Assembly (NCBI RefSeq): GCF_007049795.1
Contig: NZ_SCFY01000009.1
Location: 62,001 to 126,000, forward strand
From: Ectopseudomonas mendocina
GTDB taxonomy: Bacteria; Pseudomonadota; Gammaproteobacteria; Pseudomonadales; Pseudomonadaceae
Direction of reading: 5' to 3'
Length of the DNA stretch: 64,000 nt
Numbering within the stretch: position 1 is the stretch's first letter; the number at the start of each line of letters is the position of its first letter. Positions 1 through 64,000 of the stretch are shown piece by piece. The notes under the pieces are model-generated. The model was not told where the DNA came from, made no database searches, and worked only from the letters and a program-made list of their open reading frames with translations. The translations under genes and the position numbers were made by a program.

Positions 1-2
1 GC

Positions 3-104
3 AGCGCCGACCTTCTGATTGCCCAGTTGCTCGGTGAAACCGCGCCACTGGCGCTGGAACCCTATCTGCCGCAGCGCTTCGCCGGAGTACGCGCGCATGC
101 CTGA
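3..104 (+). CDS. C-terminus of FAD-dependent D-amino-acid/D-hydroxyproline dehydrogenase subunit (5' truncated by window edge)
   Basis: Only the last 33 codons are present, ending in a TGA that overlaps the ATG of the next gene by 8 bases. The visible tail (ETAPLALEPYLPQRFAGVR) resembles the end of DAO-fold FAD oxidoreductases, which commonly finish with an 'L.P..P.RF' segment. The next two genes encode a small [2Fe-2S] protein and an HcnB-like flavoprotein. In pseudomonads this trio forms a heteromeric D-hydroxyproline dehydrogenase, so this is probably its DAO subunit. The assignment rests on context and the short tail, since the catalytic part lies outside the window. Confidence 0.6.
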   Translation, partial: SADLLIAQLLGETAPLALEPYLPQRFAGVRAHA

Positions 105-333
105 ACTGATTCTCGACGGCCACCCGCTGCAGGTGGCCCCCGGTACCACGGTCGCCGCCGCGCTGATGCTCGGCGGTGATGGCACCAGCCGCACCTCGGT
201 CAGCGGCCAGCGCCGTGCGCCGGTGTGTGGCATGGGTATCTGCCAGGAATGCCGGGTAACCATCGACGGCCAGCGCCGCCTGGCCTGCCAGACCCTTTGC
301 CGCGATGGCATGCAGGTGGAGAGCCGGCCATGA
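97..333 (+). CDS. (2Fe-2S)-binding small subunit of D-hydroxyproline dehydrogenase (HcnA-like)
   Basis: A 78-residue protein with cysteines at about 44, 49, 52, 64 and 68 (CGMGICQECR then ACQTLC). This C-x4-C-x2-C arrangement is the plant-type [2Fe-2S] ferredoxin fold used by small subunits of HcnABC and opine-oxidase type enzymes. It would relay electrons between the two flavin subunits at the inner membrane. The ATG at 97 was chosen because it overlaps the upstream stop and gives a family-length protein. The gene's end overlaps the next start in an ATGA, so the three genes are translationally coupled. Substrate is inferred from the hydroxyproline genes that follow. Confidence 0.8.
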   Translation: MPELILDGHPLQVAPGTTVAAALMLGGDGTSRTSVSGQRRAPVCGMGICQECRVTIDGQRRLACQTLCRDGMQVESRP

Positions 334-1565
334 AGGTGGACATCCTCATCATCGGTGCCGGCCCTGCCGGTATGGCCGCCGCCCTGGCTGCCGCGCCGAG
401 TGGCGCACGCATCGCCGTGCTCGACGACAACCCCGCCGCTGGCGGACAGATCTGGCGCGACGGCCCGCAGGCGCACCTGCCGCCGCTGGCCCGCGAGCAT
501 CGCAGACGGCTGGAGGCACAGGCCAACATCGAGCTGCTGCCGGCCACCCGCGTGGTCGCCCTGGCCGGGGCCAAGGCGCTGCTGGTGGAAGACCCAGAGC
601 AGGGCCGCGTCATCGCCTACGACAAGCTGATTCTGTGCACTGGCGCCCGTGAGTTGTTAATACCGTTTCCCGGCTGGACGCTACCCGGTGTTACCGGCGC
701 CGGCGGCCTGCAGGCGCTGATCAAGGGTGGCATGCCGGTGGCCGGCGAGCGCATCGTCATCGCCGGCAGCGGCCCATTGCTGCTGGCCAGCGCCGCTACC
801 GCGAAGGAAAACGGTGCCCAGGTCGTAAGCATCACCGAACAGGCGAGTTGGTCAGCGCTGGCCGGCTTTGCCGCGCAATTGCCACGCTGGCCACACAAGC
901 TGCTGCAATTGTTCGGCCTGTTCCACCCTGGCTACCGGGCCAACAGCCATGTCGTCGAAGCCCTGGGTGATGGGCGCCTGGAAGCGGTGCGCCTAAATAG
1001 CGGTGGGCAGATTCGCGAAATCGCCTGCGACCGCCTGGCTTGTGGCTTCGGCCTGATTCCCAACCTGCAACTCGGCCAGGCCCTGGGCTGCCGCATCGAC
1101 AACAACGCGATTGCCGTCGATGCCTGGCAGGCCACCAGCCTCGCCGATCACTACGCCGCCGGGGAAAGCACCGGTTTTGGCGGCAGTGAAAAAGCCCTGG
1201 TCGAAGGCGCCATTGCCGGCCATACCGCAGTGGGCGACCGTGATGCGGCGCAGCACCTGTGGCCACAGCGCCAGCGCTGGCATGGCTTCGCCAGTGCGCT
1301 GAACGCCACCTTCGCCCTGCGTGACGAGGTGAAGAACCTGGCCAAGCCGGACACCCTGATCTGCCGCTGTGAAGATGTGCCGCTGGCCGCAGTCACCGAT
1401 CACCAAGGTTGGAGCCAGGCGAAGATGGCCAGCCGTTGCGGCATGGGACCCTGCCAGGGGCGCATCTGCGGCGGTGCAGCGCAGGCCTTGTTCGGCTGGC
1501 AGCCAGCGGCGCCACGCCCGCCATTCAGCCCCGCGCGTATCGGCACCCTGCTCCACCTGCAGTAG
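330..1565 (+). CDS. FAD/NAD(P)-dependent oxidoreductase, alpha subunit of D-hydroxyproline dehydrogenase (HcnB-like)
   Basis: A 411-residue flavoprotein. Residues 4-17 carry the dinucleotide-binding motif (IIGAGPAGMAAALA) and a second nucleotide-binding segment (IVIAGSGPLLLASAA) lies near residue 150. The C-terminus (about 345-380) is a BFD-like [2Fe-2S] domain with four cysteines (CRCED ... CGMGPCQGRICGG). This is the layout of HcnB, OoxA and the alpha subunit of heteromeric D-hydroxyproline dehydrogenase. The start overlaps the previous stop (ATGA), which is shorter and better placed than the GTG/ATG options further upstream. Expected reaction: cis-4-hydroxy-D-proline to 1-pyrroline-4-hydroxy-2-carboxylate. 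Confidence 0.82.
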   Translation: MKVDILIIGAGPAGMAAALAAAPSGARIAVLDDNPAAGGQIWRDGPQAHLPPLAREHRRRLEAQANIELLPATRVVALAGAKALLVEDPEQGRVIAYDKLILCTGARELLIPFPGWTLPGVTGAGGLQALIKGGMPVAGERIVIAGSGPLLLASAATAKENGAQVVSITEQASWSALAGFAAQLPRWPHKLLQLFGLFHPGYRANSHVVEALGDGRLEAVRLNSGGQIREIACDRLACGFGLIPNLQLGQALGCRIDNNAIAVDAWQATSLADHYAAGESTGFGGSEKALVEGAIAGHTAVGDRDAAQHLWPQRQRWHGFASALNATFALRDEVKNLAKPDTLICRCEDVPLAAVTDHQGWSQAKMASRCGMGPCQGRICGGAAQALFGWQPAAPRPPFSPARIGTLLHLQ

Positions 1566-1635
1566 CGTCGTTCGAGCACTACCCAGGTGGCCCTTCGGGC
1601 CGTATGCTCAGGAGCCACCACCTACCAGTCCCAAG

Positions 1636-2388
1636 ATGCTAGACCTTCTGCCACGCTCCACGCTCACCGACCTACCCACACTGCTCGCCAGCCTTGCGGC
1701 GATCGCGCCGTTACTGGATGCAATGCCCGGCGTGGTGTTCTTCATCAAGGACCCCCAGGCGCGCTACATGATGGTCAATCAGACGCTGGCACGGCGCTGC
1801 GGCTTAAAGGACAAGCAGGAGCTACTCGGGCGCACCGCCGAGGATGTCTTCCCATCGCGTCTGGGCCCGCAGTACACCGCCCAGGATCTACAAGTTCTTC
1901 ACGCCGGCTCACATCTGGAAAACCAGCTTGAGCTGCACCTATACCCCGAACACCTGACCGGGTGGTGCCTGACCCATAAGCTAGCCTTGCGCAATGTTGC
2001 CGGTGAAGTGATCGGCATGGCCGGAGTATCGTGTGACCTACAGGCAGCACATGACACGCATCCGGCCTACCAGAGGCTGGCCGTGGTGGACGACTATATC
2101 CGCCAGCACCACGCGCGCCCTATCAGCCTGGCCGAGCTGACCGAGTTAGCAGGATTGTCCGTGGCGCAGCTGGAACGTCTGTGCAAGCGGATCTTCCAGC
2201 TTACCCCACGGCAAATGATTCATAAGGCACGTCTCGGCTCCGCCACCCAACTGCTGCAAAGCGACCTACCGATCACGGAGATAGCCCTGCGCTGTGGCTA
2301 TACCGACCACAGCGCGTTCAGCCGCCAGTTCAAGGCATTGACCGGGCTTTCCCCGAGCCAATACCGCGATGCCCAGCGCTATCGCTGA
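1636..2388 (+). CDS. AraC-family transcriptional regulator with N-terminal PAS domain
   Basis: A 250-residue protein. Residues about 25-130 read as a PAS-type sensor (AMPGVVFFIKDPQARYMMVNQTLARRCG). Residues 150-250 form the AraC double helix-turn-helix, with the second HTH ending in the typical 'YTDHSAFSRQFKALTGLSPSQYR'-like signature. It sits between the dehydrogenase operon and the ABC transporter operon, the same place the AraC-type regulator of the lhp cluster occupies in P. aeruginosa as I recall it. It is therefore the likely hydroxyproline-responsive activator. The ATG at 1636 gives a start just ahead of the PAS fold; longer in-frame starts overlap the upstream gene. Confidence 0.8.
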   Translation: MLDLLPRSTLTDLPTLLASLAAIAPLLDAMPGVVFFIKDPQARYMMVNQTLARRCGLKDKQELLGRTAEDVFPSRLGPQYTAQDLQVLHAGSHLENQLELHLYPEHLTGWCLTHKLALRNVAGEVIGMAGVSCDLQAAHDTHPAYQRLAVVDDYIRQHHARPISLAELTELAGLSVAQLERLCKRIFQLTPRQMIHKARLGSATQLLQSDLPITEIALRCGYTDHSAFSRQFKALTGLSPSQYRDAQRYR

Positions 2389-2570
2389 CAACACGTTCCA
2401 TTTAGGGGCAAACACACACAGCATGCTTCATTATGTAACACGGTGACACTTACCCGCCGCCTCGCATCGCGACGAGCGCTGCTCATTCCTCGCTATATCC
2501 CTCGCCAAATAAGGGCTGCCATTTTGCCACTGAGTTCAGGGCAAAACCGGCACAAGCCTTGCTAATCAAA

Positions 2571-2584
2571 TATCGTATACGAAA
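2571..2584. promoter_or_regulatory. Near-palindromic operator TATCGTATACGAAA upstream of the ABC/dehydratase operon
   Basis: The 14-mer differs from a perfect palindrome at one position and ends 53 bases before the ATG of the binding-protein gene. The same core, TCGTATACGAAAT, recurs at 8612-8624 ahead of the deaminase gene, so it looks like a shared regulator site for the hydroxyproline genes. The 2389-2637 intergenic stretch otherwise shows only A+T-rich promoter-like sequence. Confidence 0.55.
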
Positions 2585-2637
2585 TCCCCTGATGCACGTT
2601 TCATCTGCCAACCCATCAATCAATAATGAGGCTGCAC

Positions 2638-3456
2638 ATGAATAGAAAGACTCTCGCCATTGCCCTCGGCACCGCCCTGAGCGCCTCCCTGGCGGCAACC
2701 GCTCAAGCCGACAAGCTCGACGACATCATCGGTTCCGGCAAGCTGCGTTGCGCCGTGACTCTGGACTTCCCACCCATGGGTTTCCGCGATGAGAAGAACC
2801 AGCCCGCCGGCTTCGACGTGGACTACTGCAACGACCTGGCGAAGGTCCTCGGCGTCGAGGCCGAAGTGGTCGAAACCCCGTTCCCGGATCGTATTCCCGC
2901 ACTGGTCTCCGGCCGTGCCGACGTGATCGTCGCCTCCACCTCCGACACCCTCGAGCGCGCCAAGACCGTGGGCATGACCGTGCCCTACTTCGCCTTCCAG
3001 ATGGTCGTGCTGACCCGTGAAGACGCCGGCATCAGCAGCTACGCCGACCTCAAGGGCAAGAAGCTGGGCAACACCAGCGGCACCTACGAGGCCATCGCCC
3101 TGGAAAAGGATCAGAAGGCCTGGGGTGAAGGCAGCTTCCGCGCCTACCAGTCGCAGAACGACACCATCCTCGCCGTGGCCCAGGGCCATATCGACGCCAC
3201 CGTGGTGACCAACACCGTGGCCGCCGCCACCCTCAAGTCCGGCAAGTACAAGGGCCTGAAAGTCGCCGGTGACGCGCCTTTCGTCGTCGACTACGTGTCC
3301 CTAGCCGCCAAGCGCAACGAGTATGGCCTGCTCAACTACCTCAACCTGTTCGTCAACCAGCAGGTGCGTAACGGCCGTTACGACGAACTGTGGCAGAAGT
3401 GGGTAGGCGACGAAATCAAGCCGGCCAGCCTGACCGTACCGGGCGTGTACTACTAA
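2638..3456 (+). CDS. Amino-acid ABC transporter periplasmic substrate-binding protein (hydroxyproline type)
   Basis: A 272-residue SBP_bac_3 family protein with a Sec signal peptide (MNRKTLAIALGTALSASLA, cleavage likely after AQA near residue 25). The mature part has the family's GKLRCAV start, a GFDVD segment and PDRIPALVSGRADVI. The ATG at 2638 is preceded at good distance by GAGG; an in-frame ATG at 2626 contains that same ribosome site and is less likely. It is followed by a GC hairpin, then the dehydratase and two permease genes plus an ATPase. It probably binds hydroxyproline or proline in the periplasm; specificity is inferred from neighbours. Confidence 0.85.
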   Translation: MNRKTLAIALGTALSASLAATAQADKLDDIIGSGKLRCAVTLDFPPMGFRDEKNQPAGFDVDYCNDLAKVLGVEAEVVETPFPDRIPALVSGRADVIVASTSDTLERAKTVGMTVPYFAFQMVVLTREDAGISSYADLKGKKLGNTSGTYEAIALEKDQKAWGEGSFRAYQSQNDTILAVAQGHIDATVVTNTVAAATLKSGKYKGLKVAGDAPFVVDYVSLAAKRNEYGLLNYLNLFVNQQVRNGRYDELWQKWVGDEIKPASLTVPGVYY

Positions 3457-3468
3457 GCCCAGGTGCCA

Positions 3469-3489
3469 GCGCGCCGCCTCGCGGCGCGC
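3469..3489 (+). repeat. GC-rich hairpin between binding-protein gene and downstream operon
   Basis: A perfect 9-bp inverted repeat (GCGCGCCGC / GCGGCGCGC) with a 3-base loop begins 12 bases after the stop codon. No U-tract follows, so it is better read as an mRNA-stabilising hairpin that raises binding-protein yield over the distal genes than as a full terminator. Confidence 0.5.
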
Positions 3490-3555
3490 TCTCCCCTTAT
3501 CGCGCTCGTGTGCTCCTGCAGCACCCGAGCTTTCTCCCGCAACGGAGCCCCATCG

Positions 3556-5367
3556 ATGTCTGCAACCGTGGAACGCTCACTACCCAGCGCCGCTGTCGAC
3601 CTGCTGCAGGGCCGCAGCCTGGTGGCCGGCCGCGCCGAGGGTGAGTTGCTGTTCGCCGACATGGGCCTGAGTTTCTGGGGCGGTGTCGATCCGTTCAGCG
3701 GCGAGGTGATCGACCGCCACCATCCGCTCAGCGGGCAGAACCTGGCCAGGCGCGTGCTGGCGATTCCCAGCGGGCGCGGCTCCTGCACCGGCAGCAGCGT
3801 GATGATGGAGCTGCTCAGCGGCGAGCATGCGCCCAGCGCACTGGTGCTAGCCGAGGCCGACGAGATTCTCACCCTCGGCGTGCTGGTGGCCGAGCTGCTG
3901 TTCCAGCGTTCCATCGCCGTGCTGTGCATCGGTCACGAAGCCTTTGCCCGGCTGCGCGGGCAGGCTTATGCCCGCCTGGACGGTGAGCGCTTGCAGCTTT
4001 ATCCACAGCGCCCGGTCGATGCCCGGCCAACCGGCGTGGCATCACTCGCCGGGCAGCGCCCGTTCAGTACCCATCTGAGCCTGAGCGAAGACGATCAGGC
4101 GCGGCTCGATGGCGAGCAGGGCAAGGCGGCCCAGGTCGCCATGCAACTGGTGCTACGCATGGCCGAGCTTCAAGGCGCCAGCGAACTGCTGGACGTCACC
4201 CAGGCGCATATCGACGGCTGCATCTACACCGGCCCGGCCAGCCTGCGCTTCGCCGAACAACTGGTGGCCTGGGGCGCCAAGGTATGTGTGCCGACCACCC
4301 TCAATTCGATCTCCGTGGATCAGCGGCGCTGGCGCGCACTGGGCATCGACGCGGCATTCGGCGAACCGGCCAGCGCCCTCGGTGATGCCTACATGGCGAT
4401 GGGCGCGCAGCTCAGCTTCACCTGTGCGCCCTATCTGCTGGACAGCGCACCAGGCGAGGGCGAGCAGATCGTCTGGGCGGAATCCAATGCGGTGGTCTAC
4501 GCCAACAGCGTGCTCGGCGCCCGGACGCTGAAGTATCCCGATTACCTGGATATCTGCATTGCCCTGACCGGCCGTGCGCCGAAGGTCGGCTGCCACCTCG
4601 ATGAGCAGCGCAAGGCCGCTCTGCGCATCGAGCTGCCGGCGCTCGACGGCCTGGACGACGCCTTCTATCCATTGCTCGGCTATCACGTCGGTCTGCTCTG
4701 TGGCAGCCGCATTCCGCTGGTCTGTGGTCTGGAACGGGCGCAACCGACGCTGGACGATCTCAAGGCCTTTGGCGCCGCCTTCGCCACCAGCTCGGCAGCG
4801 CCACTGTTCCATATCGCTGGTATCACCCCGGAAGCACGCGACCCACAACGGGTTATTCACAGCGGTGCAACGCTGCAGACAGAGCAGGTCAGCCACGCCG
4901 ACCTACGCCGCAGCTGGGATGAGTTGAACAGTGCCAGGGAAGCCAGGGTCGGCCTGATCGCCCTCGGCAACCCGCATTTCTCGTTCAGCGAATTCGCCCA
5001 CCTCGCCACCCTGTGTGCCGGCCGCACCCGGCACCCGGAGGTCAGCCTGGTGATTACCAGCGGCCGCGCGGTGCTCGAACAGGCCCGCGCCGCAGGCCAT
5101 GCCGCCGTGCTGGAAGCCTTTGGCGCGACCCTGCTGAACGATACCTGCTGGTGCATGCTCGGCGAGCCCGTGGTGCCGACAAACAGCTCCACCCTGATGA
5201 CCAATTCAGGCAAATACGCCCATTACGCGCCAGGGCTGGTCGGTCGCTCGGTGCACTTCGCCAGTCTGGCCGAGTGCATCGAGGCCGCCTGCTCAGGCCA
5301 AGCCAGCGGTCGCCTGCCGCGCTGGCTGCAACCCGCTTTCCCTGTGGAGAACCCCACGCATGTTTGA
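3556..5367 (+). CDS. Aconitase X-type cis-3-hydroxy-L-proline dehydratase
   Basis: A 603-residue protein in which the small swivelling domain (about residues 1-150, with the SGRGSCTGSS loop) precedes the large aconitase X catalytic domain (about 190-590). This is the fused bacterial AcnX architecture. Visible family features include TCAPYLLD, GEGEQIVWAESNAVVYANS and a C-terminal SGRAV segment. AcnX members encoded next to hydroxyproline genes dehydrate cis-3-hydroxy-L-proline to 1-pyrroline-2-carboxylate. The ATG at 3556 has an upstream GGAG. The 3' end overlaps the first permease gene by 8 bases, so enzyme and transporter are co-translated. Mevalonate-type AcnX activity is unlikely in this context. 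Confidence 0.83.
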   Translation: MSATVERSLPSAAVDLLQGRSLVAGRAEGELLFADMGLSFWGGVDPFSGEVIDRHHPLSGQNLARRVLAIPSGRGSCTGSSVMMELLSGEHAPSALVLAEADEILTLGVLVAELLFQRSIAVLCIGHEAFARLRGQAYARLDGERLQLYPQRPVDARPTGVASLAGQRPFSTHLSLSEDDQARLDGEQGKAAQVAMQLVLRMAELQGASELLDVTQAHIDGCIYTGPASLRFAEQLVAWGAKVCVPTTLNSISVDQRRWRALGIDAAFGEPASALGDAYMAMGAQLSFTCAPYLLDSAPGEGEQIVWAESNAVVYANSVLGARTLKYPDYLDICIALTGRAPKVGCHLDEQRKAALRIELPALDGLDDAFYPLLGYHVGLLCGSRIPLVCGLERAQPTLDDLKAFGAAFATSSAAPLFHIAGITPEARDPQRVIHSGATLQTEQVSHADLRRSWDELNSAREARVGLIALGNPHFSFSEFAHLATLCAGRTRHPEVSLVITSGRAVLEQARAAGHAAVLEAFGATLLNDTCWCMLGEPVVPTNSSTLMTNSGKYAHYAPGLVGRSVHFASLAECIEAACSGQASGRLPRWLQPAFPVENPTHV

Positions 5368-6025
5368 TTACACCTTCCAGTGGCGCCAGGCGTTCAGGGC
5401 TTTGCCCGACATGCTCGCCGGTGCCTGGGTGACCTTCGAGACGGCCGCCCTGTCGATGATCTTCGGCGTACTCATCGCCCTCGCGCTGACGGTGATGCGC
5501 GAGCTGAAGAACCCGCTGGCACGCGGCTTCGCCAACACCTGGGTATCCATCGCACGCAACACGCCGTCGCTGTTCCAGATCTACATCCTCTACTTCGGTT
5601 TGGGCTCGATGGGCTGGCACGTCAGCTCCTGGATCGCCCTGCTCGCCGGTATCACCTTCAACAACGCCGGCTACCTGGCGGAAAACTTCCGCGGTGGCCT
5701 CAAGGCAGTGCCCGACACCCAAGTGCGGGCTGCACGCTCGCTGGGCATGAGCGCCTTCCAGGCCTACCGGTTGATCGTCGTGCCGCAACTGCTGCGCATC
5801 GTCTTCTACCCGCTTTCCAACCAGATGGTCTGGGCTGTGCTGATGACCTCGCTGGGGGTGATCGTCGGCCTCAACAACGACCTCACCGGCGTCACCCAGG
5901 ACTACAACGTCAAGACCTTCCGCACCTTCGAGTTCTTTGCCATCGCGGCGGTGCTTTATTACCTGATCGCCAAGGCGATCGTAGCGGTAGCCCGGCTCAT
6001 GGCCTGGCGCCTGTTCCGTTACTGA
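5360..6025 (+). CDS. Amino-acid ABC transporter permease (HisM/HisQ family), first subunit
   Basis: A 221-residue inner-membrane protein with about five hydrophobic segments. It carries the BPD_transp_1 coupling loop (NAGYLAENFRGGLKAVPDTQ followed by AARSLGMSAFQAYRLIVVPQ), the EAA-like motif of polar amino-acid permeases. It overlaps the dehydratase stop and is followed 12 bases later by the second permease. With that subunit, the ATPase and the upstream binding protein it forms a complete importer for a hydroxyproline-like amino acid. Confidence 0.88.
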   Translation: MFDYTFQWRQAFRALPDMLAGAWVTFETAALSMIFGVLIALALTVMRELKNPLARGFANTWVSIARNTPSLFQIYILYFGLGSMGWHVSSWIALLAGITFNNAGYLAENFRGGLKAVPDTQVRAARSLGMSAFQAYRLIVVPQLLRIVFYPLSNQMVWAVLMTSLGVIVGLNNDLTGVTQDYNVKTFRTFEFFAIAAVLYYLIAKAIVAVARLMAWRLFRY

Positions 6026-6037
6026 GGAAGCACTTAC

Positions 6038-6688
6038 ATGTTCAATACCAGCTTCACCTGGAACGACTTCCTCTTCCTGCTCGACGGCGCCTGGGTCACC
6101 CTGCAACTGACCTTCTGGGCCATCCTGCTCGGTTCCTTCGCCGGCCTGTTGTTCGGCCTGCTGCGTGCCCTGCTTCCGCGCGCCACCCTGCCACTGGCCT
6201 GGGTGCTCGACGTGTTCCGCAGCGTGCCGCTGCTGATCCAGTTCGTCCTGTTCAACTCGTTCAAGAGCATCGCCGGCATCGATATCAGCGCCTTCACCGT
6301 GGGCTGCATCGTGCTCGGCATCTACGCCGCCGCCTACTTCACCGAGATCGTGCGGGCCGGCGTGCTGTCGGTGCCGTTCACCCTGCGCCGCGCCAGCCGT
6401 TCGCTGGGCCTGAGCTACCTGCAGGACCTGCGCTACATCGTCCTGCCGATGGCCACCCGCGTAGCCTTCCCTGGCTGGCTGAACCTGGTGCTCAGCGTGA
6501 TGAAGGACACCGCGCTGGTCATGTGGATCGGCATCGTCGAGCTGCTGCGCGCCTCGCAGACCATCGTCACACGCATTCAAGAGCCGCTGCTGGTGCTGTG
6601 CATCGCCGGCCTCATCTATTACGTCATGAGCCTGGTCGTCGCCCAACTCGGCGCCCAGCTGGAAAAAAGGTGGCAGGAAAATGATTGA
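6038..6688 (+). CDS. Amino-acid ABC transporter permease (HisM/HisQ family), second subunit
   Basis: A 216-residue polar amino-acid permease with the same fold as its neighbour. The coupling loop reads AAYFTEIVRAGVLSVP then RASRSLGLSYLQDLRYIVLPM. Two different permease genes in tandem indicate a heterodimeric membrane channel. The gene overlaps the ATPase start by 8 bases, showing tight coupling in the operon. Confidence 0.88.
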   Translation: MFNTSFTWNDFLFLLDGAWVTLQLTFWAILLGSFAGLLFGLLRALLPRATLPLAWVLDVFRSVPLLIQFVLFNSFKSIAGIDISAFTVGCIVLGIYAAAYFTEIVRAGVLSVPFTLRRASRSLGLSYLQDLRYIVLPMATRVAFPGWLNLVLSVMKDTALVMWIGIVELLRASQTIVTRIQEPLLVLCIAGLIYYVMSLVVAQLGAQLEKRWQEND

Positions 6689-7403
6689 GATCGACAATGT
6701 CCACAAATCCTTCGGCGACCTCGAAGTCATCAAGGGCGTCAGCCTGACGGTGAACAAGGGCGAGGTGGTGTCGATCATTGGCGGCTCCGGTTCCGGCAAA
6801 TCGACCCTGCTGATGTGCATCAACGGCCTGGAGTCGATCAAGAGCGGCAGCATCCGCGTCGACGGCACCGAGGTGCATGCGCCCTCCACCGACATCAACA
6901 AGCTGCGGCAGAAAATCGGCATCGTCTTCCAGCAATGGAACGCCTTCCCGCACCTGACCGTGCTGGAAAACGTGATGCTGGCACCGCGCAAAGTGCTAGG
7001 CCTGAGCAAGCAGGAAGCCGAGGCCATCGCCGTGCAGCAACTGACCCACGTTGGCCTGGGCGAGAAGCTCAAGGTGTTCCCCGGCAAGCTCTCTGGCGGC
7101 CAGCAGCAGCGCATGGCAATCGCCCGCGCACTGGCCATGAGCCCGGACTACATGCTGTTCGACGAAGCCACCAGCGCCCTCGACCCACAACTGGTGGGTG
7201 AGGTACTCGACACCATGCGCATGCTCGCCGAAGACGGCATGACCATGGTGCTGGTGACCCACGAAATCCGCTTCGCGCGGGACGTGTCCGACCGCGTGGC
7301 GTTCTTCCGCAACGGCCTGGTGCACGAGATCGGCACGCCCGATCAGGTGATCGGCAATCCGCAGAAGCCGGAAACCGCTGACTTCCTCAAGTCGGTCAAC
7401 TAA
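6681..7403 (+). CDS. Amino-acid ABC transporter ATP-binding protein (GlnQ/HisP family)
   Basis: A 240-residue ABC ATPase with Walker A GGSGSGKST near residue 35, the signature LSGGQQQR, Walker [13 protein letters not shown] and the switch histidine in LVTHE. These place it in the polar amino-acid uptake group. It closes the permease-permease-ATPase block of the operon, and the racemase-family gene starts 12 bases later. It energises import by the binding protein encoded at the head of the operon. Confidence 0.9.
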   Translation: MIEIDNVHKSFGDLEVIKGVSLTVNKGEVVSIIGGSGSGKSTLLMCINGLESIKSGSIRVDGTEVHAPSTDINKLRQKIGIVFQQWNAFPHLTVLENVMLAPRKVLGLSKQEAEAIAVQQLTHVGLGEKLKVFPGKLSGGQQQRMAIARALAMSPDYMLFDEATSALDPQLVGEVLDTMRMLAEDGMTMVLVTHEIRFARDVSDRVAFFRNGLVHEIGTPDQVIGNPQKPETADFLKSVN

Positions 7404-7415
7404 GAGGGTTGCGCC

Positions 7416-8453
7416 ATGCGCTCCAGCAAAGTCATTCATGTGGTCAGCTGCCACGCCGAGGGCGAGGTCGGTGACGTCATCGTCGGCGGCGTCGCGCCGC
7501 CACCGGGCGATACTCTGTGGCAGCAGTCGCGCTGGATCGAACAGGACGACTTCCTACGCAACTTCGTGCTCAACGAGCCGCGCGGTGGCGTGTTCCGCCA
7601 CGTCAACCTGCTGGTGCCGGCGAAGAATCCCAAGGCGCAGATGGGTTGGATCATCATGGAACCGGCCGACGTGCCGCCGATGTCCGGCTCCAACTCGCTG
7701 TGCGTGGCCACCGTGCTGCTCGACAGCGGCATCCTGCCAATGACCGAGCCGCAGACCCGGCTGACCCTGGAAGCCCCCGGCGGCCTGGTGGAAGTGGTCG
7801 CCGACTGCAAGGACGGCAAGGCCGAGCGCGTCGAGGTGAAGAACGTGCCGTCCTTCGCCGACAAGCTCGACGCCTGGATCGAGGTCGAAGGCCTCGGCTC
7901 GCTGCAGGTGGATACCGCTTACGGTGGCGACAGTTTCGTCATCGTCGATGCACACAAGCTGGGCTTCTCCATCGCCCCGGACGAAGCGGCGGACCTGGTC
8001 GCCACGGGACTCAAGATCACCCAGGCAGCCAACCAGCAACTCGGTTTCAGCCACCCACTGAACCCGGACTGGAGCCATATTTCCTTCTGTCAGATCGCCG
8101 CCCCGGTGGTGCACGAGAACGGCATCGCCACGGGCGCCAATGCCGTGGTCATCCGCCCCGGCAAGATCGACCGCTCACCTTGCGGTACAGGCTGCTCGGC
8201 GCGCATGGCGGTCATGCATGCCAAGGGCCAATTGGCGGTGGGCGAACGATTCATCGGCCGCTCGATTATCGGCTCACAATTCCACTGCCGCATCGACTCG
8301 CTGACCGAAGTCGCCGGCCGCACCGCGATCTACCCATGCCTGTCCGGGCGCGCCTGGATCACCGGTACGCACCAGCACATGCTCGACCCGAGCGATCCGT
8401 GGCCGATCGGCTATCGCCTCTCGGACACCTGGCCGGTGGAATTGAAGCTGTAG
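7416..8453 (+). CDS. Proline racemase family protein: 4-hydroxyproline 2-epimerase or trans-3-hydroxy-L-proline dehydratase
   Basis: A 345-residue member of the PF05544 family. The two catalytic positions are Ser90 (MSGSN, where classical racemases and epimerases have Cys) and Cys256 (SPCGTGC). In this family Cys/Cys enzymes racemise or epimerise. Thr/Cys enzymes dehydrate trans-3-hydroxyproline, and Ser/Cys members have been linked to epimerase and/or dehydratase activity. The neighbouring pyrroline-2-carboxylate reductase and AcnX dehydratase favour the dehydratase role. A separate Cys/Cys epimerase may lie upstream of the window with the D-hydroxyproline dehydrogenase. It is the last gene of the ABC transporter operon. 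Confidence 0.82.
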
Positions 8454-8481
8454 AAAGGCAACAAAAGAATCGAGCAATCAC

Positions 8482-8545
8482 TGTGGGAGCGGACTTGTCC
8501 GCGAATGTTCAGGACTAAAAGATCGCGGACAAGTCCGCTCCCACA
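8482..8545. repeat. REP-type inverted repeat pair
   Basis: Two 23-base arms (8482-8504 and 8523-8545) are exact reverse complements around an 18-base spacer. The arm starts TGTGGGAGCGGACTTGTCCG, the familiar Pseudomonas REP consensus type. It lies between the end of the ABC operon and the deaminase promoter, where it could fold in mRNA and separate the two units. Confidence 0.8.
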
Positions 8546-8609
8546 AATATGCAGTGAACCGGGCTCAGGCCCACACCATGGAAATAGAGGGTTTACTACG
8601 ACCGTTTAT

Positions 8610-8623
8610 TTTCGTATACGAAA
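8610..8623. promoter_or_regulatory. Perfect palindromic operator TTTCGTATACGAAA upstream of the deaminase-TRAP operon
   Basis: A 14-bp perfect palindrome lies 28 bases before the deaminase ATG, close to or over the expected promoter. It shares its core with the site at 2571-2584, so both units probably answer to one regulator. The fully symmetric form is more typical of a dimeric GntR or LacI-type protein than of an AraC protein. Confidence 0.6.
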
Positions 8624-8651
8624 TACTTTAATTCTGCCTGGAGGCAACACT

Positions 8652-9590
8652 ATGAGCAGCAACATCTTCACCGGAACCATCCCCGCCCTGATGACACCCT
8701 GCACCGCCGAGCGCAAGCCGGACTTCGACGCCCTGGTGCGCAAGGGCAAGCAGCTGATCGAGACCGGCATGAGCGCCGTGGTCTACTGCGGTTCCATGGG
8801 CGACTGGCCGTTGCTCACCGAAGCCGAGCGCCAGGAAGGTGTGGCGCGCCTGGTGGCAGCCGGCATCCCAACCATCGTCGGCACCGGCGCGGTGAACAGC
8901 AGGGAAGCCGTATCCCACGCCGCCCATGCCGCCAAGGTCGGCGCCCATGGCCTGATGGTTATCCCCCGCGTGCTGTCCCGTGGCGCCTCGCTGACCGCCC
9001 AGGAAGCGCACTTCGCCGCCATTCTCGAAGCGGCACCGAAGCTGCCGGCGGTGATCTACAACAGCCCGCACTACGGCTTTGCCACCCGCGCCGACCTGTT
9101 CTTCAAGCTGCGTCAAAAGTACCCCAATCTGATCGGCTTCAAAGAGTTCGGTGGCGCCGCCGCCATGTCCTACGCCGCCGAGCACATCACCTCCCAGGAT
9201 GACGATGTGATCCTCATGGCCGGCGTCGATACCCAGGTGATGCATGGCTTCGTCAACTGCGGTGCCACAGGCGCCATCACCGGCATCGGCAACGTCCTGC
9301 CGCGCGAAGTGCTGCAACTGGTCGAGCTGAGCAAGCAGGCCGCCAAGGGCGACGCCATTGCCCGCCGCCGCGCCCATGAGCTGTCCGAAGCACTGAATGT
9401 GCTGTCGACCTTCGACGAAGGCACCGACCTGGTTCTCTACTACAAGCACCTGATGGTGCTGGGTGGCGACCCGGAATACACCCTGCACTTCAACGAAACC
9501 GATGTGCTCAGCAAGGCCCAGCGCAACTACGCCGAGATCCAGTACAAGCTGTTCCGCCAGTGGTACGCCAACTGGTCGGCCAGCGCCTGA
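8652..9590 (+). CDS. DapA-family 1-pyrroline-4-hydroxy-2-carboxylate deaminase
   Basis: A 312-residue DHDPS/NAL superfamily TIM barrel. Lys164 in IGFKEFG is the expected Schiff-base lysine, and TGAVNSREAV and YNSPHYG are family loops. In hydroxyproline clusters this enzyme (HypD/LhpC type) deaminates the dehydrogenase product to 2-oxoglutarate semialdehyde. The ATG at 8652 follows GGAGG at 8 bases; a longer upstream start would run through the REP and operator. It heads an operon with the TRAP transporter and semialdehyde dehydrogenase. True DapA function is unlikely given the context. Confidence 0.85.
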   Translation: MSSNIFTGTIPALMTPCTAERKPDFDALVRKGKQLIETGMSAVVYCGSMGDWPLLTEAERQEGVARLVAAGIPTIVGTGAVNSREAVSHAAHAAKVGAHGLMVIPRVLSRGASLTAQEAHFAAILEAAPKLPAVIYNSPHYGFATRADLFFKLRQKYPNLIGFKEFGGAAAMSYAAEHITSQDDDVILMAGVDTQVMHGFVNCGATGAITGIGNVLPREVLQLVELSKQAAKGDAIARRRAHELSEALNVLSTFDEGTDLVLYYKHLMVLGGDPEYTLHFNETDVLSKAQRNYAEIQYKLFRQWYANWSASA

Positions 9591-9645
9591 TCGCTGTACG
9601 TCCGTGCTTGCCGAACGGGCACCACCCGTTAATTGCTGTATGGAC

Positions 9646-9672
9646 GCGGGAGGCCATCCCTCCCGCTTCTTT
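9646..9672 (+). terminator. Probable intrinsic terminator after the deaminase gene
   Basis: An 8-bp perfect stem (GCGGGAGG / CCTCCCGC, 5-base loop) is followed by TTCTTT. It lies between the deaminase and the TRAP binding-protein gene, so it may reduce read-through or act as an attenuator rather than end the unit completely. Confidence 0.55.
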
Positions 9673-9746
9673 GGCTTCACCTACCTTGCCTGACGAATGC
9701 GCAATCCGTGCACCGGGCAAACACGATAAAGACCAAGGGCAACAGG

Positions 9747-10799
9747 ATGATCAACAAGACTACCCAGCTTTTCGCCGCTCTCGGCCTCGCGCTTTGCTGC
9801 GCTACCAGCCAGGCGGCCAGCTACACCTACTCGGTACCAACCTCCGTGCCGGAAGGCAGTTTCTTCTTCGACAACTTCCTCAAGCGCTTCGCCAGCAACG
9901 CCGCGCTGCTCACCGACGGCGAGGTGAAGATTCGCCCGGTCGGCGCCGGCGTCATCGTGCCGCCGTTCCAGGTCTACGAGTCGGTGCAGAACGGCGTGCT
10001 CAAGGCCGGTCACTCCACCCCCACCTACCTGGTCAACCAGGATCCGCTGAACAACGTGTTCGCTGGTTATCCGGGCGGCATGTCCGGCGAGGAAACCCTG
10101 GCCTGGCTGTATGAAGGCGATGGCCTAAAGTACCTGCAGGAATTCCGCCGCAAGAACATGGGCCTACACAGCCTGGTCGTGGGCGTCGGCAGCACCGAAG
10201 TGCTGGCGCACGCCAACAAGAAGATCGAGAGACTGGAAGACTTCAAGGGCCTGAAATTCCGCACCGCCGGTGCCTGGGCCGAGGTCATCCAGCAGGTCGG
10301 CGCTTCGCCTACTGTGATACCGCCAGGCGAGATCTACACCCTGCTGCAACGCAAGGGCGTGGACGCCGTCGAGTGGGCCACCCCAGGGGCCAACCTGACC
10401 GAAGGCTTCCACGAAGTGGCGCCTTACCTGCTCACCCCCGGCGTGCACCAACCGTCGTTCGTCTGGGAGTTCTTCATGACCGAGGAGAACTGGAACGCCA
10501 TCGACGAGAAGACCCGCGCCAAGCTGGAAGAAGCCGCCAAGCTGACCACCCTGCAGAGCTACTTCCACTTCCTCGACCGCGACATGAAGGCGATGGACAC
10601 CTACCGCAAGGCCGGCATCGAAATCATCCAGCTGGACAAGAGCATCACCGACGACCTGGCCCAGCGCGGCAACAAGCTGATCGCCGACAAACTGGAAGCG
10701 CGCAAGGCGGACGACATCGACGCCAAGGCCATCTTCAAGGACTACAGCGACTACCTGCAGCGCTGGTCGGAAAACTCCTCCTATCTCTACAGACATTAA
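9747..10799 (+). CDS. TRAP transporter substrate-binding protein, DctP family
   Basis: A 350-residue periplasmic protein with a Sec signal peptide (LGLALCCATSQAASY, cleavage near residue 23). The mature part shows the DctP-type helix and substrate loop (FKGLKFRTAGAWAEVIQQVG) and the conserved TPGANLTEGFHEV region. The ATG at 9747 directly precedes the signal peptide; the longer frame runs into untranslated sequence. It is followed by dctQ-like and dctM-like genes, making a complete sodium-driven importer. The position inside the hydroxyproline cluster suggests it also imports hydroxyproline or a related carboxylate, which is an inference. Confidence 0.88.
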   Translation: MINKTTQLFAALGLALCCATSQAASYTYSVPTSVPEGSFFFDNFLKRFASNAALLTDGEVKIRPVGAGVIVPPFQVYESVQNGVLKAGHSTPTYLVNQDPLNNVFAGYPGGMSGEETLAWLYEGDGLKYLQEFRRKNMGLHSLVVGVGSTEVLAHANKKIERLEDFKGLKFRTAGAWAEVIQQVGASPTVIPPGEIYTLLQRKGVDAVEWATPGANLTEGFHEVAPYLLTPGVHQPSFVWEFFMTEENWNAIDEKTRAKLEEAAKLTTLQSYFHFLDRDMKAMDTYRKAGIEIIQLDKSITDDLAQRGNKLIADKLEARKADDIDAKAIFKDYSDYLQRWSENSSYLYRH

Positions 10800-10857
10800 G
10801 TACCACGACTGACGAGACAAGGCCGGCCACCACCGGTGGCCGGCCGCAGGAGGAGTT

Positions 10858-11364
10858 ATGAACAACAAATGGTACAACTGGCCAGCACAGGCCCTGCTCT
10901 GCATGGCCGCCTGCATGACCCTGGCACTAGTGCTGATGATGATCTACGAGGTCTTCGCCCGCTATGCCCTGCACAGCCCGACGCTCTGGGCCTTCGATGT
11001 TTCCTACATGCTCAATGGCTGCATCTTCCTGCTGGGTTGCGCCTACGCGCTGAAGGAAGAAGCTCATGTGCGTGTCGACTTTCTTTCCTCGCGGCTCAAA
11101 CCGGCCGCCCAGCGCTGGTTCAACGCGGCGTTCTACCTGCTGGTACTGGTGCCCACCATCGGCGGCCTGACCTTCGTCGCCGGGCGACGCGCCTGGCACG
11201 CTTTCGCCACTGGCGAAGTGGAACATGTCAGCCCCTGGGCGCCACTCATGTGGCCGTTCTACCTGGCGCTGGCGCTCGGCCTCGCCGGCCTGACCTACCA
11301 GCTCATCGTCGATGCCGTGCTGTTCATCGGCAATCGCAAGCAGCCCGGCTCCAAGGAACACTGA
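10858..11364 (+). CDS. TRAP transporter small permease, DctQ family
   Basis: A 168-residue inner-membrane protein with four predicted membrane segments. Family features are the YEVFARYALHSPTLWAFDVS region and the helix containing EEAHVRVD. A strong ribosome site (AGGAGG) precedes the ATG. It forms the small membrane subunit with the DctM protein encoded 3 bases downstream. Confidence 0.88.
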   Translation: MNNKWYNWPAQALLCMAACMTLALVLMMIYEVFARYALHSPTLWAFDVSYMLNGCIFLLGCAYALKEEAHVRVDFLSSRLKPAAQRWFNAAFYLLVLVPTIGGLTFVAGRRAWHAFATGEVEHVSPWAPLMWPFYLALALGLAGLTYQLIVDAVLFIGNRKQPGSKEH

Positions 11365-11367
11365 CCG

Positions 11368-12678
11368 ATGATGGAATACCTACCTGTACTGATGTTCGTC
11401 CTGCTGTTCCTGTTCATCTTCCTCGGCGTCCCGGTGTCCTTCTCGCTGATCAGCGTGTCGTTCCTGTTCGGCATGTTCCTGTTCGGCGACAACATCCTCC
11501 AGCAGATGTACGGCTCGCTGCTGCAGGCCTCGACCAACTTCGCCCTGTCGGCGATTCCGCTGTTCGTGCTGATGGGCGCGATCCTGGAGCGAACCGGCCT
11601 GGCGCAGCGCCTGTTCAATGCACTGCAGCTGTGGCTCGGGGGCTTCTCCGGCGGCCTGGCGATCTCCTCGATGCTGATGTGCGGCATCTTCGCCGCCAGC
11701 TCCGGCGTGGTCGGCGCGGTGGAAATCGTGGTGGGCATGATGGCCATCCCGGCCATGTCCAAATACAAGTACGACCGTGCGCTGATCTCCGGCACCATCT
11801 GCGGCGGCGGCTCGCTGGGGGCGATCATTCCGCCGTCGGTGATCGTCGTCGTGTATGCCTCGATGGCACAGCTGTCGATCGGCCAGCTGTTCGCCGCCAC
11901 GCTGTTCCCCGGCCTGCTGATGCTCGGCATGTTCCTGCTCTACATCATCATCGCCTGCTGGCTGAAGCCCTCGCTGGCACCGGCCGTGCCGGAGATGAAG
12001 GCCACGCCGCTGGGCGAGAAGCTGAAGATCACCCTCAGCGCGCTGATCCCGCCGCTGCTGCTGATCGCCGCCGTGCTCGGCTCGATGCTCGCCGGCATCG
12101 CCTCGCCCACCGAATCGGCTGCGGTCGGTGCCTTCGGTGCCGGCTTGCTGGCCATCTGGTTCCGTGAGCTGAGCGTGGCACGCCTGATCGAAGCGCTGAT
12201 CAGCACCATCAAGATCACCTCGATGATCATGCTGATCGTCGCCGGCGGCATCATGTTCACCGCCATATTCGCCGCGGGTGGCGGTGGCTGGATGATCGGC
12301 GAATTCATGGAAGAGATGAATTTCAGCCCCTACGTGCTGATCCTCATCCTGATGACCATGGTGTTCTTCGCCGGCATGGTGCTGGACTGGATTTCCCTAG
12401 TGCTGATTTTCGTACCGATCTTCACCCCATTGATCAAGGCTGCCGGTATCGACCCGGTGTGGTTCGCGGTGATGTTCATGGTGGTGGTGCAAACCTGCTA
12501 CCTGACGCCGCCGCTGGCGCCCTCGGTGTTCTACCTCAAATCCATCGCCCCACCGGGCTACAGCTACGGCGTTATGTACCGCGGGGTGCTGCCGTTCATC
12601 GCCATCCAGTTACTGCTGTTCCTACTGATCCTGGCCATGCCCGGCATCGCCACCTGGCTGCCGAAGCAGCTGTTCTGA
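11368..12678 (+). CDS. TRAP transporter large permease, DctM family
   Basis: A 436-residue polytopic protein with about 12 hydrophobic helices. The family signature is seen in FLGVPVSFSLI at the start, GGFSGGLAISSMLMCGIFAASSG-like sequence near residue 100, and SLGAIIPPSVIVVVYA. The near-C-terminal LTPPLAPSVFYL segment is also typical. It is the transport subunit that uses an ion gradient to take substrate from the upstream DctP protein. It forms one unit with the two genes before it, and the aldehyde dehydrogenase follows 53 bases later. Confidence 0.9.
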   Translation: MMEYLPVLMFVLLFLFIFLGVPVSFSLISVSFLFGMFLFGDNILQQMYGSLLQASTNFALSAIPLFVLMGAILERTGLAQRLFNALQLWLGGFSGGLAISSMLMCGIFAASSGVVGAVEIVVGMMAIPAMSKYKYDRALISGTICGGGSLGAIIPPSVIVVVYASMAQLSIGQLFAATLFPGLLMLGMFLLYIIIACWLKPSLAPAVPEMKATPLGEKLKITLSALIPPLLLIAAVLGSMLAGIASPTESAAVGAFGAGLLAIWFRELSVARLIEALISTIKITSMIMLIVAGGIMFTAIFAAGGGGWMIGEFMEEMNFSPYVLILILMTMVFFAGMVLDWISLVLIFVPIFTPLIKAAGIDPVWFAVMFMVVVQTCYLTPPLAPSVFYLKSIAPPGYSYGVMYRGVLPFIAIQLLLFLLILAMPGIATWLPKQLF

Positions 12679-12686
12679 CCTGATCG

Positions 12687-12707
12687 CGCGCCTCTCGCCG
12701 AGGCGCG
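12687..12707. repeat. Short GC hairpin between dctM and the aldehyde dehydrogenase gene
   Basis: Perfect 8-bp arms CGCGCCTC / GAGGCGCG with a 5-base loop and no T-tract. It may protect the upstream mRNA or slow ribosome-free polymerase; no stronger role can be supported. Confidence 0.4.
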
Positions 12708-12731
12708 TCCCAACGTCTATCTGGAGTTCAC

Positions 12732-14315
12732 ATGTCCGACCGTATCGGCTACAACATCATCGGCGAGCTGTTCAGCGCCGCCGGTTCCGTCACCTTGCAG
12801 AGCCTCGACGCCAGTACCGGCGAGGCCCTGCCGTTCCGTTTCCATCAGGCCACCGCCGAAGAAGTGGAAAGCGCAGCACACAGCGCCGAGGCCGCCTACC
12901 CGGCATTTCGCAGCCTGCCAGCCGTGCGCCGCGCCGAGTTTCTCGACGCCATCGCCGATGAACTCGACGGGTTGGGCGATGACTTCGTCGCCATCGTCTG
13001 CCGCGAAACCGCGTTACCAACCGGGCGCATCCAGGGCGAGCGCGGCCGCACCAGCGGGCAGATGCGCCTGTTCGCCAAGGTGCTGCGTCGGGGTGATTTC
13101 CACGGCGCCCGCATTGACCGTGCCCTGCCGGATCGCCAGCCCCTGCCGCGCGTCGATCTACGCCAATGCCGCATTGGCCTCGGCCCGGTAGCGGTGTTCG
13201 GCGCCAGCAACTTCCCGCTGGCCTTCTCCACAGCCGGCGGCGATACCGCTTCGGCTCTGGCCGCCGGCTGCCCGGTGGTGTTCAAGGCACACAGCGGCCA
13301 TATGGCCACTGCCGCCTTCGTCGGCGAAGCAATCCTGCGTGCCGCCAGCAAAACCGGCATGCCAGCCGGCGTGTTCAACATGATCTACGGCAGTGGCGTC
13401 GGTGAGGCGCTGGTCAAGCACCCGGCGATCCAGGCCGTCGGCTTCACCGGTTCGCTGCATGGCGGCCGTGCCCTGTGCGACATGGCGGCAGCGCGCCCGC
13501 AGCCGATCCCGGTATTCGCCGAGATGAGTTCGATCAACCCGGTCGTGCTGCTGCCGGGCGCGCTGGCAAAGCGCGGCGAGCAGATCGCCCGCGAACTGGC
13601 CGACTCGGTGGTACTCGGCTGCGGCCAGTTCTGCACCAACCCCGGCCTGGTAATCGGCATCGCCTCGCCGGACTTCAGCCTGTTCACCGCCAATCTGATC
13701 GCCGAAATCGGCCAGCGCCCGGCGCAGACCATGCTCAATGCCGGCACGCTGAAAAGCTACGAGAAAGGTCTGGCGGCGCTGCACGCACACCCGCGCATTC
13801 GCCATCTGGCCGGCCAGCCACAGGAAGGCCGGCAGGCACTGCCGCACCTATTCCAGGCCGATGCCGGCCTGCTGATCGAGGGCGACGAACTGCTGCAGGA
13901 AGAAGTTTTTGGCCCCGTGACCGTGCTTGTCGAAGTCGCCGACAAGGCCGAGTTGATCCGCGCCCTGCAAGGCCTGCGCGGCCAACTGACGGCCACCCTG
14001 ACCGCCGAACCGGATGACTTGCAGGCCCACGGCGACCTTTTGTCACTGCTGGAACAGAAGGTCGGCCGCGTACTGTTCAACGGTTATCCAACCGGCGTGG
14101 AAGTCTGCGATGCCATGGTACATGGCGGCCCCTACCCGGCCACCTCGGACGCACGCGGCACCTCGGTCGGCACCCTGGCTATCGACCGCTTCCTGCGTCC
14201 GGTGTGCTACCAGAACTGCCCGGACGCCTTGCTGCCGGACGTCCTGAAAAACGCCAATCCGCTGGGCATTGTGCGGTTGGTCGACGGTGTCACGACGCGG
14301 GAAGCGCTGGCCTGA
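12732..14315 (+). CDS. 2,5-dioxovalerate (alpha-ketoglutarate semialdehyde) dehydrogenase
   Basis: A 527-residue aldehyde dehydrogenase of the longer KGSADH group. Catalytic elements are FGASNFPLAFSTAGGD, the glutamate in VFAEMSSINP and the nucleophilic cysteine in GQFCTNPG. It oxidises 2-oxoglutarate semialdehyde, the deaminase product, to 2-oxoglutarate with NAD(P)+. This is the last step of 4-hydroxyproline catabolism. A GGAG sits 7 bases before the start. It is the final gene of its operon and is followed by a clear terminator. Confidence 0.88.
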   Translation: MSDRIGYNIIGELFSAAGSVTLQSLDASTGEALPFRFHQATAEEVESAAHSAEAAYPAFRSLPAVRRAEFLDAIADELDGLGDDFVAIVCRETALPTGRIQGERGRTSGQMRLFAKVLRRGDFHGARIDRALPDRQPLPRVDLRQCRIGLGPVAVFGASNFPLAFSTAGGDTASALAAGCPVVFKAHSGHMATAAFVGEAILRAASKTGMPAGVFNMIYGSGVGEALVKHPAIQAVGFTGSLHGGRALCDMAAARPQPIPVFAEMSSINPVVLLPGALAKRGEQIARELADSVVLGCGQFCTNPGLVIGIASPDFSLFTANLIAEIGQRPAQTMLNAGTLKSYEKGLAALHAHPRIRHLAGQPQEGRQALPHLFQADAGLLIEGDELLQEEVFGPVTVLVEVADKAELIRALQGLRGQLTATLTAEPDDLQAHGDLLSLLEQKVGRVLFNGYPTGVEVCDAMVHGGPYPATSDARGTSVGTLAIDRFLRPVCYQNCPDALLPDVLKNANPLGIVRLVDGVTTREALA

Positions 14316-14354
14316 AATCTGTGTCGGCTCGGTAACCAGCGCTTTCCCCCCTCT

Positions 14355-14378
14355 GCCCCGGCTTGCCGGGGCTTTTTT
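14355..14378. terminator. Intrinsic terminator between convergent genes
   Basis: A 7-bp perfect stem (GCCCCGG / CCGGGGC) with CTTG loop is followed by six T residues on the plus strand. It ends the aldehyde dehydrogenase unit and lies just before the stop codon of the convergent reductase gene. Confidence 0.9.
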
Positions 14379-14382
14379 GATC

Positions 14383-15390
14383 TCAGCCGCGCAGGGCAAC
14401 CAGGTCCTGATAAAGGCTGTCGGCGATTTCCACACCCGCCACCAGGCTTTTGGCTCGCGCCTCGTAGCGGCGTTGCGAAGGCAGCCGCGCGCCCTGGCCC
14501 TGAATCGCCTCAAACAGACTCTCGGCACGAGCCAAGTGGACCTCGGCCTGCTCGCCGAGAAAGCGCTGCGGATCGAACGCGATGATCAGCTCACCGTGAT
14601 ACGGCAAAGCATTGTGCCCGGCATCGAACACGCCGGACTCGACACTGGTGAGGTCACCGATCAGCGGCCCGGCAATCAACTCGATCATCGCCGAGAGCGC
14701 CGAGCCCTTGTGCCCGCCAAAGGTCAGCATGGCACCATGGTCGAGCACTTCAGCCGCATCATCGCTGGGTTGGCCTTGGCGATCCACGCCCCAGCCGCTA
14801 GGCAGCGGCTTGCCGGAACGACGGTGCAACTCAATCTCGCCACGAGCCACAGCACTCGTGGCGAAGTCAAAGACGAAAGGGTGGCTCCCGCTGCGCGGCC
14901 AACCGAACGCAATGGGGTTGGTGCCGAACAAAGGGCGGCTACCGCCAGTCGGGGCAACGTAGGCCTGGGTGGGGTTGCAGGCCAACGCCACCAGGCCCAG
15001 CTCGGTGATCGCCTCCATCTCCGCCCACAATGCGGAAAAGTGCACACAGCGGTTGATCGCCATGGCGGCAATGCCATTGCTGCGGGCTTTCTCGGCCAGC
15101 AGTGGCAAGCCGGCAGCGAAAGCCAGCTGTGAAAAGCCGCCACAGGCATCCACCCGCACCAGCGAAGGTGCCTGATCGAATACCTGTGGCTCGGCATCGG
15201 GCACCGCCTTGCCAGCCTTCAGCGTACGCACGATACCCAGCAGACGCCACAGGCCATGAGACGTACAGCCATCACGCTCGCCAGCGGTGACGGTGGTGGC
15301 GATGGCCTGGACGAAGGCTTCGCTGAAACCGGCATGGCGAAGAATGTCGGCAGCCAGTTCATGGGCTTCGGTAAGGGTCAGTCGGGTCAT
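14383..15390 (-). CDS. LDH2/MDH2-family 1-pyrroline-2-carboxylate reductase
   Basis: A 335-residue member of the malate/L-lactate/ureidoglycolate dehydrogenase family. Characteristic segments are HGLWRLLGIV, the catalytic-His region NRCVHFSALW, and PLFGTNPIAFGWP. In hydroxyproline clusters DpkA/LhpD-type proteins of this fold reduce 1-pyrroline-2-carboxylate (or 1-piperideine-2-carboxylate) to L-proline (or L-pipecolate) with NADPH. That fits the AcnX and racemase-family dehydratases upstream, which would supply the substrate. It is transcribed convergently to the rest of the cluster. Malate dehydrogenase function is a less likely alternative. Confidence 0.8.
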   Translation of the reverse strand: MTRLTLTEAHELAADILRHAGFSEAFVQAIATTVTAGERDGCTSHGLWRLLGIVRTLKAGKAVPDAEPQVFDQAPSLVRVDACGGFSQLAFAAGLPLLAEKARSNGIAAMAINRCVHFSALWAEMEAITELGLVALACNPTQAYVAPTGGSRPLFGTNPIAFGWPRSGSHPFVFDFATSAVARGEIELHRRSGKPLPSGWGVDRQGQPSDDAAEVLDHGAMLTFGGHKGSALSAMIELIAGPLIGDLTSVESGVFDAGHNALPYHGELIIAFDPQRFLGEQAEVHLARAESLFEAIQGQGARLPSQRRYEARAKSLVAGVEIADSLYQDLVALRG

Positions 15391-15495
15391 AGCAGGCTCC
15401 TTGCAGTCAGCCTGCTACATTGACCCGCTCTCGCCGTGACCGCTTGATCGCTTTACGCTGGAGGCATGCCGAATTCGGCACACCGACGGGCGGGC

Positions 15496-15678
15496 TCAGG
15501 CTGCCCGCCGAGCACCGCTCAACTCGGGGAAGTCGGCAAGCTCGCGTTGCAGCTGGCATTGCTCGGCATAGTGTTCGATAGCCCGGCGATAGGCCATGCG
15601 GCGCTGGTCTTGCAGCTTGCGCCGGGTCTTGGCATCAGGTTGGTCGTGCAGTTGCGCGTCATCGAAGATACGAGGCAT
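15496..15678 (-). CDS. Small hypothetical protein rich in charged residues
   Basis: A 60-residue protein starting MPRIFDDAQLHDQPDAKTRR, with a GGGAGA ribosome site 6-11 bases upstream. It is strongly charged and appears helical (RRMAYRRAIEHYAEQCQLQREL). Its start and C-terminal RRAIEHY..Q segment recall the small PA3496-like proteins of pseudomonads, but this comparison is from memory only. It has no signal peptide or membrane segment. It lies downstream of the RpiR-family regulator on the same strand, about 95 bases away, and may be co-transcribed with it. Confidence 0.55.
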   Translation of the reverse strand: MPRIFDDAQLHDQPDAKTRRKLQDQRRMAYRRAIEHYAEQCQLQRELADFPELSGARRAA

Positions 15679-15772
15679 CTCGGTTCTCCCGGAACGAGGA
15701 CTGGAGTACCCAGCTTCACTCGGGGAGATGACGCTTTGACGGCGTGAAGATGAACAGGCGATGAACCCGCTC

Positions 15773-16639
15773 TCAATCCTCGCTGTTACGCAGCGACTTC
15801 GGCGACAGACGCAGACTGCGCAGGCTGCGCTTGACGCTCTTGAGGTGGTTGACCAGGCTCGGCCCGCGCGCCATGGCCACGCCCATGGCCAGCACATCGA
15901 TCACCACCAGGTGGGCGATACGCGAGGTCAGCGGGGTGTAGATTTCGGTGTCTTCCTGCACGTCGATGGCCAGGTTGACGGTCGACAGCTCCGCCAGTGG
16001 CGTCTGGCTAGGGCACAGGGTGATCAGGCTGGCGCCGGACTCACGCACCAGGTTGGCGGTGATCAGCAGGTCCTTGGAACGGCCCGACTGAGAGATGCAC
16101 ACCGCCACGTCGCCCGGCTGCAGGGTCACCGCACTCATCGCCTGCATGTGCGGGTCGGAATAGGCCGCGGCGTTGAGCAGCAGGCGGAAGAACTTGTGCT
16201 GGGCATCGGCAGCCACCGCGCCAGACGCACCGAAGCCATAGAACTCCACGCGCTGCGCGTTGGAGCAGGCGGCGATGGCGCGCTGCAGCGCCTCGGGGTC
16301 GAGCTTCTCGCGCACCTCCATCAGCGTATGCAGGGTGGTGTCGAAGATCTTCAGGCTGAAGTCGGCGACCGAGTCATCCTCGTGAATCGCGAACTGACCG
16401 AAGCTGGCCCCGGCAGCCAGACTCTGCGCCAGCTTCAGCTTGAGGTCCTGGAAGCCACTGCAACCGATGGCGCGGCAGAAGCGCACGATGGTCGGCTCGC
16501 TGATGCCGACGCTGTGCGCCAGTTCGGCCATGGAGCTGTGCATCACCGATGCAGGATCGAGCAAGACGTGATCGGCCACCTTGAGCTCGGACTTGCGCAG
16601 CAGGTGGCGCGACTGGGCGATGTGTTGCAACAGATTCAC
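15773..16639 (-). CDS. RpiR-family (HexR-like) transcriptional regulator
   Basis: A 288-residue regulator. Residues 1-80 form the HTH_6 domain (MAELAHSVGISEPTIVRFCR) and residues about 125-260 the SIS sugar-phosphate domain (FYGFGASGAVAADAQHKFFR, ISQSGRSKDLL, EDTEIYTPLTSR). HexR proteins of this kind repress hexose-phosphate genes and respond to KDPG. It is divergent from zwf with a HexR-type palindrome between them, supporting that role here. Sequence from memory suggests the paralogue found with zwf near the chromosome end (PA5438-type) rather than the classical HexR beside zwf-pgl-eda. Confidence 0.85.
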   Translation of the reverse strand: MNLLQHIAQSRHLLRKSELKVADHVLLDPASVMHSSMAELAHSVGISEPTIVRFCRAIGCSGFQDLKLKLAQSLAAGASFGQFAIHEDDSVADFSLKIFDTTLHTLMEVREKLDPEALQRAIAACSNAQRVEFYGFGASGAVAADAQHKFFRLLLNAAAYSDPHMQAMSAVTLQPGDVAVCISQSGRSKDLLITANLVRESGASLITLCPSQTPLAELSTVNLAIDVQEDTEIYTPLTSRIAHLVVIDVLAMGVAMARGPSLVNHLKSVKRSLRSLRLSPKSLRNSED

Positions 16640-16729
16640 TGAGATAGGCTCTATGCAGAAAAGGGTCTACCGCGGCACTCGCTGGGTCATAGCTCGGTTA
16701 TGATCGGCGGGCGGCGGTTGTAGTGACCT

Positions 16730-16744
16730 TGTAGTTATACTACA
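16730..16744. promoter_or_regulatory. HexR/RpiR operator TGTAGTTATACTACA
   Basis: A perfect 6-bp inverted repeat with a 3-base centre lies in the divergent region between the regulator (start 16639) and zwf. It fits the known HexR pattern of TGTAAT-N3-ATTACA with one transition in each arm. A further half-site TTGTAGT is present at 16718-16724. Confidence 0.75.
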
Positions 16745-16888
16745 TAGCTCGCGCTCGCGCACAGCCAAGCCACTGCCAATTCGCTGAACGACCTTTCCGG
16801 CGGAGGGGCACTGCCGATTTTTCACTGCCTCTTTGCTGCAAACGCAGGTAGCGTGCAACGGCCTGCCACAACGAGTCGGAGTCTTCCC

Positions 16889-18331
16889 TTGAGCATCCCC
16901 TGCGACATGCTGGTCTTCGGTGGTACGGGCGACCTGGCCCTGCATAAACTGCTGCCAGCGCTCTACCACCTGCACCGCGAAGGACGCCTGCACGCCGATG
17001 TACGCATCCTCGCCCTGGCCCGCAGCAGCCACAGCCGCGAAGCCTACCAGGCGCTGGCCGAGCGTCACTGCCGCGCTCAGGTAGCGCGCGCCGATTTTGC
17101 CAACGAGACTTGGGCCAGCTTCGCCGCACGCCTCGACTACTTCGCCATGGATGCGGCGCAAAGCGCCGATTTCGGCCGCCTGGCCAAACGCCTGGGGCGT
17201 GATGACGGGCGTGTACGGGTCTATTACCTGGCTACCGCCCCGAGCCTGTTCGAAGCCATCGCCGCACACCTGGCTAACGCTGGTCTGGCCGGGCCGGCAG
17301 CACGCATCGTGCTGGAAAAGCCCATCGGCCACTCGCTGGAGTCAGCTCGTGCGATCAACGCCGCCATCGGCGCCGTATTTGACGAAACGCGGGTGTTTCG
17401 CATCGATCACTATCTGGGCAAGGAAACCGTGCAGAACCTGATGGCGCTGCGCTTCGCCAACGCCCTGTTCGAGCCGGTCTGGCGTGCCGGACATATCGAC
17501 CACGTGCAAATCAGCGTGTGCGAAACCCTGGGCGTGGAAAACCGCGGCGGCTACTACGACAAGGCCGGCGCCATGCGCGACATGATCCAGAACCACCTGC
17601 TGCAACTGCTCTGCCTGGTGGCCATGGAGGCGCCGGTACGCTTCGACGCCGACGCGGTGCGCAACGAAAAGGTGAAGATCCTCGAAGCCCTGAAACCCAT
17701 CTCCGGCCTCGACGTGCAGGACAAGACCGTGCGCGGCCAGTACACCGCCGGCAAGATCGGCGGCCACGACGTCCCCGCCTATTACTTCGAGAAGAACGTC
17801 GACAACGACAGTGATACCGAGACCTTCGCCGCCGTGCAGGTTGAGATCGACAACTGGCGCTGGGCCGGCGTGCCCTTCTACCTGCGCACCGGCAAACGCC
17901 TGGCGAAGAAGGCCTCGGAGATTCTGATTCAGTTCAAGCCGGTGCCGCACCGCCTGTTCAACGATGGTGAAGCCAACCAACTACTGATCCGCCTGCAGCC
18001 GGAAGAGCGCATCAGCCTGCAACTGATGGCCAAGAACCCCGGCAAGGGTATGCACCTGAAACCGGTGGAGCTGGACCTCAACCTGGCCAATGCCTTCAAC
18101 CAGCAACGTCGCTGGGATGCTTACGAGCGCCTACTGCTCGACGTGATCGAAGGCGACTCGACGCTGTTCATGCGCCGCGACGAAGTGGAAGCGGCCTGGC
18201 AATGGGTCGACCCGATCCTGCAGGGCTGGCACCAGCACTACCAGAGCCCGCGCCCCTATCCGGCCGGCAGCGATGGGCCGGAACAACTGCAACACCTGCT
18301 GGAGCGTCACGGCCGGCATTGGGCGGAGTGA
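16889..18331 (+). CDS. zwf: Glucose-6-phosphate 1-dehydrogenase
   Basis: A 480-residue enzyme that oxidises glucose 6-phosphate to 6-phosphogluconolactone with NAD(P)+. The N-terminal nucleotide motif is FGGTGDLALHKL, the catalytic region is RIDHYLGKETVQNLMALRFAN, and a coenzyme/substrate loop reads EKPIGHSLESA. A TTG start at 16889 is preferred because CGGAG lies 7 bases before it and MSIPCDMLVFGG is the usual short leader. An upstream GTG at 16853 would add 12 residues. Unlike the Entner-Doudoroff operon, no pgl, edd or eda follows, so this is probably a secondary zwf isoform controlled by the divergent regulator. Confidence 0.93.
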   Translation: MSIPCDMLVFGGTGDLALHKLLPALYHLHREGRLHADVRILALARSSHSREAYQALAERHCRAQVARADFANETWASFAARLDYFAMDAAQSADFGRLAKRLGRDDGRVRVYYLATAPSLFEAIAAHLANAGLAGPAARIVLEKPIGHSLESARAINAAIGAVFDETRVFRIDHYLGKETVQNLMALRFANALFEPVWRAGHIDHVQISVCETLGVENRGGYYDKAGAMRDMIQNHLLQLLCLVAMEAPVRFDADAVRNEKVKILEALKPISGLDVQDKTVRGQYTAGKIGGHDVPAYYFEKNVDNDSDTETFAAVQVEIDNWRWAGVPFYLRTGKRLAKKASEILIQFKPVPHRLFNDGEANQLLIRLQPEERISLQLMAKNPGKGMHLKPVELDLNLANAFNQQRRWDAYERLLLDVIEGDSTLFMRRDEVEAAWQWVDPILQGWHQHYQSPRPYPAGSDGPEQLQHLLERHGRHWAE

Positions 18332-18345
18332 TCCGCCCCGGTCAC

Positions 18346-19605
18346 TCAGGCGGGCTTGCGGCGCCCATGCATGAGCACGACCACCAGTACCTGCATCCCC
18401 AACACCCCCGCTCCGACGAACAAGCCCTCATAGCCCAACGCCTTGGCCAGCACCCCGCTGCTGGCCCCGACGAAGCCGGACAGCAGCAACTGTGCCGAGG
18501 CCTGCAAGGTGAAGTCGGCGCCTTCGTGTTCGGGGCGGCACATGCGCATCATCGCGGCGAACAGGGCGACGGTGGACATGCCGTCGGCCACCTGTTCGAA
18601 CAGAGTCACGGCATAGACCAACCCGGTATTGGCGCCCTGCCCCACCAGCAAGGCCAGAGCGGCGATGCCGATGGCTTGCAGGGCGCCGAACAGGACCAGC
18701 GCACGCAGCACGCCGATGCGCGCGTAGAGCAGGCCGCCGAGCAAGGCACCGCCGATGCCGGCCAGGCTGCTGATCAGGGTCAGTTGGCCTAGCGCTGCAG
18801 TGCTCCAACCCTGATCCACCAGCATCGGTTTGATCATCGGCGAGCCGAGCGAGTCGCCCAATTTGAAGGTCAGCACCACAGCCAGCCACAGCAGCATGCC
18901 GGGTTGCGCCAGCAGGCCACGGTAGTGATCCAGTAGCAGGCGCGGGCCGAAGGCGTGCTCCGCCAAGGAGGGCTGGAAGGGCAGCACGCGGCGCTCGGGA
19001 AACAGCCAGATCGGCACAGTCATCAGCAGGATCAGCCCGGCCACCAGCCCCACAGCCAGGTTCCAGCCTAGCGGGTCGATCACCAGCAACAGGCCGCTGC
19101 CGCTGACGATCATGCCGACCTTGTAACCGCCCACCTGCAGGCTGTTGCCCAGGCCACGCCAGCGTTCGGGCAGCAAGCGTACGGTGAGCCCGTCGGTGGC
19201 GATGTCCTGGGTCGATGCCAGCAGGTTGATTAATAGCAGCAAGCCGAGCAACAACCACAGGCCGGAGCCGAACAGCGTCTGCGGGGCGAGCAGCGCCAGT
19301 GCCGCGACGCAGACAATCACGCCACTTTGCAGCGGCAGGATCCAGCCACGGTGATGGCCCAGGCGGGGCGAGGCCAGACGGTCGATCCAGGGCGCCCACA
19401 AGACTTTAAATAGCCAGGGTAGCGCCAGCAGCTTGAGCAGGCCGATCAGCGCCAGGTCGACGCCATGCTGGCGCAGCAGCACCGGCAGCGAGTGGGCGAT
19501 CAGCCCGGAAGGCAGGCCCTGCGCACAATACAGCGAGGTCAGCAGCACCAGCGTGGCGTTGGACGGGCGAGGTGCAGTGGGCGACATGGCGGGCGCTCGC
19601 GGCAA
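18346..19605 (-). CDS. MFS transporter, AmpG / RhtX-FptX-like family
   Basis: A 419-residue inner-membrane protein with about 12 hydrophobic segments. The ASTQDIATDGLTVRLL segment in helix 4-5 is characteristic of the AmpG/acetyl-CoA transporter (PAT) group, which includes muropeptide permeases and siderophore importers of the RhtX/FptX type. The start could be at 19605 or at the ATG at 19587; both precede the first helix. It converges on zwf with a 14-base gap. The substrate cannot be read from the sequence, though its closeness to the zinc-uptake genes hints at metallophore or peptide import. Confidence 0.7.
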   Translation of the reverse strand: MPRAPAMSPTAPRPSNATLVLLTSLYCAQGLPSGLIAHSLPVLLRQHGVDLALIGLLKLLALPWLFKVLWAPWIDRLASPRLGHHRGWILPLQSGVIVCVAALALLAPQTLFGSGLWLLLGLLLLINLLASTQDIATDGLTVRLLPERWRGLGNSLQVGGYKVGMIVSGSGLLLVIDPLGWNLAVGLVAGLILLMTVPIWLFPERRVLPFQPSLAEHAFGPRLLLDHYRGLLAQPGMLLWLAVVLTFKLGDSLGSPMIKPMLVDQGWSTAALGQLTLISSLAGIGGALLGGLLYARIGVLRALVLFGALQAIGIAALALLVGQGANTGLVYAVTLFEQVADGMSTVALFAAMMRMCRPEHEGADFTLQASAQLLLSGFVGASSGVLAKALGYEGLFVGAGVLGMQVLVVVLMHGRRKPA

Positions 19606-19800
19606 AAGCGCAAGCCTAGTGGTTTGCGCATGCGGGCGGCAACGAGGCGGTGGTTACAGTTCGTAGCGCGACGGGGCGCGGCTGGAGCCCCTGCCACAAA
19701 AGCCTGGCCAGCCCGTGGTCTGGATGCAATCCGGGGCGCTTCAACCGCGAATGAATTCGCTCCTACACAGGGCCTGCCGCTGGACTCTCCAATGCGTGTC

Positions 19801-20733
19801 CTACAGGCTATTCAGGCACTCGCTCAGGCCGCCAGCCAGATTCTCCAGCAGTTGCTCGTAACCGCTGGCGTCGACCGGCAAAGCACCGCCCAATGCATCC
19901 AGTTCCGCCAGTTTCACCGGCAAGCCTGCGGTCAGGGTTTCAGCCAGACGCGGACGTAGCGGCGGTTCGCTGAACACGCAGCTCGGGCCAGCCTGTTGCA
20001 GGCGCTCGCGCATGGCAGCGACATGCCGCGCACCCGGTTGTACCTCGGTCAGCACGCTGAACACTCCGGCGTGCTTGAGGCCGTAGGCAGCCTCGAAATA
20101 GTCGAAGGCCTCGTGGAAAACGAAGTACGGCTTGCCTTGCAAGGCGGCCAGTTGCGGGCGAATACGGCCATCGAGCACATCCAGACGAGCTTCGAAGGCT
20201 TTCAGGTTGGCGGCGTAACGCCCGGCATTGGCGGTATCCAGCTTGGCTAGGTCTGCCGCCATGCGTGCGGCGATGACCTTGGCGTTGTCTGCTGCCAACC
20301 ACAAATGAGCATCCAGGCTACCCGGGCGGTGGTCGTGATCGTGGCCTAGGTCGTCGCCAGCATGTGCGTGATCATGATCGTCGTGATCGTGCTCCTCATG
20401 ACTCTCGCCGAAATGGCGCAGGGTCATACCGGGCAGGTCCTGCACGGCCATGTGCGGCTTGTCACGGCTGCTCAGCACGCGGGGCAGGAAGGCTTCCATG
20501 TCCGGGCCGATCCAGTACAGCAGGTCAGCATCACGCACACGCCGTACGTCGGACGGGCGCAACGCATAGTGGTGCGGCGAGGCACCGGGCGGCAGCAACA
20601 CCTCGGGTTCGCCAACGCCGTCCTGCACCGCTGCGACGATCAGTTGCAGCGGTTTGATACTGGTCAGCACACGCACTTCGGCCTGAGCGCTGGCGACGAA
20701 AAACAGGGTAAAGAGGCAGAAAAGACGCAACAC
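19801..20733 (-). CDS. znuA: Zinc ABC transporter periplasmic binding protein ZnuA
   Basis: A 310-residue cluster A-I metal-binding protein with a signal peptide (MLRLFCLFTLFFVASAQA). Zinc ligands are visible in SPHHYALRPSD, DAHLWL and FHEAFDYFE. A His/Asp-rich mobile loop (EEHDHDDHDHAHAGDD) near residues 115-140 is the typical zinc-scavenging insert. It is divergent from zur-znuC-znuB, with a Zur-like box in the 66-base gap. It delivers Zn2+ to ZnuB for import by ZnuC. Confidence 0.95.
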   Translation of the reverse strand: MLRLFCLFTLFFVASAQAEVRVLTSIKPLQLIVAAVQDGVGEPEVLLPPGASPHHYALRPSDVRRVRDADLLYWIGPDMEAFLPRVLSSRDKPHMAVQDLPGMTLRHFGESHEEHDHDDHDHAHAGDDLGHDHDHRPGSLDAHLWLAADNAKVIAARMAADLAKLDTANAGRYAANLKAFEARLDVLDGRIRPQLAALQGKPYFVFHEAFDYFEAAYGLKHAGVFSVLTEVQPGARHVAAMRERLQQAGPSCVFSEPPLRPRLAETLTAGLPVKLAELDALGGALPVDASGYEQLLENLAGGLSECLNSL

Positions 20734-20760
20734 GGGGCATACTCGAATGGCATTGAACAG

Positions 20761-20773
20761 GTAATATAATAAC
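20761..20773. promoter_or_regulatory. Zur-like box GTAATATAATAAC between znuA and zur
   Basis: An imperfect palindrome (GTAAT-ATA-ATAAC, one mismatch) lies in the short divergent promoter. It matches 10 of 13 positions with the box at 51281-51293 upstream of dksA2/folE2. Zur would repress both directions when zinc is sufficient. Confidence 0.7.
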
Positions 20774-20799
20774 GTCTCTCACTCGCTCCGTCCTTGCCC

Positions 20800-21285
20800 A
20801 TGACCGACACACCCCTGGCTGCACGCCCTCACGACCACTCTCGCTGCGTCAGCCATGCTCTGGCCGAGGCCGAAGCCATCTGCGCGCGCCAGGGCCTGCG
20901 CCTGACTGCTCTGCGCAAGCGCGTGCTGGAACTGGTGTGGGCCAGCCACAAGCCACTCGGCGCCTATGACATCCTCGGCGTATTGAGCGATGAAGACGGT
21001 CGCCGCGCGGCGCCGCCCACGGTGTACCGCGCACTGGATTTCCTGCTGGAAAACGGCCTGGTACACCGCATCGCATCACTTAACGCCTTCGTCGGCTGCA
21101 GCCATCCCGAGCACCCGCATCAGGGCCAGTTCCTGATATGCCGAGCGTGCCATGCGGCGACCGAACTGGAACAAGCCACCATCAGTCAGGCCATCGTCGA
21201 CAGTGCAGCCGGCGTCGGCTTCGTCGTCGAGAGCCAGACCGTGGAAGTCGTTGGCCTCTGCGCAGGCTGCAAGGGCGCGGCATGA
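20800..21285 (+). CDS. zur: Zinc uptake regulator Zur (Fur family)
   Basis: A 161-residue Fur-family repressor. The winged helix is in residues 25-85 ([20 protein letters not shown] ... [20 protein letters not shown]) and the metal-binding part has [22 protein letters not shown] plus C-terminal CAGC. The ATG at 20800 is preferred over TTG at 20794. The end overlaps znuC in an ATGA, making zur the first gene of the zur-znuC-znuB operon. This arrangement gives autoregulated control of zinc import. Confidence 0.95.
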
Positions 21286-22070
21286 GCGACGCGCTAATCC
21301 GCCTCGACGGCGTCGCTGTCAGCTTCAACGGCCAGCCGGTGCTGGACGATGTGCAGCTCAGCGTACAGCCCGGCGAGATCGTCACCCTGATCGGCCCCAA
21401 CGGCGCCGGCAAGACCACCCTGGTACGCGTGGTGCTCGGCTTGCTCCAACCCGACAGCGGCAACGTGCGCCGAGCGCCGCGCCTGCGCATCGGCTACATG
21501 CCGCAAAAACTCCACGTCGACGCGACCCTGCCGCTCTCGGTGCTGCGTTTCCTGCGCCTGGTGCCTGGGGTGGATCGCAAGCGCGCCCTGGCAGCACTGG
21601 CTGAGGTCGGCGCCGAGCAGGTGATCGACAGCCCGCTGCAGAGCATTTCCGGTGGCGAGATGCAGCGCGTGTTGCTGGCCCGCGCCCTGCTGCGCGAGCC
21701 GCAACTGCTGGTACTCGACGAGCCGGTGCAGGGCGTCGACGTCGCCGGCCAGGCCGAGCTGTACCGGCTGATCTCGCGGCTGCGCGAGCGTCACGGCTGC
21801 GGCGTACTGATGGTCTCGCACGACCTGCATCTGGTGATGAGCGCCACCGATCAGGTGGTTTGCCTCAACCGCCATGTCTGCTGCTCCGGCCACCCGGAGC
21901 AGGTCAGCGGCGACCCAGCCTTTATCGAACTGTTCGGCCAGGACGCCAAGAGCCTGGCCGTCTACCACCACCATCATGACCACGATCACGACCTGCATGG
22001 CGGCGTGGTCAAGCCCGGCCTGACCATTCACGGCCCGGCCCACGTCCACGGCCCGAACTGTAAACACTGA
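21282..22070 (+). CDS. znuC: Zinc ABC transporter ATP-binding protein ZnuC
   Basis: A 262-residue ABC ATPase with Walker [10 protein letters not shown], signature SISGGEMQR, Walker [13 protein letters not shown] and switch His in VSHDLH. The C-terminal 35 residues are unusually His/Asp-rich ([14 protein letters not shown] ... [13 protein letters not shown]), which suggests cytoplasmic zinc binding. Both gene ends overlap neighbours by 1-4 bases, so zur, znuC and znuB are translated together. It powers Zn2+ uptake with ZnuA and ZnuB. Confidence 0.95.
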
Positions 22071-22858
22071 TGCCTGACTTTCTCCTCAACGCTCTGCTCG
22101 CCGGCCTGGCGCTGGCCTTGGTAGCCGGCCCGCTCGGCTCCTTCGTGGTCTGGCGGCGCATGGCCTATTTTGGCGACACGCTGTCCCATGCCGCCCTGCT
22201 CGGCGTGGCGCTGGGCCTGCTGCTCGACGTCAGCCCGACCCTCACCGTGACCGTCGGCTGCGTGCTGCTTGCCGTGCTGCTGGTGACCCTGCAGCAGCGC
22301 CAGCCACTGGCCTCCGACACCCTGCTGGGTATCCTCGCCCACAGCACCCTGTCACTGGGCCTGGTGGCGCTGAGCTTCATGCATGACGTGCGCATCGACC
22401 TGATGAGCTACCTGTTCGGCGACCTGCTTGCCGTCAGCCCCACCGACCTGGCCTGGATCATCGGCGGCAGTGCGCTGGTGCTGGCGCTGCTGGCCTGGCT
22501 GTGGCGGCCACTGCTGGCAATCACCGTGCACGAGGAACTGGCGCGGGTCGAAGGCCTACCGGTCGCGGCAATCCGCCTGGCGCTGATGCTGCTGATCGCT
22601 GTGGTAATCGCCGTGGCGATGAAGATCGTCGGTGTGCTGCTGATCACTTCCCTGCTAATCATCCCCGCCGCCGCCGCCCAGCGCCACGCACGCACGCCGG
22701 AACAGATGGCCGTGGGCGCCAGCCTGCTAGGCCTGCTGGCGGTTTGCTGCGGCCTGGCGCTGTCCTGGTATCAGGACACGCCGGCCGGACCGTCCATCGT
22801 GGTCAGCGCTGCTGCGTTGTTCCTGGCCAGCTTTGCGCTGCCCAAGCGCAATAGCTGA
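22070..22858 (+). CDS. znuB: Zinc ABC transporter permease ZnuB
   Basis: A 262-residue ABC-3 family membrane protein with about seven helices. Features are the start GPLGSFVVWRRMAYFGDTLSHAALLG, which is the family hallmark, and GVLLITSLLIIPAAAAQ. It overlaps the znuC stop by one base (TGATG). It is the channel for zinc entering the cytoplasm. Confidence 0.95.
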   Translation: MPDFLLNALLAGLALALVAGPLGSFVVWRRMAYFGDTLSHAALLGVALGLLLDVSPTLTVTVGCVLLAVLLVTLQQRQPLASDTLLGILAHSTLSLGLVALSFMHDVRIDLMSYLFGDLLAVSPTDLAWIIGGSALVLALLAWLWRPLLAITVHEELARVEGLPVAAIRLALMLLIAVVIAVAMKIVGVLLITSLLIIPAAAAQRHARTPEQMAVGASLLGLLAVCCGLALSWYQDTPAGPSIVVSAAALFLASFALPKRNS

Positions 22859-22947
22859 TGGCGCGCTCTGCGTAGCCGATCAAGATGAAATCAGCGGTAC
22901 GAACCTGTATGATTGCGCGTTTTTTGCACAATTCGAGACGCGTAGTT

Positions 22948-23793
22948 ATGAGGTCGTTCGCTTTTCGTGGTCTTCCGCTTTTTCTGGTTCTACTTCTGGC
23001 CGGTTGCCAGAGCAGCCAGCAGCACAGCCTCCCGCCGGTCGATGATCTGGTCATCGCCTTCCGCCAGCTCGACCTGAGCCTGGCCGAAGAGCGTCTCGAC
23101 GATGCGCGTAGCCAGCTCAACACCCTGCAGCAGCGCGCCAACCGCGACACGCGCCTGGAGCAGTACCAGCGCCAGCTGGCCGAGGCTTACATGGAGCAGG
23201 GCCGCGAAGCACTGCAGCAGGGCAATCTGGATCGCGCCGCGCAGTCCTTGGGCCAGGCCCGCAGTCTGATGCCGCAGGCGCCGGCCCTGAGTCACGACCT
23301 CAACCAGGCCATCGACAGCGCACGCACGGCACGCCAGACGGCCGCCGAACAACAGGCGCGCGATGCTGCCGCCAAGCTCGATGCCGAGCGTCAGGAACAA
23401 CTGCGTCAGCAGCGCCTGGCCAGTGAGCACCAGGCTGCCGCCAAGGTAGCAACGGCTCAGGTAGCGGCGAGCCAGCCGGCCCCCGTGGTCGAGAGCACAC
23501 CTAAAGCACGTCTGATCGACCCAAGCGCCGCCACCAGCGTCGTGGCGTTGCCTATGCTGGACAGCCAGGACAACGAAAACCTGCGCCGACTGCTCGACGG
23601 CGTCTCCGCCGACGTGGTGACCTTTCGCTGTGCGGTGCGCATCGAAGTGCGCGAGGCCAAGGATTACCCCTGGGTCGCGGCGCTGCTCTCGGCGCGGATC
23701 AAGAAGCTCGACCCGAGCTTCCGTCCGCAGTTGAGCCAGAAGATCGCGCCACAACAGGTACCGCGCCTGCTGTTGAGCCCACAACGCAACTGA
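22948..23793 (+). CDS. Putative outer-membrane/periplasmic lipoprotein with TPR-like helices (PA5502-like)
   Basis: A 281-residue protein. The ATG at 22948 gives a clean lipoprotein signal (MRSFAFRGLPLFLVLLLAGCQSS, lipobox LAGC). The next 150 residues are helical and Gln/Ala/Arg-rich, with a TPR-like repeat (QGREALQQGNLDRAAQSLGQARSLMPQAP) and a coiled-coil stretch rich in QQ and RQ. The last 80 residues (after about 200) look like a small folded domain. The location between znuB and metN matches the PAO1 order as recalled. No function is established from sequence. Confidence 0.75.
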   Translation: MRSFAFRGLPLFLVLLLAGCQSSQQHSLPPVDDLVIAFRQLDLSLAEERLDDARSQLNTLQQRANRDTRLEQYQRQLAEAYMEQGREALQQGNLDRAAQSLGQARSLMPQAPALSHDLNQAIDSARTARQTAAEQQARDAAAKLDAERQEQLRQQRLASEHQAAAKVATAQVAASQPAPVVESTPKARLIDPSAATSVVALPMLDSQDNENLRRLLDGVSADVVTFRCAVRIEVREAKDYPWVAALLSARIKKLDPSFRPQLSQKIAPQQVPRLLLSPQRN

Positions 23794-23922
23794 GGACGGG
23801 CGCGCGCACTACCGCTGATCGGTAATGCCATTTTGTAATAAACATAGGCCTACAAAGATTTTCTCGGCCTAAACACTGCCGGGTAAACTAGCGCACTTTT
23901 GCGCCCTACCCGGCGCTCGATG

Positions 23923-23952
23923 CGCCGGCTCGACAACCCTCTGGAGCCGGCG
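23923..23952 (+). repeat. Leader hairpin upstream of metN
   Basis: Perfect 9-bp arms CGCCGGCTC / GAGCCGGCG with a 12-base loop end 27 bases before the metN start. No known SAM-riboswitch consensus was recognised around it. It could be a leader structure or a simple stem. Confidence 0.4.
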
Positions 23953-23979
23953 ACTGAACACACCCAAAAGGTCGTTCGC

Positions 23980-24987
23980 GTGATCCAGTTTCAATCCGTC
24001 CACAAGGCCTACCGCGTCGCAGGCCGCGAGATTCCGGCACTGCAGCCCACCACGCTGCAGGTCGGCAGCGGCCAGGTGTTCGGCATCATCGGCCATTCCG
24101 GCGCCGGCAAGAGCACCCTGCTGCGCCTGATCAACCGCCTGGAGGAACCCTCCGGCGGTCGCATCGAGATCGACGGCGTCGATGTCACCGCCCTCGATGC
24201 CAATGGCCTGCGTCGCTTCCGCCAGCAGGTCGGGATGATCTTCCAGCACTTCAACCTGCTGTCGTCGAAGACCGTCGCCGACAACATCGCCATGCCGCTG
24301 CGCCTGGCCGGCGAGCTGAGCCGCGCCGAGATCGACGCCCGCGTCGCCGAGCTGCTGGCCCGCGTCGGCCTGCAGGATCACGCCAACAAATACCCCGCGC
24401 AGCTCTCCGGTGGGCAGAAGCAGCGCGTCGGCATCGCCCGTGCGCTGAGCACGCGACCGAAGATCCTGCTGTGCGACGAGGCCACCAGCGCCCTCGACCC
24501 GCAGACCACCACCGCCGTGCTGCACCTGCTGGCCGAGATCAACCGCGAACTGGGCCTGACCATCGTGCTGATCACCCACGAGATGGACGTGATCCGCCGC
24601 GTCTGCGACCGCGTGGCGGTGATGGATGCCGGCGTCATCGTCGAAGAAGGCCCGGTGGCCGAGGTGTTCCTGCACCCGCAGCACCCGACCACCAAGCGTT
24701 TCGTGCAGGAGTCCGAGCATGTCGACGAAGCCGAACAGCGCGATGACTTCGCTCATGTCGAAGGCCGCATCCTGCGCCTGACCTTCCAGGGCGAAGCCAC
24801 CTACGCACCGCTGCTGGGCACCGTGGCCCGCGAGACCGGTGTGGACTACAGCATCCTCGCCGGGCGCATCGACCGCATCAAGGACACCCCCTACGGCCAG
24901 CTCACCCTGGCCCTGACCGGTGGCGACATCGACGCCGCGCTGGCGCGCTTCGAAGCCGCCGACGTGCATCTGGAGGTACTGCGCTGA
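23980..24987 (+). CDS. metN: Methionine ABC transporter ATP-binding protein MetN
   Basis: A 335-residue ABC ATPase. Walker A is GHSGAGKST, the signature LSGGQKQR and Walker [13 protein letters not shown]. The C-terminal 90 residues form the NIL regulatory domain ([20 protein letters not shown]) that lets methionine inhibit transport. GTG at 23980 gives the 335-residue length and [13 protein letters not shown] start typical of Pseudomonas MetN; the ATG-led longer frame adds a basic, unlikely leader. It overlaps metI by one base. Confidence 0.93.
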
Positions 24988-25655
24988 TGCTCGAACAACT
25001 GCTGCCCAACGTGTTCTGGCCGGAAATCTGGCAGGCCAGCCTCGACACCCTGAACATGCTGCTCGGCTCGATGCTGTTCACCGTGCTGCTCGGCCTGCCA
25101 CTTGGCGTGCTGCTGTTCCTCACCGGCCCGCGCCAGCTGTTCGAGCAGAAGGCTCTGTATGGCGCGCTGTCGCTGGTGGTGAACATCCTGCGCTCGGTGC
25201 CCTTCGTCATCCTCTTGATCCTGATGATCCCCTTCACCGAGCTGCTGGTCGGCACCTCGCTGGGCGTGGCTGGCGCCATTCCGCCGCTGGTGGTGGGTGC
25301 CACGCCGTTCTTCGCGCGCCTGGTGGAAACCGCCCTGCGCGAGGTGGAACGCGGCATCATCGAGGCGACCCAGGCGATGGGCGCCACTACCTGGCAGATC
25401 ATCACCCGCGCGCTGCTGCCCGAGGCGTTGCCCGGCCTGCTAGCGGCCACCACCGTCACCGCGATTACCCTGGTGTCGTACACCGCCATGAGCGGCCTGA
25501 TCGGCGGCGGCGGCCTCGGCGACCTGGCCGTGCGCTACGGCTACCAGCGCTACCAACCGGACGTGATGGCCGTGACCGTGATCCTGCTGCTGATTCTGGT
25601 GCAGGTGCTGCAGATGGTCGGGGATCGCCTGGTGGTGCATTTTTCCCGTAAATGA
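24987..25655 (+). CDS. metI: Methionine ABC transporter permease MetI
   Basis: A 222-residue permease with five helices and the coupling loop EVERGIIEATQAMGATTWQIITRALLPEA-like motif near residue 125. The LVVNILRSVPFVILL and GAIPPLVVGATPFFARLVE regions are conserved in MetI. It overlaps metN (TGATG) and is followed by metQ after 61 bases. It forms the homodimeric channel of the methionine importer. Confidence 0.94.
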   Translation: MLEQLLPNVFWPEIWQASLDTLNMLLGSMLFTVLLGLPLGVLLFLTGPRQLFEQKALYGALSLVVNILRSVPFVILLILMIPFTELLVGTSLGVAGAIPPLVVGATPFFARLVETALREVERGIIEATQAMGATTWQIITRALLPEALPGLLAATTVTAITLVSYTAMSGLIGGGGLGDLAVRYGYQRYQPDVMAVTVILLLILVQVLQMVGDRLVVHFSRK

Positions 25656-25716
25656 TGAAAAGCGGCGACTCGCTACCCGCGAGACCCGCACCAACCTTCC
25701 CAAAAGGAACCTTGAA

Positions 25717-26487
25717 ATGAAGAAGCTGCTGACTGCCATCGCCGCCTGCGCGGCCTTCTCGGCCCAGGCCGAAACCCTCAACGTCGCCGCCACCCCGGTG
25801 CCGCACGCGGAGATCCTCGAGTTCGTCAAACCAGCCCTGGCCAAAGAAGGCGTGGAGCTGAAGGTGCGTGTATTCACCGACTACGTGCAGCCCAACCTGC
25901 AGGTGCAGCAGAAGAACCTCGACGCCAACTTCTTCCAGCACCAGCCGTACCTGGACGAGTTCAACGCCAGCCGCAAGACCGAACTGGTCAGCGTTGCCGG
26001 CGTGCACGTCGAGCCCTTCGGCGCCTACTCCAGCAAGATCAAGAACCTGAGCGAGCTGCCGCAAGGCGCCACCGTGGCCATCCCCAACGATGCCACCAAC
26101 GGCGGCCGCGCCCTGTTGCTGCTGCAGAAAGCCGGTGTGATCAAACTCAAGCCGGAAGCCGGCATCCTCGCCACGCCGAAGGACATCGTCGAGAACCCGA
26201 AAGGCATCAAGGTGCGTGAACTGGAAGCGGCCACCCTGCCGCGCGTGCTGAGCCAGGTCGACCTCGCCCTGATCAACACCAACTACGCCCTGGAAGCCAA
26301 GCTGAACCCGACCAAGGACGCCCTGGCCATCGAAGGCAGCGACTCGCCGTACGTGAACATCCTGGTGACCCGCGCTGACAACAAGGACAGCGAGGCCGTA
26401 CAGAAGCTGGTCAAGGCCCTGCACAGCGCCGAAGTGAAGCAGTTCATCGAAGAGAAGTACCAGGGCGCCGTCGTCCCGGCGTTCTGA
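25717..26487 (+). CDS. metQ: Methionine-binding protein MetQ
   Basis: A 256-residue NlpA-family periplasmic binding protein. The N-terminus is a short Sec signal (MKKLLTAIAACAAFSAQAE) without a lipobox cysteine. Conserved parts include TPVPHAEILEF, DYVQPN, NFFQHQPYLDEFN and the ATNGGRALLLLQKAG ligand region. AAGGAA lies ahead of the ATG. It captures L/D-methionine for MetNI, completing the operon, which ends at the hairpin near 26520. Confidence 0.93.
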   Translation: MKKLLTAIAACAAFSAQAETLNVAATPVPHAEILEFVKPALAKEGVELKVRVFTDYVQPNLQVQQKNLDANFFQHQPYLDEFNASRKTELVSVAGVHVEPFGAYSSKIKNLSELPQGATVAIPNDATNGGRALLLLQKAGVIKLKPEAGILATPKDIVENPKGIKVRELEAATLPRVLSQVDLALINTNYALEAKLNPTKDALAIEGSDSPYVNILVTRADNKDSEAVQKLVKALHSAEVKQFIEEKYQGAVVPAF

Positions 26488-26518
26488 TCGCCGCCGACCG
26501 CTCTTGCTGTAAACAATG

Positions 26519-26549
26519 CCGCGCCGCTGCAAAGCTGCGCGGTATTTTT
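26519..26549 (+). terminator. Probable terminator of the metNIQ operon
   Basis: Arms CCGCGC (26519-26524) and GCGCGG (26537-26542) enclose a 12-base loop, and TATTTTTA follows. It lies about 30 bases beyond the metQ stop. Confidence 0.6.
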
Positions 26550-26606
26550 ATGCGTGGAATCTCAGCGATCCGTAGGGTGCGCCGTACGCACTGCCAACAA
26601 TACGGA

Positions 26607-27461
26607 TCAGCGCCGCAGGCACTCCAGCAGACAATCCAGCGCCGGCTGGCGCTGCGCACGGCGCACCAGGGCGACCAGCTCGCGATGGAAGGTCAGCGCG
26701 CCCAGCTCGATCACCCGCAGCCGCGTCGGCCGTTGCAGCCACAGGCCCGCACGCGGAACCAGGGCCACGCCCATACCGTTTTCCACCAGGCGCACGATGG
26801 CATCCAGCTCATCCAGCTCCAGCGCCTCACGTACGTTCAGGCGCTGTTCGCGCAGAAAGCGGCTGACCTGACGACCGCCGAACGAGGCGCGGTCGTAGCG
26901 CACGAAGGGCTGCTCCGCGAGCAGCCGCAGCGGGTCGTCGCCCGGCACGTCCAGTGGCGCAATAAGCACGAAAGGCTCCTGTGCCAGCGGCACTTCCAGG
27001 ATTTCCTTGGGCAAGGCGAACGGCGGCTTGATCAACAGGGCCAGGTCCAGCTCACCGGCATCCAATTGGCTGAACAGCTGTAGGGAAACGCCCGGCACCA
27101 GCTTCAGCTCGACGAGCGGTGCCAGCTGGCGAAAACGCGGTAAAGCCTCGGCCAGCAGACCAGTCTGCAAGGTAGCGATGGCACCGACGCGCAACTCGCC
27201 CTGCCATTGATCGGCGGCCTGTGGCAGCGCCATCTGCGCATACAGCGCGAGCATCTGCTCGGCCAGCGGCAGGGCATGGCGGCCCGCGGCGTTGAGCACG
27301 GCGGCGCGGCCACTGCGGTCGAACAGGCGTACACCCAGGTGTTGCTCCAGCACGCGCATCTGCGCGCTGACCGCCGACTGGGTCAACCCCACCTGCTGGC
27401 CGGCAGCGGCGAAGGTGCCCAGGCGAGCGACGGTGACGAAGGTTTTCAGTTCGCGCAGCAT
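26607..27461 (-). CDS. LysR-family transcriptional regulator
   Basis: A 284-residue regulator with an N-terminal winged HTH (TFAAAGQQVGLTQSAVSAQM) and a type 2 periplasmic-binding-like effector domain from about residue 90. It converges on metNIQ and is divergent from the glyoxalase-fold gene, which it may control. No effector can be deduced. Confidence 0.88.
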   Translation of the reverse strand: MLRELKTFVTVARLGTFAAAGQQVGLTQSAVSAQMRVLEQHLGVRLFDRSGRAAVLNAAGRHALPLAEQMLALYAQMALPQAADQWQGELRVGAIATLQTGLLAEALPRFRQLAPLVELKLVPGVSLQLFSQLDAGELDLALLIKPPFALPKEILEVPLAQEPFVLIAPLDVPGDDPLRLLAEQPFVRYDRASFGGRQVSRFLREQRLNVREALELDELDAIVRLVENGMGVALVPRAGLWLQRPTRLRVIELGALTFHRELVALVRRAQRQPALDCLLECLRR

Positions 27462-27557
27462 CGAAGCCTCGACTGATCAAAAATATTTGAGCTTGTGCGC
27501 AAGGATATTCGCTTTAGAACAATTTAGCTGTTGATAGGCTGGTGCAATGAACACCGA

Positions 27558-27579
27558 TGGCGGGTTGCACCCGCCCTAC
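27558..27579. repeat. Single copy of a 22-bp GC-rich repeat
   Basis: This 22-mer (starts TGGCGGGTTGCACCCGCC) is identical to the right arm of the inverted pair at 48418-48470. It is itself a small hairpin, GGCGGGT-TGC-ACCCGCC. It lies in the promoter region of the glyoxalase-fold gene. Confidence 0.7.
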
Positions 27580-27604
27580 ACACAATAACCAGAGGTATTC
27601 CGTG

Positions 27605-28030
27605 ATGTCCCTTGCGCCCTTCCACCTGGCAATTCCCGTTCATGACCTGGCAGCAGCCCGGCATTTCTACGGCGAGGTATTCGGCTGTGCCGAGGGTCGC
27701 AGCAGCGACCACTGGGTAGACTTCGATTTCTTCGGCCACCAGTTGGTGATCCATGAAGCGCCGAAGATGGCCTATCAGGAATCGGCCGCCAGCAACCCTG
27801 TGGACGGCCACGACGTGCCGGTGCCGCACTTCGGCGTGGTGCTCGGCTGGGCCGACTGGGAAGCGTTGGCCGAGCGCCTGCGCAGCCGCGAGACGAAGTT
27901 CGTCATCAAGCCCTATGTACGCTTCAAGGGCCAGATCGGCGAGCAGGCCACCATGTTCCTCCTCGACCCCTGCGGCAACGCGCTGGAGTTCAAGGCGTTC
28001 AAGGACATCAGCCAGCTGTTCGCCAAGTGA
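27605..28030 (+). CDS. VOC/glyoxalase-fold family protein
   Basis: A 141-residue protein with the vicinal-oxygen-chelate fold. It opens [24 protein letters not shown] and ends with [14 protein letters not shown], the metal-site glutamate region of glyoxalase/dioxygenase relatives. The ATG at 27605 was chosen over a longer frame that runs through the upstream repeat. The exact reaction is not known; uncharacterised pseudomonad relatives are annotated only as VOC family proteins. Confidence 0.82.
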
Positions 28031-28063
28031 ACGCAGGCTACCTGGGTAGCGAGCAAATGCCGT

Positions 28064-30946
28064 TCAATCCAGAGGATTATCGATCTGCGCACGCAGCAGC
28101 TCGGCGAAGGCGCTTGCCTCCACCGGGCGGCTGATCAGAAAGCCCTGGATCTCATCGCAATTCTGGCTCTTGAGAAAGTCCATCTGCGCCTGGGTTTCCA
28201 CGCCCTCGGCCACCACTTTCAGCTCCAGGCTGTGGGCCATGGCGATGATCGCGCGGGTGATCGCTGCGTCCTCGCCACCGGGCGAAAGATCGCGGATGAA
28301 GGTCTGGTCGATCTTCACGTAATGCACCGGGAAGCGCTTGAGGTAGCTGAGCGAGGAGTAGCCGGTGCCAAAGTCGTCGATAGCTAGTTTGACCCCTAGT
28401 TCCCGTAACTGGCGGAAGGTGACGATGACGCTGTCGACGTTATCCAGCAGTTGGCTTTCGGTCAGTTCCAGCTCCAGGTACTGCGGCGCCAGGCCGGTTT
28501 CTTCGAGCACCTGGCGCACCAGGCTGGTGAGGTTGCCCTGGCGCAGCTGATGCACCGAGATGTTCACCGACACACGGATTTTCGCCAGCCCCTGGCGCTG
28601 CCATTCACACGCCTGCTGGCAGGCCTGACGCAGCACGAACTCGCCAATCGGTGCGATCAGCCCGGTTTCCTCGGCCAGACCGATGAACTCGCTCGGCGGC
28701 ACCATGCCCTGTTGCGGATGGCGCCAGCGCACCAGCGCCTCGGCAGCATTGAGCTGGTCGTCGGCGAGGTTCAGTTTGGGCTGGTAGAACACCTCCAGCT
28801 GGCCTTCGTCGATGGCCTTGCGCAGCTGGTTCTCCAGTTGCAGGCGCTCCAGGGTGCAGGCCTGCAGGTTGTCGGTGAAGAACTGGAAGGTGTTGCCGCC
28901 CAGGTGTTTGGCATGTTGCACGGCCATATTGGCCTGGCTGATCAGCGCGCTGATCTCGCGCGCGTAGTCCGGCATCAGGCTGATGCCCAGCGAGGCGCTG
29001 ACCACCAGTTCGTGGCCACCAACGGTCATTGGCACGCGCAGCTTGGCCAGCAGCCGACTGGCCACCCGCGCCAGGCTGGAAAGGCTGCCATAGGCATCGA
29101 GGATGATGGCGAACTCATCACCCGAGAGCCGTGCAATGCAGTCAGCTTCCGGCACGGCCTGGGTCAGGCGACGGCTCATCTGCCGCAGCAATTGATCCGC
29201 CACTTCATGGCCGAGGCTGTCGTTGAGCAGCTTGAAGCGGTCCAGGTCGATATGCACCAGAGCGATGCTGCGGCCGCTCTGGCGGGCGCGCTGGCTGGCA
29301 TCGTGCAGACGCTCCTTGAACAGACTGCGGTTGGCCAGGCCGGTCAGATCATCGTAGTGCGACAGGTAGCGCAGGCGCTCCTCGGCCTCGCGTCGCGCAC
29401 TGAGGTCGGCAAAGAAGCCGACGATTTGGCTGGGCCGGCCGCTGGCGTCGCGTATCAGGTTGAGCTGCAGCCATTGCGGGTAAAGCTCGCCGCTCTTGCG
29501 CGTCTCGATCAGCTCGCCCTGCCAGGTGCCGGTGCTGTCCAGTTCCTGGCGGATCATCTGGTATTGCCGGCGCATCTCGCGGCTGCCGATCAGGCTGGTC
29601 ACCGTGCGCCCGACCACTTCCTCACGGCTGTATCCGGTCACCGCGCTGAACGCGCGGTTGACCGCCAGCACACAGTAGTCGGGGTCGAGGATGAAGATGC
29701 CTTCGCTGGCCGCTTCGAACACGGTCGCCGCCAGACGCTGTTGCTGCTCCTGCTGACGCCGCGCACTGACATCGCGCCGCGTGCCGAGCATGCGCCGTAC
29801 ACGGCCGGCGGCGTCGCGCTCGACCGCACGGCCACGGTCCTCGACCCAGACCCAGTGACCATCGACATGGCGCACGCGGTACTCGATCTGATAATCCTCG
29901 CTGCGCCCCTTGAGGTGCCGGACCAACGCCCGGCGCAACCCTGGCAGATCATCCGGATGCAGGCGCGGGGTCAGGTCGCGCAGCATCACCTGCACCTGCT
30001 CCGGCTCCAGACCGAACAGCTCGCGCAGGTGCGAATGGTGCACCTGATCGCTTTCCAGATCCCAGTCCCACAGCCCCAGCTCACTGGCCTCCAGCGCCAG
30101 GGCCAGGCGCTCCTGACTCGTGCCCAGGGCATGAGTCGCCTCGTCCAGCTCCAGGGTACGCTCGGCCACGCGCATTTCCAGCGCACCATGGGCACCGCGC
30201 AGCTCACGTTCGGCGCGACGGCGTTGCTCAACCTCGCGCGCCAGCTCTTCGTTGAGCCCTTCGGCGCGCTGCTTGGCGCGCTCCAGGTTGCTGATCAGCG
30301 CCAGGTTATGGAACCGTTGCAGCAGGCTGCGCTGTACCAGGCGATTGACCTGCCAGGCCACGATCAGCAAGGCAAGAAACAGGATCAGCCCAAGCAGCCC
30401 CCAACCGCGTTGCAGGCTGTTGTCGGCCAGCAACAGATAGGTCACCGAAGGCAGCAGGCAGGGCAAGGCGAAGCTGAGAAAGGCCGACAGGCTGACGGCA
30501 TAGGCCACGCTGGCTGAAAGAATCGCCGCAGCGATCAGACCATAGACCAGCGCCTGCTGGTAGAAGACATCGGCGGGCACCAGCACTATCACGGCGAAGG
30601 CGAGGGTCAACCCAGATGCACCGGCACCAAAAAGAAAGATGCGGCGCCAGTAGGGTTCGGCCTGGCGGGTCGGCAGCGCCGCGTTGAAGGCATTCACCTG
30701 GGTCAGACGCAGCAGCACCAGCAACACCACCCAGCCCAACCATGCTGCGAGCATGAGGGCGCTCTGCTGATTCCACAGCAACAGGCTGCAGGCCAGGCCA
30801 ACCAGGAGCATGAGCAGAGTGGGCAGGCGCGAGCCCAGAAACAGCAAGCGGGTGCGCTCGACGGCAATATCCGTGGCGAACTGACGTTCAGCCTGATGCG
30901 GGTCCAGCGTCACCTCTTGAACTTCGGCGCTAGTCGTGGCGGTCAT
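28064..30946 (-). CDS. Membrane-bound GGDEF/EAL cyclic-di-GMP protein with PAS domains
   Basis: A 960-residue signalling protein. Residues about 30-210 hold six hydrophobic helices, followed by a coiled coil (about 215-300) and two PAS domains (about 300-550). A GGDEF domain has active-site SGDEF (LSGDEFAIIL), and an EAL domain begins near residue 715 (EALVRW, DDFGTGYSSLSYLK). SGDEF may still allow cyclase activity, and the EAL residues look intact for phosphodiesterase activity. ATG at 30946 fits the first transmembrane segment; the ORF could extend 80 residues further upstream, but that part is low in family features. It is divergent from uvrD. Confidence 0.88.
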   Translation of the reverse strand: MTATTSAEVQEVTLDPHQAERQFATDIAVERTRLLFLGSRLPTLLMLLVGLACSLLLWNQQSALMLAAWLGWVVLLVLLRLTQVNAFNAALPTRQAEPYWRRIFLFGAGASGLTLAFAVIVLVPADVFYQQALVYGLIAAAILSASVAYAVSLSAFLSFALPCLLPSVTYLLLADNSLQRGWGLLGLILFLALLIVAWQVNRLVQRSLLQRFHNLALISNLERAKQRAEGLNEELAREVEQRRRAERELRGAHGALEMRVAERTLELDEATHALGTSQERLALALEASELGLWDWDLESDQVHHSHLRELFGLEPEQVQVMLRDLTPRLHPDDLPGLRRALVRHLKGRSEDYQIEYRVRHVDGHWVWVEDRGRAVERDAAGRVRRMLGTRRDVSARRQQEQQQRLAATVFEAASEGIFILDPDYCVLAVNRAFSAVTGYSREEVVGRTVTSLIGSREMRRQYQMIRQELDSTGTWQGELIETRKSGELYPQWLQLNLIRDASGRPSQIVGFFADLSARREAEERLRYLSHYDDLTGLANRSLFKERLHDASQRARQSGRSIALVHIDLDRFKLLNDSLGHEVADQLLRQMSRRLTQAVPEADCIARLSGDEFAIILDAYGSLSSLARVASRLLAKLRVPMTVGGHELVVSASLGISLMPDYAREISALISQANMAVQHAKHLGGNTFQFFTDNLQACTLERLQLENQLRKAIDEGQLEVFYQPKLNLADDQLNAAEALVRWRHPQQGMVPPSEFIGLAEETGLIAPIGEFVLRQACQQACEWQRQGLAKIRVSVNISVHQLRQGNLTSLVRQVLEETGLAPQYLELELTESQLLDNVDSVIVTFRQLRELGVKLAIDDFGTGYSSLSYLKRFPVHYVKIDQTFIRDLSPGGEDAAITRAIIAMAHSLELKVVAEGVETQAQMDFLKSQNCDEIQGFLISRPVEASAFAELLRAQIDNPLD

Positions 30947-31235
30947 GGGCGATTTTCTTGTAATGGTTGCCTGAGGGGCTGCGGTGTTTTTCAGCTGCCT
31001 CAGCCCTGACGTCGCGGGAGAATACCCGAGACAGACGCTCTGCCCAACAATGATGTGGCCCCTTTCACAGCTTGACGCCCAACTTTTGGCGGGCACCGGC
31101 AGAGCATGATGGCCTTTGGCCGCCTGACCAGGCGCATCTGCGCCCTGACCTGCCAGTCGTCGGTTGCATCGGACGCGTTTCTCCACGCTCGGCCAACGGT
31201 TTGCCCTCCCCTGTCCGGCCCCCTAGAATGCCGCG

Positions 31236-33419
31236 ATGCAAAATGACCTCGATCACAGACTCACTACCCTCAATCCCGCCCAGCACCACGCGGTTACCAC
31301 ACCGCCTGGTCATCAGCTGGTGCTGGCCGGCGCCGGCTCGGGCAAGACCCGCGTGCTGGTGCATCGCATCGCCTTCCTGATCCAGCGCCTGGACGTTTCG
31401 CCGCACAGCATTCTGTCGGTGACCTTCACCAACAAGGCGGCTGCCGAGATGCGTCACCGCATCGAAGACGTGCTCGGCCACGCCCCTGCGGGCATGTGGG
31501 TCGGTACCTTCCACGGTCTGGCTCACCGCCTGCTGCGTGCACACTGGCAGGAGGCAAAGCTAGCCGAGAACTTCCAGATTCTTGACTCCGACGACCAGCA
31601 GCGCCTGATCAAGCGGGTGATCCGCGACCTCGGCCTGGATGAACAACGCTGGCCGGCCAAGCAGGCGCAGTGGTTCATCAACGGGCAGAAGGATGAGGGC
31701 ATCCGCCCGCAAGGCATCCAGGCCAGCGGCGACCTGTTCCTGGCCACCATGCGCAGCATTTATGAAGCCTACGAGGCAGCCTGCGCGCGCACCGGCGTCA
31801 TCGACTTCGCCGAGCTGCTGCTGCGTGCCCTCGACCTCTGGCGCGACAACGCCGGCCTGCTGGAGCATTACCAGCGCCGCTTCCGCCATATCCTGGTCGA
31901 CGAGTTCCAGGACACCAACGCCGTGCAGTACGCCTGGCTGCGCTTTCTGGCTAAGGGCGGTGAAAGCCTGATGGTCGTGGGCGACGACGATCAGTCGATC
32001 TACGGCTGGCGCGGCGCGAAGATCGAGAACATCCAGCAGTTCGACAGCGATTTCGCCGATGCCGAGATCATTCGCCTGGAGCAGAACTACCGCTCCACCG
32101 CCAATATCCTCAATGCCGCCAACGCGCTGATCGCCAACAACCAGGGCCGCCTCGGCAAGGAGTTGCGCACCGACGTTGGCGATGGCGAGCCGCTGGCCCT
32201 GTATGCAGCCTTCAACGAGCACGACGAAGCGCGCTACGTGGTCGAGACCATCGAGGACGCCCTGCGCAAGGACGGCCTCAAACGCAGCGAGATCGCCATT
32301 CTCTATCGCTCCAACGCCCAGTCGCGGGTGCTGGAAGAGGCGCTGCTGCGCGAGAAGATCCCCTACCGCATCTACGGCGGTCAGCGCTTCTTCGAGCGTG
32401 CCGAAATCAAGAACGCCATGGCCTACCTGCGCCTGCTCGACGGGCGCGGTAACGATGCGGCGCTGGAGCGCATCATCAACGTGCCGGCGCGCGGCATCGG
32501 CGAGAAGACCATCGAAACCATCCGCGAGTACGCCCGCGCCCATGACGTGCACATGTGGGAGGCGATCCGCCTGATGCTGACGGTCAAGGCGCTACCCGCT
32601 CGCGCCTCGGGGGCCCTGGCCGGCTTCATCGAACTGATCGACAGCCTGGCCGAGCAGGTCCTGGCCATGCCGCTGCACCAGATGACCCAGGTGGTCATCG
32701 AAAAGAGCGGCCTGCTCGCCTATCACGAGGCGGAAAAAGGCGAGAAGGGCCAGGCCCGGGTGGAAAACCTGGAGGAACTGGTCAGCGCAGCGCGCGCCTT
32801 CGAGAACGATGAAGACGACGAGCTGACCCCGCTGCAGGCCTTCCTCACCCACGCCTCGCTGGAGGCCGGCGACACCCAAGCCGCCGAAAACGAAGACAGC
32901 ATTCAACTGATGACCCTGCACAGCGCCAAGGGCCTGGAATTCCCACTGGTGTTCCTGGTGGGCATGGAAGAGGGTCTGTTCCCGCACAAGATGAGCCTGG
33001 AAGAACCGGGCCGATTGGAAGAAGAACGCCGCCTGGCCTATGTCGGCATTACCCGTGCCATGCAGAAGCTGGTGATCAGCTACGCCGAAACACGGCGTCT
33101 CTACGGTAGCGAGACCTATAACAAGGTGTCGCGCTTCGTCCGCGAAATCCCCGCACCGCTGATTCAGGAAGTACGCCTGAGCAACAGCGTCAGCCGCCCG
33201 GTGAGCACCAGCTCGATGGGTGGCGGCAGTCTGTTCGCCGGCAGCGCCGTACCGCAAACGCCCTTCAGTCTGGGCCAACGCGTACGTCACAGCCTGTTCG
33301 GCGAGGGCACCATCCTCAATTTCGAGGGTGCTGGCGCCCAGGCGCGGGTTCAAGTGAATTTCGAAAACGAAGGCAGTAAATGGCTGATGCTGGCGTACGC
33401 CAAGCTTGAAGCCTACTAG
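31236..33419 (+). CDS. uvrD: DNA helicase II UvrD
   Basis: A 727-residue superfamily 1A 3'-5' helicase. Motif I is AGAGSGKT, motif Ia TFTNKAAAEM, motif II VDEFQDTN, motif III VGDDDQSIYGWRGA and motif VI VGITRAM. Length and motif order match UvrD, which acts in mismatch and nucleotide-excision repair. The C-terminal VRHSLFGEGTILNFEG tail is the UvrD-type Tudor-like domain. It is divergent from the GGDEF/EAL gene. Rep is the main alternative but has a shorter C-terminus. Confidence 0.95.
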   Translation: MQNDLDHRLTTLNPAQHHAVTTPPGHQLVLAGAGSGKTRVLVHRIAFLIQRLDVSPHSILSVTFTNKAAAEMRHRIEDVLGHAPAGMWVGTFHGLAHRLLRAHWQEAKLAENFQILDSDDQQRLIKRVIRDLGLDEQRWPAKQAQWFINGQKDEGIRPQGIQASGDLFLATMRSIYEAYEAACARTGVIDFAELLLRALDLWRDNAGLLEHYQRRFRHILVDEFQDTNAVQYAWLRFLAKGGESLMVVGDDDQSIYGWRGAKIENIQQFDSDFADAEIIRLEQNYRSTANILNAANALIANNQGRLGKELRTDVGDGEPLALYAAFNEHDEARYVVETIEDALRKDGLKRSEIAILYRSNAQSRVLEEALLREKIPYRIYGGQRFFERAEIKNAMAYLRLLDGRGNDAALERIINVPARGIGEKTIETIREYARAHDVHMWEAIRLMLTVKALPARASGALAGFIELIDSLAEQVLAMPLHQMTQVVIEKSGLLAYHEAEKGEKGQARVENLEELVSAARAFENDEDDELTPLQAFLTHASLEAGDTQAAENEDSIQLMTLHSAKGLEFPLVFLVGMEEGLFPHKMSLEEPGRLEEERRLAYVGITRAMQKLVISYAETRRLYGSETYNKVSRFVREIPAPLIQEVRLSNSVSRPVSTSSMGGGSLFAGSAVPQTPFSLGQRVRHSLFGEGTILNFEGAGAQARVQVNFENEGSKWLMLAYAKLEAY

Positions 33420-33442
33420 TACACCGTATCTGGAGATAATCG

Positions 33443-34537
33443 ATGAATCGCCGCAATCTGTTCGGCACCGCCCTGGCGCTGATCGCCGCCATCGGCCTGG
33501 TTGGCTGCAAAGAAGACAAGGCTGCCAGCGAGCAAGCCGCTGCCAAGCCGGCAGAAATCATCCACTGGAAAATGGTCACGTCCTGGCCGAAGAACTTCCC
33601 TGGTCTGGGCACCTCTGCCGAGCGCCTGGCCGAGCGCATCAACGCCATGAGTGCCGGGCGCCTGACCGTCAAGGTCTACGCCGCTGGTGAGCTGGTACCG
33701 GCGCTGGAAGTGTTCGACGCCGTTTCCCGCGGCACCGCCGAGATGGGCCACGGCACCCCGTACTACTGGAAAGGCAAGGTGCCAGCTGCGCAGTTCTTCA
33801 GCAGCGTGCCGTTCGGCCTCTCCACCCTGGAAATGCACGCCTGGCTCAGCCACGGCGGTGGCCAGGCGCTGTGGGATGAAACCTACGCACCGTTCGGTGT
33901 GAAGCCGCTGTCGGCGGGCAACACCACCATGCAAATGGGCGGCTGGTTCAATAAGGAAATCAACAGCCTGGACGACATCAAAGGCCTGAAGATCCGCATG
34001 CCGGGCCTCGGCGGCGAAGTCTGGAGCCGTCTGGGTGCGATCACCGTCAACCTGCCGGGCGGCGAAATTTTCACCTCCCTGCAGACCGGTGCCATCGATG
34101 CCACCGACTGGGTCGGCCCCTATAACGACCTGGCCTTCGGCCTGCACAAGGCTGCCAAGTACAACTACTTCCCGGGCTGGCAGGAGCCGCAGGCGGTGGT
34201 CGAGGCCATGGTCAACCAGAAGGCCTTCGACGCATTGCCGACCGACTTGCAAGCCATCGTCGTCGAAGCCGCGCGTGCCGCGACCCTGGACATGATGGAC
34301 GACTACGTGTTCAACAACGCCAAGGCGCTGCAAAGCCTGAAGAGCGAAGGCGTGCAGTTCAAGCGTCTGCCGGATGACGTGCTGCAAGCCATGCGCGAGC
34401 AGTCCAATCTGGTGCTCGAGTCTTTGGCCGCCGAGAACGATCTCAACGGCCGCATCTGGGCCTCGCAGAAAGCCTTCCTGGAAGAGGCCAGCGCCATGCA
34501 GGAGCTGACCGAGAAAGAACTGTACAACTGGCGTTGA
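33443..34537 (+). CDS. TRAP-type solute-binding lipoprotein, DctP family, copy 1
   Basis: A 364-residue protein with a lipoprotein signal (MNRRNLFGTALALIAAIGLVG, Cys at 22). It has the DctP fold of the subfamily containing HWKMVTSWPKNFPGLGTSAE, PYYWKGKVPAAQFF and the arginine-carrying KIRMPGLGGEVWSRLGA. It starts 23 bases after uvrD and ends at a terminator. A close paralogue follows at once. No DctQ/DctM genes are nearby, so it must use permeases encoded elsewhere or serve another role. Relatives with this signature bind 2-oxo acids, often as dimers, but ligand is unproven here. Confidence 0.87.
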   Translation: MNRRNLFGTALALIAAIGLVGCKEDKAASEQAAAKPAEIIHWKMVTSWPKNFPGLGTSAERLAERINAMSAGRLTVKVYAAGELVPALEVFDAVSRGTAEMGHGTPYYWKGKVPAAQFFSSVPFGLSTLEMHAWLSHGGGQALWDETYAPFGVKPLSAGNTTMQMGGWFNKEINSLDDIKGLKIRMPGLGGEVWSRLGAITVNLPGGEIFTSLQTGAIDATDWVGPYNDLAFGLHKAAKYNYFPGWQEPQAVVEAMVNQKAFDALPTDLQAIVVEAARAATLDMMDDYVFNNAKALQSLKSEGVQFKRLPDDVLQAMREQSNLVLESLAAENDLNGRIWASQKAFLEEASAMQELTEKELYNWR

Positions 34538-34547
34538 GCCAACCGAA

Positions 34548-34570
34548 CGGGGCTGAAAAGCCCCGTTTTT
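34548..34570 (+). terminator. Intrinsic terminator between the two TRAP binding-protein genes
   Basis: Stem CGGGGC / GCCCCG (6 bp, extendable by AA/TT) with loop TGAAAA is followed by TTTTT. Its position between the paralogues would let the first gene be made in excess. Confidence 0.85.
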
Positions 34571-34586
34571 CTTAGGGATTGCGCCC

Positions 34587-35669
34587 ATGCATCTTCGTTC
34601 GCTGCTTCTACTGCCCCTGCTCGCCTTCAGCCTGATCGGCTGCAAGGAAGACTCCCCGCCGGCCAACCAGGCCACCGCTCCCGCGCAAAGCTTCCATTGG
34701 AAGATGGTCACCACCTGGCCGAAAAACGCGCCCGGCACCGGCACCGCTGCCGAACGCCTGGCCGAGCGCGTCAACGCCATGAGCGCCGGGCGCCTGACCA
34801 TCAAGGTCTACGCCGCTGGCGAGCTGGTGCCGGCGCTGGAAGTATTCGACGCGGTCTCCCGCGGCACGGCCGAGCTCGGCCACGGTACGCCCTACTACTG
34901 GAAGGGCAAGGTGCCGGCGGCGCAGTTCTTCGGTGCGGTGCCCTTCGGGCTGTCCACCCTGGAAATGAACGCCTGGCTGAACAAGGGCGGTGGTCAGGCG
35001 CTATGGGACGAAGCCTATGCACCATTCGGCCTCAAGCCGCTGACGGCGGGCAATAGCACCATGCAGATGGGCGGCTGGTTCAACAAGGAAATCAACAGCC
35101 TGGCTGACATCAAAGGCCTGAAAATCCGTATGCCGGGCCTCGGCGGCGAAGTCTGGAGCCGCCTGGGTGCGACCACCGTGGTGATGCCGGGCGGCGAAAT
35201 CTTCACCTCGCTGCAAAGCGGCGCCATCGACGCCACCGACTGGGTCAGCCCTTACAACGACCTGGCCTTCGGCCTGCATAAAGCCGCCAAGTACTATTAC
35301 TACCCGGGCTGGCAGGAACCACAGTCAGTGCTCGAACTGCTGATCAACCAGAAAGCCTTCGACGCCCTGCCCGCCGACCTGCAGGCCATCGTCACCGAAG
35401 CGGCGCGTGCGGCGACCCAGGACATGATGGACGACTACGTCTACCACAACGCCCTGGCGCTGGATGAACTGAAGAAGAGCGGCACGCTGCTCAAACGCTT
35501 CCCCGACGAAGTGCTGCAGGCGATGCAAAAGGAGAGCGAACAGGTGCTGGGCGAGCTGGCCGCACAAAGCGAACTCAATGGCCGCATCTGGGCCTCGATG
35601 CAGGCGTTCCAGGCGCTGGCTATCCCCATGCATGCACTCTCGGAAAAGGAGCTGTACGACTGGCGCTGA
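34587..35669 (+). CDS. TRAP-type solute-binding lipoprotein, DctP family, copy 2
   Basis: A 360-residue paralogue of the upstream gene. They are colinear and nearly identical over long stretches such as SAGRLT.KVYAAGELVPALEVFDAVSRGTAE (one Val/Ile change). The leader MHLRSLLLLPLLAFSLIGCKED is again a lipoprotein signal. Differences cluster in the leader and at scattered surface positions; one notable change is ITVNLPGGE to TTVVMPGGE beside the ligand loop. This looks like a local tandem duplication with some divergence of ligand contacts. Confidence 0.87.
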   Translation: MHLRSLLLLPLLAFSLIGCKEDSPPANQATAPAQSFHWKMVTTWPKNAPGTGTAAERLAERVNAMSAGRLTIKVYAAGELVPALEVFDAVSRGTAELGHGTPYYWKGKVPAAQFFGAVPFGLSTLEMNAWLNKGGGQALWDEAYAPFGLKPLTAGNSTMQMGGWFNKEINSLADIKGLKIRMPGLGGEVWSRLGATTVVMPGGEIFTSLQSGAIDATDWVSPYNDLAFGLHKAAKYYYYPGWQEPQSVLELLINQKAFDALPADLQAIVTEAARAATQDMMDDYVYHNALALDELKKSGTLLKRFPDEVLQAMQKESEQVLGELAAQSELNGRIWASMQAFQALAIPMHALSEKELYDWR

Positions 35670-35695
35670 GCCGCTCAGCGCTATAGCCCTTGCCC

Positions 35696-35761
35696 TTGTG
35701 GGAGCCCCGCCCCGGGGCGAAGCTTTAACCCAGCTTCGCGGCGGGGCGCCGCTCCTACCCA
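35696..35761. repeat. REP-like GC-rich inverted repeat
   Basis: An imperfect inverted repeat (TGTGGGAGCCCCGCC ... GGCGGGGCGCCGCTCCTACCC) surrounds an inner GAAGCT hairpin. It lies in the gap between the second TRAP protein gene and the TetR gene. Confidence 0.6.
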
Positions 35762-35843
35762 TACGGCGCGGCTACATCTAACCTATCGGACTCCGTTTGT
35801 CGTTCCAGGCGCCACCTCAAGCCCTGGCGGCCATACTTCAGGG

Positions 35844-36425
35844 ATGAAGAAAAAGCCGACCGACCCCGCCCAAATTCTTGATACCGCTCTGCAACTGGCC
35901 GACGTCTGCGGCTGGGAGCGCCTGCATCTTTTCGAGGTAGCCGCCGCACTAGACATCGGCCTGGACGATATCGCCCGCCATTACCGCGACAAGGATGACC
36001 TGGTGGAGGCTTGGTTCGACCGCGCCGACCTGGCCATGCTTGGTCACGCAAAAAATCCCGCTCTGCAGGGGCTGAACGCCGAACAGCGCCTGGAAAATTG
36101 CCTGCTGGCCTGGCTCGACAGCCTCGCCGCACATCGGGCCGTCACTGGGCAGATGCTGCTGTACAAGCTCGAGCCCGGGCATATCCACCTGCAGGTGCTC
36201 GGCCTGATGCGCGTAAGCCGCACCGTGCAGTGGTGGCGCGAAGCAGCCGGACGGCAAAGCCTGCACCTGCGCCGTATCGCCGACGAAACCCTGCTCACCA
36301 GCGCCTATCTGCGCAGCTTCGTGCATTGGCTGCGTCATCCCGAAGAAGACGCAGCAACCTTCCGCGCCTTTCTGCGTGCTCAACTACGCTGCGGCCCGCT
36401 GCCTCTGCTGCTGCAACGCCCGTAG
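35844..36425 (+). CDS. TetR-family transcriptional regulator
   Basis: A 193-residue protein. Residues 10-55 form a TetR HTH (ILDTALQLADVCGWERLHLFEVAAALDI... ARHYRDKDDLVEAWF). The C-terminal ligand domain is helical with Leu/Arg-rich segments. The DNA-binding part is somewhat degenerate relative to typical TetR. It stands alone between the TRAP proteins and the Tim44-like gene, so no target can be named. Confidence 0.78.
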   Translation: MKKKPTDPAQILDTALQLADVCGWERLHLFEVAAALDIGLDDIARHYRDKDDLVEAWFDRADLAMLGHAKNPALQGLNAEQRLENCLLAWLDSLAAHRAVTGQMLLYKLEPGHIHLQVLGLMRVSRTVQWWREAAGRQSLHLRRIADETLLTSAYLRSFVHWLRHPEEDAATFRAFLRAQLRCGPLPLLLQRP

Positions 36426-36569
36426 GGTGCGCCAGGCGCTTCGGTACCAAGCCGGGCAGGCACGGCGCCATCCAGTGCAGGCAAAAGCCGGAAACATTCT
36501 GTCACTGGTCATGCCCCCCTATGACGGGCAAGATGCCGGCCAAGCTTTTCCATAAGAGAGAAAACCGTG

Positions 36570-37424
36570 ATGCAGCGTTTCCTCAGTATCGCCATGGTTC
36601 TGTGCCTGGCACTGACCTTCAGTTTCGAAGCCCACGCCAAGCGTTTTGGCGGTGGCAAATCCTTCGGCTCCGCACCCAGCCATCAGACCCGCCAGGCCAC
36701 GCCGCCGGCGCAATCGGCTGCCCAGGCACCCGGTCGTCAACAGCCTGCCGCTGCCGCCAGCGGTGCTTCGCGCTGGCTCGGCCCGCTGGCCGGTCTGGCC
36801 GCCGGTGGCCTGCTGGCCTCGATGTTCATGGGTGATGGTTTCGAAGGCCTGCAGATCATGGACATGCTGATCTTCGGCCTAATCGCTTTCCTGCTGTTCC
36901 GCTTCCTCGCTGCCCGTCGCGCTCGTCGACAGCCGCAAATGGCCGCTGCCGGTGCGCCGTACCAGCGTGAAATGCCAAATGCCGACAACGCGCCGGCCGC
37001 TGGCAGCAATATCTTCGGTGGTCGTCTGGCCTCGGCCGCTCCGGTGATTAACGCCCCGGCCTGGTTCAATGAGCAGAGCTTCATCGCCGCCGGTCGCGAG
37101 CACTTCATGAACCTGCAGCAGCACTGGGACGCCGACGAGATGGACAAGATCGCCGAGTTCGTCACGCCGCAACTGCTGGACTTCCTCAAGCGCGAGCGCG
37201 CCGAGCTGGGTGACGGCTTCCAGTCCACCTACGTCGACAACCTCGACGTGCAACTCGATGGTGTCGACGACAACGCCGAGAAGACCATCGCTACCCTGAC
37301 CTTCAGCGGTGTGTCGAAGACCTCGCGCTTCGAGCAGGGCGAGCCGTTCAGCGAAAGCTGGCGCCTGGAGCGCGCCCAGGGCGACAACCAGCCCTGGCTG
37401 ATCGCTGGCATTCGCCAGAACTGA
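36570..37424 (+). CDS. Tim44-like domain membrane protein
   Basis: A 284-residue protein. It has an N-terminal signal or anchor (FLSIAMVLCLALTFSFEAHA), a disordered Gln/Ala/Pro/Gly-rich region (about 30-75) and two further hydrophobic helices (ASRWLGPLAGLAAGGLLASMF and MDMLIFGLIAFLLFRFLAAR). The C-terminal Tim44-like domain covers residues about 165-284. The AKRFGGGKSFG segment after the signal is typical of this bacterial family. ATG at 36570 was taken; a GTG three bases upstream is an equal alternative. It is followed by a strong terminator, so it is probably a single-gene unit. Confidence 0.82.
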   Translation: MQRFLSIAMVLCLALTFSFEAHAKRFGGGKSFGSAPSHQTRQATPPAQSAAQAPGRQQPAAAASGASRWLGPLAGLAAGGLLASMFMGDGFEGLQIMDMLIFGLIAFLLFRFLAARRARRQPQMAAAGAPYQREMPNADNAPAAGSNIFGGRLASAAPVINAPAWFNEQSFIAAGREHFMNLQQHWDADEMDKIAEFVTPQLLDFLKRERAELGDGFQSTYVDNLDVQLDGVDDNAEKTIATLTFSGVSKTSRFEQGEPFSESWRLERAQGDNQPWLIAGIRQN

Positions 37425-37441
37425 TCGCGACGACGCAGAAC

Positions 37442-37467
37442 AAACCCGGGCTTGCCCGGGTTTTTTT
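37442..37467 (+). terminator. Intrinsic terminator after the Tim44-like gene
   Basis: Stem AAACCCGGG / CCCGGGTTT with CTTG loop leads into a run of seven T. It lies between convergent genes. Confidence 0.9.
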
Positions 37468-37515
37468 ATTGCGGCATTTGCCGGTTATCGCGGCTGAAGC
37501 CGCTCCTACAGCCCC

Positions 37516-37986
37516 TCACGACAGATCCTTAGCAGCCCGGCGCATGCCGATATGCGGGATGTCGTCCTCCAGATACACCTCGGTCACCGCCTCGAAGCCA
37601 TAACGCCCGTAGTAGCCCTGCAGGTGCGCCTGCGCCGATAGATAAACCGGCACCCCCGACCAACGCTGACTACACTCGACCAGCGCCCGCTCCATCAGCC
37701 GATGGCCCAGCCCGCTGCCGCGCGCCCGCTCGGCGATCACCACCCGACCGATTACCACCTCGCCGTCCATGCGTTGCGGATCGAGCAAGCGCAGATAGCC
37801 CACCAGCCCAGATTCATCACGCGCCAGCAGGTGGCAGGTGTCACCGACCAGGTCCTGGCCATCGGTTTCCAGATAGGGGCAGTTCTGCTCGACCACGAAC
37901 ACCTGGGTGCGCAGTGCCAGCAGTTCATAGAGGGTCGCAGCATCGAGTTCGCTGTGGTGCAGGCAGTGCCAGGTAAGAGATGACAT
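37516..37986 (-). CDS. ElaA-type GNAT N-acetyltransferase
   Basis: A 156-residue GNAT protein. The N-terminus (LYELLALRTQVFVVEQNCPY) is the ElaA hallmark. The acetyl-CoA loop (VVIAERARGSGLGHRLMERAL) follows the R/Q-x-x-G-x-G/A rule, and QGYYGRYGFEAV is the C-terminal signature. ATG at 37986 with GGAG upstream gives the length of E. coli ElaA; longer starts at 38028 and 38073 reach into the divergent promoter. The acceptor substrate is unknown. Confidence 0.87.
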   Translation of the reverse strand: MSSLTWHCLHHSELDAATLYELLALRTQVFVVEQNCPYLETDGQDLVGDTCHLLARDESGLVGYLRLLDPQRMDGEVVIGRVVIAERARGSGLGHRLMERALVECSQRWSGVPVYLSAQAHLQGYYGRYGFEAVTEVYLEDDIPHIGMRRAAKDLS

Positions 37987-38090
37987 GAAAGGCTCCGCAA
38001 AAGCGCCAGTATGCAGTGACGACGACATGTTTTCATTCTGCCGGCCAGCTACTGTATAAAGCCGATCCCCCAAGATGAGGAGCCGACGCC

Positions 38091-38498
38091 GTGGAAGAAG
38101 TCATCGAACAGCTGCGCGAACTCAACGAGCCGGTACCGGTACCGCTGGAGCTGCCGGAAGAAGAGACCCTGGTGGAGATTCAAGAGCAGATCCTCATCCA
38201 CTTGCCCTTCGAGCTGCGCGAATACCTGCTCAAGGTCAGTGATGTGGTCTACGGCCGCCTGGAGCCGGTGACCGCCAGTGATCCGCAATCGCACACCTAC
38301 CTGCCGGAAGTCGCCTCGGTGGCCTGGGATCTCGGCCTGCCGCGCGATCTGGTGCCACTGTGCCAGGACGGCCGCGATTACTACGCGGTGGACGTGGAAG
38401 GCCAGGTCTGGCTGTGGGATGGCGACGAAGGCGAGCTGACCGACGAAAGCTGGGACTCGGTCTGGCACTGGTGCCGTGACGTCTGGCTGGAAAGCTGA
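38091..38498 (+). CDS. SMI1/KNR4 (SUKH) family protein
   Basis: A 135-residue acidic protein beginning at GTG with AGGAG 8 bases upstream. The sequence has the SUKH pattern: hydrophobic-polar start ELNEPVPVPLELPEEE, then PFELREYLLKVSDVVYG, LPEVASVAWDLGLPRDLVPLCQDG and a Trp-rich end. SUKH proteins include toxin immunity proteins and general cell-wall-linked factors, but no toxin gene is adjacent. It may be a housekeeping relative; no function can be assigned. Confidence 0.78.
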   Translation: MEEVIEQLRELNEPVPVPLELPEEETLVEIQEQILIHLPFELREYLLKVSDVVYGRLEPVTASDPQSHTYLPEVASVAWDLGLPRDLVPLCQDGRDYYAVDVEGQVWLWDGDEGELTDESWDSVWHWCRDVWLES

Positions 38499-38651
38499 TC
38501 ACGCCTTCGCCCTGGGGTGCGCCATACGGACTATCGGCTTCGCGAACGCCGTCGCCGCTGAAGCGCCTCCCACGATATGTCTCCGAGACTCAGCCCCGAG
38601 GGAGGGGCTTCAGCCGCGAACCTCATCAAGTGAGTTACGCGAGCAGCGCCC

Positions 38652-39305
38652 TCACACCTCGCCCTGCTCCAACGCTAGCAGGTTGAGCAGAAAGCGCGCG
38701 AAGTAAAGCAGATCCTGTTCCATCGCCTGGCGAGCGCCCTTGGCATCGCCGGCTTCGATAGCGGCAAAGGCGTCTTCATGAAAGTCATTGAGCCGCAGCG
38801 ACAGGTCGGCGCCGGTGAACAGGCGGTTGAAGAAGGGGCCGATCTGCAGCCATAGCGACTCGATCGAACGCAGCAACACCGGGTTGCCACATGCACCGTA
38901 CAAATGCAGGTGAAACTGGCTGTTGGCGTTGAGGTAGTCCTGCACCTGGCGCTGCTCGATGGCGGCGTCCATGCGCTGCACGCAGTCACGCAGCAGGGCC
39001 AGGTCGCTGCTGTCCAGGCGCGGCGTGGCCAGCTCCACTGCCAGGCCTTCCAGCGCCAGGCGCACCTGAAAGATGTTTTCGTAGCGCTCACGGGTCATCG
39101 ACGGGACTCGCACCGAGCGCTGCTGCTCGCCCTCCAGCGCGCCCTCGGCCACCAGCCGCTGCAGGGCCGCGCGAACCGGCATCGGGCTGGTGCCCCATTC
39201 AGTGGCCAAGTCGCGGATCTTCAACCGCTCCCCAGGTTGGAAACGTCCGACCAACAGCCCTGAGCGGATGTTCTGATACAGCTGCTTCTGCAGATTGTCA
39301 GCCAT
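38652..39305 (-). CDS. GntR-family transcriptional regulator (FadR/FCD subgroup)
   Basis: A 217-residue regulator. The winged HTH (residues 5-70, GERLKIRDLATEWGTSPMPVRAALQRLVAEG) is followed by the all-helical FCD effector domain with metal-binding candidates in NSQFHLHLY and NDFHEDAF. ATG at 39305 is preferred to 39341 because the extra leader is Arg/Trp-rich. It is divergent from an aminotransferase/ligase pair. Two perfect palindromes between them are likely operators for this protein, which would repress the pair and itself. Confidence 0.87.
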   Translation of the reverse strand: MADNLQKQLYQNIRSGLLVGRFQPGERLKIRDLATEWGTSPMPVRAALQRLVAEGALEGEQQRSVRVPSMTRERYENIFQVRLALEGLAVELATPRLDSSDLALLRDCVQRMDAAIEQRQVQDYLNANSQFHLHLYGACGNPVLLRSIESLWLQIGPFFNRLFTGADLSLRLNDFHEDAFAAIEAGDAKGARQAMEQDLLYFARFLLNLLALEQGEV

Positions 39306-39440
39306 GTGCCACCTCCATCGGAGGCGCCGGCAATTGGGCAAGGGTCAGGCTACAGTCACGCATGGGAGGCTCCGATTGAAGATGCGGCGAGTCTACGACA
39401 GGAACTGATTTTGTGTGAAAAACGGCTGAATATAAAATTT

Positions 39441-39454
39441 TTTGTGATCACAAA
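39441..39454. promoter_or_regulatory. GntR operator 1: TTTGTGATCACAAA
   Basis: A perfect 14-bp palindrome in the divergent gntR/aminotransferase promoter. Its centre is 62 bases (about six helical turns) from the centre of the second site, which would favour looping or cooperative binding. Confidence 0.8.
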
Positions 39455-39500
39455 TATAGATTTAAAGCCAAAAAAATCGATCTGGATCTAATCGTTTACT

Positions 39501-39518
39501 ATTTTGTGATCACAAAAT
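39501..39518. promoter_or_regulatory. GntR operator 2: ATTTTGTGATCACAAAAT
   Basis: A perfect 18-bp palindrome ending 34 bases before the aminotransferase ATG. It contains the same core as operator 1. The compact core without a 6-base spacer argues against a CRP/Vfr site. Confidence 0.82.
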
Positions 39519-39552
39519 ATCATGCCGGCAGCATTCAATCGAGGTATGCCCC

Positions 39553-40947
39553 ATGACCACCGCCAGTGGCATCAGCCAAGTCGCCGTTGACCGTTTCGTC
39601 GCCGCCGAGCGCGAGCGCTTCCTGTCCCGCAATCCGAAGTCCGTGGCCCTGGCCGAGCGCGCCCGCCACTCGCTGTACGGCGGCGTGCCGATGCACTGGA
39701 TGGCCGACTGGTCGACACCGGTACCGCTGTTCGTCGAGCGTGCCAAGGGCGCACGTTTCTTCGATGTGGACGGTCACGAGTACATCGACTTCTGCCTGGG
39801 TGACACCGGCACCATGTTCGGCCACTCCCCCGATCCGGTGGCCCGCGCCCTCGCCGAACAAGCGAATAACGGCCTGACCACCATGCTGCCGGGCGAGGAC
39901 GCCGTGGTCTGCGGCGAGCTGCTGGCCCAGCGTTTCGGCCTGCCCTACTGGCAGGTGACCGCCACGGCAACAGATTCGAATCGCTATGTGCTGCGCTGGG
40001 CGCGCGCCATCACCCAGCGCAAGACTCTGCTGGTGTTCGACGGCTGCTACCACGGCACTGTCGACGACGTGATGGTGCGAGAGCGCGACGGCAAGACCGT
40101 GCACCGCTCCGGTCTGGTCGGCCAGGCCTATGACCTGACCGAGCACAGCCGCGCCATTCCCTTCAACGATGTCGCAGCGCTGGAGGCGGCGCTGGCTCAG
40201 GGTGACGTCTGCGCCCTGCTCTGCGAACCGGCGATGACCAACATCGGCATGGTCCTGCCCGATCCGGGCTTCATGCAGAAGTGTCGCGAGTTGACGCGTA
40301 AGTACGGCAGCCTGCTGATCATCGACGAAACCCACACCATCTCCACCGACATCGGCGGCTGCACACGTCTGTGGAACCTGGATCCCGACTTCTTCGTGGT
40401 CGGCAAGCCCATCGCCGGCGGCGTGCCTTGCGGCATCTTCGGTTGCAGCGCAGAGATGGCAGGCGCCATGACCCAGGCGCGTCAGCGCGCCAGCGAGGCA
40501 AGCCACGGTCACGGCCACAGCGGCATGGGCACCACCCTGTCGGCCAATGCCCTGGCCATGCACTGCATGCGCGCCAACCTGGAACAGGTGATGACCCAGG
40601 CGGCCTACGACCACATGCTGCCGCTGGCCGCTCGCCTGGCCGAGGGTTTCCGCCGGTTGATCGGCAAGCACGACCTGAAGTGGTCGGTGACCGAGCTGGG
40701 CGCGCGTTGCGAGTTCCAGTTCTGCGCCACACCACCACGCACCGGCGCCGAGGCCGAAGCGGCGTTCCATGACGAGCTGCAAATGGCCCTGCACCTGTAC
40801 CTGATCAACCGCGGCATTCTGATCACGCCATTCCACAACATGACCCTGTGCTGCCCGAGCACCACAGCGCAGGATGTGGACAAGCTGATCACCATGCTCG
40901 ATCAAGCCCTCACCGAGCTGCTGGCCATCCCCGGCGCCCGCGAGTAA
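39553..40947 (+). CDS. Class III pyridoxal-phosphate aminotransferase (glutamate-1-semialdehyde aminotransferase-like)
   Basis: A 464-residue class III aminotransferase. The PLP lysine is in FVVGKPIAGGVPCG, the PLP aspartate in LLIIDETHTIS, and the phosphate loop around FDGCYHGTVDD. The His-rich HGHGHSGMGTTLSANALAMH region is unusual for the group. It is the first gene of a unit with a glutamine-synthetase-like ligase and is divergent from a GntR regulator. The pair suggests catabolism of an amine or amino acid through gamma-glutamylation, but the substrate cannot be named. Heme-pathway HemL is unlikely because of the context and added length. Confidence 0.83.
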   Translation: MTTASGISQVAVDRFVAAERERFLSRNPKSVALAERARHSLYGGVPMHWMADWSTPVPLFVERAKGARFFDVDGHEYIDFCLGDTGTMFGHSPDPVARALAEQANNGLTTMLPGEDAVVCGELLAQRFGLPYWQVTATATDSNRYVLRWARAITQRKTLLVFDGCYHGTVDDVMVRERDGKTVHRSGLVGQAYDLTEHSRAIPFNDVAALEAALAQGDVCALLCEPAMTNIGMVLPDPGFMQKCRELTRKYGSLLIIDETHTISTDIGGCTRLWNLDPDFFVVGKPIAGGVPCGIFGCSAEMAGAMTQARQRASEASHGHGHSGMGTTLSANALAMHCMRANLEQVMTQAAYDHMLPLAARLAEGFRRLIGKHDLKWSVTELGARCEFQFCATPPRTGAEAEAAFHDELQMALHLYLINRGILITPFHNMTLCCPSTTAQDVDKLITMLDQALTELLAIPGARE

Positions 40948-40962
40948 TTCATCGATCAGCCT

Positions 40963-41010
40963 GTGGGAGGGGCTTTAGCCGCGACAGTCGCCGCTAAAGC
41001 CCCTCCCACG
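40963..41010. repeat. REP-type inverted repeat
   Basis: Arms of 24 bases (TGTGGGAGGGGCTTTAGCCG type) are reverse complements apart from two positions, with almost no spacer. It lies between the aminotransferase and the glutamine-synthetase-like gene. Confidence 0.8.
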
Positions 41011-41037
41011 AGATAACGACTCACTGTGAGAATCACC

Positions 41038-42405
41038 ATGCAATTCGCCAACCCGCAGGAAGCCCGCGAATTTCTCGCCGCCCACCCCGAGGTCCGCAGC
41101 ATCGAGCTGATGCTGATCGACGCCAACGGCATCCCCCGTGGCAAGCTGCTGCACCGCGACGAGCTGCTGGCCATCTATGAAAATGGCCGGCCGCTGCCCA
41201 GCTCCATCCTGTCGCTGACCATCCAGGGTGAGGATGTGGAAGAAAGCGGCCTGGTCTGGGAAGTGGCCGACGCCGACTGCTGGACCTACCCGCTGCCCGG
41301 CAGCCTGACCCTGCAACCCTGGCGCGCCGTGCCCACCGGGCAGTTGCAAGTCAGCATGCACCCGACCCAAGGCCTGCCGGCCACGCCGGGCGACCCGCGC
41401 CACGTGCTGGTGCGGGCCATCGAGGCGCTAAAGGCCGACGGCTATCACCCGGTAATGGCGGTGGAGCTGGAGTTCTACCTGCTGGACAAGCAACGCGATG
41501 CCAATGGCCGCCCACAGCCCGCCATACAGATGAACGGCGTGCGCCCGCAGGCGCCGCAGGTCTACGGCGTGTACGAGCTGGAGCAGATGCAGCCGTTCCT
41601 CGACGACCTCTACGCCGCCTGCGAGGCGCAGGGCCTGCCGGTGCGCACGGCCATCTCCGAATACGCGCCGGGCCAGCTCGAACTGACCCTGGAGCACCGT
41701 TTCGATGCACTGCAGGCGGTAGACGAAGGCGTGCGCTACAAGCGCCTGGTCAAGGGCGTGGCCAACAAGCATGGGCTGCAGGCCTGCTTCATGGCCAAGC
41801 CGTTCGGCGACCTGGCCGGCAGCGGCCTGCACATGCACGTGTCGCTGGCCGATGCCGAGGGTAACAACCTGATGGCCAGCGAAGATCCGCATGGGACGCC
41901 ACTGCTGCGCCATGCCATCGGCGGCATGATGGCCACGCTGGGCGATGCCATGGCGATCTTCTGCCCCAACGCCAACTCCTTCCGCCGCTTCCAGGCCAAC
42001 AGCTACGCGCCGCTGGCCAAGAGCTGGGGCGTGAACAACCGCACCGTATCCTTTCGCGTTCCCGGCGGGCCGGCCAACAGCCGCCACATCGAGCACCGCA
42101 TCTGCGGTGCCGACGCCAACCCCTACCTGGCGGCGGCGGCGATCCTCGCCGGTATCCACAAGGGCATCCGCGAGCAGATCGACCCGGGGGCGGCCATCGT
42201 CGGCAACGGCTACGAACAGGCCCGCGAAACGCTGCCCACCGACTGGCTCACCGCCCTGCGCAACCTGGAAGGCTCAAGCTGGGCGCGCGAAGCGCTGGGC
42301 GAGGACTTCCTCAGGGTATTCCTGGCGATCAAGTGGGCCGAGTTCCGTCAGTTCATGGGCGAAGTGGGCGAGCAGGATTGGCGCTGGTACCTCAATCACG
42401 CCTGA
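41038..42405 (+). CDS. Glutamine synthetase family protein (gamma-glutamylpolyamine synthetase-like)
   Basis: A 455-residue type I GS-fold ligase. The metal/ATP regions read VMAVELEFYLLDK, ISEYAPGQLELTLEHR, FMAKPFGDLAGSGLHMHVSL and SRHIEHRICGADANPYL. The last of these matches GlnA3/PuuA-type enzymes rather than true glutamine synthetase, because the tyrosine adenylylation loop is absent. ATG at 41038 is preferred to GTG at 41026. It probably gamma-glutamylates an amine for breakdown with the upstream aminotransferase, under GntR control. Confidence 0.83.
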   Translation: MQFANPQEAREFLAAHPEVRSIELMLIDANGIPRGKLLHRDELLAIYENGRPLPSSILSLTIQGEDVEESGLVWEVADADCWTYPLPGSLTLQPWRAVPTGQLQVSMHPTQGLPATPGDPRHVLVRAIEALKADGYHPVMAVELEFYLLDKQRDANGRPQPAIQMNGVRPQAPQVYGVYELEQMQPFLDDLYAACEAQGLPVRTAISEYAPGQLELTLEHRFDALQAVDEGVRYKRLVKGVANKHGLQACFMAKPFGDLAGSGLHMHVSLADAEGNNLMASEDPHGTPLLRHAIGGMMATLGDAMAIFCPNANSFRRFQANSYAPLAKSWGVNNRTVSFRVPGGPANSRHIEHRICGADANPYLAAAAILAGIHKGIREQIDPGAAIVGNGYEQARETLPTDWLTALRNLEGSSWAREALGEDFLRVFLAIKWAEFRQFMGEVGEQDWRWYLNHA

Positions 42406-42452
42406 TCGTTGCGGACGATAAGTTGGCGGCGAGCCCTGCCGCACACCCTTAT

Positions 42453-43715
42453 CTACAGCGGCATGCAACGCCCATTGAATCCCGCCTCGTGCGGGCCGTC
42501 GAAACACAGCTGGCCGCGTCCATCGGGCTCGGTCAGCTGTGTCGGATAGTAGGGGTTGCGGGCATCCGGCATCTTGGCCAGCTGCTCGGCATCGAAAGGC
42601 CCTGGAGGCAGGCTCACCACCACGGCCAGCAAACGGCGCTTGGCCTCCAGGTCATGCAAACGCCCGGCATACCGGCGCATGTCAGGGCCGGCAACGGTCA
42701 GCAGGATATTGCCGGCCCGGTTGCGTATGCGGCCAACCGAGGCCGGCCCGGGAGCCGGCTCCTGCATCGCTGCGGCAAACGCCTCTGGCTCCAGCTGCGA
42801 CAACTGCACAGCCCGTGCATACGGCGCCAGGCTGGCGTTGATGGTCATCTGCGGGCGGAAGAACAGCTGCAGACCAAGGTATTCCCGGCCGGAGACGCTG
42901 TCTGGCAGTTGCATATACATCTGCGCGATACCGTAGAACTCGCGCTGCATGGGCTTGAGCAGCGAGCGCTCGTCCGCGCTGAACGGCTTCGGAACCGACG
43001 GGCGCGGGATCAGCCCCTGGCGATACAGGCGGACCTGCCATTCCAGATTGCGGTTAACCAACACGCCCAGCAGCATCTTCAGCACCAGGTTGTCCGCACG
43101 CGCCAGTTGCTGACGCAGTAGCCTGAGCTCCTCGCGCAACCCTCCCTGTGCCACATCGCCCTGACCATCACGGGCCATTTGCAGCATCAGTAGATTGAGC
43201 ACCTGCTGGCCCGCGTACACATAAGTGAGTCGCGGTACCGGCTCGGCGACACTCACCGAGGTCAGCGTGCGGTAGTCGTCCATGTTGAGAAAATCCCAGT
43301 AGCGCCGCTGCAGAGCGAACCAATCGGGGGCGATACGGCTTCCCAGGTCGGCCTGTGCCAGCAGGCTGTCGAAGCAGCCGAGCGCCTCGATTCGGCAGAA
43401 CAGTCGCCCTTCTGGCAACGACAGGCTGGCAACGGTCGGCCCCGAATAATCGCTATCGGTCACGCCGCGCCCGGCGTACCAGCGCTCGTAGTGCTGCAGA
43501 CGGGCCTTACCCAGTGCCTCGGGCTGCTCATCGAAAGGCGCATCGATCCCGTTGAGGAAAAGGTACGCGCGGCTTTCGCCAGTCGCCGCCTGCACCTGCT
43601 GCTGCCAGTCCTGCACCTGGGCGCCAGGCGGCTCGTCACGCAGCCAGGCGCTGCCACCGACCAGCAGCGCCAGCACCAGAATCACAGCACCCAGCAGGCC
43701 GGCCCGTCGGCTCAC
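42453..43715 (-). CDS. Hypothetical membrane-anchored protein
   Basis: A 420-residue protein starting at GTG (43715), whose GTGA overlaps the stop of the upstream gene. It has one N-terminal membrane helix (AGLLGAVILVLALLVGGSAWL) and a large, presumably periplasmic, mostly helical region. Repeated LLRQQL / LLMLQMARDG-type segments and paired cysteines (FCRIEALGCF) are visible. No known domain was recognised. Co-translation with the preceding secreted protein suggests a shared role in the cell envelope. Confidence 0.72.
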   Translation of the reverse strand: MSRRAGLLGAVILVLALLVGGSAWLRDEPPGAQVQDWQQQVQAATGESRAYLFLNGIDAPFDEQPEALGKARLQHYERWYAGRGVTDSDYSGPTVASLSLPEGRLFCRIEALGCFDSLLAQADLGSRIAPDWFALQRRYWDFLNMDDYRTLTSVSVAEPVPRLTYVYAGQQVLNLLMLQMARDGQGDVAQGGLREELRLLRQQLARADNLVLKMLLGVLVNRNLEWQVRLYRQGLIPRPSVPKPFSADERSLLKPMQREFYGIAQMYMQLPDSVSGREYLGLQLFFRPQMTINASLAPYARAVQLSQLEPEAFAAAMQEPAPGPASVGRIRNRAGNILLTVAGPDMRRYAGRLHDLEAKRRLLAVVVSLPPGPFDAEQLAKMPDARNPYYPTQLTEPDGRGQLCFDGPHEAGFNGRCMPL

Positions 43716-44431
43716 GGACGCACCTGCGCATCGACCTTGATGTAGTCGCCCGCCACGCTGATGCCCATGCCGCCATAGTCCTGGCAGCCATCGGCGAACG
43801 CTTCCAGCACGCGCAGCGAGATTCCCTCGCGCAGCAGACTCACCGCGCAACCGGCATTCAGCGCGGCATCCTCCAGGCGCATCTGCACAGCGTCGCCGAC
43901 CAGCTTGCCCTCAAGCCCACCGACAGCCGCCGGGCCGTACTCCTCGACCCGCGCCCCCGCGCGCAACGGCGCGAAGCTGGCGTGATAACCGCCGCCAGGA
44001 ATCTCGCTGATCTGCAGTTCGCTCCACACCGCCTGGCCGCTGTAGCGCAGGTAGCGGCCTACCGGGCCGGCAATCAGTGCCGGGTAATCCAGCGCCTGGC
44101 TGACCTTGATCAGGTTGTGCCGCGTTGCCGAACCGTAAAGGTTGGTGTCCAGTGCCAACTGCAGCCAGGCGCGGGCCATGCCGGCGTCACCGGCGCGCAG
44201 GTTGGCCAACATCAGATTGTTAACGGCGAGCTCGAGCCCAGCTTCATCTTCGTTCTCGACGCGACGCAGCTGACGTTCGAAGGACTCGATGGCCGCCTCG
44301 AAACGACCGGCCTGATAGGCGGCCGTGCCCTCCTGGTTGCACTGCGCCGGTGTATCGCACGTTTGTTCGGCCATTACCGGCAGGGCGAGCAGGCCAAACA
44401 ACATAAGGGGAATGTGGCGCAAGGGCATCAT
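43712..44431 (-). CDS. Secreted hypothetical protein with tetratricopeptide-like region
   Basis: A 239-residue protein with a Sec signal peptide (MPLRHIPLMLFGLLALPVMAE). Residues 25-95 resemble a TPR (QEGTAAYQAGRFEAAIESFERQLRRVENED, then LMLANLRAGDAGMARAWLQLALDT). The rest is a beta-rich C-terminal domain with one free pair of cysteines. AGGA lies 6 bases before the ATG at 44431. The following membrane protein gene overlaps it. The function is unknown. Confidence 0.72.
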   Translation of the reverse strand: MMPLRHIPLMLFGLLALPVMAEQTCDTPAQCNQEGTAAYQAGRFEAAIESFERQLRRVENEDEAGLELAVNNLMLANLRAGDAGMARAWLQLALDTNLYGSATRHNLIKVSQALDYPALIAGPVGRYLRYSGQAVWSELQISEIPGGGYHASFAPLRAGARVEEYGPAAVGGLEGKLVGDAVQMRLEDAALNAGCAVSLLREGISLRVLEAFADGCQDYGGMGISVAGDYIKVDAQVRP

Positions 44432-44515
44432 CTGGCATCCTAACCAAGCTAAACCCCATATTAGCCGGGCAACGCACAGCGCGGCAGCGCACAGCCTCCC
44501 AATTTCGGAGTCACC

Positions 44516-45013
44516 ATGGAAGCCGGAACCGCACAACTGACGATGACCGTACTGATGACCCCGGACATGGCCAACTTCTCGGGCAACGTCCACGGCGGCA
44601 CCCTGCTCAAATACATGGACGAAGTCGCCTACGCCTGCGCCAGCCGCTACGCAGGGCGCTACGTGGTGACGCTGTCGGTGGATCAGGTGATCTTTCGCGA
44701 GCCGGTGCATGTCGGCGAAATGGTCACCTTCCTCGCCTCGGTCAACTATTGCGGTCGCACCTCCATGGAAGTCGGCATCAAGGTGATCACCGAGAACATC
44801 CGCGAACGCTCGGTACGCCATACCAACAGCAGCTTCTTCACCATGGTGGCGATGGACGAGCAGGGTCGTCCGGCAGTGGTGCCCGAACTGCACCCGGACA
44901 CACCCGACGGCCTGCGCCGTCAGCGCCAGGCCAAACAGCGCCGGCAGATTCGTGAAGAGCTGCAGCAGCGTTATCGGGCGTTGAGCGAGGAGAAGAACGG
45001 CCCTCAGTCGTGA
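44516..45013 (+). CDS. Acyl-CoA thioesterase (YciA/hot-dog family)
   Basis: A 165-residue single hot-dog domain. Visible features are NFSGNVHGGTLLKYMDEVAYACASRYAG, which contains the catalytic HGG-x-LLK-xxDE motif, and VDQVIFREPVHVGEMV. The C-terminal tail is Arg/Gln-rich. It hydrolyses fatty acyl-CoA esters in the cytoplasm. Its 3' end overlaps the convergent zinc-ribbon gene by 10 bases. Confidence 0.88.
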   Translation: MEAGTAQLTMTVLMTPDMANFSGNVHGGTLLKYMDEVAYACASRYAGRYVVTLSVDQVIFREPVHVGEMVTFLASVNYCGRTSMEVGIKVITENIRERSVRHTNSSFFTMVAMDEQGRPAVVPELHPDTPDGLRRQRQAKQRRQIREELQQRYRALSEEKNGPQS

Positions 45014-45537
45014 CCGATGTAGAACAGCAGTTCGCGACGCTGCGGGTGATCCTTGAGCCAGGTACGAATCTCGTCGGCGCGAGCGATGGCGTCTTCGCCG
45101 GCGATGCGGCTGAAGCGCTCGCGCCGGGCCTGTTCGCTGGCCTCCTGCCGTACCTGGCGCTGCCAGGCGTCGGTGAAGATCGCCGGCATGCGCTGGCTCA
45201 GCTCTAGGGCCTTGAGCAGTTGCCATTCGCCGCTGTCCAGCCAGGCTTCGTCGCACGTGCCGCACAGGTCGAGACGATTGGCGCGGGTGCCGCTGATCTG
45301 AAACTTGCTCATCAGCTTGGCGCACTTGGGGCAACTCAAGGCATGACTGGTATCGCCCACTTCAGCCTCGGCGGCCAGTTCGCTTGATGTCTCTTGTGCT
45401 GGTTGACGCTCGGCCCAGTCGCGGTAGTGCAGCAGGCTGACCAGCGTGCCTCGGCACTGGGCGCAGCCATGGCCGAGCAGGCCATCTTCGAGTTTTGCCG
45501 GTTGCAGGCGAGTCGTACGGCAGGCGGGGCAATGCAT
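45004..45537 (-). CDS. Zinc-ribbon (zf-TFIIB-like) domain protein
   Basis: A 177-residue protein with two Cys4 zinc ribbons: MHCPACRTTRLQ..HGCAQCRGT at the start and LSCPKCAKLM..LDLCGTCDEAWLD near residues 68-100. The C-terminal 60 residues are charged and helical. Proteins of this type are widespread but uncharacterised. No partner is implied by the neighbours. Confidence 0.8.
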   Translation of the reverse strand: MHCPACRTTRLQPAKLEDGLLGHGCAQCRGTLVSLLHYRDWAERQPAQETSSELAAEAEVGDTSHALSCPKCAKLMSKFQISGTRANRLDLCGTCDEAWLDSGEWQLLKALELSQRMPAIFTDAWQRQVRQEASEQARRERFSRIAGEDAIARADEIRTWLKDHPQRRELLFYIGHD

Positions 45538-45659
45538 GGTGACGTCCTTTTCATCTGAAGAGAGCGAACGCTAATGCAGAGCCGACGCATGGGCAAGCCA
45601 CTGTGCTGAGAAGCACGTGGCAGATAAGCTAAGCTCTGTCTCCCGAAGCTGGAGTCGCC

Positions 45660-46055
45660 ATGATCAACCTGTTCGATGTGTTCCTGCTGATGCTGTTCGC
45701 CGCTGCCTGCACCTGGCTATGGCGTGGCCACGGTATTCGCGAGCGTGCGCTGGCCTTCGCCAAGCAGCACTGCGCCAAGCTCGACGTGGAGCTGCTCGAT
45801 GGCGCCGTGGCATTGCGCCGTCTGGCCATCCAGCGTGATGCCAGAGGCCATCGTCGCCTGGCGCGACTCTATGACTTCGAGTTCACCGTCACCGGCGAGC
45901 AACGACTGCGCGGGCATATCAGCATGTTCGGCCCGCACCTCGGCCGCATCGAACTGCAGCCCCACCCGATATTGGAACCGCAGCCCGAGCCGGTTGCGGT
46001 GCAGCAGCCAGGCAATGTCATCCGCCTGGAAGACTGGCGGCGCAAGGCGCAATAG
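45660..46055 (+). CDS. DUF3301 family membrane protein
   Basis: A 131-residue protein with one N-terminal membrane helix (VFLLMLFAAACTWLWRG) and a basic cytoplasmic or periplasmic domain containing VALRRLAIQRDARGHRRLARLYDFEFTVTG-like sequence typical of DUF3301. The last residues (GNVIRLEDWRRK) are a conserved end in this family. The function is unknown. Confidence 0.82.
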   Translation: MINLFDVFLLMLFAAACTWLWRGHGIRERALAFAKQHCAKLDVELLDGAVALRRLAIQRDARGHRRLARLYDFEFTVTGEQRLRGHISMFGPHLGRIELQPHPILEPQPEPVAVQQPGNVIRLEDWRRKAQ

Positions 46056-46067
46056 CGCCTGCCCGAT

Positions 46068-46946
46068 TCAACCGCGCTGCAGCAGGAAAGCGGCTACACG
46101 CTCGGCGCTGTCCGCCGGCTGCTCCTGCATGAAGCAGTGCCCGCCCGGCACCACCTGACTGCGCACGTGGGCGTTGCTCGCGCACCAGCGCGCCACGGAC
46201 TTGGCAACGAAGGGATAGGTGTGCGCACCGTGAATCACCTCGGTCGGCGTCGTCACCTTGGCCAGCGACGGCCACAAGCGCCGCGGGAAGGAGCCGAAGA
46301 TATCCGCCTCACGGCTTGGCCGGCACTTGAGCTCGACACCGCCCTCGACATCCTTCAGCGCATGCTCGATATAGGCGTCGAACGCTGCCTCGTCCCAACC
46401 ACGGAACATGCCACGGCCATGTAACGCGGCGTGCGCACTGGCGCGGTCAGTCCATTGCCGGCGGCGCTTGTGCGCCTTCTTCGCCATCCCAGTGCGCTGC
46501 GCCAGGCCGACCACGTCGGACAGCGCCATCACCCCGATCATCGCCGGGCTGAACAGCACCGGGTCAAGCAGCACGGCACGCCGGAACAGCTCGGGATGGC
46601 GCGCCAGAATCAGGCTGGTGAGCACGCCGCCGAAGCTGTGCCCGAGGGCGAAGCGCGGTACATCGCCGAACGGCCCGCGCAGGGTGTCGAAAGCCTCCAC
46701 CGCGAGCTCGGCGCTGCGGTTCCAGCCATGGAAGCGCCTGCCATGATCACTATCACCATGGCCCTGTACATCGCACAGCCAGAGGTCGAAGTCCTCGGCC
46801 AACGCGGCCAGCATTGGTGTGTAGACGCGCCCGCAGTAGCCATTGCCGTGCAGGAAATGCAGCAACGGCTTGCCCGACGGCGGCGTGTGCCAGCCGCGCA
46901 GGGTGAAGCCGGCAGAGGTGTCGTGAGACCAGGGCAGCAGTTGCAT
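46068..46946 (-). CDS. Alpha/beta hydrolase
   Basis: A 292-residue alpha/beta hydrolase. The oxyanion region is FLHGNGYCGRVY, the nucleophile elbow ALGHSFGGVL (Ser), and the catalytic His is in VPGGHCFMQEQP. The aspartate is likely in the segment before HGAHTYPFVAK. There is no signal peptide, so it is cytoplasmic. The substrate is unknown. Confidence 0.85.
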   Translation of the reverse strand: MQLLPWSHDTSAGFTLRGWHTPPSGKPLLHFLHGNGYCGRVYTPMLAALAEDFDLWLCDVQGHGDSDHGRRFHGWNRSAELAVEAFDTLRGPFGDVPRFALGHSFGGVLTSLILARHPELFRRAVLLDPVLFSPAMIGVMALSDVVGLAQRTGMAKKAHKRRRQWTDRASAHAALHGRGMFRGWDEAAFDAYIEHALKDVEGGVELKCRPSREADIFGSFPRRLWPSLAKVTTPTEVIHGAHTYPFVAKSVARWCASNAHVRSQVVPGGHCFMQEQPADSAERVAAFLLQRG

Positions 46947-46983
46947 GAAGGTTATCCACAGCGACGAGAGCGCGGCGAGTTTA

Positions 46984-47961
46984 TCAGCCCACCGCCGGGA
47001 TTCGGCACGCAGCGAACGAAGCGCTTAGCGTTTTGGCGTCCTGCGCCTGATCGAAGATCAATTCCAGCCGCGAGTCCTTGCGCCATTCGCTCGGAGTCCA
47101 TGCCTGTAGCGCTTGCCCCTGCAACGCATTCAGCGAGTGCCAGCCTTCGCCGCTATGCAGTACGGCCTTAGCCCTGCGCCAATCCATACGCTGCAGCCAC
47201 TGGCTGACTTGCGCGAGATCGAAACGCTGATTGGGGTGCCAGCGCCAACCAATGCTCCAGCCTTCAGGCTGGTCCTGCACCTGGCAGATCGGCTCCGCGA
47301 CATTGCGCCAGATCTGCGCCAGGCCCGCTGCAGTTGTGGGTAACTCGGCACTCGCCTCGACGGGCGAAGCCTGCGCCGCCAGGCCCGGCAGCAAGGCCAG
47401 GTCGAGCCGGCCCTGCGCGATCCAGTACAGCGGCACAGGCGGCAGGCTCGCGGCAATTCTCGCCCGGCTCGCCTCGTCCAGAGACTCGCTCTTGTTCAAC
47501 AACAGCAGACCCGCCTCATCCAGTGCCTGGCGCTGCACGTCCGGCAACGGCTGACCGCTAGCCAGTGCGGCAGCATCAAGCACCATCAGTGCCGGTTGCA
47601 CGGCCAACACGCCTAGCCAGGGCGGCTGACGCAGTTGCGCCAGCAACTGCGCCGGATGCCCCAGGCCGGACGGTTCGATCAGCAGGCGATCAGGCCTGGC
47701 CTTGCGCAGCAGGCGGCCAAGACCCACCTGAAACGGCGCACCATTGACGCAGCACAGGCAACCGCCGGCCACTTCGGCCATGGCGATACCGTCGTCGCCT
47801 TGCTCGAGCAAGGCGGCGTCCAGACCGATCTGGCCGAATTCGTTGATCAGCACCGCCCAGCGCTCGCCCGCCGGTTTTTGCGCCAGCAGGTGACGGATCA
47901 GCGTGGTCTTGCCGGCACCGAGCGGGCCGGCGATGAGGTGGGTAGGGATTTGACTGAGCAT
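46984..47961 (-). CDS. CobW/COG0523-family GTP-binding metallochaperone
   Basis: A 325-residue G3E GTPase. Walker A is GPLGAGKTT, the metal-binding CxCC motif appears as GGCLCCVNG, the Walker B-like ESSG is replaced by IEPSGLGHP, and the guanine motif is LLNKSE. The C-terminal CobW_C domain covers about 230-315. ATG at 47961 is preferred over 48009. It corresponds to the second COG0523 gene next to zigA in P. aeruginosa as recalled. No Zur-like box was seen in the 92-base gap before it. Confidence 0.87.
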   Translation of the reverse strand: MLSQIPTHLIAGPLGAGKTTLIRHLLAQKPAGERWAVLINEFGQIGLDAALLEQGDDGIAMAEVAGGCLCCVNGAPFQVGLGRLLRKARPDRLLIEPSGLGHPAQLLAQLRQPPWLGVLAVQPALMVLDAAALASGQPLPDVQRQALDEAGLLLLNKSESLDEASRARIAASLPPVPLYWIAQGRLDLALLPGLAAQASPVEASAELPTTAAGLAQIWRNVAEPICQVQDQPEGWSIGWRWHPNQRFDLAQVSQWLQRMDWRRAKAVLHSGEGWHSLNALQGQALQAWTPSEWRKDSRLELIFDQAQDAKTLSASFAACRIPAVG

Positions 47962-48053
47962 GAATTTATGTTCGGTGGTTCGCCAGACAAGTGCCAGCAC
48001 AGACTGCAAAGAAACAGCATGTTAGATTCGCCGGCAGTTTTTCGGGAGTCGAA

Positions 48054-48407
48054 ATGATGCGTGCATGGCTGTTGCTGTTTTCCCTGCTGCCGGGCCTGGC
48101 CCTGGCCGAAGCCTGCGTGGTGCACAGCCAGGCCGAACGCCTGGACGTGAAGGTCTGCCAGGAAAATCGCAACATCCCCACCACGCTGTTCCGCGACGGT
48201 TTCTGCCAGCCGCAGTTGCAAGGCCAGACGGTCGAGGTGGAGTTCGTCGAACAGTGCCCCAAGGGTGCCCACGGCGTCTGCCAGAACGCCCGCGCCGGCA
48301 GCGGTATGTACCTGCAGGATATCCACTACTACGGCGTTGCCAGCGACGCGTTGTACCTGGAGCCAGCCTGCAAGACGCAGTATCAGGGCCAGTGGATCAA
48401 GCCCTGA
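48054..48407 (+). CDS. Small secreted cysteine-containing protein
   Basis: A 117-residue protein with a signal peptide (MRAWLLLFSLLPGLALAEA). The mature part has five or six cysteines (ACVVHSQAE, VCQENRN, FCQPQL, QCPKGAHGVCQ, ACKTQY), suggesting a disulphide-stabilised periplasmic domain. A GGGAG lies 7 bases upstream. It ends at a 22-bp inverted repeat and terminator. It is unknown but conserved in this gene neighbourhood as far as I recall. Confidence 0.72.
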   Translation: MMRAWLLLFSLLPGLALAEACVVHSQAERLDVKVCQENRNIPTTLFRDGFCQPQLQGQTVEVEFVEQCPKGAHGVCQNARAGSGMYLQDIHYYGVASDALYLEPACKTQYQGQWIKP

Positions 48408-48417
48408 GGCGAGTGTT

Positions 48418-48470
48418 GTAGGGCGGGTGCAACCCGCCACTCCCTGCCTGGCGGGTTGCACCCGCCCTAC
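48418..48470. repeat. Perfect 22-bp inverted repeat element
   Basis: Arms at 48418-48439 and 48449-48470 are exact reverse complements around a 9-base spacer. Each arm is also a short hairpin (GGCGGGT / ACCCGCC). One arm recurs at 27558-27579. Confidence 0.85.
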
Positions 48471-48576
48471 GCGGAACGCTGACATCAAACTGTCACCCAA
48501 CAGGCGCCTAATGACCTCGGGTACCTCACGTAACCCTCATGTCGAGTCACGCGTCGACATGATCTCTTGGTGCTTA

Positions 48577-48609
48577 AGGCCGGGGCAGTCGCTCCGGCCT
48601 ATTTTTTAA
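48577..48609 (+). terminator. Probable terminator for the small secreted protein gene
   Basis: Stem AGGCCGG / CCGGCCT with a 10-base loop is followed by ATTTTTTAA. A shorter GTAGGGTG..CACCCTAC inverted repeat lies just beyond it (about 48626-48658). Confidence 0.7.
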
Positions 48610-48679
48610 GAGCTTGCCGCTATCCGTAGGGTGTCGCGGTGCGCACAGCGCACCCTACGCAACTGCGGTTTCGCGCGGC

Positions 48680-49324
48680 TCAGACCAACCAATCCAGGGT
48701 CAACAACAAGCGTCGCTCGCCCGCAGGCGGCTGCGGCGAGCGGTGGATCAACCCGCGCCCCTCGTTGCCTTGCCATTTCTCGCCCTTGGCCAGCGCCACA
48801 TGGCCGGCGTCGAGGCGCTGGATCAATGCCTCGTCCTGCGGCTCTGCGTCCGGCTGACCGAGCTTGCTGCGCGGCATCGCGCCCTCCTCCAGCCAGTCGC
48901 TGCCGACACCGGCGTAGCTGGTGATCAGCCTCAGCGGCACGTGGTCGACGTGAAAACGCGGGCACATGGCCTTGTCCAGAGCGCGCAGGCGCAGGCCGAT
49001 GCGCTGGGCGTCGAGCAGGCAGGCATAGGCCCGCACCAGCCAGGCCACGTCGGCGAGAAAGGCCGCCTGACCCGGCAGATCGGCGTACTGCGCCACCAGG
49101 CCATCGACGTTTGGCTCGCTGTCCGCGCGCGGCAGCTCCAGGGTCATGGACTGTGCAAGCGGCTCACCCTGCGCCAGCAACACCTCGGCGAAGTCGGCAA
49201 TCTGCGCCGGCAGGCGACGCTGCCAGACGGCCAGGTTGACGCCGTCGTGCAGCACCTCACCCAGCACCTGGATATCCTCGCCCAGCACCTGCCGGGACAG
49301 GCTCGCCAACTGCAGGGCGAACAT
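48680..49324 (-). CDS. DUF1826 family protein
   Basis: A 214-residue protein found beside zinc-starvation GTPases in pseudomonads. Its start codon shares one base with the zigA stop (TGATG), so it is translated with zigA. Features are HVDHVPLRLITSYAGVGSDWLEEG and GRGLIHRSPQPPAGERRLLLTLDWL, which resemble the 2-His facial geometry of some iron/2-oxoglutarate proteins, though this is a guess. Function unproven; the operon indicates a role under zinc limitation. Confidence 0.82.
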   Translation of the reverse strand: MFALQLASLSRQVLGEDIQVLGEVLHDGVNLAVWQRRLPAQIADFAEVLLAQGEPLAQSMTLELPRADSEPNVDGLVAQYADLPGQAAFLADVAWLVRAYACLLDAQRIGLRLRALDKAMCPRFHVDHVPLRLITSYAGVGSDWLEEGAMPRSKLGQPDAEPQDEALIQRLDAGHVALAKGEKWQGNEGRGLIHRSPQPPAGERRLLLTLDWLV

Positions 49325-50529
49325 CAGGCGGCCTCCTGCTGCCAGGCACCGAAGGGGTCAGCGAGCAGGCGCCAGGCATCCGGGCCGCCGGCCATTTCCT
49401 CGTCGGTCAGCAGGCAATTATCCAGCTCACGCAGCAACTGTGGAAAATCGATGTTCTGGCCGATGAACACCAGCTCCTGGCGGCAATCACCAACCTCGGC
49501 ACTCCAGTGCTGCATGATCGTCTGCAGGCCTTCCTCGTCCTGCGGCCAGTGCTGCTTGGGCACGAAACGCCACCAGCGCCCGGCCAGGCCATGGCGCATC
49601 AGGCCGCCAGCCTGCGACCAACTGCCGGCCTCCTGGTATTTGCTGGCCAGCCAGAAAAAGCCCTTGGAGCGCAGCAGACGACCGTTGCGCCATTCCTGAG
49701 AGAGGAAATCGAAGAAGCGCTGCGGATGGAATGGCCGGCGCGCGCGGTAAGCACTGGAGGCGATGCCGTATTCCTCGGTTTCCGGCACGTGCTCGCCGCG
49801 CAGCTCCTTGAGCCAGCCCGGTGCCTGCGAGGCGCGGTCGAAGTCGAAGCGGCCGGTGTCGAGGATCTTGTCCAGGGCGATCTGGCCCATGCTCATGGCC
49901 TGGATGTCGGCGTGGGTGTTGAGCCCACGGAGGATGGCCATCAGCTCCTCGCGCTCGGCCTGGCTGATCAGGTCGATCTTGCTGATGAGGATGACATCAG
50001 CGAACTCCACCTGCTCGATCAGCAGGTCGGTGATTGAACGTTCGTCCTCCTCACCCAGGGTTTCGCCCCGGCTGGCCAGGCTGTCGGCCTCATGGAAATC
50101 GCGCAGGAAGTTCACCCCGTCGACCACCGTGACCATGGTGTCCAGCCGCGCCAGGTCGGACAGGCTGCGGCCCTGCTCGTCGCGGAAGGTGAAGGTTTCA
50201 GCCACCGGCAGCGGCTCGCTAATGCCGGTGGACTCGATCAGCAGGTAGTCGAAGCGGCCTTCGCTGGCCAGGCGGCTGACCTCGTCGAGCAGGTCTTCGC
50301 GCAAGGTGCAGCAGATGCAGCCGTTGCTCATTTCCACCAGCTTCTCTTCGGCGCGGTTGAGGCTGACGTCCTGCTGGACAGTGGCACCGTCGATGTTGAT
50401 TTCGCTCATGTCGTTGACGATTACCGCGACCTTGCGGCCTTCACGGTTCTTCAGCACATGGTTGAGCAGGGTGCTCTTGCCGGCGCCAAGAAAGCCGGAC
50501 AGCACGGTAACGGGTAGACGCTGATTCAT
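49324..50529 (-). CDS. zigA: Zinc-responsive COG0523 GTPase ZigA
   Basis: A 401-residue CobW-family GTPase. Walker A is [10 protein letters not shown], the zinc motif CxCC lies in [12 protein letters not shown], Walker B-like ESTGISEP and guanine motif ISKID. The long CobW_C domain (about 260-390) contains HPQRFFDFL and [16 protein letters not shown]. It is the second gene of the dksA2-zigA-DUF1826 operon. This subgroup acts as a zinc metallochaperone under zinc limitation. Because dksA2 upstream carries an inserted element, transcription into zigA could be affected. Confidence 0.9.
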
Positions 50530-50661
50530 GGGGGTGTTCCTCGTTCAGTCACGGTCACGCTGATGTTTTTCGCGCTGCTCCTGGCGCTCCTTGGCTTCGA
50601 TGCACAGGATCGCGGTCGGGCGCAGCAGCAGGCGCTTGAGGCCGATGGGTTCGCCGGTTGA

Positions 50662-50948
50662 GGGTCTGCCCCCCGTTTCGTCGTGGCCGCGCCGGCGCCA
50701 GTTTTTGCGCGGGGCTAGGCGCGAGACGCGAGACGCGAGACGCGAGACGCGAAGTTTGGTGCTCCAAATGAGCCGTCGAGCAACAACGCATCGCGCAAAA
50801 ACTGGCCCGGCCCTTCGGGTTGCGCGGCAAATGGCGCCATGCGGCGTTGCGGGACTTGGCAAGGGACCACCATTCCCTGCGTCCCGCGCCTTGCCTGGCG
50901 CCATTTGGCGCAGCAACGCGGCTCGCACCGAAACGGGGGGGCAGACCC
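50662..50948. mobile_element. MITE-like non-autonomous element inside dksA2
   Basis: A 287-bp segment bounded by 19-20 base terminal inverted repeats (GGGTCTGCCCCCCGTTTCG on the left, the reverse complement with one extra G on the right). It has no coding capacity of its own. Inside are (GCGAGAC) heptad repeats at 50721-50748, a 15-bp inverted pair (GCCAGTTTTTGCGCG at 50697 and its complement at 50793-50807), a CCCTTCGGG tetraloop stem and a second long inverted pair around GGCGCCATTTG. No clear target-site duplication was found. Its tight fit within the dksA2 frame shows it is an insertion. Confidence 0.82.
50721..50748. repeat. Tandem heptad repeat (GCGAGAC)4
   Basis: Four perfect copies, plus a partial fifth, of the 7-base unit within the inserted element. 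Copy number of such an array can change by slippage. Confidence 0.9.
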
Positions 50949-51280
50949 TGGGCACCAGCCGTATTCGCCACGAGCCAGGCGTTCAAGCGCCTGGTCGATC
51001 TTGTCCAGCAGCTTCTTTTCCCGCTCCAGCAGGCGCAGCTGCCATTGGCGCTGCTCCTCGGCGGCGCCGATATCGGCGACGTCGCTGCTGGTATCGGGCT
51101 GACGCAGCTCGGTGAATTCCTCGTCGATGCGCTTCTGCAACTCGGCTCGCTGGGTCAGCAGCCACTCGCGGAAGAACTGCTGCTGGGCGTCGTTCATGTA
51201 GTCATCCGCTGGCTGCGCCAGCAGTTCGGCCTCGGTGGTCGCGGTCAGGGTCATGACAATTCGGCTGGCTTGCTTTAATT

Positions 51281-51293
51281 GTTATAACATAAC
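51281..51293. promoter_or_regulatory. Zur-like box GTTATAACATAAC between dksA2 and folE2
   Basis: Perfect GTTAT/ATAAC arms with a 3-base centre lie in the 71-base divergent promoter, 27 bases from the dksA2 start and 33 from folE2. It matches the znuA-zur site at 10 of 13 positions. dksA2 and folE2 are known zinc-starvation genes in pseudomonads. Confidence 0.8.
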
Positions 51294-51325
51294 ATTTAAT
51301 TCTGAAAGCAACTCACGGATTTGCG

Positions 51326-52216
51326 ATGAACGACCAGCCCCTGCCGGATATTGCCGCTCAAGCCACCCACCACGACCTGCCACTGGACTGGGTCGGCATG
51401 GCCGGTATCGCCCTGCCCATTCGCCTGGCCAGCGCGGCCGTGACCGCCAGCGTCGATATCGGCGTGAGCCTCAATGATGCCGGCGCACGCGGCATCCATA
51501 TGTCGCGCCTGTACATGGCGGCCCAGCGCCTGGTGCATCAGGAACTGGACGTGCCTGCCGTGCTGCAGGTGCTAGATGACTGCCTGAGCAGTCACCAGGA
51601 GCTGTCCGACAGCGCCACCCTGACGCTGCGCGGCGAGGTACCACTCAAGCGTCCGGCGCTAGTCAGCCCGTTGAACGGTTGGAAGGGCTACCCCTTCGAA
51701 CTGCGCGCCCGGCAGGACGGCCGGGGCGTGGACATCGAATTGCAGGTCGAGGTCAGCTACTCGTCCACCTGCCCTTGCTCGGCAGCGCTGGCACGGCAGT
51801 TGATCCAGCAACGCTTCGCCTGGGACTTTCCCGACCAGCAGGTGGATTACTCCAGCGTGCTCGACTGGCTCGGCTCGACCCAGGGCATCGTCGCCACCCC
51901 GCACAGCCAGCGCAGCACGGCGACCTTGCGACTGCGCCTGGCACCGGGCTGCGTCGAACTGCCGGTACTAGAGTTGATCGACAGCGCCGAGCAGGCCCTC
52001 GGCACGCCGGTACAGACCGCGGTGAAGCGCGCCGACGAACAGGCCTTCGCCCTCGCCAACGGGCAGAACCTGATGTTCTGCGAAGACGCCGCACGCCGCC
52101 TGCACCGCGCCCTGCGCCAGTTGCCGCAGGCCAGCGGCTTACGCCTCAAGGTCATCCATGCGGAAAGTCTGCACGCCCACGACGCGGTGGCAGAGAGCCG
52201 CTGGAACTGGAGTTGA
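51326..52216 (+). CDS. folE2: GTP cyclohydrolase I, type IB (FolE2)
   Basis: A 296-residue enzyme that converts GTP to dihydroneopterin triphosphate for folate and queuosine synthesis. It is the zinc-independent isoform made when zinc is scarce. The conserved STCPCSAALARQ segment holds the active-site cysteine. Other T-fold features are SLNDAGARGIHMSRLY and FCEDAARRLHRAL. It is divergent from dksA2, with a Zur-like box between. Confidence 0.94.
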   Translation: MNDQPLPDIAAQATHHDLPLDWVGMAGIALPIRLASAAVTASVDIGVSLNDAGARGIHMSRLYMAAQRLVHQELDVPAVLQVLDDCLSSHQELSDSATLTLRGEVPLKRPALVSPLNGWKGYPFELRARQDGRGVDIELQVEVSYSSTCPCSAALARQLIQQRFAWDFPDQQVDYSSVLDWLGSTQGIVATPHSQRSTATLRLRLAPGCVELPVLELIDSAEQALGTPVQTAVKRADEQAFALANGQNLMFCEDAARRLHRALRQLPQASGLRLKVIHAESLHAHDAVAESRWNWS

Positions 52217-52238
52217 ACGATTAGCCTCCAGCTATGAC

Positions 52239-54173
52239 CTACCAGCCGCCACCACCGCCGCCGCCACCTCCTCCACCCGAGGAACCGCCACCGGACGAGC
52301 CACCGCCGCCCGAAGAACTGCTCGACGGCGGCGACGATGCCAGGGCCGTGGCACTGGCGAGTCCGGCGGCCAGCGCAGCACTCAGGGCTTGCGGCGAGCT
52401 ATAACTGCTGCGGCTTTGGTACCAGCTTGGCTGATAGTCGCGCTGCGTCGGGTCGATCAGGCCACTGGCCAGGGCCTCGCTAAAGCGCGCGCTCCATTTG
52501 TCTTCCACGCCCAAGGCCATGGCGAAAGGCAGATGGCGCTCGTACAGCGCGATGCTCATCGCCGGGGCGTCGCCTGCCAGGGCCAAGGCGTCACGCTCGG
52601 CCAGTTGCAGGTAATCGCGATAGCCTTCCAACGCGTCGAGCAGGTGTCGCCCCTCCAGGGTTGGCGCCGGCAACAGGTAATAGAACGCCAGCACCAGTGA
52701 GACATAGGCGACGATCAGCAGCAACGCCGGCACCGACACCGACACCGACGCGGCAATCATCATCAGCCCTACCGGCACTGGCCAGCCGAACATCAGCGCG
52801 ACCAGATACAGCCCCATCTGCTTACCGAAGCCGGGCTGATGGCGGGCCATGTTGAACACGACCAGTGCCGGCACGCCAAAGCCCAGGCTGAACACCAGTC
52901 CGGCCAGACCTGTGGCCCACTCATCTTCGCCCTGGCCACTCAAGAGCACCGTTGCGGCACATGCCAATGCGGCCCACACCAACCCCAAAGCCCAGATGCC
53001 ACGGTTGTTGGCAAACCAGGCCTTGCCCTGCTCGCCAAGCTGGCTGCTCAGCCCGGCCACCGCATCCGCCAGACGGGGCTCGTACTGAGTGCCGATGATC
53101 AGCGCAATACCAATCTTGTTGGCCGGAAACAGACGTTTGCGCAGGTCGCGATCCAGCTCGCTCATGTCACTGCCAGCGCCCTGGTCGCGGGCCAGGCTGA
53201 AGCCGCCGCCGTGCGGCTTGTCCTCGATATGCAGATGCTTGCGGATGGCCATGTCGGTGAGCCACACGCTGAAGGCCCGTGCCTCGCCGAAAGCGCCGCG
53301 CAACCCGCGATGCCAGAGATAGCCCGCCTGCACCGCGCTCATACCCTGCGGCCCCTCGAACAGCGGGATGATCACGCCCTTGCGCGGGTCGCGGCCGACA
53401 CGGTTCCAAGCACGCAGGTAGAACAGCAGCAGGCCGATCAGCAACACGGCACCGATGCCTACACCCAGGTTATCCAGCACGGCGCGACTGGCGTTTTGCA
53501 GCAGGCCAGGCCGCGGTACCAACCCTGCCTGCCAGTCCACAGCCACGGTCAGGCCGTGATAGGCCGGCAGCGTCTCGGTGGTGGCCAGGCGCAGGTGATC
53601 ATCGCCGCGTTCGACAATCTGGAAGTCCTGGCCTTGATCGCCCTGGGCTCCGGTATACGCAGCAAACTGGCCGATGCGCGCCCCCGCTGGCAGGCGCAGC
53701 TCCACCGAGGCCTGGCGGATGGGGAATAGCCAGCCGTTGCCGGTGACGTTCCAGTACAGCTCGTCCGTGTCGGCGTGATGCAGCAGGGCGCGCCCGACCC
53801 GATAGCGCAGCTCGTAGTGATAGCGTCCCGGCTCAAGCAGAATGTGCGGTGAGCCTAGGTAGAAGCGCACCCAGGCACCATTGCGCTCGCTGCGCACCGA
53901 CTCGGGCCGGCCATCGCGAGTCACGCCCAGCAGGGTGATCGGGCTACTCTGCTCCAGTCCCATCGGCAGCGCATAACTGACCGGCAGATCGCGGTAGATG
54001 CCACGACGAATATCCTGACCCTCGGCGCGTACGGTAATCCGTTCGGTGACCAGCAGATTGCCGTCGGCCTCGACCTGCAGGGTGACGGCAAAATCCTCGA
54101 TGGCCTCCTGCGCCAACACCAGGCCCGGCAGCAGAAAACAGCTAAGCAACAGACCACGCAGCCATCCTTGCAT
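52239..54173 (-). CDS. DUF2207 domain membrane protein with poly-Gly C-terminus
   Basis: A 644-residue protein with a signal peptide (LRGLLLSCFLLPGLVLAQE), a DUF2207 region (about 25-230: RITVRAEGQDIRRGIYRDLPV, WNVTGNGWLFPIRQA) and several membrane helices between 235 and 500. The last 32 residues are Ser/Gly-rich, ending in at least 11 consecutive glycines and Trp, as in TPM and LemA-associated proteins. It lies 2 bases after lemA and the two form an operon. Role unknown, probably envelope-related. Confidence 0.85.
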   Translation of the reverse strand: MQGWLRGLLLSCFLLPGLVLAQEAIEDFAVTLQVEADGNLLVTERITVRAEGQDIRRGIYRDLPVSYALPMGLEQSSPITLLGVTRDGRPESVRSERNGAWVRFYLGSPHILLEPGRYHYELRYRVGRALLHHADTDELYWNVTGNGWLFPIRQASVELRLPAGARIGQFAAYTGAQGDQGQDFQIVERGDDHLRLATTETLPAYHGLTVAVDWQAGLVPRPGLLQNASRAVLDNLGVGIGAVLLIGLLLFYLRAWNRVGRDPRKGVIIPLFEGPQGMSAVQAGYLWHRGLRGAFGEARAFSVWLTDMAIRKHLHIEDKPHGGGFSLARDQGAGSDMSELDRDLRKRLFPANKIGIALIIGTQYEPRLADAVAGLSSQLGEQGKAWFANNRGIWALGLVWAALACAATVLLSGQGEDEWATGLAGLVFSLGFGVPALVVFNMARHQPGFGKQMGLYLVALMFGWPVPVGLMMIAASVSVSVPALLLIVAYVSLVLAFYYLLPAPTLEGRHLLDALEGYRDYLQLAERDALALAGDAPAMSIALYERHLPFAMALGVEDKWSARFSEALASGLIDPTQRDYQPSWYQSRSSYSSPQALSAALAAGLASATALASSPPSSSSSGGGGSSGGGSSGGGGGGGGGGGW

Positions 54174-54175
54174 GC

Positions 54176-54742
54176 TCAGAACTCCATCTTCGGCGACTGG
54201 CCTTCACGCGGGTCATCCAAGGTGAAATATTCGGCCTGGGTAAAAGCGAACAGCCGGGCCACCAGATTGCTCGGCAGCGACTCGACCAGTACGTTCAGCT
54301 CACGCACCGCGCCGTTGTAGTAACGCCGAGCCATCTGGATATGGTTCTCGACCTCGCTGATGTTGCCCTGCAGCTCACGAAACTGGCTGTCAGCCTTGAG
54401 CTCCGGATAATCCTCGACCAGCAAAAACAGCTGGCGTAGCTGATGACTGAGCAGCGTCTCTACCGGCGCACGTTGGGCCAGCGGCGAATCCGCCAGTTGC
54501 ACCGCGCGCATGCGCTCCTGCACCAACGCCTCCAGCGTGCTCTGCTCGTAGCCCATGTATTGGCGCACACATTCCACCAGCGCCGGAATCAGGCTGGAGC
54601 GGCGCTTGAGCTGCACATCGATGCCGCTGGCGGCTTCCGCCACGCGGTGGCGGTTGAACACCAGGCGGTTGTAGTAGAAAACCACGGCGCCGCCGAGCAC
54701 CAGCAGCGCGCCCGCCAACCACCAAAATCCTGAAACCTGCAT
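54176..54742 (-). CDS. LemA family protein
   Basis: A 188-residue protein. The N-terminal membrane helix (WWLAGALLVLGGAVVFYYN) is followed by the helical LemA fold: RRSSLIPALVECVRQYMGYE, EDYPELKADSQFRELQ and YYNGAVRELNVLVESLPSNLVA. ATG at 54742 has AGGAGAGG upstream, so the longer frame is not used. It pairs with the DUF2207 gene. LemA/DUF2207 pairs are common but uncharacterised. Confidence 0.9.
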   Translation of the reverse strand: MQVSGFWWLAGALLVLGGAVVFYYNRLVFNRHRVAEAASGIDVQLKRRSSLIPALVECVRQYMGYEQSTLEALVQERMRAVQLADSPLAQRAPVETLLSHQLRQLFLLVEDYPELKADSQFRELQGNISEVENHIQMARRYYNGAVRELNVLVESLPSNLVARLFAFTQAEYFTLDDPREGQSPKMEF

Positions 54743-54833
54743 AACCTCTCCTTGTTTGGCCCGTGGCCGCCCGCTTTGCACTGACATCGTGGCAGCCCGT
54801 ATCCTGTAGTGCCAGCTAGCCAGCGAGGCACGC

Positions 54834-56753
54834 ATGCAGATCGAGCTGATCGAGATCCGCGACCACCTGAATCGCTTCGCCCCCTTCGACAACCTGCCGG
54901 AGCAGACTCTCGACGAGATCGCCCGTCAGGTGCAAGTGGGTTACTTCAAGGCCGGCAGTGAAATCCTCGCCGTCGGTGCGCCGATCCACGAGCTGCATTA
55001 CGTGCGCAGCGGCGCGGTGGAAATCCACCGGCGTGGCGGCGAACTGCACAACCGCCTGACCGAAGGCGACATCTTCGGCCAGGCCGGGCTGTTGCGCGGC
55101 AACAAGGTGCGCCTGGGCGCCACCGCGATCGAAGACAGCCTGATCTACTTCATCCCCGGCACGCTGTTCCATCAGCTCTGCGAGCAGTTCGACAGCTTCG
55201 CCGACTTCGTCGAGGCCGAAGGCCAGTCGCGCCTCAAGTCCGCCCTGGAAGACAGCCACGGCAAGGCCAGCGAGCTGATGAAGATCAAGGTGCGCAAGCT
55301 GATCTCGCGCAGTGCGATCAGCGTGCCGCTGGATACGCCGATCCAGCAGGTGGCGCAGGTGATGACCGAACACAGCGTGTCCTCGGTGATCGTCGTCGAT
55401 CCCGGCACGCGCTGGCCCGACCCGCACCAGGTGGACGTCGCCGAGCAGCAGAATCAGGTAATGGCCGGCATCCTCACCGACCGCGACCTGCGCACCCGCG
55501 TGGTCGCCGCCGGCCTGGCCAGCGATACGCCGGTCAGCCAGATCATGACGCCCAACCCGATCACCCTGCAGGCCGACGACTCGGTGTTCGAGGCCATGCT
55601 GTGCATGCTGCGCAACAACATCCACCACCTGCCGGTGCTGCATCGCCGCCGCCCGGTGGGCGTGGTGGCGTTGGCCGACATCATCCGCTACGAGTCGCGC
55701 AGCAGCCTGTATCTGGTCAACGGCATCTTCAACAAGACCTCGGTGGAGGGGCTCAAGAGCTTGCTGCCGGACCTGCAGGCCACCTTCGTACGGATGGTCG
55801 CCGACGACGCCAGCGCGCACATGGTCGGCAGCGCCATGAGCGGCATCGGCCGCGCCTTCAGCCAGCGCCTGCTGGAGCTGGCCGAACAGAAGCTCGGCCC
55901 GCCGCCAGTGCCTTACTGCTTCATGGTCGCAGGCTCCATGGCCCGCGATGAGCAACTGCTGCTCACCGACCAGGACAACGCCCTGGTGCTCGACGATAGC
56001 TTCGATGCGGACGAACACGACGCCTACTTCGCCGAACTAGCGCAGTTCGTCAGCGACGGCCTGGCCGCCTGCGGCTACAGCTACTGCAAGGGCGGCATCA
56101 TGGCCACCAACCCCAAGTGGCGACAGCCACTGAAGGTCTGGCGGCAGTACTTCAGCGAGTGGATCGAGCGGCCCAACCCGGAAACCCTGCTCAACGCCAG
56201 CATCTTCTTCGACCTCGACGGCCTCTACGGCGAAACCGAACTGGTGGAGAACCTCAAGGATCTGCTGGCACAGAAGGCTAGCGCCAGTCCCGCCTTCCTC
56301 GCCGCGCTGGCGCGTAACGCGCTCAACCGCACACCGCCGCTGGGCTTCTTCCGCACCTTCGTGATGGAAACCGACGGCCGCCACCGCAACATCATCAACC
56401 TCAAGGGCCGCGGTACCGCACCGCTCACCGACCTAATCCGCGTGCACGCCCTGGCTTGTGGCTCCAAGGCGCAGAACTCGCTGGATCGCCTCGACGCCAT
56501 CGCCGCCACCAAACTGCTGCCCAAGGAGGCGCTGGAGCACCTGCGCTATGCCTTCGAGTTCCTCAGCCTGGTACGCGTGCGCCACCAGACCCGTGAAGTC
56601 GAGGCCGGCAACGCGCCGAGCAACTACATCGAGCCGGAACAGTTCAGCGCCAGCGAACGCCAGCACCTCAAGGAAGCCTTCCAGGTGATCAGCAACGCGC
56701 AGAAATTCCTGCGCTTTCGCTACCCCGCACAGCCAGCGAGCCGCCCGCGATGA
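54834..56753 (+). CDS. cNMP-binding / CBS / DUF294 putative nucleotidyltransferase
   Basis: A 639-residue signalling protein. Residues 10-135 form a cyclic-nucleotide-binding beta roll (HELHYVRSGAVEIHR, EGDIFGQAGLLRGN). Residues about 165-290 are a CBS pair (ISVPLDTPIQQVAQVMTEHSVSS, NPITLQADDSVFEAML). A GlnD-like nucleotidyltransferase begins near 365 (AGSMARDEQLLLTDQDNALV) and continues into DUF294_C. It is followed by an overlapping DEDDh exonuclease gene. The system likely senses a nucleotide and transfers one, but targets are unknown. Confidence 0.86.
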   Translation: MQIELIEIRDHLNRFAPFDNLPEQTLDEIARQVQVGYFKAGSEILAVGAPIHELHYVRSGAVEIHRRGGELHNRLTEGDIFGQAGLLRGNKVRLGATAIEDSLIYFIPGTLFHQLCEQFDSFADFVEAEGQSRLKSALEDSHGKASELMKIKVRKLISRSAISVPLDTPIQQVAQVMTEHSVSSVIVVDPGTRWPDPHQVDVAEQQNQVMAGILTDRDLRTRVVAAGLASDTPVSQIMTPNPITLQADDSVFEAMLCMLRNNIHHLPVLHRRRPVGVVALADIIRYESRSSLYLVNGIFNKTSVEGLKSLLPDLQATFVRMVADDASAHMVGSAMSGIGRAFSQRLLELAEQKLGPPPVPYCFMVAGSMARDEQLLLTDQDNALVLDDSFDADEHDAYFAELAQFVSDGLAACGYSYCKGGIMATNPKWRQPLKVWRQYFSEWIERPNPETLLNASIFFDLDGLYGETELVENLKDLLAQKASASPAFLAALARNALNRTPPLGFFRTFVMETDGRHRNIINLKGRGTAPLTDLIRVHALACGSKAQNSLDRLDAIAATKLLPKEALEHLRYAFEFLSLVRVRHQTREVEAGNAPSNYIEPEQFSASERQHLKEAFQVISNAQKFLRFRYPAQPASRPR

Positions 56754-57457
56754 ACGAGCGCGCGGCCCAGGACTGGCCGCAACTGTTCGCCAGCCTCGCC
56801 GACAGCAGCCGCGACCCGCGCCTGCGCGCCTTCTACGGCGCCGGCTGCGTCGCCGCCGATACGCCATTGGCGGAAGTACCACTGGTGGCGCTGGACGTGG
56901 AAACCACCGGCCTCGACCCGCGCGAACATGCCATCGTCAGCCTTGGCCTGGTGCCGCTGAGCCTGCAGCGTATCCGCTGCAGCGAGGCGCGCTACTGGGT
57001 GGTCAAACCCACCAGCGAGTTGAGTGCCGAATCGGTCACCTTCCACCACATCACCCACAGCGACATCCGCCACGCCCCACGCCTGGCCAGTGTGCTCGAA
57101 GAGCTACTGGAAGCCCTGGCCGGCAAGGTGGTGGTGGTGCACTACCGCAATATCGAACGCAGCTTCCTCGACCAGGCCGTGCGCCAGCACCTCGGCGAAG
57201 GGCTGATCTTCCCCACCATCGACACAATGGAACTGGAAGCCCGCCTGCACCCCAAGCGCACCGTAAGCTGGTGGGACCGCCTGCGCGGCCGCGAGCCCAC
57301 CTCCATCCGCCTGGCCGACAGTCGCCTGCGCTACGGTCTGCCGCTGTACTCGGCACACCATGCGCTGACCGATGCGTTGGCCTGTGGCGAGCTGCTGCAG
57401 GCGCAGGTGGCGACGCATTATCCGGGGCGTACACTGATCAGCGCTCTCTGGAGCTGA
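56750..57457 (+). CDS. DEDDh 3'-5' exonuclease domain protein
   Basis: A 235-residue exonuclease of the DnaQ/epsilon type. Exo I is VALDVETTGLD, Exo II lies in the VVVHYRNIERSFLD region and Exo IIIe in HHALTDALACGELL. The start overlaps the DUF294 stop (ATGA), so the two are co-translated. This pair occurs together in many pseudomonads. Possible roles include RNA or DNA nucleotide turnover; none is proven. Confidence 0.86.
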   Translation: MNERAAQDWPQLFASLADSSRDPRLRAFYGAGCVAADTPLAEVPLVALDVETTGLDPREHAIVSLGLVPLSLQRIRCSEARYWVVKPTSELSAESVTFHHITHSDIRHAPRLASVLEELLEALAGKVVVVHYRNIERSFLDQAVRQHLGEGLIFPTIDTMELEARLHPKRTVSWWDRLRGREPTSIRLADSRLRYGLPLYSAHHALTDALACGELLQAQVATHYPGRTLISALWS

Positions 57458-57518
57458 ACCCTGGCTACCCACACAACACGTGGGTACTCTCGAATCAGAA
57501 CAACACAAGCACACGCCC

Positions 57519-57680
57519 ATGAACCGCCGCAAAAAGATCAAACAACTGCTCGAAGCTCACGCCAAGAAGGCCAATGCCAAGCTCGCGCCCAAAAGCAATA
57601 AACCCAGGTACATCAGCAAGGCTGATAGGGCGAAGTTGGAGGCTGAAGCGGCTCAAGAGGCTCTCGGGCCTGTGGAGTAA
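57519..57680 (+). CDS. DUF2986 family small basic protein
   Basis: A 53-residue lysine-rich protein (MNRRKKIKQLLEAHAKKANA ... KSNKPRYISKADRAKLEAEA), matching DUF2986 from end to end. It is short, cytoplasmic and highly charged. An upstream in-frame start at 57480 gives a longer leader that overlaps the previous gap. No role is known. Confidence 0.82.
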   Translation: MNRRKKIKQLLEAHAKKANAKLAPKSNKPRYISKADRAKLEAEAAQEALGPVE

Positions 57681-57774
57681 AAGTCGGATAGACAGATGAT
57701 GATGCCCACGATGTGCATGGGCCTCATCGAAAAGCCAAGAGCATCGCGGCTAAAGCCCATCCCACACGAACGGG

Positions 57775-58677
57775 CTAACCCAGTACCTTGTCCGCCGTAT
57801 AAACCGCCTCATCAAGAAACACGTTCACCGCCGGGTGATCGCGCTCGCCCTTGCGGTAGGCGAGGAACACGCCACGCTGGATAGCCGGCAGCAGCGGCAC
57901 GGCGGTGACGCCGGGTAGCGTTCGTACCAGGCGCAGGCCGGAGACGATGGAGATGGAGTTGCCCGAGGCGACCATGGCCGCGACCATCTCGAAGCCGGCG
58001 CAGTGGGCATTGATGCGCGGCGCATAACCCGAACGGCGGCACAGGTTGGTGATGAATTCGCCGAACGAGCTGCCGGTGGAGTCCAGCGCCCAGGCTTCGT
58101 CGCGCAGCTCGGCGATGGTCAGGCTGTCGCGTCGGGCCAATGCATGGTCGATGGGCAGCAGTACGTGCAGCTGGTCCTGAGTCAGGGGAATCAGCGCATA
58201 GTTCTCGCGGTTCTCGTCGGGCTGCACGGCCAGGTCGTCGATCACCGCCACGTCGATCTGCCAGGCGCCGAGGGCGCTGAGGCTTTCCTGCGGTTCCAGT
58301 TCCAATACCACCACGTTCAGCCGAGGGTAGGCGCTGCGCAACGCGCGCACGGTTTCGGCGATTACCGCCACGGCAATCGAGGGGAAAGCCGCCACACGCA
58401 GTTCACCGGCGATTTCGCCGCGCAGCAGCGCCAGTTCCGAGCGCGCTTCGTCGAGCACCATGAGGATGCGTTCGGCATGCGCCACCAGGCGCTCGCCGGC
58501 CGGAGTCAGTACCACGCCGCGTCCGCGCCGCTCGATCAGCGCCATGTCCGCTTCGCGTTCGAGCTGGGACACCTGCTGCGAAACCGCCGAGGGCGTCAGG
58601 TGCAGCGACTCGGCAGCCGCGGCCATGGTGCGGCAGCGGGCCAGTTCACGCAGGGTGCGCAGACGGGTGATGTCCAT
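57775..58677 (-). CDS. LysR-family transcriptional regulator
   Basis: A 300-residue regulator. The HTH (TMAAAAESLHLTPSAVSQQV) is followed by an effector domain (LRVAAFPSIAVAVIAETVRALR onward). It is divergent from L-serine dehydratase across 183 bases, so it is a candidate regulator of serine catabolism. No operator was firmly identified in the gap. Confidence 0.88.
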   Translation of the reverse strand: MDITRLRTLRELARCRTMAAAAESLHLTPSAVSQQVSQLEREADMALIERRGRGVVLTPAGERLVAHAERILMVLDEARSELALLRGEIAGELRVAAFPSIAVAVIAETVRALRSAYPRLNVVVLELEPQESLSALGAWQIDVAVIDDLAVQPDENRENYALIPLTQDQLHVLLPIDHALARRDSLTIAELRDEAWALDSTGSSFGEFITNLCRRSGYAPRINAHCAGFEMVAAMVASGNSISIVSGLRLVRTLPGVTAVPLLPAIQRGVFLAYRKGERDHPAVNVFLDEAVYTADKVLG

Positions 58678-58860
58678 GACGCGATCTCAATAGTTAAGGG
58701 TCGCTAACGAATAGGTTAAAAATAAATCAGTATACATAATGATATGGCCGGCCTTAGATAGAGATATCCACACGCGCTGAACCGGGCGCGTGGTTCACCC
58801 ACATGATGGCATCGCTGAAAACCCGGTTTTCAGACGTGCCCACAGAAGAAGAATCTCGCC

Positions 58861-60249
58861 ATGGCTATCAGCGTTTTCGACCTGTTCAAAGTCGGTATCG
58901 GCCCCTCCAGCTCCCACACCGTCGGCCCGATGCGCGCGGCCGCGCTGTTCACCCATGCGCTGGAGAACCACGACCACATGCCGCAGGTGACCCGCGTCGC
59001 TGCCGAGCTGTACGGCTCGCTCGGCGCCACCGGCAAGGGCCACGGCAGTGACAAGGCGGTGCTGCTCGGCCTCAGCGGCCATGAGCCCGACACCGTCGAC
59101 GTAGACCAGGTGCCCGGCTATATCGAGGCCATCCGCCGTGACAAGCGCATCGTCCTGGCCGGCAAGCACGCCGTCGCTTTCGACGAGAAGGCCGACCTGA
59201 AGATGTTCCGCAAGGCGCTGCCGCTGCATGCCAACGGCCTGCGCTTCGCCGCCTTCGATGCCGCCGGCATTCAGGTGCATGAGGCCACCTATTACTCGGT
59301 GGGCGGCGGCTTCGTGGTCAGCGAGGCGATCCTCGCCGACGGCTCCAAGCACAAGGTCATCGCCCCGGATGCCACCAGCCTGCCGCTGCCGTTCACCAGC
59401 GGCGCCGACCTGCTGCGCCTGGCGCGCGAGAACGGTATCGGCATTGCCGAGGTGATGCGCCGCAACGAACGTCACTGGCGCAGCGACGAAGAGACCGATG
59501 CCGGCCTGCTGGAAATCTGGAAGGTGATGCAGGCCTGCGTCGACCGCGGCTGCCGCACCGAGGGCATCCTGCCGGGCGGCTTCAAGGTGCGTCGCCGCGC
59601 GGCGATCCTGGCGCGCAAGCTGGGCGGCTTCCAGCGCAGCTACCTGGAAGACCCGCTGCGCATGCTCGACTGGGTCAACCTCTGGGCCCTGGCGGTGAAC
59701 GAAGAGAATGCCGCAGGTGGCCGCGTGGTCACTGCGCCGACCAACGGCGCCGCGGGCATCATCCCGGCCGTGCTGCACTACTACGCCAACGCCATTTCCG
59801 GCGCCAGCGACCGCGGCATCATCGATTTCCTGCTGACCGCCGGCGCCATCGGCATCCTGTACAAGGAAAACGCCTCGATCAGCGGCGCCGAAGTCGGCTG
59901 CCAGGGCGAGGTGGGCGTGGCCTGCTCGATGGCGGCAGGCGCGCTGTGCGCGGTACTCGGCGGCACCCCGGAGCAGGTCGAGAACGCGGCGGAAATCGGC
60001 ATGGAGCACCACTTGGGCCTGACCTGCGACCCGGTCGGCGGCCTGGTGCAGATCCCCTGCATCGAGCGCAACGCCATCGCCTCGGTGAAAGCCATCAACG
60101 CCGCACGCATGGCGTTGTACGGTGACGGCTCGCACTACGTGAGCTTGGACAAGGTGATCAAGACCATGCGCGAAACCGGCGCCGACATGCTGACCAAGTA
60201 CAAGGAAACCGCGCGTGGCGGCCTGGCGGTGAACATCATCGAGTGCTGA
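58861..60249 (+). CDS. sdaA: L-serine dehydratase (ammonia-lyase)
   Basis: A 462-residue type 2 [4Fe-4S] L-serine dehydratase. The N-terminal part reads [20 protein letters not shown], and the catalytic beta domain has [32 protein letters not shown] and [21 protein letters not shown]. The latter carry the cluster cysteines. It converts L-serine to pyruvate and ammonia. It faces a divergent LysR gene and ends at a perfect 18-bp hairpin terminator. The symbol sdaA is used for the general enzyme; it could be the paralogue sometimes named sdaB. Confidence 0.93.
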
Positions 60250-60266
60250 TGCACTAGCGCCCGACG

Positions 60267-60306
60267 CGAAAACGCCGCGAACCTGCAAAGGTTCGCGGCG
60301 TTTTCG
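60267..60306. terminator. Bidirectional terminator between sdaA and the BCCT gene
   Basis: Perfect 18-bp arms, CGAAAACGCCGCGAACCT and its complement, close on a GCAA loop, flanked by A- and T-rich ends that suit both directions. It separates the two convergent genes. Confidence 0.88.
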
Positions 60307-60349
60307 TTCCAATGCCCCTCTCCACTAGGCGTGCCCCCAATAAATGGGA

Positions 60350-60361
60350 GGGGGGCAGACC
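60350..60361. repeat. Twelve-base match to the end of the dksA2 inserted element
   Basis: GGGGGGCAGACC is the same as the right terminal end of the element at 50662-50948. It sits in a partial palindrome (TGCCCCCAATAAATGGGAGG) next to the BCCT stop and may be a relic end or simply a similar GC-rich motif. Confidence 0.4.
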
Positions 60362-60370
60362 GCGTCGCTA

Positions 60371-62038
60371 CTAACGCGGCTCGCTCATCAGGCCTTTGAC
60401 GATCGAGATACAGCCCACCAGCAGCACGATGGTGAACGGCAGACCGGTCGATACGGCCATCGCCTGCAGCGCCACCAGACCGCCGCCGAGCAGCAGGGCG
60501 ATGGCGATCACACCTTCGATGCTGGCCCAGAACACGCGCTGCGGTACCGGCGCGTTGACCTTGCCGCCAGCGGTGATGGTGTCGATCACCAGGGAGCCCG
60601 AGTCCGACGAGGTGATGAAGAACACCACCACCAGCACGATGCCGATGAACGAGGTGATACCGGTCAGCGGCATTTCACCGAGCATGCTGAACAGCTTCAG
60701 CTCCAGGCCGGCTTCCTGCGCACCGGTGAAACCATCGACCAGCAGCTGGTTGATGGCGGTACCACCGAAGGCAGTCATCCACAGCACCGACACCAGCGAC
60801 GGCACCAGCAGCACGGCGACGAGGAACTCACGTACGCTGCGGCCACGGCTGACGCGGGCGATGAACATGCCGACGAACGGCGACCAGCTGATCCACCAGG
60901 CCCAGTAGAAGGCGGTCCAGCCCTGGCTGAAGTTGGCATCTTCACGACCGACCGGGTTGGACAGCGCCGGCAGGTACTGCAGGTAAGCACCGAGGTTCTT
61001 GAAGAAGTCGGTGAAGATCACCAGGGTAGGCCCGGCGATGATGATGAACAACAACAGGGCCATGGCCAGGCCCATATTGATCTCCGACAGGCGCTTGACG
61101 CCCTTGTCGAGACCGGCGACTACCGAAGCCAGGGCGATCAGGGTGATAGCGATGATCAGCAGCACCTTGGTGGTGTCCGTCGCCGGGATGCCGAACAGGT
61201 ACTCCACACCCGCAGCCGCCTGCTCCGCGCCCAGGCCCAGCGAGGTGACCAGACCGAACAGGGTGGCGAACACCGCGAGGATGTCGACGATATGCCCCGG
61301 CCAACCCCACACGCGCTCACCGAGGATCGGGTAGAAGATCGAGCGGATCGACAGCGGCAGGCCCTTGTTGAACGAGAACAGCGCCAGCGCCAGGGCGACG
61401 ATGGCGTAGATCGCCCAGGGGTGCAGACCCCAGTGGAAGATGGTCGCAGCCATGCCCAGGCGCACAGCCTCCTCGGCGTTACCGGCAGCGCCGCCAAGCG
61501 GTGCCCAGTCGGTACGCACGCCATCCTCACCGACAGTGATACCACCCATCGCCGCGCTGTAGTGCGACATGGGCTCGGACACGCCGTAGAACATCAGGCC
61601 GATGCCCATACCGGCGGCGAACAGCATGGAGAACCAGCCCATGTAGGTGTAGTCGGGCGTCGCGTCCTTGCCTCCGATGCGCACCTTGCCCAGCGGCGAG
61701 AGGATCAGGCCGAGACAGAGCAGGACGAAGACATTCGCGGCACCGATGAAGAACCAGGCCATGTGATGGGTGAGCCAGTCGCGCACACCGCTGAACAGCG
61801 GTTCGATCTGGTTCTGCAGAGCCAGGGCGAGGATCACGAAGATCACCGCGACCAGCGCGGAGATGGTGAAGACCTTGCCGTGGATGTCGAGGGCGAAGAC
61901 GAACTGCCCTTTGATGTTGTCCTGACCGATGACGTAATCGGTGTCGATCAGATTGGCCTCACCGGACGGTGCCGGGATGCCTTCGTGGGTTTCCGCTGCG
62001 GGCGGCGGGGTCGTGTCATGCGAAGGGACGTTTCCCAT
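60371..62038 (-). CDS. BCCT-family choline/betaine-type transporter
   Basis: A 555-residue polytopic protein with about 12 helices. Family signatures are GMGIGLMFYGVSEP in helix 3 and the Trp-rich WAWWISWSPFVGMFIARVSRGR in helix 8. An N-terminal hydrophilic extension of 50 residues precedes the first helix. ATG at 62038 was taken, with AGGAG 11 bases ahead, since the longer frame adds a 42-residue leader of poor composition. It imports a quaternary-amine solute such as choline or betaine; exact substrate unknown. Confidence 0.86.
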   Translation of the reverse strand: MGNVPSHDTTPPPAAETHEGIPAPSGEANLIDTDYVIGQDNIKGQFVFALDIHGKVFTISALVAVIFVILALALQNQIEPLFSGVRDWLTHHMAWFFIGAANVFVLLCLGLILSPLGKVRIGGKDATPDYTYMGWFSMLFAAGMGIGLMFYGVSEPMSHYSAAMGGITVGEDGVRTDWAPLGGAAGNAEEAVRLGMAATIFHWGLHPWAIYAIVALALALFSFNKGLPLSIRSIFYPILGERVWGWPGHIVDILAVFATLFGLVTSLGLGAEQAAAGVEYLFGIPATDTTKVLLIIAITLIALASVVAGLDKGVKRLSEINMGLAMALLLFIIIAGPTLVIFTDFFKNLGAYLQYLPALSNPVGREDANFSQGWTAFYWAWWISWSPFVGMFIARVSRGRSVREFLVAVLLVPSLVSVLWMTAFGGTAINQLLVDGFTGAQEAGLELKLFSMLGEMPLTGITSFIGIVLVVVFFITSSDSGSLVIDTITAGGKVNAPVPQRVFWASIEGVIAIALLLGGGLVALQAMAVSTGLPFTIVLLVGCISIVKGLMSEPR

Positions 62039-62320
62039 ACGTGGCGTGCTCCTTGATGCGTTTGACTCGCTAGACGAGCGTGAACAGGACGGATGCCCTC
62101 CTCCAATTAAAGACGACCCACAGACGGGTCGAACCAGAAAGAGTAACACATGAATTCCGCTCACTCAGACTCACAGACACATGAAAGTCCCGAATAATTC
62201 CCTGAAAGGTGGCAATTTGCCCGGCACTGCCACACCAGGACACAGCGTGGCAGGATGTACGCAGAACGCCCTGCAACCGCCGCAGTCAGTTGCACACAGC
62301 CTGTGAAAGGAAGAGCCTGC

Positions 62321-63766
62321 ATGCCTGCCGATTTCGGCATTCCCCATCTGTTCGCCTACCTGATCGCCACCATTCACGCCCTCGGCGTACTGGCCGCGAT
62401 CCACGCCGTGCTCACCGTGCGCACCGCCCAGGGTGCGCTGGCCTGGGGGCTGTCGCTGTTCTTCATGCCCTACCTGACGCTGCTGCCGTACCTGGTGTTC
62501 GGCCGCAGCCGCTTCGATGCCTACGTCAAGGCGCGGCGTCAGGCCGACAAGGAAATGCACCACGCCATGGCCGAGCAGGACTGGCGCCCCTGGGTCGAGG
62601 AAGCCAAGGCCGCGCACCTGTCGCCCGCCTACGACCGCCTGCGTGCACTGCCGCGTCTGTCGCATCTGCCTGGCCTGACCGGCAACCGCGTCGACTTGCT
62701 GATCAATGGCGAGGCCACCTTCACGGCGATCTTCAATGCCCTGGCCGGCGCCCAGCAGGTGATCCTGCTGCAGTTCTTCATCATTCGCGACGACCGCCTC
62801 GGCCGGCGCCTGCAAGACGTACTGCTGGAGCGTGCCGCCGCTGGCGTACAGGTGCATGTGCTGTATGACGGCGTCGGCAGCCATTCGTTATCCGCCGCCT
62901 TCATCGACCGCCTGCGCCGTGGTGGTGTGCAGATACACGCCTTCCCCACGCGCTCCGGGCTGCTCAATCGCTTTCAGCTGAATTTTCGCAACCACCGCAA
63001 GATCGTCGTGGTCGACGGTGAGATCGGCTTTCTCGGCGGGCTCAACGTCGGCATCGAATACCTCGGGCAGAAGCCGCCGCTGGCGCCCTGGCGCGACACC
63101 CATGTCGAGGTGCGCGGCCCGGTGGTGGCCAGCCTGCAGGAAGCTTTCGCCGAAGACTGGTACTGGGCCTGCAAACGCTTGCCACCGCTGCAGATGCCGA
63201 GCAAGCAGGATGAGCCCGGCCTGCTCTGTCAGGTGGTCGCCAGCGGCCCGGCCGACCCGCAGGAGACCTGCTCGCTGCTGTTCGTCGAGGCGATTCATGC
63301 GGCGCGCGAGCGGATCTGGCTGAGCAGCCCGTACTTCGTACCCGACGAGTCCCTTTTTGCCGCCCTGCGCCTGGCAGTGATGCGCGGCGTCGACGTGCGT
63401 CTGCTGCTGCCGTCACGCCCCGATCACCGCATTGTCTATGCCGCCTCCAGCCTCTACGCCTTCGAGGCGCTATGCGCCGGCGTGCGCATCTTCCGTTACC
63501 AACCGGGCTTCCTGCACCAGAAAGCTTTGCTGATCGATCACGATGTCAGCATGCTGGGCAGCGCCAACCTGGATAACCGCTCCTTCCGCCTGAATTTCGA
63601 GGTCAGCCTGCTGACCTTCGACGAGGGCTTCAATGCTCAGGTAGCGGCCATGCTGGAGGACGACTTCAGCCGCTCGCGCGAGCTGGTCAACGCCGACCGG
63701 CGCAACCTGCACCGCCTGCAACAGCTGGGCATGCGCGTAGCAAGGCTGATCTCGCCTATTCTCTAA
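62321..63766 (+). CDS. cls: Cardiolipin synthase
   Basis: A 481-residue phospholipase-D-superfamily enzyme. Two N-terminal membrane helices are followed by two HKD motifs: [16 protein letters not shown] and [25 protein letters not shown]-like sequence. It joins two phosphatidylglycerol molecules to cardiolipin at the inner membrane. ATG at 62321 with AAGGAAG upstream is preferred to the longer frame at 62255. It is divergent from the BCCT transporter. Confidence 0.92.
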
Positions 63767-63824
63767 GGCGCAGCTATGGTTAGGGTGCCAGCAGCTGTTA
63801 GCTGTCAGCGAGAACCTGCCTGCC

Positions 63825-64000
63825 ATGACCAGATGCTTCGCCCTGCTGCTCTGCCTGCTCGCCCTGCCCGTCGCCGCACAGGAGGACATTCGCGTCGGCG
63901 TCGAACTGCAGCCCTATCAACCGTATTCCGATGTGGAGAACGGTGAGTACCGCGGCTACGCCCGCGACCTGCTGGACACCTTCGCCGCCGAGTATGGCTA
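63825..64000 (+). CDS. Periplasmic substrate-binding protein, SBP_bac_3 type (3' truncated by window edge)
   Basis: Only 58 codons are present. They show a Sec signal peptide (MTRCFALLLCLLALPVAAQ) and the start of a periplasmic binding domain (IRVGVELQPYQPYSDVENGE, YRGYARDLLDTFA). The family assignment rests on this pattern, which fits amino-acid binding proteins or the sensor part of a larger protein. The rest lies outside the window. Confidence 0.7.
   Translation, partial: MTRCFALLLCLLALPVAAQEDIRVGVELQPYQPYSDVENGEYRGYARDLLDTFAAEYG

Follow-up and report, generated by a model that had tools for sequence, protein, structure and literature searches.

The dksA2 gene of Ectopseudomonas mendocina (51254 to 50545, minus strand) is split into two frames by a 287-bp insert in the window, that is, in the whole 64,000-nucleotide stretch of DNA that was analysed. 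The insert is very probably a non-autonomous MITE, mobilised in trans by an IS5-family element, that splits and disables the gene; this explanation includes one insertion, spread of the allele between species, and upkeep of the palindrome arms at the DNA level.

The 5' part of the gene (50949..51254, minus strand), assigned by TIGR02420 and by alignment to intact relatives, comprises codons 1-101, ending in ..GEYGWC, and codon 102, CCA, which this alignment assigns to the replaced stretch. The 3' part (50545..50661, minus strand) starts with TCA, continues with TGEPIGLKRLLLRPTA.. through the stop codon, and matches TIGR02420 positions 81-110 (E 1e-6). In the ORF list, a predicted hybrid ORF of 179 aa (50715..51254, minus strand) leads from the native DksA2 N-terminal part into an element-encoded tail with its stop codon within the element; its E value against TIGR02420 dksA was 8.5e-23 in the HMM search. 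The C-terminal part of DksA is in the other frame: ORFs and HMM matches place it in the ORF 50545-50955 (minus strand). Joining of 50949 to 50661 by a script gave a 423-nt frame of 140 residues, which reads ..GEYGWC-PS-TGEPIGL... Sequence, ORFs, HMM matches and join script agree with the sequence-only reading, which had described dksA2 as split into two frames by a 287-bp element, with a 140-residue protein upon joining. That reading had left two consequences side by side, loss of DksA2 and reversible control, and loss is the better of the two. The predicted product would consist of DksA2 residues 1-101 and a foreign tail, without the C-terminal domain, and DksA2 function is probably lost in the window strain.

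The zigA gene for a zinc metallochaperone GTPase (49324..50529, minus strand; NF038288, 697.9 bits against a cut-off of 600) starts 15 nt past the dksA2 stop on the same strand. The two genes are likely to be co-transcribed, and the interruption of dksA2 might have a polar effect on zigA. The divergent neighbour is folE2 (51326..52216, plus strand; NF010200, 311.4 bits against a cut-off of 215). Another ORF of the window (46984-48009, minus strand), with a P-loop and a CLCC motif, presumably resembles a G3E-type metallochaperone GTPase. A consensus scan of the element and its surroundings gave neither a promoter nor a terminator. Elsewhere in the window genome there is a gene for an intact zinc-finger DksA1; a further zinc-finger frame of the DksA/TraR type, the third when the broken dksA2 is counted, was observed at C57:89925-90026 (L257). 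In P. aeruginosa, expression of DksA2 is described as limited to zinc starvation (PMC9213440).

The insert measures 287 bp (GGGTCTG..CAGACCC), or 289 bp (50661..50949) with the terminal A and T, both of which match other family copies. Its left terminal inverted repeat, AGGGTCTGCCCCCC (50661..50674), is 100% complementary to the right one, GGGGGGCAGACCCT (50936..50949). Inner hairpin 1 (50697..50806) has arms at 50697-50711 and 50792-50806 that are 100% complementary and covary in 25 copies; inner hairpin 2 (50824..50911) has arms at 50824-50842 and 50893-50911 that are 89% complementary, and covariation is seen there as well. In pairwise alignment, tandem GCGAGAC units in the hairpin-1 region (50721..50752) make the window element 21 nt longer than the G291 and G223 copies, from which it also differs by one extra C. 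The single-strand DNA fold, computed on 301 nt with 6 nt of flank at either end, reached -114.6 kcal/mol with z = -9.2 against 100 shuffles. This means that the structure of the insert is not due to chance. The element is short (289 bp), carries no transposase gene and has perfect 14-bp terminal inverted repeats; the same ends and core occur at other loci, and the site is empty in relatives. The reading frames through the element vary among the copies. As the sequence-only reading had stated, there is no target-site duplication at the dksA2 copy: no direct repeat flanks the insert in the window sequence, and about 6 bp are locally replaced instead.

The family is not confined to dksA2. It is present at three places in the window genome, and related sequence was found in 16 of 57 genomes, this one included, all within the genus; the expectation of related elements elsewhere was thus borne out. 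In a pattern search, the 18-bp end AGGGTCTRYNCCCGTTTC was found in 47 of 398 genus genomes, again including the window genome, and the reversed-pattern control gave 0 among the matches listed. The shortest element bounded by such ends measures 36 bp, with one base N, and the longest 333 bp. Among 40 distinct flank pairs, which leave out the dksA2 and G291-burst copies, include two from the IS itself and count orthologous fliG-fliH copies separately, TA is on both sides in 24, on one side in 9 and on neither in 7. Five equal-length copies in G291 at different sites differ by 2-5 nt in 267 nt, which indicates that the family was mobile recently. TA is on both sides in each of the six G291 copies read, and CTAG is on both sides in four of the six. 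Dispersal at unrelated sites and recent mobility, as expected of a MITE, are therefore both seen. It should be mentioned that the near-identical copies of this recent burst (L284, L289, L294, L298, L301 and L307) have TTGCCGTTTC ends, which were also observed on full-length IS copies in G276.

One family copy lies between fliG and fliH (L002; C5, approximately 148589-148854, in the window genome), with orthologues in G085, G223, G276, G324 and G001. With gap columns left out, none of the flanking stretches compared is more conserved than this copy in any of the five comparisons; against G324 it is 97.0% identical, versus 86.6-92.5% in the flanks. Constraint on this element is possible from such alignments. 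Since the copy is as conserved as its flanks or more, identity alone cannot date the dksA2 insertion. The same hairpin core was also observed with other ends (AGGGGGCGTTCTC.., AGGGTGTGTCATC..) at L010, L012, L013, L016, L017, L023 and L024, as if it had been fitted to different IS ends. Core-like sequences occur on plasmids of Azotobacter, Halomonas and P. aeruginosa (H1-H4; 76-89% identity over 42-67% of the element), where the matches carry no annotated features.

An autonomous element with the family ends was found in G405. It is 859 bp long, is present in six full-length copies, matches the 18-bp end consensus at 17 and 18 positions, and contains a transposase frame; each of the two copies compared has TA on both sides, in CTAG. 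The transposase belongs to NCBIfam transpos_IS5_3 (NF033580; 274.1 bits against a cut-off of 110) and has DDE_Tnp_1 and DUF4096 matches, as a DDE transposase of the IS5 type. The element may belong to the IS427 group of the IS5 family. On plasmids, 70 records had a match; among the matches listed, most were annotated as IS5 family and one as ISPa67-like. The window genome has one full-length IS of 857 bp, 77% identical to the G405 IS, with the ends AGGGTGTGTTGCCGTTTC and GAAACGGCAACAGACCCT, and pieces of another IS of the same group. The longest frame of this full-length copy is 203 codons, versus 266 in G405 and in three of the G276 copies read, and judging from this frame the copy looks broken. 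Among 11 genomes tested, the full-length IS is present in four (the window genome, G085, G276 and G405); G223 has a short piece only, G291 has partial pieces only, and G169, G154, G347, G399 and G001 gave no match. No IS was found to have precisely the GCCCCCCG variant of the ends; apart from this variant, the MITE shares its ends with the IS of the window genome and with that of G405, whose ends are nearly identical. Because ends and target are common to MITE and IS, we infer that the MITE would be mobilised in trans by IS5-family transposases of the transpos_IS5_3 type.

An origin from RAYT/REP sequences was rejected. A search with PF01797 in the window genome and 12 relatives gave 63 matches; none of the 33 loci read and scanned had family ends adjoining, and 8-base matches to the family end occurred in 8 of the 33, with nothing longer. 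About twenty near-identical IS200-like genes (PF01797, E approximately 3e-46) were observed on many contigs of G291, in an apparently separate expansion.

The dksA2/folE2 stretch was matched in 330 of 398 genus genomes. Among the 30 best loci from these 330 genomes (L032-L061), 26 are uninterrupted at this site, three are interrupted (the window genome, G291 and G223) and one is deleted. Empty sites thus exist in related strains, where the sequence-only reading had proposed to look for them, and one of them is in the same species (G085). L056 (G279) is uninterrupted at the insertion site and has a frameshift upstream in dksA2, which may be another loss or an error of sequencing. Named matches put the window in the P. 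mendocina/oleovorans/sediminis group: for 49045-50544 the nearest was P. sediminis PI11 (96%), and for the dksA2 5' part it was Pseudomonas sp. 8O (95%). The deleted locus, in G276, has lost 126 bp of dksA2 with the right edge at the right boundary of the element: the element is absent, and the right-hand scar is kept.

The sequence is TGGTGC-GCCGAG-ACC in close relatives and TGGTGC-CCA(insert)TCA-ACC in the interrupted alleles. In other words, the 6 bp GCCGAG are represented here by CCA/TCA, and the earlier suggestion of entry by replacement fits this comparison. The junction census covered 112 loci, with some genomes fetched twice: 104 readable uninterrupted, three interrupted, and five unreadable with the motif. 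Glu stands directly before Thr in 102 of the 104 readable uninterrupted loci, and the exceptions are L223 (Thr-Ala) and L255/G080 (Arg-Ser). A narrower motif count gave 107 of 108 with Glu; it required TGE after the site, and the census is fairer. Removal of the insert would leave Pro-Ser, which restores length and frame and not the usual codons. The junction C-x-x-T-G-E-P had been called natural; the open frame stands, and C-P-S-T-G-E-P departs from the Glu of nearly all relatives. It is conceivable that the original CTAG target lay within a Leu-Glu codon pair, CTA-GAG, and no such allele was seen.

The junction codons CCA..TCA are identical in the window, G291, G223 and G169. Apart from gaps, the elements of G291 and G223 are 99.3% and 98.9% identical to the window copy, and that of G169 is 95.9% identical. 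The dksA2 copies are 96-100% identical to one another, and the nearest fetched copies elsewhere are 89-91%. A pattern search for the TCA-type right junction, centred on G223 in the 398 genus genomes with the window genome not among the rows, gave matches with zero mismatches in G291, G223 and G276 and four matches with two mismatches. One of these four, G169, is the further interrupted allele; G284 and G080 have uninterrupted dksA2, and the G140 match is elsewhere. A left-junction search near G169 (243 genomes, up to 3 mismatches) matched only G169 without mismatch. Twenty other genomes matched at 3 mismatches, against four with reversed-control matches, and these twenty need not all be chance; in the six that were checked (G082, G101, G134, G135, G168 and G170), the match was outside the dksA2 locus. 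That the replaced bases are identical in all four alleles suggests one insertion followed by spread via recombination. The 500-bp identity profiles against eight genomes showed no clear tract exclusive to the interrupted alleles. The close interrupted alleles are on different 5' haplotypes, with G085/G390, G084 and G198 the nearest.

G169 does not sit comfortably with this course. Its right flank has 3 differences in 110 nt from the uninterrupted G399, versus 25 from the close interrupted alleles, and its left 116 nt have 9 differences from G399, versus 13-14. Outward from the element, G169 first sides with G399 against the other three interrupted alleles at 9 bp on the right and at 22 bp on the left. 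The shared donor tract on the right is therefore at most 8 bp; on the left, three sites (19, 40 and 55 bp) put G169 with the other interrupted alleles. In addition, 21 coiled-coil codons have been lost from dksA2 in G169. Nonsynonymous and synonymous differences between G169 and G399 are 11:13 in the 5' part and 0:3 in the 3' part. Summed over pairs, which are not independent, the nonsynonymous/synonymous ratio was 232/800 = 0.29 for intact-intact, 175/471 = 0.37 for interrupted-intact and 22/40 = 0.55 for interrupted-interrupted comparisons. An uninterrupted dksA2 that already contains the element, which had been named as evidence against a split gene, was not seen in the window species; in the distant G169 (L252, approximately 994-1640) the dksA2 frame runs through the element without a stop and would gain about 88 residues from it.

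The palindromic core was examined in an alignment (A1) of 25 copies, picked from the fetched copies to span the end types. It contains 94 pairs, 59 of them with double changes, and 96.1% of the cells are paired, against 82.4% when shuffled and 36-42% when slid. In an RNA under selection, G-U is expected above A-C throughout. The mispaired cells are 39 G-T and 39 A-C in the 91 pairs whose majority is Watson-Crick. The three pairs left out hold 41 more G-T cells (25 in an invariant T-G pair and 16 in a loop-closing pair), which would change the count to 80 against 39. The equality in the 91 pairs leans toward arms matched at the DNA level rather than a selected RNA. Template switching is a known route to the matching of palindrome arms (PMC8794818, PMC7202029). 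A self-splicing intron or another known RNA family was also considered and rejected: Rfam gave no significant match, the best having an E value of 1.2 and 22.4 bits against a gathering score of 90.

Precise movement of the element and reversible on/off control had both been proposed from the letters. In such a switch, precise excision would restore DksA2, for example in zinc starvation. The frame of 140 codons is indeed open once the 287 bp are removed, relaxation of the interrupted alleles is mild, Ser occupies the junction place in one uninterrupted gene (G080), and full-length IS copies exist in relatives. However, a scar-pattern search of the 398 genus genomes with up to two mismatches, which would miss scars in species with more divergent 3' sequence, found no precisely excised allele. 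Derivatives carry deletions instead, and the only element-free one, G276, lacks 126 bp. The excised gene would have Pro-Ser in place of the usual second-position Glu, no flanking direct repeat is present to permit slippage, and the IS of the window genome has the shortened frame (the search covered this IS5 group only). Precise movement and reversible control are thus not upheld, and the switch is very improbable. It is hardly credible that the insert is an intervening sequence, removed from the RNA or bypassed in translation in a gene that still works. The identical site in four genomes, the strong fold with its many double changes and the shallow decay would suit it, whereas the balance of G-T and A-C, the lack of an Rfam match and the copy between fliG and fliH speak against it; the lengths of 287, 265 and 264 bp give the flanks different relative frames, and G169 lacks 21 coiled-coil codons besides.

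A site-selective element might also have struck the same codon several times, instead of one allele spreading. The native sequence of G169 close to the element, within 9 bp on the right and with the first diagnostic left site 22 bp out, and the different 5' haplotypes of the close-species alleles are in favour of this. Nevertheless, it is unlikely: independent transposition would hardly yield CCA..TCA in all four, the dksA2 copies resemble one another more than any fetched copy elsewhere, and the usual family target, CTAG, is absent at this site. A homing-like allele without an endonuclease, in which the palindrome, or breaks at its base, would drive short-tract gene conversion into the intact dksA2 of other species, is unlikely. 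If the element were copied in this way together with hardly any flank, the identical CCA..TCA junctions within native flanks in the distant G169 would be explained.

In the preferred explanation, the MITE mobilised by an IS5-family transposase probably inserted a single time, in an event that removed or replaced about 6 bp at the site where the family usually duplicates TA. Homologous recombination may then have carried the interrupted allele from species to species, and decay of this allele seems to have begun, with the deletion of the element and 126 bp in G276 and the coiled-coil deletion in G169. The palindrome arms would probably be kept matched via template switching at the hairpins. Several observations count against this explanation. 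The dksA2 copies have no TA duplication, no IS was found with the exact GCCCCCCG ends, and only four of the 11 genomes tested gave a full-length IS. Given that the allele occurs in four genomes from different species, its decay is shallow; the frame of G169 is open across the element, and the tracts shared with G169 are short for homologous recombination.

The event is of an ordinary kind, a MITE in a dispensable paralogue; the spread of the allele and the palindromic core are unusual. MITE insertion is a route to loss of a zinc-sparing backup regulator. The MITE family described here is tied to IS5 and present in dozens of the searched Pseudomonas genomes; its palindromic core is elaborate, and the covariation of this core could pass for that of an RNA. 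Should the short-tract spread prove true, a non-coding element could move between species at one fixed address.

In the literature searched, as far as its text was available, no description of this element was found; MITEPsy1 and the SBW25 repeats came up instead. MITEPsy1 of P. syringae pv. phaseolicola, trapped as mobile and given as "IS5?", has no coding sequence and 18-nt terminal inverted repeats (PMC3189936). It is similar to the dksA2 element in being small and non-coding, with CTAG or YTAA as the target, and differs in its 100-bp length, its ends GGAAGGTCTGAAAAAGCC and the reported 4-nt duplication; the available part of the source describes no multi-hairpin core like the 265-bp core of the dksA2 family (PMC3189936). 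In P. fluorescens SBW25, the R0 and R2 repeats, for which a MITE nature and mobilisation in trans have been proposed, likewise have inverted repeats around a hairpin-forming core and ends shared with an IS (PMC2718517). They are shorter, 89 and 110 bp, and the likeness is one of layout. IS insertions without target duplication have been tied to deletions or rearrangements (PMC11708052). These rearrangements are large and IS-borne (PMC11708052), whereas in dksA2 about 6 bp are replaced by a MITE.

The ISPa67-like elements are also close: over its whole length, the 859-bp element of G405 shares 77.8% identity with a plasmid copy that is annotated as ISPa67. Unlike the MITE, ISPa67-like elements are autonomous, and the transposase of the G405 copy has about 249 aa when counted from its ATG; the G405 element has a CTAG target with TA on both sides, and the MITE has the same ends and the same target.
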